Virus record (IMG/VR): IMGVR_UViG_3300007539_000214
Location: 1 to 24,494 of that record
DNA from: a virus
Strand: one strand, 5' to 3'
Length of the DNA stretch: 24,494 bases
This document shows positions 1 to 24,494 of the stretch, one piece after another. The notes beneath the pieces were generated by a model. The model saw only the letters and a program-made list of their open reading frames with translations, was not told the DNA's origin and searched no databases. Each line of letters starts with the position of its first letter. The first letter of the stretch is position 1. A program made the translations under genes and the position numbers.

Positions 1-683
1 CTTAAATATTTTTCTCTATATTCACCTTGAGTTAACTTACCATCTTGCATTCTTTTAGGTTCATAACCAGAAACTTTAATAAGTATATCATTTTTTTCTT
101 CATCATAAACCATTTCAAAATCAGCCTGTGAATATATACCAGCTAAAGCATTAACTAAAAACTGATTGCCAGCTATTTCGTCTTCTGTGTCTCCTATTAT
201 AGTAACCTCTTTACCTATTTTAGCCGCGTTTTCTCTCCAATATTCACCTGTAGAAACTAAGTTCTGCGTAGTTCTTTGTGTTAGATTTAACAAATCGTAA
301 TAATCTTGTATTGCTTTTTTGGCTGAGTTTCTTTTTTCATTATCACCATATTGTGTTTTTAAGTATATTTGAGCTTGAGTAGCAATATCTATTCTTCCGT
401 TTAATGTTTTCATTAATTCATCTTGAATAGCATTTGTTTTTGGTGATGTAGCTAATTTATTCATTTGCTCAAGATTCCACACATCGGCGTCTCCTTGAAC
501 TCTTTGCATTCTCTCTAGTATTCTTTTTTGCTCTAGATCTTTTTGTTGTTTTATTCTCTCTTGTTCTTCTAAAGCCTTTTGTTGGCTCATTTGTCCTTGT
601 TGCAAAGCTTTAACAAAGCTCATAGCACCAGTATCAACAGGTGTTATGCGAGATGGATTTTCATATGCTCCCATGTTTTTCAT
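1..683 (-). CDS. Internal virion protein candidate (3' end outside window)
   Basis: An open frame starts at the ATG at 681-683, one base after the stop of the gp14-like gene, and stays open for about 227 codons to the window edge, so its C-terminus is missing. The protein begins MKNMGAYENPSRITP. Residues about 28-60 are rich in Gln, Glu, Lys and Arg and should form a coiled coil; the following part is mixed helical (for example QDYYDLLNLTQRT). I see no enzymatic motif. In T7-like phages a small gp14-type protein is followed by larger internal (ejected) virion proteins, and the tight coupling to such a gene here suggests the same class. That assignment rests on position and composition only; the frame itself is secure. 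Confidence 0.7.
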   Translation of the reverse strand, partial: MKNMGAYENPSRITPVDTGAMSFVKALQQGQMSQQKALEEQERIKQQKDLEQKRILERMQRVQGDADVWNLEQMNKLATSPKTNAIQDELMKTLNGRIDIATQAQIYLKTQYGDNEKRNSAKKAIQDYYDLLNLTQRTTQNLVSTGEYWRENAAKIGKEVTIIGDTEDEIAGNQFLVNALAGIYSQADFEMVYDEEKNDILIKVSGYEPKRMQDGKLTQGEYREKYL

Positions 684-684
684 T

Positions 685-1365
685 TTAGTTATTGTTTCCG
701 CTTGCTATTACACTACCAATACTACCAACTAAATTTTGTGCAGAACTATACATGTTACCCTCAGCAGCACCAACAGCGGATCTAGCTGCTCTAAGATCAC
801 CTTCTGCATTGTCAAGTTGTCTAGATACTCTATTTAGTTTTTGATTTTCTCTAGTTTCTTGAGCTCCAAAGACAAATTGTTTACCCATTACTTCTGCGCT
901 TTGAAGTCTTTGAGCTTCTTGCATTTTTAATTGTTGATATGCTTGCTCGCCTTTTGCATACAATTGTTGATTTTTAGCTTCTTGCCTTTCTAAGCTAGCT
1001 GATATTTGTTTTTTGCTTGCTAAAGCGGCTTGGGCTAAAGCAGTTGCGCCACCAGCGGAAGCACCCGTAGCTCTTAATGTATCTAACGTGTTTGCTAAAG
1101 ATATTTCAGCTTGTTCAGCTTGAAATTCAGCTGCTTGCGTCGCTACTCCTAAATTTGCATATGTATTACTTATATTGCCTGAAGTATCAGTTACATTTTC
1201 ATATGGATTTACAATAGGTTGTCTACTATCTTCTAAAGCTTGTAATTCAGAGTTTAATCTATCTCTTTCTCTCTTGGCATTATTTAATTCACCTTGAGCT
1301 CTTTTTTTAGCTTGATTAGCACCTATCATACCGATACCGGCGGAAATTACTGAGGCTGCTCCCAT
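685..1365 (-). CDS. Internal virion protein, T7 gp14-like (226 aa)
   Basis: A 226-residue protein starting MGAASVISAGIGMIGANQAKK. The short N-terminal glycine/alanine-rich hydrophobic stretch (residues 1-17) followed by long Gln/Ala/Glu-rich helices (about 20-50 and 75-200) is the layout of the small internal virion protein of T7-like podoviruses (gp14), which is ejected and sits at the outer membrane during DNA entry. A second small hydrophobic patch (NLVGSIGSVIAS) lies at the C-terminus. It begins 2 bases after the GNAT-like gene and its stop is followed after one base by the next ATG, so the three genes are translated together. The role is inferred from composition and position; no catalytic residues are expected. 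Confidence 0.6.
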   Translation of the reverse strand: MGAASVISAGIGMIGANQAKKRAQGELNNAKRERDRLNSELQALEDSRQPIVNPYENVTDTSGNISNTYANLGVATQAAEFQAEQAEISLANTLDTLRATGASAGGATALAQAALASKKQISASLERQEAKNQQLYAKGEQAYQQLKMQEAQRLQSAEVMGKQFVFGAQETRENQKLNRVSRQLDNAEGDLRAARSAVGAAEGNMYSSAQNLVGSIGSVIASGNNN

Positions 1366-1367
1366 TA

Positions 1368-1760
1368 TTATCTATGTTTATATATTACATAATGTTTATC
1401 GTCTAAAACATTATAATTTAATTTTTTTACTTTGTCTTTTATGTTGGTGTTTGAAGATGTAGCCCATATAAATCTACAATCTTTATTTAGTCCTATATTT
1501 ACTAAATAATCTATTAATTCTGTTATTAGCTTATTTCTGTCTTTATCTCTATATTCTGGATTAGATACAAGAAAATCAACATAACCTATTTTAGCATCTG
1601 TTAAATATAAATAACCAGCTGCTATATTTAAATTATTTTTTGATATTATAAAACCATTTGGTGATAAACAATCATCGTGAGGTTTTTCTAAGCCCCAAGC
1701 CAACCACCATTTATTTATTTCTTCTTTATCTTTTAATTTTATTTTATTAAATTTTATCAT
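1368..1760 (-). CDS. GNAT-family N-acetyltransferase-like protein (130 aa)
   Basis: A short protein with a GNAT-like pattern: an N-terminal strand-helix (residues 1-25), a central pair of strands (AAGYLYLTDAKIGYVDFLVS, about 47-66) that would be beta-4 of the fold, then NPEYRDKDRNKLITELIDYL in the place of the acetyl-CoA pyrophosphate-binding turn and helix, and a final FIWATSSNTNI strand with the usual late Asn. The canonical R/Q-x-x-G-x-G/A loop is not clear, so cofactor binding is uncertain. At 130 residues it is near the lower limit for the family. It lies between two virion protein genes, a position where phages often carry such enzymes; the substrate (protein, DNA or small molecule) cannot be told. 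Confidence 0.55.
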   Translation of the reverse strand: MIKFNKIKLKDKEEINKWWLAWGLEKPHDDCLSPNGFIISKNNLNIAAGYLYLTDAKIGYVDFLVSNPEYRDKDRNKLITELIDYLVNIGLNKDCRFIWATSSNTNIKDKVKKLNYNVLDDKHYVIYKHR

Positions 1761-1763
1761 ATA

Positions 1764-3038
1764 TTAATAAGAAGATTCTTTGTACTCTGTAGATATGGCA
1801 AATAATTCATTATTACCAGAATCTCCAGTGTTTGTTGCGGTAAATAAAACTTCTGCTGTATATCCTTTTATACCAGAAATAGATCCACCATAAACAACCT
1901 CACCTTGAGCAAATGCAGTAGAATTAACTATGTTTGCAAAGTATTTATCTTCTTTTCTTTTAAATTCGTTTTTAAATAATTGACTTTCTAAATCATTTAA
2001 AGTAGTAGGCATTACATAAACATTTATTGGAAGACCAGAATCTCCTGAGTTAGTTGATATACTTGTCATTGACCAGTTAGATCCACCTTCGTAATTTATT
2101 GTTTGAAAGTTTTTAACTAATGAAGGCTGTTTGTTAAATATAGTAGTAACAGTTGAGTTGTATTGTGTACCGTAAAAATTAGCTCTATTAACATTTGATG
2201 CATAGTGTAAATATATTCCTCCTGAATTTGTAGAATAAAAATTATTTTGAACACTAGCCATATTGTTTGGAGCATAACTATATCTACTTGACCAACCTTG
2301 AACTTGTTCGTCAAAACTTAATGTTTCTACATCTATACCACTAGCTTTAGATTGTATAGAAACAACATAACATTTGTTGTGAATATCCCATCCGCCAACT
2401 ACTCTACCATTGTTTAGAGTTGAAAATCTATCTCTAAAATAATCATACATACCATAAGCTGATATTTCTGTAATACCGTCCATAGAAAGCCTTAAAACAG
2501 CTCCCTGTGACGCGTCTGTAAAGTATTTTCTATAACCATAAACAGCAAAACTTTCTGGATTTGTACTTATACCAAACTCACCAGCATAAGGTGTTATAGC
2601 ACCAATAACAACGTTAGATGCTGTTTGAACAGGTTGTCCTTCTTGAGTATATATAGCGTCTTTATCAATAAGAGCTCTATTAACTTTGTTTTCTTGAAAT
2701 ATAATTAAATTAGTATCTTCAGCGTAAAGTTTTTGTATAGAGCCTTTAGTTGGATCAACTGTTCTAGTTATGTCTTCACCAGAAGGAAACTGATTAGTTT
2801 GATTTATACCAGTTCTAGAGTTAAGTATTCCAGAGTATATAATAGAATTTCCTAAAGATTCTTGTAAATTTTGCTCTGCTCTTAAAAAAGCTCTTGGTGC
2901 TAGACCTGTTTGAACATTATTATACCCGCCTTTTATTCTAGATTCTTCAATAAACCAGTTATAAGCAGTGTTTACATCTCCTTGTACTATTTTTTTTAAA
3001 ACAAAGGTGTTATAGTATTTTACTGGTGTTATAGCCAT
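1764..3038 (-). CDS. Tail/nozzle protein, C-terminal partner of the giant tail protein (424 aa)
   Basis: A beta-rich protein with short blades typical of tail tube or nozzle propellers: residues about 107-127 read NLIIFQENKVNRALIDKDAI, then GAVLRLSMDGITEISAYGM near 178-196, GGWDIHNKCYVVSIQ near 214-228 and LSFDEQVQGWSSRYSY near 240-255. I associate this series of motifs with the end of very large tail proteins of crAss-like and related uncultured marine phages (muzzle or nozzle position). Here it is a separate gene with its own ATG, 35 bases after the 1644-aa gene. No signal peptide or membrane segment is seen. Assignment as a virion tail protein is fairly safe; the exact part is inferred. 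Confidence 0.6.
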   Translation of the reverse strand: MAITPVKYYNTFVLKKIVQGDVNTAYNWFIEESRIKGGYNNVQTGLAPRAFLRAEQNLQESLGNSIIYSGILNSRTGINQTNQFPSGEDITRTVDPTKGSIQKLYAEDTNLIIFQENKVNRALIDKDAIYTQEGQPVQTASNVVIGAITPYAGEFGISTNPESFAVYGYRKYFTDASQGAVLRLSMDGITEISAYGMYDYFRDRFSTLNNGRVVGGWDIHNKCYVVSIQSKASGIDVETLSFDEQVQGWSSRYSYAPNNMASVQNNFYSTNSGGIYLHYASNVNRANFYGTQYNSTVTTIFNKQPSLVKNFQTINYEGGSNWSMTSISTNSGDSGLPINVYVMPTTLNDLESQLFKNEFKRKEDKYFANIVNSTAFAQGEVVYGGSISGIKGYTAEVLFTATNTGDSGNNELFAISTEYKESSY

Positions 3039-3073
3039 GTTATATTATAATTACTTATTTTTTTAATTTATTA

Positions 3074-6000
3074 CTATGCTGGTCCAACAAATTGTGATCC
3101 AAAATCAGTAGGATAGCCTGGAACACTACCATTTGAATCAGCATAAAAAGGTGTTGTATTATTTGGGTTTGTTATACCTAAAGTTGTTCCTAAAGGTGCG
3201 TTTTGAGTTGTAGAATAAGTTACGCTAAATGTACCAACAGTTGTTGCGTTTCCTGGAGTTTGTTGAAATTGCAAGTTAACTAAAGCGCAACCTGAATAAT
3301 CATAACTACCATAGTTAGGCGTGTTTGTGTTTTTCATTCCTGGTCTTAATCCATTTTGCTTAGCAGTATTAAATTCACTTGTAGTTAGACCACCTGAAGC
3401 AGCTGTAAAAGGTTGTAATACAGCAAAAGTTACTGGAGCTGTCGCCATTCCAGCTTGAGGAGAAGAAGGTGGATTTGAGAAATTACTATTTGCCGTGGCA
3501 TTTGGTATAAACGTATATGTATTTCCTTGTGCGTCAGTACCACCTGTTGTATTATCTCCAAAACGTCCTCCCGCAATTGTTCTATGTTGTGAAGAAGAAC
3601 TTTGAGTAGAACTTGTTATTTCTGCTTTTATATATAAATACACTGTATTTGGTGTCCAGTTTTGAATTTGATAATATTGATCTTGAGCAGCACCAGAAAA
3701 TTGCGAAACTCCGTTAGAACTTCCACCAGCACCAGAATTATTATACATGTTTATTATAACACCTGTTCCTTGGTAAGCTCCTACATAGTATTCTATTTTA
3801 GCACTTGTTCCATTTGGTTGTTGAGTACTTTGAGCTCCTAAAGTATCAGTTAAATTCATATATATTTCATACTGATTACCTGGTTCATTTGCCCAGCCAG
3901 GGAATTGTCCATTTGCGTTTGGTTTAGCAGTGAGTGAGAAAAAAACTTGATCACCACTAGCACTAGTAGCTTGACCATCTTGATAAGTTGGAAAATTACT
4001 ACTATTTTGATACGTGTTAAAAACTTGAGATAAATTTAAAGGTGTTGATGTTTCTGTTATTGTTTGAGTAACACCAGTACCAGAATTAGTTTTTACCGCA
4101 CTGTCTATTGTCCAACCAGATGTAAAATTTGAAGAAGAAAAAGTTATTTTTGTTGGCGAACTATCATTTAAACTGTTTGCTCTTGCTGAACCGTTTTCAC
4201 CTGCCATTGATTGATTTGCTCCAGGGTTATTTGTAACTATACCTCCAGCTGATGATGTAACCGTAGGATAAACAACGGCTGGCGTGCATATTGGAGTTGT
4301 ATTTTCTAACTGAATTATTGTTGATTGATCAACTTGAGTACCATCTATTTGAACAAATGTAAATGTAAATAAAAATTTACCTCTAGTAGCGACACTATCT
4401 GATTCAAACGTTGCTCCTGCGTAAAATCTATCATTTGTTTTTATAACGTAACTTCCAGTTTGAGCACCTGTTTCAACTGTAAATCTATTTGCTTGAGATG
4501 TACTTGAATCTAATTGACCTATATTAGGACCACTTGAAAAATAACTAAAGCATGTGAAGCCTGCTAAAGTAGTATTTGTTAAATTCTGACCACCAGCAGT
4601 TGGGAAAAAGTCTGTAGTTATTGCAACACCTGAAGCCATTGATTCAAAAAATCCATAACTAAAATTACTTAAACCTGTTATATTTGTGTTTTCATTTTCT
4701 ATATCTAGATTTAATTCAGATATTAAGCTAGATGTTGAAGATTCATAGAATAACTCTAACGGTGAAACATAAGGTGCTGTTTCGTAAACAGCTAGACCTA
4801 AGTCAGGTGAATAAGGAAAATTACCACTACCTTGTGTAGGTATTGTATATTGACCTTCTTTTAAACCTACAGCTTTTTGAGTTGATATTTTAGCTATAAA
4901 CGGTTTTGTTTCATAACTATATATTGAATAAAAGTTTATTTCTCCAACAGCAATTGTTGGAGGATTTACTGGTTGTAAACCTGGGAATAAATCTTGTATA
5001 CCACCTACTAAATCAACTTGATCAGAAGACGCTTCTGGATCTATTTGTTTATTAAAAGTAGAATAAGTGACTGTAGTAGAAGCTACTTCATTTATATTAG
5101 TAACTCTTGGCCACATAGCAACATCACTTGTAAATTGATTTTGCTGAGGCCCAACATCTTGTAAATTTCGAGGTACTTTATTTATATTATCATTAACTAA
5201 AGATATAAATCCTACTTCATTTTGTTCTTTTGTTTCGCCTTTTATAGGATAACCATTTATAATCCCGGGTAAATAAACATTGTAATAATCTTGTTGTTGT
5301 TGTTTTACCACAGATTTATAAATATAAAAACCTAAAACATTTATATCGTAAGTTGCGTAAGTATTTATTTGACCTAATTTACTAGGTTCTGGTCTTGTTC
5401 CTGGTGTGTTATCAAATAAATAATTTGTTGCAACTTCTTCTTTTGTAAAAAATTCAACACCCCTAACTCCATTAGAATCACTAATAGCTGTTACACTTGT
5501 GATTTCTGTATAATCTATATATAATCCTTTCAACTTCTTTCCTACAGCATAATAATCAGCGTATGTAGAAGGAAAATCAGGAAATAAAGGTCTGTTTGTA
5601 CTAGATGAAGCACCTGTATCATATTTGTATAGGTTTTCAGATGTATATAAGACTTCAAACTTTACAACATCACCAACCGGTATCCCTGTTGAAAAAGTTA
5701 CTTGTACATAATTATTTGAATTAGCTATAGTATATGAAGTACTATCTTGTAGTATCCAACCATTACCGCTATCAACTAAAACTCTAAAAGTATTATCATT
5801 TGAATTAGCATCTGCATACAATATAGTTGTTGAAAAAACTGTTTGATTAGCAGTTGCTATTATACACTCTGTACCTAAACTTCTAAAATAAGCATATAAT
5901 GCACTTGGTGCACTTGCAGTTTCTGTGTCTACTTCATAGTAATTACCTTGAGCATATGCTCCTGGATAACCAGATATACCTATATCACCTTCTGGTATTT

Positions 6001-8008
6001 GTTGTAAGTAATTTAAAGTAAGAGTATCACCCGTCCAAGGTTGAAGTGAATTGCTAAAACTTATTGGTTTGTAATCGTGATAAAAATTAGAACCAGGTTG
6101 AGGATCACCATTTGAATCTAAAACACCATCATAATTAGATAATACAACATCAGTTTGCCTACCATATTTGTCAGACAAAACAATACCGACTTGATAATTT
6201 CTATTTTGTTTTACTGAATGCTGAGGATATTCTATAAACTGCTGAGCGCTTTTATCAGCAACACCTACATAGTAATCTAATCCATTTGGAGCACTATGAC
6301 CTTCTAGGTAATTAGCATACATTATTCTATTGCCGCTTGTTTCTTGAGCTAAAGCTTTAACAGGAACTTTGTCAAATACTCTAGTCGTTTGTATTGCTGG
6401 TAAAGTTGTTATAGGTATAGTTGATTGATAAGAGTATTGATAAATGTTAGTATTATTTAATGAGTTTATAAAACTAGAATCTACTTTTACTGTTTCAATA
6501 ACTTGATATGCTTGAGTATCTGACTGCTTGTATATTATGTCTATAGCTTTTACCTTATACTTATTTATTATATCAATACATGGTAACTCAATATTTAAAA
6601 CAGCGTTGTTTATAGAGTTCTGCATAAACTCTACAACACTAGTTATAAAAGCTTGATTTTCATCATCATTAACAAACTCACCTTCTTGGTAAGGTATAAA
6701 TACATCTTGACTAAATGGAGCTATAGTTGAATATTCGTTATCATCAAATTTAAATCTATAAGAAAATCTAACAAATCTTTCTGATAAATAATCAGGATCT
6801 CCATTCCAACCAGTGTAATTAGTGTTTCTTAAAACTCTTACAGAGTAACCATCAACTGTAGCGCTAGTACCTGTCGTAGATATGGCATTTGTAGTATTGA
6901 ATTTAACAAAAGCATTTGCATTAGGATTTGAAGAATCATAAGCATCTGATGTCCAAAATCTAGTTTCTGTTGTTAAATTTAAAAAACCTTGAGGATCAGG
7001 ACTTGTTGTACTGTTTCTATAACCAGCTGGTAAAACATCTGTACCGAGTTGATCATCACCAGCTCCAGAAGCCCATAAAAATTGACTTTTATAAATACTA
7101 GCCGAAGATCCAGCTGTACCTATAATACCATTCCATTCAGCTAAAGTGGGTATTCTATGACCAACAGGAGCTAAACCTCTAGGATCTATAACAGCCCATT
7201 TGTTGTATAATAAACCATATGTTACACCATTACCATTATAATTAGCATAATAACACCATCTGCCTTGTTGATTTTGATCAGCTGTGGTCCAGTCTGCTAT
7301 ATTTTGAGCTTCAGGTATTGCATCTCCATTTCTATATTTTTTTACAGCTAAATTTTCTTGAGATATTTTATATATACCTATTTCTACTACTGGAGGATCA
7401 GCAGCATCAGACATTGTTGATGGTTTTAATACTTGCTGAAAATTAGCATAATAAGAAGCTCCAGCTCTCATATTTATAAAAGATGGTGGAGAATAAGGAG
7501 CAAATTTAGCTACAGATATTTGATCTTCATTAGTATAATAACCTAATGGTTTATCTACATTTATTTTTCTAGGTTGATTTCTATTGTCTGTAAAAAATAA
7601 TTGGTTTTCTATTAAACTTATTCCAGACATGAAAAAATCATTATTACCAGAAAAATTTAAAAAACTACCATTTACTAATTCTGTTCTATTATTTGTTAAT
7701 ATGTTAACATAACCAATACTACACAAAGCGTTTAAAGGCGCGGGATCAGTTCCAAAATAATTAGTTCTAAAATAATATAATCTATTATTAGCTTCATCTT
7801 CGTAAACACCAATTATAATATGACCACTAGCTGGTGTTACGCCTGTTGTTGAATTACCTAATATAGACTCAACAGCACCAACATCGCTATTTTCTGATCT
7901 AGATATAGCTATGTTTAAAGCATCTCTATATTCGTTATTTGGAATTAGTCTTTCATCTAAGTCTTTATTCATTTTAGACTTAATGAAACTATTTTTAGCT
8001 TCTGCCAT
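3074..8008 (-). CDS. Giant tail (muzzle/nozzle-like) protein with inserted FISUMP domain (1644 aa)
   Basis: The largest gene in the window. The N-terminus (MAEAKNSFIKSKMNKDLDER) leads into beta-propeller-like repeats (for example LFFTDNRNQPRKINVDKP near 137-154). Residues about 218-395 match a FISUMP domain (TIGR02145): WCYYANYNG, YGLLYNKWAVIDPRGLAP, HRIPTLAEW, LPAGYRN, RFWTSDAY and a closing GYSVRVLR. The propeller core resumes at RFVRFSYRFKFDDNEYS (411-425). A conserved block, LAVYETAPYVSPLELFYES, lies near 1068-1087 and ends an architecture known from tail proteins of Bacteroidota phages. Residues 1100-1644 are Ser/Thr/Asn/Gly/Gln-rich and low in charge, like an adhesive or variable surface region. 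It starts 3 bases after the upstream ring-protein gene. The role in the tail hub and host contact is inferred. Confidence 0.65.
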   Translation of the reverse strand: MAEAKNSFIKSKMNKDLDERLIPNNEYRDALNIAISRSENSDVGAVESILGNSTTGVTPASGHIIIGVYEDEANNRLYYFRTNYFGTDPAPLNALCSIGYVNILTNNRTELVNGSFLNFSGNNDFFMSGISLIENQLFFTDNRNQPRKINVDKPLGYYTNEDQISVAKFAPYSPPSFINMRAGASYYANFQQVLKPSTMSDAADPPVVEIGIYKISQENLAVKKYRNGDAIPEAQNIADWTTADQNQQGRWCYYANYNGNGVTYGLLYNKWAVIDPRGLAPVGHRIPTLAEWNGIIGTAGSSASIYKSQFLWASGAGDDQLGTDVLPAGYRNSTTSPDPQGFLNLTTETRFWTSDAYDSSNPNANAFVKFNTTNAISTTGTSATVDGYSVRVLRNTNYTGWNGDPDYLSERFVRFSYRFKFDDNEYSTIAPFSQDVFIPYQEGEFVNDDENQAFITSVVEFMQNSINNAVLNIELPCIDIINKYKVKAIDIIYKQSDTQAYQVIETVKVDSSFINSLNNTNIYQYSYQSTIPITTLPAIQTTRVFDKVPVKALAQETSGNRIMYANYLEGHSAPNGLDYYVGVADKSAQQFIEYPQHSVKQNRNYQVGIVLSDKYGRQTDVVLSNYDGVLDSNGDPQPGSNFYHDYKPISFSNSLQPWTGDTLTLNYLQQIPEGDIGISGYPGAYAQGNYYEVDTETASAPSALYAYFRSLGTECIIATANQTVFSTTILYADANSNDNTFRVLVDSGNGWILQDSTSYTIANSNNYVQVTFSTGIPVGDVVKFEVLYTSENLYKYDTGASSSTNRPLFPDFPSTYADYYAVGKKLKGLYIDYTEITSVTAISDSNGVRGVEFFTKEEVATNYLFDNTPGTRPEPSKLGQINTYATYDINVLGFYIYKSVVKQQQQDYYNVYLPGIINGYPIKGETKEQNEVGFISLVNDNINKVPRNLQDVGPQQNQFTSDVAMWPRVTNINEVASTTVTYSTFNKQIDPEASSDQVDLVGGIQDLFPGLQPVNPPTIAVGEINFYSIYSYETKPFIAKISTQKAVGLKEGQYTIPTQGSGNFPYSPDLGLAVYETAPYVSPLELFYESSTSSLISELNLDIENENTNITGLSNFSYGFFESMASGVAITTDFFPTAGGQNLTNTTLAGFTCFSYFSSGPNIGQLDSSTSQANRFTVETGAQTGSYVIKTNDRFYAGATFESDSVATRGKFLFTFTFVQIDGTQVDQSTIIQLENTTPICTPAVVYPTVTSSAGGIVTNNPGANQSMAGENGSARANSLNDSSPTKITFSSSNFTSGWTIDSAVKTNSGTGVTQTITETSTPLNLSQVFNTYQNSSNFPTYQDGQATSASGDQVFFSLTAKPNANGQFPGWANEPGNQYEIYMNLTDTLGAQSTQQPNGTSAKIEYYVGAYQGTGVIINMYNNSGAGGSSNGVSQFSGAAQDQYYQIQNWTPNTVYLYIKAEITSSTQSSSSQHRTIAGGRFGDNTTGGTDAQGNTYTFIPNATANSNFSNPPSSPQAGMATAPVTFAVLQPFTAASGGLTTSEFNTAKQNGLRPGMKNTNTPNYGSYDYSGCALVNLQFQQTPGNATTVGTFSVTYSTTQNAPLGTTLGITNPNNTTPFYADSNGSVPGYPTDFGSQFVGPA
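6824..7357 (-). other. FISUMP (TIGR02145) domain inside the tail protein
   Basis: Residues about 218-395 of the 1644-aa protein. Recognised by the ordered motifs WCYY, YGLLYNKWAV, RGLAPVGHRIPTLAEW, LPAGYRN, RFWTSDAYDSS and GYSVRVLR, the hallmark of the Fibrobacter succinogenes major paralogous domain, which is found mainly in Bacteroidota and adopts a C-type-lectin-like/formylglycine-generating-enzyme-like fold. It interrupts the propeller core, whose next strand follows at RFVRFSYRFKF. Confidence 0.75.
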
Positions 8009-8011
8009 GTA

Positions 8012-9274
8012 TTAATTTTTTATCCACTTAGACTTATTTCTCATCACTTGAACTATTTCTCCAAGTTTTATGTTAGATAGTCTTATTTTAGCATTTCTTA
8101 ATTTAGATATTTTATCTTTTCTTAATCTTTGTACTATATACTCTGGTTGATTAATTCTACCTGATATTAAAGAATATAATATCGTTGCATACATTGCATC
8201 TTCTGCTAGTTTAGGTACTCTACTATCTAAATCATAAGCTAAACCATCAGATATGTATTCAAATGATATTAACTTATTCACTAAATTACTTGAAAAAGAT
8301 AATTTATTTTCTCTTTCATTTATATTAAACCAACCATTAGCTTGAGATGCGCTAGGTTCTAAACCGTACATTTGACCATAACCCCATTGGCCAAAACCTC
8401 CCCAACCATATCCATATCCATACCAATCTTCTTCTGTAAATGCATTTTCAACAATACCATCTAACAAATTAGGATCTGCTTTATGCCATCTATGTTGAAT
8501 AATTGATGTTCCTTCAAGATCGTTACCAAAATTATCTTGAGTAGGTATACCTTCTGAATCTTGAGCTTGAGTATAATATGGACTTATAGTAATGTTGTCT
8601 GCAGGATATATAATATGTTTTACACCTAAATCATCAATCCAAGAGCATCTAACGTAATTAACATAATCTTGAGGTAAAACAAGTGTTAAATTAGAAGGAA
8701 TTGTTAATTCAGATGATTTAATACTTTTCAATGTATCGTAACTGAACTCCTGCATAGCTCTTTTTGCAAAGAAAATAATATCACTTCTTTTAGCATTTGG
8801 TAATAATTTATCTTGTCCGACATACCCAACTTGAAAATTATTTATAATATCATTTAATTTTATGTATTGATAACTGCCGTAATTATCTTCAGTAGCTTCG
8901 CCATATGCTTTTTGTGATTCATCTAATCCATATTTACCACCTGTTAAAATAGTTAATTGAACTACTATAAAAGCATCGGCACCAGGCGCCGCTGCTAAAA
9001 CTACTGTTTTATTGTCAGCTTCCACAGACATACTAGTATTCCATTCTACATAAGAATTTGGTAAACCTGTTGGACTTGTGTAAACTTTAAAATTATTTAA
9101 AGCATAATCTGCGTTATTAGAATCCCAGTCACCTAAATACAAGTCGGTGTCAAAAGTAGTTACAAACTTTTGATTCTGATCGTTTGCATTGTTACCTCTA
9201 AAACCCTGCGCTCCTTGATAATACTGTTGAGCTGTTTCGCTTATTAATCCATTGTTTGGTGGTAATATTGCCAT
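8012..9274 (-). CDS. Connector/ring protein, tail-stabilisation (P22 gp4-like) candidate (420 aa)
   Basis: The C-terminal half (from about 130) carries a pattern I associate with ring or tail-stabilisation proteins of crAss-like and related phages: YQYIKLNDIINNFQVGYVG, then SDIIFFAKRAMQEFSYDTLK, LPQDYVNYVRCSWID near 200-214, LISFEYISDGLAYDLDSRVPKLAEDA near 335-360, and a basic end, KLRNAKIRLSNIKLGEI, finishing KSKWIKN. Residues 284-304 are an almost pure Gly/Tyr/Trp loop. The first 118 residues look like a separate beta-sandwich (NNFKVYTSPTGLP, VVLAAAPGADAFIVVQL) resembling tail-fibre head-binding domains. The gene sits between a second ring protein and the giant tail protein with 3-6-base spacers. 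Its role at the head-tail junction is inferred from order and pattern. Confidence 0.6.
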   Translation of the reverse strand: MAILPPNNGLISETAQQYYQGAQGFRGNNANDQNQKFVTTFDTDLYLGDWDSNNADYALNNFKVYTSPTGLPNSYVEWNTSMSVEADNKTVVLAAAPGADAFIVVQLTILTGGKYGLDESQKAYGEATEDNYGSYQYIKLNDIINNFQVGYVGQDKLLPNAKRSDIIFFAKRAMQEFSYDTLKSIKSSELTIPSNLTLVLPQDYVNYVRCSWIDDLGVKHIIYPADNITISPYYTQAQDSEGIPTQDNFGNDLEGTSIIQHRWHKADPNLLDGIVENAFTEEDWYGYGYGWGGFGQWGYGQMYGLEPSASQANGWFNINERENKLSFSSNLVNKLISFEYISDGLAYDLDSRVPKLAEDAMYATILYSLISGRINQPEYIVQRLRKDKISKLRNAKIRLSNIKLGEIVQVMRNKSKWIKN

Positions 9275-9280
9275 ATCTTA

Positions 9281-10225
9281 TTAATTTCTTTTGTTTTGTT
9301 CTTCTTTTTGAACTTCAGCTGTAGCAGCTTGTATAATTAGAGGATCTTTTATAACTATACCAGCATATTGTAATATTTGTAATATAACATTGTTTTGCTC
9401 TGTAGGATCTAGTTCGAAATCTACAGAAGTAGCAGGATCCCAAACATAATAACCAGCTGATGAGTCAAAGTTCCAAACAACATCTGCAGGTTTTTTTATA
9501 TAAGTAGCTTGTATACTAGAATTTATTGTTTGAGGATAAACTATTATTTGTTTGTTTTCATAAACAAAAACAGGAAAATAATCTGATGGTTTAGTTATAG
9601 GAGATAAATTCATTAAAGCAAGTTCATGTCTTTCTATCATTTCAACAGCTTTATCTTCTTTATATAAAACAGTTCCTAATCTATAAAAATCTTGAGGATA
9701 CAATATTATTCTTATAGTGCTTCCAGTTGCAATAGCACCAGCGGTTAAATTAAAAGCGCCGCCAGTTATATTAAAATTAGCATATGCTACACCTGGACTG
9801 CCTGTAGGTGTTTCTAGTGTTACTTGAACGTTACTAGTTTCTACTTGAGCTTGTGTTATTGATGTTAGTGGGTATGATGTTGTGTTGTTTGCAGTGGCAA
9901 AAACCTGAGATCCAGTTGCAACACCTGAAGAATTTGGTGTTGTAAAGTAACCAGGGTAGGTTGTAGTTGGAGCTGTATAAGTACAGTTGCCTATTCTTTT
10001 AAAAGCATCTAGTTTTTCTTGTACATTTTTATAGCGATTACCATATTCGCTATCATTTTGTGGCAATCTCATTTGTTGATTTATAGTTTGAAAATAATCA
10101 TCAACTATGTCTAACTGAACTTGTGTTGCTAGTTTATTAAACTCGTTAGGCGTTAAATAGCCTCTTTGTTCTTTGTTTATAATTAACAAGACTGTTTTAT
10201 AGACTTGATCTACGTTTATTGCCAT
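9281..10225 (-). CDS. Connector/ring protein, tail tubular A-like candidate (314 aa)
   Basis: The N-terminus VYKTVLLIINKEQRGYLTPN (about 8-27), followed by FNKLATQVQLDIVDDYF, is a helical signature seen in ring or tail-tube A-like proteins of crAss-like and related phages. The C-terminus (FELDPTEQNNVILQILQYAG, then VIKDPLIIQAATAEVQ, 270-306) fits the same family. Between them, residues about 82-175 form a Thr/Asn/Gly-rich beta segment that looks inserted and ends in STIRIILYPQDFYRL. The intergenic region upstream (10226-10285) is one of the longer ones in the window and holds one of two copies of a 13-base motif. The gene ends 6 bases before the 420-aa connector gene. Position in the head-tail connector is inferred. 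Confidence 0.55.
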   Translation of the reverse strand: MAINVDQVYKTVLLIINKEQRGYLTPNEFNKLATQVQLDIVDDYFQTINQQMRLPQNDSEYGNRYKNVQEKLDAFKRIGNCTYTAPTTTYPGYFTTPNSSGVATGSQVFATANNTTSYPLTSITQAQVETSNVQVTLETPTGSPGVAYANFNITGGAFNLTAGAIATGSTIRIILYPQDFYRLGTVLYKEDKAVEMIERHELALMNLSPITKPSDYFPVFVYENKQIIVYPQTINSSIQATYIKKPADVVWNFDSSAGYYVWDPATSVDFELDPTEQNNVILQILQYAGIVIKDPLIIQAATAEVQKEEQNKRN

Positions 10226-10278
10226 TTTTATATCTTTATTTTAACATAAGGCCCGAGTAATCTAGCCCTATATTAGTA

Positions 10279-10291
10279 TTACATGTTATTT
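10279..10291. repeat. 13-base motif TTACATGTTATTT, copy 1
   Basis: An exact 13-base match to 21269-21281. Here it overlaps the stop codon of the 251-aa gene and lies about 54 bases upstream of the 314-aa connector start on the minus strand. Both copies sit at longer-than-usual intergenic gaps, so a promoter or regulatory role is possible, though 13 bases of AT-rich DNA could also recur by chance. Confidence 0.3.
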
Positions 10292-11041
10292 AAACTTTTT
10301 CTCTATAGATTTAAATATTTCTACACCTTCATCTGTTTTAAAGAATGCAGCCATTGCAGAGTATGGATTTTCGTCAAATGGAACAGTCATTAGCTTTTTA
10401 CCGTTTGATGCCCAGGTAAAGAATCTTTGATCTTGAGATAAGTCTATTATATTGGCTTCAACAGCTTTAATAGCAAAGTTTCTTAACTCTACATTTTCAT
10501 CATTAACTAGTTCTATAAATAATTCGGGATTATTTCTAGCAAATATTAATAAATCTCTTTTAAGTTCTTTAGAACTCATTTCATTTACTCTTGAACCTAC
10601 TTCAACTCTCATTATTGCTTCTGCCATGTTTATATCAACATTTCTAGCGGCATTTAAAGCGTCAACCTGTAAATTTAAAATATCTAATTCATCTACAGCA
10701 ACCTCAACAGGATCAAATTCGTAATAACTTTTATTTCTTAACGGATGATAAAGAGATAATAATTTTTGAAGATTTTGTTTAGATTTTGGAACAGCTAATA
10801 CACCGTCTCTAAACACAATATGACCTAAAGTAGCTTCACCTTTTTGTTCATCTACAAATACAGAATTTTGATTTGTAGCATATCTTATTTCTCTTTGTTC
10901 TTTTTTATCTTCGTCAAAATATAAAAGAGCGTGTTTTCTTGTATGTTTTGATGGGATAGTAAAAGTCAATGGTTCTATTCCATTAGAAAGAATGTATCTT
11001 CTATCTTTTATTTCCCAAGTTTCTTTTTTTTCTTTTTTCAT
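10286..11041 (-). CDS. Conserved phage protein of unknown function downstream of MCP (251 aa)
   Basis: I recall relatives of this protein in the same place, directly after the major capsid gene, in uncultured marine Bacteroidota phages, but know of no assigned function. The first half is mixed alpha/beta with TFTIPSKHTRKHALLYFDED (27-46) and GHIVFRDGVLAVP. From about 140 it becomes helical with HEAT-like character (ELKRDLLIFARNNPELFIEL, LRNFAIKAVEANII). The end, FDENPYSAMAAFFKTDEGVE, is the most family-like stretch. There is no signal peptide or membrane helix. It follows the hairpin after the capsid gene and starts after an A/T-only leader nearly identical to that of the scaffold gene. A head-completion or assembly role is possible but unproven. 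Confidence 0.6.
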   Translation of the reverse strand: MKKEKKETWEIKDRRYILSNGIEPLTFTIPSKHTRKHALLYFDEDKKEQREIRYATNQNSVFVDEQKGEATLGHIVFRDGVLAVPKSKQNLQKLLSLYHPLRNKSYYEFDPVEVAVDELDILNLQVDALNAARNVDINMAEAIMRVEVGSRVNEMSSKELKRDLLIFARNNPELFIELVNDENVELRNFAIKAVEANIIDLSQDQRFFTWASNGKKLMTVPFDENPYSAMAAFFKTDEGVEIFKSIEKKFK

Positions 11042-11042
11042 G

Positions 11043-11058
11043 ATATAATATAATTAAA
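11043..11058 (-). promoter_or_regulatory. A/T-only leader, shared 16-base sequence, copy 2
   Basis: The 16 bases one position upstream of the 251-aa start codon are identical to those one position upstream of the scaffold-like gene (13770-13785). On the minus strand both read TTTAATTATATTATAT, one base, then ATG. This could be a translation-initiation leader for a host that does not rely on Shine-Dalgarno pairing, or a promoter -10 region. Confidence 0.35.
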
Positions 11059-11070
11059 TAGTTTATAATA

Positions 11071-11095
11071 ATTACCCCGCCCGAAGACGGGGATA
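11071..11095 (-). terminator. Hairpin terminator after the major capsid gene
   Basis: On the plus strand CCCCG at 11075-11079 pairs with CGGGG at 11088-11092 across an 8-base loop; the flanking ATTA and TAAT can extend the stem with one bulged A. On the minus strand the hairpin lies about 18 bases after the capsid stop and is followed by TAATTATTATAAAC. It is strikingly GC-rich for this DNA. The tail is not a pure T run, so it may act as a partial terminator or mRNA-end stabiliser. Confidence 0.6.
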
Positions 11096-11112
11096 ATCAT
11101 CAGTTTGGATTA

Positions 11113-12552
11113 TTATAATCCTTTAAACAATACAAAGTTGTTAGCAGCTTGTGTTACTAAACATCTTTCAGATAGGAAGTTTACTTCCATAGCATCTAGA
11201 TCAGATGTAAAAGCACCACCAGCAGAACCAGTTAACCATGATTTCATTCTTCTGTCATCACCTTGAGAAGCTCTATATCTTACGTGTAAGAAAGGTCTTC
11301 TAATGTTAGTACCTAAGATTTGATCATATACTGTTGAAGTTCCAGCAGGAATTAAAACACCTTCGATTGATGAAGGTCCAACCATTCCACCTCTTGTAGA
11401 AGCGTCATTTAAGTATTTCCAGTCAGTTTTGTAGAAATCATAAGATCCTCTACGGAAACCTGAAAATCCAAGGTTAAGAGCCATTTCTTCAGAATTTTCA
11501 AACAAACCAAAAGCAGTACCTCCAGCGTATCCGCCAGAAATGCTAGCTAGCATGTCATCAAAGTCAAGAGCAGTTTGTCTCTGTAAGAAAAGCATGTTTT
11601 CTTCAATAGCACCTTGAGTGTCTAAGTTTTTAAGAATTGCATCAAAAGCATCAATTCCAGCAGCAGCAGTAAAACCAGTTTGTACATTACCTCTATCATT
11701 GATAGCAGCAAATAAACCTTGAGTACCACCTAATCCAGCAGGAATAGCAGCGTTATTTTTTAATTCTCCTTCAACCATAGCCATTTCTAGGTAATCTTCA
11801 AAACGTAGTCTTGTTTCAGACTCTGCTTTTAAATACCATAAATAACCAGAAGTTCCGTCTTCAGTTGCAACTTCTACCCAACCGATTTGTGCCATATCAG
11901 AACCATTTACAACGTATTTGTTTCTAATAATGATTGGTGAGTTAGAATATTGCTTAAATGAAGGATCAACACTAATATAGCCGTCTGTTGAAGTTGCACT
12001 ATAATTAGGTGTTGAAGAACCTTTAGCGTATTCAGAACCATATACAAATACTTTTACTTTACCAGTTAAACCAGCAAGAGCTAAAGTATTAGCAGTATAA
12101 GGTAGAGCAGTAATTTGTCCTACACCAGCTCCACCAGGAACAGTAGCGCTAACATAACATTTTGCTTCTACTCCATTGTCATCTAAAACTACGATAGTAG
12201 CTCCTACAGATATAACGTTAGTTACATCAGCAGCTGTACCTGTAAAATTGATAACATTACTTGCACCGTAAGCAGGTGTAAGACCAGTATAAGCTATATG
12301 TAGTCTGTTTTGCTCAGACCAAATTACTTGATCAGAGGTCATAGGCATTTCAGCCCCTACCATACGTAAAAATCCGCCTAACGTTCTGTTTCCATAACGC
12401 TCTACTTCTTGTTCGTATACCTCAGGTAGGTATTGTTGCGCGAAATCTACAAAATCAGCAGCAGCTTTGTCAGTCCACTGTAGATAATTGCTATTTAAGA
12501 CTTCTTGCTTTTGAGATGGGACAATTGACCCAAATTGTGGTGTTAAAGCCAT
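11113..12552 (-). CDS. Major capsid protein, HK97-fold candidate (479 aa)
   Basis: Size, position after the scaffold-like gene and sequence style all suggest the major capsid protein. The N-terminal arm MALTPQFGSIVPSQKQEVLN leads into LQWTDKAAADFVDFAQQYLPE and GNRTLGGFLRMVGAEMPMTS. The middle (85-170) is a beta-rich insertion with YTGLTPAYG and Gly/Thr/Val-rich strands. The C-terminal half has long-helix and shell-type segments (RLRFEDYLEMAMVEGEL, ALDFDDMLASISGGY, FLHVRYRASQGDDRRMKSWL). Codon choice and GC are somewhat higher than in neighbours, as expected of a highly expressed gene: 22 of 60 bases are G or C at 11641-11700. A strong hairpin follows its stop. The fold is inferred, since no motif alone proves it. 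Confidence 0.75.
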   Translation of the reverse strand: MALTPQFGSIVPSQKQEVLNSNYLQWTDKAAADFVDFAQQYLPEVYEQEVERYGNRTLGGFLRMVGAEMPMTSDQVIWSEQNRLHIAYTGLTPAYGASNVINFTGTAADVTNVISVGATIVVLDDNGVEAKCYVSATVPGGAGVGQITALPYTANTLALAGLTGKVKVFVYGSEYAKGSSTPNYSATSTDGYISVDPSFKQYSNSPIIIRNKYVVNGSDMAQIGWVEVATEDGTSGYLWYLKAESETRLRFEDYLEMAMVEGELKNNAAIPAGLGGTQGLFAAINDRGNVQTGFTAAAGIDAFDAILKNLDTQGAIEENMLFLQRQTALDFDDMLASISGGYAGGTAFGLFENSEEMALNLGFSGFRRGSYDFYKTDWKYLNDASTRGGMVGPSSIEGVLIPAGTSTVYDQILGTNIRRPFLHVRYRASQGDDRRMKSWLTGSAGGAFTSDLDAMEVNFLSERCLVTQAANNFVLFKGL

Positions 12553-12568
12553 AATCTTTAATTTTTAA

Positions 12569-13768
12569 TTAGTTAAATTTTTTTGTTTTTATCTTTAATT
12601 TAGAAGAATCAGCACCACTTATAGCCCTTACTTTTAGACCATTAACAAAAACACTTCCAGCATTACCTTCTTTTCTAGGTTCTGTAGTTATGTTTTTAGA
12701 CTTAGCAACAACGTCTTTTACAGCGTCGGCTTTGCCTTGTTCGTAAAAATGTTTAGCTATTGTATCTGCATTTCTTGCAGCATACATGGCTTTGTGATAA
12801 CCTTTTGCATCTTCTAGTACACCTTTTTCATTTAAGAACGTCTTAACAAAATTAGTAATGTCTAGTTGATTGTCAACCACTTCGTTTGGATTTTTAATAC
12901 CGTATCTAAATTTTTTTTCTCCTAAATCAAAATCAAAACCTTCGAATTTATCATTAAAAGTACTTCTTGTTACACGTTCAAAATCTTCTCGTTGTTTGGA
13001 TAACACTTTTTGTTCCTCATTGTATCTATTAAAAAAGTCAATTGCTTTTTGTTGATCTTTATTTACGTTTGATTTCAACTTGATTTCATCGTAATATTTA
13101 CTTTTAAGATCTTCTAAAAAGCTTTTAGCTTTTCCAATTTCTTCTTTATATGCTAGTTTTTTCTTTCTAACATCTCTTTCGTCGTCTACTTCTTCGTCAT
13201 ATTTAAAGTTATCTTCTAATAAAAAATTAACTTCTTCATAATCTAAATGTGGACGAGTATTTTTATAATATTCTCTTAGTAAGCTAGTGTCATCTACTTT
13301 AGTGTAATCAGCACTTAGTCTTACATAATCTTGAACCGTTCCACCAGTTTCTTCCATAAAATTAACAAGCTTTTCAATATTTTCAGGTAATGGTTTACCT
13401 AAAACTTTTTCATCTCTTATAGCTTCTTCAACTTGTTTTTTTATTTCTTTTTCTTCTTTCTTTTCTTCTACTGGTATTTCTTTAATAACAGTCTCAGCGG
13501 GCTCTTCGTGTGTTTGTCCCACTTTTTGCAATCCCACCTCGGATCCTTCTTCGCGTAACACGCTGCTCTCTGTTTCTTGCTTTTGAACGGCATCTTGTTT
13601 TTCTTTTGTTTTTGATAAATCTATTTTTGCAGGTTCCTCTTTTTTAGCAGAAGCCATATCCATTTTAATTGTTTCTTCTGGTGTTGTAAGTTTTTTAGGA
13701 ACTCTTTTTTTAGATTTAATTTTAAAATCTCCTTCCTGTTTTACAGGTTCATTGTTTTTTTCTGACAT
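12569..13768 (-). CDS. Scaffolding-like head assembly protein (399 aa)
   Basis: A highly charged protein, rich in Lys and Glu, with long predicted coiled coils (about 85-260) and a low-complexity N-terminus (KIKSKKRVPKKLTTPEETI). The C-terminal third is more ordered: FNDKFEGFDFDLGEKKFRYG, then NPNEVVDNQLDITNFVKTFL, then KGYHKAMYAARNADTIAKHF and EQGKADAVKDVVAKSKNI. These are stretches I associate with a protein encoded between portal and capsid in uncultured marine phages. The end is basic (LKIKTKKFN), as in scaffolds that bind the inner capsid surface. Gene order portal, this gene, capsid is the classical place for a scaffold. No protease motif is visible, so prohead maturation, if proteolytic, needs another gene. 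Confidence 0.6.
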   Translation of the reverse strand: MSEKNNEPVKQEGDFKIKSKKRVPKKLTTPEETIKMDMASAKKEEPAKIDLSKTKEKQDAVQKQETESSVLREEGSEVGLQKVGQTHEEPAETVIKEIPVEEKKEEKEIKKQVEEAIRDEKVLGKPLPENIEKLVNFMEETGGTVQDYVRLSADYTKVDDTSLLREYYKNTRPHLDYEEVNFLLEDNFKYDEEVDDERDVRKKKLAYKEEIGKAKSFLEDLKSKYYDEIKLKSNVNKDQQKAIDFFNRYNEEQKVLSKQREDFERVTRSTFNDKFEGFDFDLGEKKFRYGIKNPNEVVDNQLDITNFVKTFLNEKGVLEDAKGYHKAMYAARNADTIAKHFYEQGKADAVKDVVAKSKNITTEPRKEGNAGSVFVNGLKVRAISGADSSKLKIKTKKFN

Positions 13769-13769
13769 A

Positions 13770-13785
13770 ATATAATATAATTAAA
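13770..13785 (-). promoter_or_regulatory. A/T-only leader, shared 16-base sequence, copy 1
   Basis: One base upstream of the scaffold-like start codon. Identical over 16 bases to the leader at 11043-11058; the two copies lead the genes on either side of the capsid gene. A related but not identical sequence precedes the 424-aa tail gene (3039-3054). Confidence 0.35.
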
Positions 13786-13799
13786 AATTTACAATTTTT
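13783..13799 (-). terminator. Weak AT hairpin after the portal gene
   Basis: AAAAATT (13783-13789) and AATTTTT (13793-13799) form a 7-bp stem with a 3-base loop, immediately after the portal stop on the minus strand. All pairs are A-T, so it is at best a weak terminator or pause and could be chance in this composition. Confidence 0.25.
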
Positions 13800-13800
13800 T

Positions 13801-16215
13801 TTATCTAGGGTCAAATTGTTCTAACCCGAAACCACCTAAATTATCAAATCCAGCGGATTCAAAATCTTGAGGTAATGTATTATTTTTTCTTTGATCTATT
13901 AGTTTTGACTCTTGAGAACCTTGCATTTTTATTCTATTGTCTTTTCTATTCTCTATTTCTTGTTCTTTTTGAGTCTCTGCGTCAGCTTTTATTTTTGCTA
14001 ACTGCATATTGTATTGAAATTCCTCAGCCATCAAACCTTTCTTTATTTCTGCCTCTTGTAACATTTTCTTTATTTCTAATTGCATTTTAGAGGTTTCAAT
14101 TTGTATTTCAGTTTCTGCTAAAGCTTGTTGTTTTTGCATTTCTGCTGTTATAGCAGCTTCAGAAGCTTGTGCGTTTGCTTGAGCTTGAGCTTGTATATTA
14201 GCTCTTTGGTTTTCTTGATCTTTTTTAGCTTTTTCTTTACGTTTCTGTTTTAATAAAGCATTTGCTAGTTTTATGTTTTTAACTTGTCTAATATCTATAG
14301 CATCGTCTAAGTCTATACCACCTGACTGCAAAGCTATTTGTATATTTTGCTCTAATTGAGCTTTAGCCTCTTCATCTGGTTCTAATTCTAAGAATATACC
14401 AAAATCTTGAAGATTTTTTTCTTGTAATTCTTCTAAAGTTCCTGTGTTATATGAAGATATAGAATCTATTAAAGCAGCTCTTGTTAAAGGGTAATTTAAC
14501 GCGTCTGCTATTCTAAGAGCTATATTTTCACAAGATCTTAATGTTAAATATAAACCACCTTGCATAATATGTCTTAATGCAGTATTTGAATTAGCAGCAG
14601 CTAATTTTTGTAAACCTACTAACGCATCTTTACTAGGTGTGCTAGCGTCGCTTGCTTCATTTAAACCGGTTACATCACGTATCATTTGTAAATAATACTG
14701 GTAAGTTTGAATTAGGCTTTGTATTTTAGCACCTCCATTGCTTGTTTGAAGCTCTTGAATAGGTACTTTACCTCTATTTAAATCGCCATCTTGCGTCATA
14801 GATCTACCAACAATAGAACCTGTTTGAAAATACATGTTTAACGCTTCAGACGCATTATAATTTGTTCCATTACCTAAATCAACTTCAGCTAAACCATCTA
14901 CATCAACAAAAACACCATCAGGAACCATGCGTGATAATACTTGTTGTAACTTCAAATGTGTTAATTGTATCATATCAGCAAAACCTGTTATTCTGCTAAC
15001 TGTAGACTCAATAGCGCCTTTGTACATACGTGGTGCACATATAGAGTAATTCATATTAACTTTTGTTAAATTAGAATTAGGTCTAGTCATATTTTCAGAT
15101 AACCTCCAATCTAACATCATTTCATGACCAAGTATTTTTGCTCCTGTATATAAAACTTCTATACTTCTACCTACTCTTTCAAAATTATCATTTGGTTGAG
15201 GATTAAAAGTATCTGGTTTTTCTAAAGCTTTTTCTAAACCTTGATCTGTTTGTTTTATTTTAAATACTTGATTGCTGTATGTTTTATATTCAAAATATAA
15301 AACTTGAACTTGATTATATGAATCTTGTTGTGCATAGAAATTCCTAGTATAATTTGCGTCACCTGGAAATTTTTCTATTTTTTTAAGTTCTTCATCTGTT
15401 AAACCAGGAAATTGTTTTTTAAGCTCAACTAAACTTATTGATTTAACTTCTCCAGCATAATATATATCATCAAAGTTAGGATCTTCCGTGTATGAATAAA
15501 CTAAATTAGCAGGGTCAACATAATTAACAGTAACACCGTTAGCTAAATTAAAATCTGTTTTAACAGCAGCTATACCTATTATAGTTAAATCTTGTATTAA
15601 TCTTTTCTTTATTAATTCGTATTTGTTATAAGATAAAACATTCTCTATAGCCTCTTCTTCAGCTATTTCAATTGATTGTTTATAGCTTAATTGCATATGA
15701 AGATCTAATTCTTGCTGAGATTCTGGTATATTATTAGGATCATTGGTATTGAAAAAATTCATACCAGTAGCTTGATTAGTTGCTTCAATAATTTCTTTAG
15801 CATACATGTCTCGCATTATCGCATCTGCATACTTTGTTCTTTGCTTTAAAGATTCAGGATCTTGAGCAAAAGCTTTAATGTCAAATATTTTTTGAGACAT
15901 ACCATTAACTATTATATCTACAAACTTAGGTATAATAGGTACTGGTTTCCAGTCTAAATTTAAATAAGATAAATCGCCATTGACAGCTAATTCATCTTTG
16001 TATTTTTGTACAGGTTGTTCACCTCTTGCGTAAAGTCTTAATCTATGAAAATTTAACCAGCTATTCTGGTATCTATTACCTAAACCCCCTCTATCTCCAG
16101 AAAACCACTCTCCTTCAATAGCTCGTCCTACGGCGTAACCATAATCATAACTTTGCTTTTCTTCATCAGATACTACCTGACTAGGAAACGAACCTGCGTA
16201 ATTAGTGTAAATCAT
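13801..16215 (-). CDS. Portal protein (804 aa)
   Basis: The dodecameric portal at the packaging vertex. The start abuts the terminase stop with no gap, and the scaffold-like gene follows: the standard TerL-portal-scaffold-capsid order. Segments fitting large podovirus or crAss-like portals include FHRLRLYARGEQPVQKYKDE (57-76), VPIIPKFVDIIVNGMSQKIF (92-111), INYVDPANLVYSYTEDPNFD-like wing residues near 230-250, and the stem/clip region RITGFADMIQLTHLKLQQVL followed by GSIVGRSMTQDGDLNRGKVP. Residues about 660-790 are a long Gln/Ala/Glu/Lys coiled coil, probably the barrel or crown extending into the head. At 804 residues it is longer than most portals but normal for crAss-like phages. The call is strong from order plus overall pattern. 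Confidence 0.8.
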   Translation of the reverse strand: MIYTNYAGSFPSQVVSDEEKQSYDYGYAVGRAIEGEWFSGDRGGLGNRYQNSWLNFHRLRLYARGEQPVQKYKDELAVNGDLSYLNLDWKPVPIIPKFVDIIVNGMSQKIFDIKAFAQDPESLKQRTKYADAIMRDMYAKEIIEATNQATGMNFFNTNDPNNIPESQQELDLHMQLSYKQSIEIAEEEAIENVLSYNKYELIKKRLIQDLTIIGIAAVKTDFNLANGVTVNYVDPANLVYSYTEDPNFDDIYYAGEVKSISLVELKKQFPGLTDEELKKIEKFPGDANYTRNFYAQQDSYNQVQVLYFEYKTYSNQVFKIKQTDQGLEKALEKPDTFNPQPNDNFERVGRSIEVLYTGAKILGHEMMLDWRLSENMTRPNSNLTKVNMNYSICAPRMYKGAIESTVSRITGFADMIQLTHLKLQQVLSRMVPDGVFVDVDGLAEVDLGNGTNYNASEALNMYFQTGSIVGRSMTQDGDLNRGKVPIQELQTSNGGAKIQSLIQTYQYYLQMIRDVTGLNEASDASTPSKDALVGLQKLAAANSNTALRHIMQGGLYLTLRSCENIALRIADALNYPLTRAALIDSISSYNTGTLEELQEKNLQDFGIFLELEPDEEAKAQLEQNIQIALQSGGIDLDDAIDIRQVKNIKLANALLKQKRKEKAKKDQENQRANIQAQAQANAQASEAAITAEMQKQQALAETEIQIETSKMQLEIKKMLQEAEIKKGLMAEEFQYNMQLAKIKADAETQKEQEIENRKDNRIKMQGSQESKLIDQRKNNTLPQDFESAGFDNLGGFGLEQFDPR

Positions 16216-18432
16216 TTATCTTATTATTTTTGAACTAAATCCTTTATTGTCATATTTTTTAAAACCAAGGTTTTTAACTTCTAATTTTCTTTTAAAAACT
16301 GGCGTGTAAAGATTTTTATTACAAGCCATTATTGCTAAACCTGAACTAATAGAAGCATCGTGTTTTGTTCTATCATTTATATCAAATCTAGACCAATCTT
16401 CTAAAGTTTTTTGAAAATATACGTTTCCATAACCTTCGTCTAATTTACCTACATAATTTTCAATATAGGATTCTATAGCAGCCGCGTGAGCTTGTTTTAT
16501 ATCTTGACTTGAATTAGGTATTCCACCTATTTCTTTTTCTGTTACAGATAATTTCATATATACTTTATCTGGTCTATTCATAGAATAACCTCTATAACCT
16601 CTTCTTTTAAAATGATATAAAAGTCTAGGTTTATTATTTTCTGCTAATATAGGCATTCCATAAAACACACAAGCCATAAGAACATCTTCGAAAAATATCT
16701 CAGCAGTCTGTGGTCTTGCTATGTATTCTAAAAAAAACATACTATTAGGCACATCTTCCATTGAAAACTTTGTTAATCCGTGAAGTGATCCTTTAGAACC
16801 ACGCGCGTCAACAGTACCTGATATGTCATATGGATCACAACCAAAAGAGCCACAATGTTCATTTCCTGGGTATTTTAATCCATTTTTAATTATTACACGA
16901 TTTTGTAAATTTAAAGGTGGAACCCAAGTTACACTAAATCTACCTGAATCATTAGGAACAAATAAAACCTTAGTATCTTTAACACCATTTTGCCATTGAA
17001 ACGATCCTTTTGTAACAAAAGTGTTTGTTCTAAAATCTTCGTTATAATCTATTTGTTCGTATATTTTAGTTAAGTTGAATAAAGATTGTTTAGCTTCGTC
17101 TCTAAACGCATGTTGTTCTGTTCTTGGAAACTGTCTATAAAATTCATTTAAACCTTCTTGATCTTTTTTTAAACCATCAACTTCGTTTTGCCAATATTCT
17201 AGTACACCTATTTTTATTTTTCTTCCGTGCGGACCCTCTGTATTTTCGATTGGAGTTTCGAAGACAGGTAAGCCATAAGAATCAATGTATCCTTCGTAGT
17301 TCCATTCCATAGGTATGAACAAAGAATATAATCCTGAGCGAGTCTCTCCATTGGCGTTTCTTTCTTTGACGTTCGAATCATAATATAGTTTTTTAAAGTT
17401 ATTACCACCTTTGTCAAGTGCATTACTGGTTGATCCCATCATACACTTACCTATAATTCTACCACCTAATCTTAGCGTGGTTTTTGTAACCCTCCAGTTG
17501 TTGAGGATGTTGTTCGGCTTCTCCCATTTACCGCTTTCATCATGGACGAGGAGTTTAAGTTTCTCCCCATCGTAGGAGTTGTCACCTGTATTCTTCCAGT
17601 CGATTGTGGTGTCCAATCCCTGTAATTCGTCCTCGGTTTCGTCGTAGGCAGCGGTGAGCTTTCTACGGGTGAACTTTGAGGCTGGTACACGGTAGGCAAG
17701 CTCGGTCTTTGGGCGGTCCATACCGTCCTGGGTCGGCTTGAAAAAGAAGGGGTAATTAACCGATATGGGTACCACCTTGTCTGTGAACATCTTTTTAGCA
17801 TCAGGACCGGACTTTGATAATATACCATATCTAGAGTCAGATGATATGGTTGCCAAGTTAACCACCTCTCCTGACGCCATAAAGGAAAACCCAGAACGTC
17901 TGTTCTTAAGGTAGCACAGTCCGTAACATCTATCATCGGCTTTACAAGCTTCCCAGAAAATGAAGAATAATCTATTTGACTCCCGAAAGTCTGGTGCCCC
18001 GACATCAATCTTACTCCACTGCAAGTACATGTAATGAGTACCAGTAATATAAGTAGGAATGTTTTTGTTATAAAACCAAAAACCTTTCTCCCTACGGGTA
18101 AACTCATTATCGATGTAATCATACCACTTTTCTTTAAAATCTAGTGGATATTGTTTCCAATCAAAAGTAGATTTAATTCTATCTAATTCTTTTGGATATT
18201 CAAATTGTGTCCACTTATTGTTATCAAACTTATATATATTTTCTTTTTTTGGTAAAGCTATTTTTAGGTTTTGTATCTCATACACTTGACCTATTTTACC
18301 AGTTTTACTTATAACTACAACATCGTGTTCTTCGTTATAACCATATTCCCAACTATTGCTTTTGTTATTTCTTTTTAAAACTTTACTTGGAATATGATCT
18401 TCTAGTATTTTATATAAAGTTTGTTTATACAT
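16216..18432 (-). CDS. terL: Terminase large subunit (738 aa)
   Basis: ATP-driven DNA packaging motor with nuclease. I use the ATG at 18430-18432, which overlaps the upstream stop by 8 bases and has GAAGG just upstream; a longer reading from TTG at 18462 adds ten unlikely residues. The ATPase domain shows a Walker-A-like LKNRRSGFS (175-183; the usual GK is degenerate, as in several phage terminases), Walker B LKLLVHDE (292-299, Asp298/Glu299) and coupling motif GSTSN (333-337). The RuvC/RNase H-like nuclease has GCDPYD (Asp533), ILAENN (Glu598) and KHDAS (Asp692). The portal gene follows with no gap. Odd feature: DNA encoding residues about 104-404 is much richer in GC, reaching 51% in its core, and uses CTC, ATC, AAC and GAG codons absent from its flanks. 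Confidence 0.88.
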   Translation of the reverse strand: MYKQTLYKILEDHIPSKVLKRNNKSNSWEYGYNEEHDVVVISKTGKIGQVYEIQNLKIALPKKENIYKFDNNKWTQFEYPKELDRIKSTFDWKQYPLDFKEKWYDYIDNEFTRREKGFWFYNKNIPTYITGTHYMYLQWSKIDVGAPDFRESNRLFFIFWEACKADDRCYGLCYLKNRRSGFSFMASGEVVNLATISSDSRYGILSKSGPDAKKMFTDKVVPISVNYPFFFKPTQDGMDRPKTELAYRVPASKFTRRKLTAAYDETEDELQGLDTTIDWKNTGDNSYDGEKLKLLVHDESGKWEKPNNILNNWRVTKTTLRLGGRIIGKCMMGSTSNALDKGGNNFKKLYYDSNVKERNANGETRSGLYSLFIPMEWNYEGYIDSYGLPVFETPIENTEGPHGRKIKIGVLEYWQNEVDGLKKDQEGLNEFYRQFPRTEQHAFRDEAKQSLFNLTKIYEQIDYNEDFRTNTFVTKGSFQWQNGVKDTKVLFVPNDSGRFSVTWVPPLNLQNRVIIKNGLKYPGNEHCGSFGCDPYDISGTVDARGSKGSLHGLTKFSMEDVPNSMFFLEYIARPQTAEIFFEDVLMACVFYGMPILAENNKPRLLYHFKRRGYRGYSMNRPDKVYMKLSVTEKEIGGIPNSSQDIKQAHAAAIESYIENYVGKLDEGYGNVYFQKTLEDWSRFDINDRTKHDASISSGLAIMACNKNLYTPVFKRKLEVKNLGFKKYDNKGFSSKIIR

Positions 18433-18706
18433 TTTTAGATCTACCTTCAGCAAAACCAGCAAAAGTTCTTTCTTTTTTAACTTCTTTTGGTTTTTCGTTT
18501 AACATATCCTCTTCTTCTTGTAAACGTTGTAATATTTCAAAAGCATCAAATATTGCTAATTTTTTTGTTGCTGCAGCATTTTTAAGTCTGTCTGCAGATA
18601 TATCATCGTCTGAATCTACAATAGGTTCTTTAGCCACCTTTATAAGCTCTTCAACAGCTACGCGCCCAGCTTGGATTATATTCTTCTTCGTTTCCTTTGT
18701 GCTCAT
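18425..18706 (-). CDS. Candidate terminase small subunit (93 aa)
   Basis: A small acidic, helical protein directly upstream of the large terminase and overlapping its ATG by 8 bases. The core, RVAVEELIKVAKEPIV then DDDISADRLKNAAATKKLAI and FDAFEILQRLQEEEDMLN (15-70), looks like a short helical bundle; the C-terminus is Lys/Glu-rich and disordered. I recall this pattern next to terL in uncultured marine phages, but no helix-turn-helix is obvious, so the small-subunit role rests on position and size. Its first 56 bases overlap the 3' end of the co-chaperonin-like gene in another frame. No downstream ATG would leave the conserved core intact, so the overlap appears real. Confidence 0.5.
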   Translation of the reverse strand: MSTKETKKNIIQAGRVAVEELIKVAKEPIVDSDDDISADRLKNAAATKKLAIFDAFEILQRLQEEEDMLNEKPKEVKKERTFAGFAEGRSKNV

Positions 18707-19256
18707 ATTTAATTACAATATCATTTGATTTCATACAATAAACTCTTTCATTTTCAATAATAAAATCCCATTCGCTGTTAGGTGTAAAACCCACAACATC
18801 ACCAGGATTAATATTAAGCGCTTCTAATGAGTTATTACTATATTTTAGTATACCTATAAGGGCTTGTTCTTTTTTGTTGCTTAATTTATCTTTATTTATT
18901 ATCGGTTTAACAAAACATCTATCACCAAACGAGTGATAACCATTATTGTTTTTATAAAGATATATTTGATCTAAGCTACAAAAATACAAATCATTTTTAA
19001 AATATGATCTGCTTTTTTTCTTAACACCTTTCATACCGTAAAATGTTCTAAACACATTTTGATGTACTATTATTAAATCACCTTTTTTTATAGGTGTTTT
19101 AAAAGCTTTAGGTGTTTCTATAACCTCGGCTATTCTATTAACAAACTTCCAGTTTTCAACCTTAGTATTTAATACTAATTCTTTATCATCTACTTTTATG
19201 CTATTAGAATATTCTTTACCAAATGGTTTTACTATAAAATCATATAGACTTTTCAT
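18651..19256 (-). CDS. GroES-like co-chaperonin candidate (201 aa)
   Basis: A beta-rich protein with a pattern that suggests two 10-kDa-chaperonin-like units: NRIAEVIETPKAFKTPIKKGDLIIVHQNVF (written here as NRIAEVIETPKAF plus IKKGDLIIVHQNVF, about 41-68) resembles the GroES core of strand, turn, K-x-GD-x-V-hydrophobic. FKNDLYFCSLDQIYLYKNN and DRCFVKPI follow; a second GDVVGF unit lies near 153-158, and the protein ends YNPSWARS. Phages with large head proteins sometimes carry a co-chaperonin (T4 gp31, RB49 CocO) that partners with host GroEL to fold the capsid protein; placement just before the packaging and capsid genes fits. GroES is about 97 residues, so this protein is long. Its ATG shares one base with the preceding stop (TAATG). 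Confidence 0.45.
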   Translation of the reverse strand: MKSLYDFIVKPFGKEYSNSIKVDDKELVLNTKVENWKFVNRIAEVIETPKAFKTPIKKGDLIIVHQNVFRTFYGMKGVKKKSRSYFKNDLYFCSLDQIYLYKNNNGYHSFGDRCFVKPIINKDKLSNKKEQALIGILKYSNNSLEALNINPGDVVGFTPNSEWDFIIENERVYCMKSNDIVIKYEHKGNEEEYNPSWARSC

Positions 19257-19483
19257 TAATACTCTAAATCGTACTCAACTGATATAGCCATGTTAGAATT
19301 AAACTTCTTCCATGGCAATACCTCGTTGTTTTTCTTTATGTGAATATTATAGGAATTATCGTTTTCGTCAAGAAGTATATGTGATATTTCGTGACCACCG
19401 TAAACTTGTTGTCCTACTGAATAATGCATTGCGTCGTTTTTATAATCAGATCCAATGCTTATTTTTCTAATATTACTCAACAT
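19256..19483 (-). CDS. Small conserved phage protein, unknown function (75 aa)
   Basis: Begins MLSNIRKISIGSDYKNDAMH and continues with SVGQQVYGGHEISHILLDEN and a short strand NSYNIHIKKNNEVLPWKKFN. It looks like a compact beta domain with no membrane segment or catalytic motif. I recall similar small proteins in the same neighbourhood of uncultured marine phages, but no function is known to me. Its start overlaps the upstream coiled-coil gene by 11 bases and its stop overlaps the next ATG by one base, so it is translated within a coupled run of small genes leading to the terminase. Confidence 0.6.
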   Translation of the reverse strand: MLSNIRKISIGSDYKNDAMHYSVGQQVYGGHEISHILLDENDNSYNIHIKKNNEVLPWKKFNSNMAISVEYDLEY

Positions 19484-19721
19484 CTTGTTTAGTAATTTCA
19501 GATATTTTACCAGTTTGTAAATCTATGTTAACAGAACCATAAGTTTTTTCTAACTGTTCTTTAGTTTCTTGTATTTCATCGCTTAATTTTTTAATAACGC
19601 TATGCGTATTTATTTTTTCAACATCTAAAATACCTAAATGTTTCAACAATTCATTTAACTTATTTTGTTGTTCATTAACAAGTTCTAATTCTTCTTTTTT
19701 TATTTTTTTTGCTTTCGCCAT
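19473..19721 (-). CDS. Small coiled-coil protein, unknown function (82 aa)
   Basis: Starts with a very basic tail (MAKAKKIKKEELELVNEQQN), then helical heptads through about residue 60 (LNELLKHLGILDVEKINTHS, VIKKLSDEIQETKEQLEKTY), and ends with a short acidic strand, VNIDLQTGKISEI. This is the pattern of a small dimeric coiled-coil virion or assembly factor; no enzyme motif is seen. It overlaps the following gene by 11 bases. The function is not recognised. Confidence 0.6.
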   Translation of the reverse strand: MAKAKKIKKEELELVNEQQNKLNELLKHLGILDVEKINTHSVIKKLSDEIQETKEQLEKTYGSVNIDLQTGKISEITKQDVE

Positions 19722-19754
19722 GATTTAATTAAATTTGATTAATATATTTTTTTA

Positions 19755-20315
19755 TTATTTACATACAATTATGTCACCAGCTCCAACAGTGTTTAGAGCA
19801 GTAACATAGTCAACAGCCACGGGTAGTATGCTACCAGCTGGAACGTTTTTAAAAGTTATAGCTTGTGCAGCTACAGGAACACCATCGTTTACGGCTGTAA
19901 TTTGTAGAGTAGCATTTCCACCGCCACCACTTACTGTTACAATATCATTTACATTGTAACCTGATCCTGCAGCGTTTATTGCTACAGCAGTTATTACGTT
20001 AGAAGTTACTGTTGTGTTTACAGTTAAACCTAATCCATCACCAGATGTTGTTGTTGCAACACCTGTACCATTACTGTAACCACTGCCTCCATTTGTGATT
20101 GAAAGAGCTTTTACAGAACTTAAATTAGTACCAGGTAATATAACACTAACATCACCGCTTACACCAACGTAAAGTACAGAACTATTTAAAAAAGTTCCTA
20201 ATGTTCCGGTTTGGTTTTCAAAAACCCAAGCTGGTAAAGGATTTGGGGCTCCTACTAAACCCGTTAAAGGCATTGCTTTACCTACAATACCATCATTAGT
20301 TATAAATTTTGACAT
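19755..20315 (-). CDS. Small virion decoration/spike-type protein with Gly-rich insert (186 aa)
   Basis: The outer parts form one plausible small beta domain: SSVLYVGVSGDVSVILPG (45-62) and AITFKNVPAGSILPVAVDYV (152-171), ending TVGAGDIIVCK. I associate that two-part pattern (LYVGxxGDVxVxL ... VTFKNVPxGSxLPV) with small virion proteins of about 100 residues in marine phages. Residues about 64-151 look inserted. They are Gly/Thr/Asn/Ser-rich and contain two GSGY turns (77-80 and 117-120), each followed by NGTG or NVND and a Gly-rich run (GDGLG, GGGGN), a repeat common in phage adhesins and tail-fibre beta domains. The gene lies between the holin-like gene and small unknown genes. Display on the capsid surface is a guess from composition. 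Confidence 0.5.
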   Translation of the reverse strand: MSKFITNDGIVGKAMPLTGLVGAPNPLPAWVFENQTGTLGTFLNSSVLYVGVSGDVSVILPGTNLSSVKALSITNGGSGYSNGTGVATTTSGDGLGLTVNTTVTSNVITAVAINAAGSGYNVNDIVTVSGGGGNATLQITAVNDGVPVAAQAITFKNVPAGSILPVAVDYVTALNTVGAGDIIVCK

Positions 20316-20320
20316 TTTTT

Positions 20321-20785
20321 TTATTTTTTACTTATTGTTTTAAATTTTTCTGCACCTCGTGAACCAAAATAAGCCACGTAAACTGTAATTAAAAGAGATT
20401 TTAATAGATCAACCCAACCGCCATCAACATCAAACTGTATATTAGAGCTTTCAAGAACTATTAAAATTATTAAAGATATAGTTAAAAATATAAGAGTCAT
20501 AGGGCGTGTGTTTTTAGACAACCATGAATCTGATTTCATATCACTATCCCAACGCTTAGATATTTCTTGCATTTCTACCATGTCTTGCTCTAATAACTTT
20601 AAAGCTTTTTCTTTATCTTCTGGTGGTAAAATTACAGGATCTTCTTTTTTTATTAAGTTTTTAACTACACCTAATAAGCCTTGATCTGGTAAAACATCAG
20701 ATATACCATCAACTAGCTTAGGCGCAGTTCCTAATAAAAACTGACCGACTTTTGTATCTTTAAACTTCTTTTTATTATCTGGCAT
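20321..20785 (-). CDS. Holin-like membrane protein, 3TM-holin type (154 aa)
   Basis: An amphipathic N-terminal half (residues 1-60, with PDQGLLGVVKNLIKKEDPVI) is followed by the family-like stretch EISKRWDSDMKSDSWLSKNT and RPM, then a hydrophobic helix LIFLTISLIILIVLES (about 98-113) and a second one, LLKSLLITVYVAYFGSRGAE (127-146). The RWxSDMxSDSWLSKNxRP motif before the membrane helices is the mark I know from holins of the gene-transfer-agent/3TM type. The C-terminus is basic. Its start codon abuts or overlaps the stop of the GldL-like gene, so the two membrane proteins are co-translated. The likely role is inner-membrane permeabilisation at lysis; an endolysin is not visible nearby. Confidence 0.65.
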   Translation of the reverse strand: MPDNKKKFKDTKVGQFLLGTAPKLVDGISDVLPDQGLLGVVKNLIKKEDPVILPPEDKEKALKLLEQDMVEMQEISKRWDSDMKSDSWLSKNTRPMTLIFLTISLIILIVLESSNIQFDVDGGWVDLLKSLLITVYVAYFGSRGAEKFKTISKK

Positions 20786-21225
20786 TATTTTTTAATTACC
20801 TTTAGTATTGATTGATAAATTTTATTTATATCGAATGTATTTTTTGCTAAAGATACAGAATTTTTATTTATATCTTCGTAAGCTTTTACAGACGACTTAC
20901 TAAGTTTTAAATGAGCAGCGTGTGATTTATTTATTAAATTAATATTCTCAACAGCTTTCTGTATTTTATTAGCGTATTCTTTTTGAGCTTTAACTATTTC
21001 ACTAGTGTCATAAGGTTCATAAATTACACGCGAGTTATCGTTTGTATCTTTAGTTGTCTCGAATGCAGAATAAGCAAAAACAATAGCTTCTGTTATCATA
21101 CCTATTGTTAATAATAATGAGCCATATGGCCAGTGTTGAATTTTAGCAAGAGCTCCTAAAATAACGACTGCAGCTCCGAGCCCGTAGAGCATATTAGTAA
21201 AGTCTAATTTTAAATTTTTTAACAT
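20785..21225 (-). CDS. GldL-like (gliding/type IX secretion motor) membrane protein (146 aa)
   Basis: Residues 9-56 closely follow the N-terminal membrane domain of GldL, the inner-membrane stator of the Bacteroidota type IX secretion/gliding motor: FTNMLYGLGAAVVILGALAK, then IQHWPYGSLLLTIGMITEAI, then VFAYSAFE. Two membrane helices (about 12-30 and 35-55) flank the HWP turn. Lys28 and Glu46 occupy the places of the conserved charged residues in GldL helices 1 and 2 (Lys27 and Glu49 in F. johnsoniae) that are needed for motor function. The cytoplasmic part (70-146) is helical, with INLINKSHAAHLKLSK and LAKNTFDINKIYQSILKVI resembling the LNxVYxxxL repeats of the GldL tail, but the whole is shorter than cellular GldL (about 210-220 residues). 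No GldM partner is seen. It is co-translated with the holin-like gene. Confidence 0.75.
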   Translation of the reverse strand: MLKNLKLDFTNMLYGLGAAVVILGALAKIQHWPYGSLLLTIGMITEAIVFAYSAFETTKDTNDNSRVIYEPYDTSEIVKAQKEYANKIQKAVENINLINKSHAAHLKLSKSSVKAYEDINKNSVSLAKNTFDINKIYQSILKVIKK

Positions 21226-21240
21226 AACATTTAATTTAAT

Positions 21241-21267
21241 TATTTATATATAATCTATATATAAATA
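21241..21267. promoter_or_regulatory. 27-base AT palindrome upstream of the GldL-like gene
   Basis: A perfect 12-bp inverted repeat, TATTTATATATA at 21241-21252 and its complement at 21256-21267, around a 3-base centre (ATC). It ends 15 bases before the GldL-like start codon and lies in one of the longest gaps between genes in the window (21226-21295). It could be an operator, a promoter element or an RNA hairpin hiding the start. Confidence 0.45.
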
Positions 21268-21268
21268 G

Positions 21269-21281
21269 TTACATGTTATTT
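21269..21281. repeat. 13-base motif TTACATGTTATTT, copy 2
   Basis: Identical to 10279-10291 and located between the AT palindrome and the stop of the 653-aa gene, 43-55 bases upstream of the GldL-like start. Confidence 0.3.
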
Positions 21282-21295
21282 TAATTAATTACGAT

Positions 21296-23257
21296 TTACT
21301 TCTTTTTATCTCCACTAAAAACCATTTTACTACCAAATAAACCACCTGTAACAGCTGGTAATTTATTCATTGATTTAGCTAAAGAAGAAAAATTACTTTT
21401 AGATTTATCCATAAAATCAAAAATTCTAGTACCACTTACATTTACATCTTTACCATCGCTTTTTAACACGGCTTGAGTTACTGGATTTTTATCAAAATAA
21501 TTTTTAGCTTTAGATAAAATCTGTGGAGTTATTTTATCATAAGGATTTTTTATAAAACCTTGATCAAGCAAAGATTGTCTTAATTCTCCCGCAAAAGCCC
21601 TAGGCTCCATATTTCCACTTCCTCCATATTTAAAATAATCGTAATCTATGTCTGATGCTGGTTGATTTGCTAAATGATCTTGAAATCGTGAGTCTGCTGC
21701 TTTGTGATTTTTAGCAAAATCATCGCTATGAACATTTAGATTATCTCTTGCAGATAGCAGATCATCATATTTTTTGTTATAATCTAAAACCTCTTTGCTA
21801 GGTTTAATAGCACTAGATAACTCTCTGTCAAGAGGCGTTGTTCTACCAACTTGAAAACCGTGTTGCTGTTCGTGAGCATAGATTGTTTTTGGTTTAGCTA
21901 TATTTTTATCTCCTAAAATAAAATTACCTTTATTTAATTGAGAGGCATTTTGAACGCCTTGTAATGAAAATCTATCAACATCATTAGTTTTTTTAAAACC
22001 ACCAAAAGTAGCATTGGAATCTAAATATTCTCTAGGAACAGAATTATATAATATGTCTTTTGCTTCACTGTAATTTAATTTCCCTCCTTTTATAGCCTCA
22101 GCTGCCCTTTCATTTAAATTAGGTTTAGACATTTCTTGAATTCTAAAATTAACATTTTTTTGCGCTTGTTCAGCTAAGTCAGCATCAAATAGTTTTTTTG
22201 TTTTTGTGCCAAGACCGCCTAAAAAGTTTTGTTCAATTTCTAAAAATTCATTACCAGGTGTTTGTTTTCTTATAAATGGATGGGCGTGTGCTTCAGGGAT
22301 TTGCATTGTTTTTCTTAATTTTTCCATTTCACCCTGTAAATAACCTAACTCTTGATCATATAATCTTTTTTGACCTTCAGGTGTATTTAATCGCTCCATT
22401 GTTTTTAATCTTTCAAATTTACTAACCTCAGCGTTTTTACTTAAATCTTCAAGAGTATTATACATAGATTCTCTAGTTTTTGGATTAAATCTTCCAAATA
22501 TACCTGGTGATTCTGGTAATTTACTAGCCGCACTAGCAGCTTCGTCTCCTTTTGCAGCCAAACTATAAACTAAATCATCTGCTTTGTTTGCTAATCCTTT
22601 TACTGCTTTAGCTCCTTTTGCACCTTTAGTTAATAATCCAGCTCCAAAGAGTAAATTGGCTGGATCTGCTACTATATCCATAGCTGTATTTAAAGAACCT
22701 CCTAAATCCCATCCAGGTTTATCTTCAAAACCTATTGTTTCAGATGGTAGTCTTTGTGATCCAGGTGTAAGAGCGTTTGCAAAATTATAAGGATTTCCTC
22801 TCAAAGCTTCTATACCTTCAACCGCAAGTGATTGAGGAGCTTGAAGTGTTGTCATTACCATGGATGCAGGCTGTTCTGCTAATATACCTGTTACCATATC
22901 CATAGCATCACCTGCTAAACCTTCTCTAGTTTGAGCTCTTCTTCTAACACCTCTACCAATTGCCCCTGAGTCGTTAAAATATTCTTTTTGTTGATCAGAA
23001 AGTTCATCAAATAAAGGATATTGATTATAATCTACATCTGATCTTACTACTACTTCATCAAGATTTGGTCTATGTATCGAACCTTCTCCAAAGTATTTAG
23101 CATATTCCGCATCTGACATACCAGAATCGCTTTGTGTAGTATAAACTAAATCATCAACTATTTGTTGACCATCTTTTTTGCTATGAGGTTTGCCTTCATG
23201 CATTTTAACAGGACTAGAACTTCTTAGTTTTCCGAAATAATTTTTTTTAAGCCCCAT
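21296..23257 (-). CDS. Large virion/internal protein with HExxH metalloprotease motif (653 aa)
   Basis: The N-terminus contains SSSPVKMHEGKPHSKKDGQQ (13-32) and then a disordered acidic region. Residues 110-245 are Ala/Gly-rich and weakly hydrophobic, with DPANLLFGAGLLTKGAKGAK (198-217), a style typical of ejected internal virion proteins. Residues 255-445 are mostly helical. Near 458-467 lies TIYAHEQQHG, a zinc-binding HExxH motif (His462, Glu463, His466), and NMEPRAFAGELRQSLLDQG (549-567) offers Glu551 or Glu558 as third ligand, as in other phage-borne metallopeptidase domains with an E-x-RA-x-x-x-ELR pattern. It could help digest the cell wall or process virion proteins during entry; the substrate is unknown. 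It starts 2 bases after the 155-aa HExxH gene. Confidence 0.6.
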   Translation of the reverse strand: MGLKKNYFGKLRSSSPVKMHEGKPHSKKDGQQIVDDLVYTTQSDSGMSDAEYAKYFGEGSIHRPNLDEVVVRSDVDYNQYPLFDELSDQQKEYFNDSGAIGRGVRRRAQTREGLAGDAMDMVTGILAEQPASMVMTTLQAPQSLAVEGIEALRGNPYNFANALTPGSQRLPSETIGFEDKPGWDLGGSLNTAMDIVADPANLLFGAGLLTKGAKGAKAVKGLANKADDLVYSLAAKGDEAASAASKLPESPGIFGRFNPKTRESMYNTLEDLSKNAEVSKFERLKTMERLNTPEGQKRLYDQELGYLQGEMEKLRKTMQIPEAHAHPFIRKQTPGNEFLEIEQNFLGGLGTKTKKLFDADLAEQAQKNVNFRIQEMSKPNLNERAAEAIKGGKLNYSEAKDILYNSVPREYLDSNATFGGFKKTNDVDRFSLQGVQNASQLNKGNFILGDKNIAKPKTIYAHEQQHGFQVGRTTPLDRELSSAIKPSKEVLDYNKKYDDLLSARDNLNVHSDDFAKNHKAADSRFQDHLANQPASDIDYDYFKYGGSGNMEPRAFAGELRQSLLDQGFIKNPYDKITPQILSKAKNYFDKNPVTQAVLKSDGKDVNVSGTRIFDFMDKSKSNFSSLAKSMNKLPAVTGGLFGSKMVFSGDKKK

Positions 23258-23259
23258 AA

Positions 23260-23727
23260 TTAAGAATTTTTAGTTTTTTGATAAGCTTCTTTTTCCCAAG
23301 GTAAATTTTTTGCACCTTCATTCATATCGTCTCTTGAATATGTTTTACCTTCCCAATAAACATTGTCGTCATCATAACTTAGCCTACCATCTTTTATTTG
23401 TTTAATATGCACCATTTCATGATCTATGACATCTTGCTTTTGTTTTGGATCTTTAATGTCTTTATTTATAAGTATACTACCATTGTTAGTAGCCATACCT
23501 AAAGTATCATCACCCATATCTACGTGCATTATAGGTGTATTGGAATTTTCTTCATTATATGGTGATCCTTTCATTTTAAAACCCATTTTTAAAGGAGAAG
23601 TTCTTTTACTTTTAGCTGCTTTTAAAGAAGCGTCATTTCCAGTTCCAGCGCCAGATCTTTTTCTTGCTTTGTTCCACTCAGGACTATGCATTAAAGAACT
23701 CCAACAGTGTTTTATTGGTGAACCCAT
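23260..23727 (-). CDS. Small HExxH metallopeptidase-like protein (155 aa)
   Basis: The first 60 residues are basic and probably disordered, with repeated SP-K segments (GSPIKH at 2-7, TSPLKM at 43-48, KGSPYN at 53-58). A compact domain follows: a strand pair TPIMHVDMGDDTLGMATNNG, INKDI, then QDVIDHEMVHIKQIKDG (98-114) containing HExxH (His103, Glu104, His107), and later DDDNVYWEGKTY and NLPWEKEAY (141-149), where Glu145 or Glu147 may be the third zinc ligand. The order is that of small zinc metallopeptidases. It is the first gene after a hairpin terminator and is joined to the larger HExxH gene. Peptidase activity is likely but its target is unknown; a lysis or virion-processing role is possible. 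Confidence 0.6.
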   Translation of the reverse strand: MGSPIKHCWSSLMHSPEWNKARKRSGAGTGNDASLKAAKSKRTSPLKMGFKMKGSPYNEENSNTPIMHVDMGDDTLGMATNNGSILINKDIKDPKQKQDVIDHEMVHIKQIKDGRLSYDDDNVYWEGKTYSRDDMNEGAKNLPWEKEAYQKTKNS

Positions 23728-23750
23728 ATATTAGTTTTTTTATAAATAAA

Positions 23751-23774
23751 CCCCGCGACAGTTAAGCCGCGAGG
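23751..23774 (-). terminator. Hairpin terminator after the 129-aa gene
   Basis: CCCCGCGA (23751-23758) and CCGCGAGG (23767-23774) form an 8-bp stem, including two G-T pairs, around an 8-base loop. On the minus strand it lies 25 bases after the 129-aa stop and is followed by TTTATTTAT. Its GC content stands out sharply. It is a good intrinsic terminator candidate separating the small virion gene from the HExxH genes. Confidence 0.7.
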
Positions 23775-23798
23775 ATATATTTAATTGATGGTTAGTTT

Positions 23799-24188
23799 TT
23801 ATACAGTTGTATCAGTTATAACAGACCATGAGTGCCAGTACATTTGTGCTGGACTAGCAGACTCGTCTTTACCTAATTGAGCTGTAGCAGCAACACCACC
23901 TGGATTAGCAGTCATAGCTTTTACAATAGCTTGATCAGGAGCAGCTGAACCATTAGTGATTGTTGGATTAGTTAGTGCACCTTTAGCTTTAGATACTTCT
24001 ATTTCTACAACTCTTCCAGCAATACCTGCAGCAGCTGAATTTCCACCAGCTGGTGATCTTAATACAATACTTACTTTGTTTGTTCCATCGTAAGAAATGT
24101 CCCCGATATTGTCAACATCTAGTAAGTGAGCTTTTTGATTTGCAGGTGTGCTAGTGTCAACAATATTAAATTTAATGAATTTTGCCAT
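23799..24188 (-). CDS. Probable abundant small virion protein, unknown (129 aa)
   Basis: A soluble beta-rich protein, MAKFIKFNIVDTSTPANQKA followed by HLLDVDNIGDISYDGTNKVS and IVLRSPAGG, with an Ala/Gly-rich second half (GNSAAAGIAGRVVEIEVSKA; AMTANPGGVAATAQ) and ending QMYWHSWSVITDTTV. I do not recognise the family. It has its own hairpin terminator, an unusual (CAAAAA)n leader and a codon choice closer to that of the capsid gene, which together suggest strong late expression, for example as a head decoration protein. No signal peptide, membrane segment or catalytic motif is seen. Confidence 0.55.
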   Translation of the reverse strand: MAKFIKFNIVDTSTPANQKAHLLDVDNIGDISYDGTNKVSIVLRSPAGGNSAAAGIAGRVVEIEVSKAKGALTNPTITNGSAAPDQAIVKAMTANPGGVAATAQLGKDESASPAQMYWHSWSVITDTTV

Positions 24189-24213
24189 TTTGTTTTTGTT
24201 TTTGTTTTTGTTA
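24189..24213 (-). promoter_or_regulatory. CAAAAA-repeat leader before the 129-aa gene
   Basis: On the minus strand the bases before the ATG read as about four copies of CAAAAA or ACAAAA and contain no Shine-Dalgarno sequence. A-rich leaders promote initiation in Bacteroidota, so this could be an efficient translation leader; it is also a simple repeat prone to slippage. Confidence 0.4.
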
Positions 24214-24251
24214 ATGAATTTGTTTGACTTGGGTTTTACAGTTCCCTACTG

Positions 24252-24494
24252 TTATCCTTTTAATCCAAATTTAAGTCCTTTATCAACTTTCATTTTTAAT
24301 GCATGAATCTTTTTAAGCATGATAGGATCTCCTTTCATCATAGCTGGATCGTTTGCATCACCCATAGCATTATAAGCTCCAGACATATCTTTAATATCGT
24401 CTGAATCAGCTAAATTTTTTATAGGCATTGTTTCACCGTCTACTACCATTGTTTTTGCATTTGGATCTTTCTTTAATGTTTCAGCTTTTATAAA
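24252..24494 (-). CDS. Unknown phage protein, 5' end outside window
   Basis: The frame is open from the window edge to the stop at 24252-24254 (80 codons visible). An internal ATG at 24447-24449 exists but is preceded by in-frame codons (FIKAETLKKDPNAKT) without a stop, so the gene probably begins outside. The visible part is rich in Met, Lys and Asp (KDMSGAYNAMGDANDPAMMK, then IMLKKIHALKMKVDKGLKFG) with no hydrophobic segment. It is probably a small virion-associated or assembly protein; the family is not recognised. Confidence 0.5.
   Translation of the reverse strand, partial: FIKAETLKKDPNAKTMVVDGETMPIKNLADSDDIKDMSGAYNAMGDANDPAMMKGDPIMLKKIHALKMKVDKGLKFGLKG

Follow-up and report, generated by a model that had tools for sequence, protein, structure and literature searches.

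A shortened homolog of the gliding motor subunit GldL recurs in phages and may serve as a motor part

The GldLM motor is described as a GldL pentamer around two GldM helices (PMC8986121, PMC9389320, PMC12239597). Few rotary motors driven by protons are known, and GldLM is one of them; its anchoring and cytoplasmic control are reported as open questions (PMC9389320, PMC10951265). In Flavobacterium johnsoniae GldL, E49 was reported to be indispensable for type IX secretion and E59 to be needed for gliding (PMC8986121), and E49 was reported to pair with Arg9 of GldM in the motor (PMC12239597). On the cytoplasmic side, the CheY-like domain of PorX was described to bind the GldL cytoplasmic domain, and PorL to rely on a hydrophobic patch at its C-terminus for PorX (PMC10951265). 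Phage sensitivity in Flavobacteriia was also reported to be affected by genes for gliding and type IX secretion (PMC13288928). Among viruses, auxiliary motA and motB genes were described in one glacier-ice viral genome and were read there as manipulation of host motility (PMC8290583). This was the nearest precedent seen among the literature matches listed. No earlier report of phage-encoded GldL or GldM appeared among these matches, which were drawn from the open-licence literature. A viral auxiliary gene paper (PMC8522061) was set aside as a precedent, since the words "gliding motility" occur there in a reference title only.

We analysed a window of 24,494 bases (IMG/VR record IMGVR_UViG_3300007539_000214), in which a short gene on the minus strand lies next to a holin gene. 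The features of the window are collected in Table 1.

Table 1. Position of gldL, of its coding parts and of the neighbouring phage genes in the window (aa, amino acids)
Feature	Position	Strand	Basis
Phage gldL, 146 aa	20785..21225	(-)	PF22827, TIGR03513, PDB GldL matches
Two-helix membrane (motor) domain, residues 9-56	21058..21201	(-)	Pfam, PDB alignment, AlphaFold2 model
K28 codon	21144-21142	(-)	Aligned to F. johnsoniae GldL K27
H31 codon	21135-21133	(-)	Aligned to F. johnsoniae GldL H30
E46 codon	21090-21088	(-)	Aligned to F. johnsoniae GldL E49
E56 codon	21060-21058	(-)	Aligned to F. johnsoniae GldL E59
C-terminal helix, diverged LNxVYxxxL-type motif (INKIYQSIL), ~residues 120-146	20788..20868	(-)	
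Holin (phrog_3427), next gene to gldL	20321..20785	(-)	E 1.3e-17
653-aa protein (family c1), function not assigned, directly upstream of gldL	21296..23257	(-)	
GroES-like co-chaperonin (phrog_13932)	18651..19256	(-)	PHROG match
Terminase large subunit (phrog_6681)	16216..18462	(-)	PHROG match
Portal protein (phrog_6547)	13801..16215	(-)	PHROG match
Virion structural protein (phrog_13704)	11113..12552	(-)	PHROG match

The first-pass annotation had proposed a phage-encoded GldL-like protein at 20785-21225, and this was borne out by Pfam, NCBIfam and PDB matches. The Pfam model GldL_N (PF22827) matched residues 13-68 with an E value of 1.8e-23 and 82.9 bits against a cut-off of 24. TIGR03513, the NCBIfam GldL/PorL equivalog, gave 88.6 bits against a cut-off of 68.3 over two matched stretches. 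A significant GldL profile match, which had been named as a check, was obtained outright with both models. A phmmer search of the PDB at E up to 1 gave six sequences, of which five were GldL/PorL (E 2.8e-14 to 4.1e-5) and the sixth was unrelated (E 0.083). The AlphaFold2 model was built from 23 sequences and was of low confidence (mean pLDDT 64.8, pTM 0.29), with helices at residues 2-29, 35-55 and 74-145. In the Foldseek comparison with the PDB, also named earlier as a check, GldL/PorL chains took the top nine places, but with this weak model only the first had an E value below 0.001 (4.0e-4). In a second structural comparison, an unrelated Mediator chain reached Z 8.0 beside PorL at Z 8.2. 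The VIA-align Z scores of the window model were of the size seen with unrelated helical hairpins and contribute little. The case for GldL rests on sequence, because the model was weak and the Mediator chain scored near PorL. On these matches, it is nearly certain that the ORF encodes a GldL homolog. By its domain content it is a shortened GldL homolog and not an ordinary GldL, because the full-length cytoplasmic domain is absent.

The window terminase matched 87 phage records, namely 68 of Flavobacterium, 15 of Cellulophaga, two of Tenacibaculum, one of Maribacter and one metagenome genome. On this basis the window phage is grouped with Flavobacteriaceae phages, and a host in this family is likely. 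Of 299 genomes sampled from the family to which a Kordia genome belongs, 293 carried GldL_N, which suggested that likely hosts possess the motor. Six public relatives were opened: MW202828 ("Podoviridae sp.", a circular metagenome genome of 60,850 bases) and five cultured isolates, Flavobacterium phage elemoA_7-9A, Cellulophaga phages phi38:1, phi19:3 and Calle_3, and Tenacibaculum phage Gundel_1. Three of these genomes have an annotated GroES-like gene immediately upstream of the terminase. GldL_N was absent from all six at E up to 1. This indicated that such phages can do without gldL, and the absence was counted against a role as a motor part. A tblastn search of 50,697 phage records with the window protein gave no match at E up to 1. 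Base composition had been taken as a sign that the acquisition was not recent, and this argument was not upheld. The GC content was 0.283 for the gene and 0.320 for the window, and the two gene halves gave 0.339 and 0.247. Since these values are unequal, composition says little about the age of the acquisition.

Several further features of these genomes were observed. The 70-base gap upstream of gldL (21226-21295) has a GC content of 0.10 and contains, by eye, an inverted repeat with arms at ~21242-21250 and ~21258-21266. In the group B loci that were read, the gap before gldL measures 74-81 bases. The AT-rich gap is a possible promoter or control site. At 23260-23727, the window encodes a 155-aa protein with an HExxH-type motif (HEMVH) that is zincin-like by eye and matches phrog_16532, a family with no assigned function. 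L007, which is related to the window and 56 kb long, carries a phage groEL and a short additional groES upstream (96-1464), besides the 201-aa GroES near the terminase.

Viral scans and ORF reading gave 37 gldL-bearing viral records (the window among them), which encode 24 distinct proteins. GldL_N was run on 28 of these records and was above the cut-off in all 28. The records were grouped by sequence and context. In groups A (window, L001, L007-L010), B (L011-L021) and F (L030), gldL sits between a ~650-aa gene and a holin gene, and the c1 neighbour upstream was common to the tabulated loci of these groups. In group C (L022-L026, L121, L122, L123, L127), it lies in a replication module in the order exonuclease/SSB pair, gldL, 76-aa ORF, primase/helicase-like protein and helicase. 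The near neighbours in group D (L027, L028, L031) gave no PHROG match, and a baseplate gene was located ~5 kb downstream. In group E (L029), the one neighbour tested matched PHROG families without assigned function. Group G consists of L116 and L117, and four ORFs separate the holin from gldL in L117. In group H (L151, L152), gldL at 6986-7381 lies between groEL (517 aa) and groES (85 aa), its start overlaps the end of groEL, and an endolysin gene is ~2.7 kb away. In group I (L154), a 559-aa ORF is followed by gldL, one ORF, an amidase gene and, further on, a holin gene; the gldL DNA of this record holds at least one undetermined base. In group J (L160), a 100-aa relative at 6965-7267 points away from head and tail-sheath genes on a contig that also carries a head-protease gene. 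The tail sheath marks this as a contractile-tailed phage, unlike that of the window.

GldL itself was the only shared element seen across the replication, chaperonin, lysis and other contexts. Contamination by host DNA was rejected for groups A, B, C, D, F, G, H, I and J, where gldL lies amid phage genes (terminase, portal, holin, primase/helicase, baseplate, amidase or tail sheath). GenBank MT839621 (L137; "Bacteriophage sp.", UNVERIFIED) was not counted, since its ORFs read as those of a bacterial fragment with GldK-, GldL- and GldM-like genes. It was the only record found when phage records were searched with L023, L027 and L030. Groups A and B and part of group C share a leader ahead of gldL (AATTAAATYAAAT..ATG), which also precedes other genes in some of the loci and was uninformative. 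In L023 (5061-5186) and other group C loci, a terminator-like hairpin with a T run was seen by eye just upstream of gldL, which suggests that gldL may start its own transcript there.

The helix-turn-helix membrane domain, with a lysine in helix 1 and a glutamate in helix 2, was present in the window protein, and Lys28 and Glu46 were confirmed where the first-pass annotation had placed them. The equivalences with F. johnsoniae GldL were counted by hand on alignments, in which window Y14 also aligns with Y13. K28 and E46 were kept in all 24 distinct phage proteins. H31 was kept in 22 and was replaced by Asn solely in L151/L152. W32 was kept in 19 and P33 in 12. The conservation expected for Lys28 and Glu46 therefore held, but that of the HWP turn was not strict. 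The E56 site was E in 16 proteins and D in two (acidic in 18 of 24) and was lost in six. In the cellular rows, K and H were each present in 72 of 72, E in 73 of 73 and the P of HWP in 60 of 72. The cellular set was the best 80 of at least 580 loci, which gave 73 rows after removal of near-duplicates. Some search patterns had contained conserved residues, and the first 20 phage proteins were checked for this bias. A pattern without K or H was matched by 16 of the 20 and a pattern without E by 19, and all carry those residues. Both patterns of the cellular scan included K or E. The codons of the three conserved sites (K, H, E) vary synonymously among the phage proteins. For the membrane domain, pN/pS of the window was 0.133/0.60 against L011, 0.138/0.51 against L012, 0.125/0.54 against L017 and 0.119/0.39 against L021; for L012 against L020 it was 0.033/0.55. 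By this pairwise measure, with pN well under pS, purifying selection acts on the membrane domain of phage GldL.

The window GldL extends ~90 residues beyond the hairpin and has neither DWSxVYPEL nor the middle part of the cytoplasmic domain. In the cellular GldLs listed, which are 203-331 aa long (excluding L110, whose start is cut off), the membrane domain is followed by a DWSxVYPEL-type segment, and the protein ends in an LNxVYGxML-type helix. The end of the window protein aligns with this last helix. A profile of cellular GldL C-termini gave 13.5 bits on the window tail, a score reached by one of its own 499 scored shuffles and by one of 10,500 among all shuffles. The best other viral-locus ORF, with GldL ORFs removed, gave 7.3 bits. 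The helix was clear in 13 of the 24 distinct phage proteins (15.6 to 48.7 bits). The eight tails of groups A and B gave 9.3 to 13.5 bits, with L015 under the best of its own shuffles, and the signal was absent in three of 24 (L029, L030 and L160). The window protein aligns over residues 1-132 of L116 GldL with 41% identity, and the L116 tail gave 48.7 bits. The C-terminal motif of the window group is weak by score alone and is aligned with this clear tail. The resemblance to the GldL tail claimed earlier was supported through such full-length-aligned relatives, and it was less firm for the window alone. The phage tail was less constrained (pN/pS 0.325/0.58 for window and L012, 0.073/0.08 for L012 and L020), which was counted against a role as a motor part. 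Between L012 and L020, synonymous-site difference was 55% in the membrane half of gldL and 8% in the tail half. Such a contrast may point to mosaic exchange at the membrane domain.

One lineage carries the partner subunit as well. L116 and L117 (the latter is IMG/VR 3300022857_000101) are two assemblies with 35 differences across 13,290 bases compared. They encode a 133-aa GldL and, 42 bases on, a 530-aa GldM (L117 8442-10034). All four GldM Pfam domains were found in order (E 2.5e-31, 1.3e-14, 9.1e-17 and 8.7e-13), TIGR03517 gave 356.8 bits against a cut-off of 180, and Arg9 is present. The phage GldM is 49% identical to Dokdonia GldM over 532 columns. The flanks are phage genes of the window lineage, with GroES 64% and terminase 73% identical to those of the window. 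L116 and L117 were the two records with GldM among the 32 gldL-bearing records tested (L001, L013, L015, L016 and L025 lay outside this test), and they were the sole confirmed records in a viral scan with a GldM alignment. A profile search of the window record found no GldM. Since GldM is missing in 30 of 32 records, most gldL phages would depend on the GldM of the host. In a quick GldM tree, the L117 protein stood beside Dokdonia GldM (SH-aLRT 100), with long-branch warnings.

A GldL tree was built from 55 columns with 73 cellular and 20 phage rows, with groups H, I and J not included. Groups A and B were placed with Kordia/Winogradskyella (81/80), C was placed elsewhere, and D, E and F stood apart. 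A single clade of all phage rows was not rejected in this tree (p-AU 0.056), and the same applied to A, B and C together (p-AU 0.259). Because the gene contexts vary, independent captures of gldL are suggested.

We propose that the phage GldL is a motor subunit that would assemble with the GldM of the host, or of the phage itself, and retune the motor. We gave this reading a probability of about 0.55, because K28 and E46 are always kept, the membrane domain is constrained and one lineage carries GldM. During infection, the shortened GldL would insert into the inner membrane as a two-helix hairpin and join the pentamer around two GldM helices, which would come from the host in most phages and from the phage in L116/L117. 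With the proton path of Lys28 and Glu46 retained, hybrid or replacement motors might form, whose cytoplasmic control part is unlike that of the host. This altered part suggests retuning, for example a release from the control that the host exerts through the cytoplasmic domain of GldL. The phage could then turn the type IX secretion and gliding motor to its own benefit, for example by keeping it running when the host would halt it or by altering which surface proteins, phage receptors among them, are exported. What we infer here is assembly with host GldM, proton conduction, an effect on the host and a benefit to the phage. The losses of the E59 equivalent (6 of 24), of the histidine (2 of 24) and of the C-terminal motif (3 of 24) were counted against a motor part, as were the missing GldM and the missing middle of the cytoplasmic domain. 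As for the net effect, sustaining, redirecting and blocking the motor are all compatible with the sequences. The wider proposal, that GldLM motors of hybrid or entirely viral make-up are built by phages of gliding Bacteroidota, which so take over type IX secretion and gliding, is tentative and was placed somewhat short of an even chance.

A serious rival is that the short GldL acts as a dominant-negative poison, which would enter the GldLM pentamers of the host and jam them. SprB-type adhesins, type IX-dependent surface proteins and phage receptors would be lost, and superinfection exclusion or a stop of gliding would result. The missing cytoplasmic middle would suit such a block, and so would the presence of gldL without gldM in 30 of the 32 records tested. 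Mutations of the gliding machine were reported to confer phage resistance in Cellulophaga (PMC13288928), and PfsE of Pf phage offers a precedent, as it was reported to bind PilC and to protect against superinfection by suppressing type IV pili (PMC8764522). However, a poison would not need K28 and E46, which no phage protein has lost, and L116/L117 encode a full GldM. The kept proton-path residues and the GldM-carrying phage speak more for a functional motor part than for a simple poison, and we regard dominant blocking as unlikely, though it has to be taken seriously.

A role in lysis is less likely still and appeared improbable. The protein would here be a two-helix second holin, a pinholin or a proton leak alongside the neighbouring holin. 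Groups A, B and F have the holin adjacent to gldL, L154 has an amidase and a holin downstream of it, and the window protein gave a weak match to phrog_739, "Rz-like spanin" (E 4.1e-4, 21.5 bits), far below that to GldL_N. No holin family was listed among its profile matches. However, the tail of a spanin is periplasmic and that of GldL is cytoplasmic. Away from the lysis genes, gldL lies between SSB and, past the 76-aa ORF, the primase/helicase-like protein in group C, and between the two chaperonin genes of L151/L152, ~2.7 kb from the endolysin. Four ORFs intervene before the holin in L117, where the partner GldM has no known lysis role. The varied surroundings mean that the lysis neighbourhood is incidental and not a common feature, and the lysis-tied role raised in the first-pass annotation was not supported, since the holin is a neighbour in A, B and F and the other groups lie elsewhere. 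That gldL is a neutral passenger from host DNA, functionless in the phage, was judged very improbable. Its absence from the six public relatives, its shortness and its loosely constrained tail are what such a passenger would show. Against this, pN/pS in the membrane domain was well under 1, one slot was kept in groups A, B and F despite divergence to 40% identity over 98 columns, and gldL recurs across several gene contexts.

If the wider proposal of hybrid or viral motors is true, viruses would repeatedly take over a rotary motor of their hosts by replacing a subunit, and one lineage would bring the shaft too. The phages supply natural minimal GldLs, with the membrane domain and mostly the C-terminal helix, which could be used to dissect the parts that are needed. 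Since gliding and type IX genes affect phage sensitivity, a phage motor subunit is a testable case of superinfection control, takeover or export control.

Compared with known systems, the window protein is closest to GldL/PorL (PDB 6ys8, 7sat, 7sau, 7sax, 7saz). It has the same motor domain with equivalents of K27, H30, E49 and E59, a diverged LNxVY-type C-terminal helix and scores above the family cut-offs. It differs in being phage-encoded, in its length of 146 aa (the cellular proteins listed have 203-331 aa), in lacking DWSxVYPEL and the cytoplasmic middle, and in having no gldM in its record. Zorya ZorA/ZorB is likewise described as a 5:2 motor linked with phage biology (PMC11890865). However, Zorya is a host defence, and the PADLOC models matched none of four proteins, including the window protein and the phage GldM, at E 0.01. 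PfsE resembles the window protein as a small phage protein aimed at an inner-membrane part of a host surface motility machine; it is reported to bind PilC (PMC8764522), whereas the window protein is itself homologous to the host motor subunit. The viral motA/motB genes share with phage GldL and GldM that a proton-driven motor gene pair is phage-borne. They encode a flagellar stator and were found in one vOTU, whereas the phage GldL(M) belongs to a Bacteroidota motor and is recurrent, usually as a shortened GldL alone.
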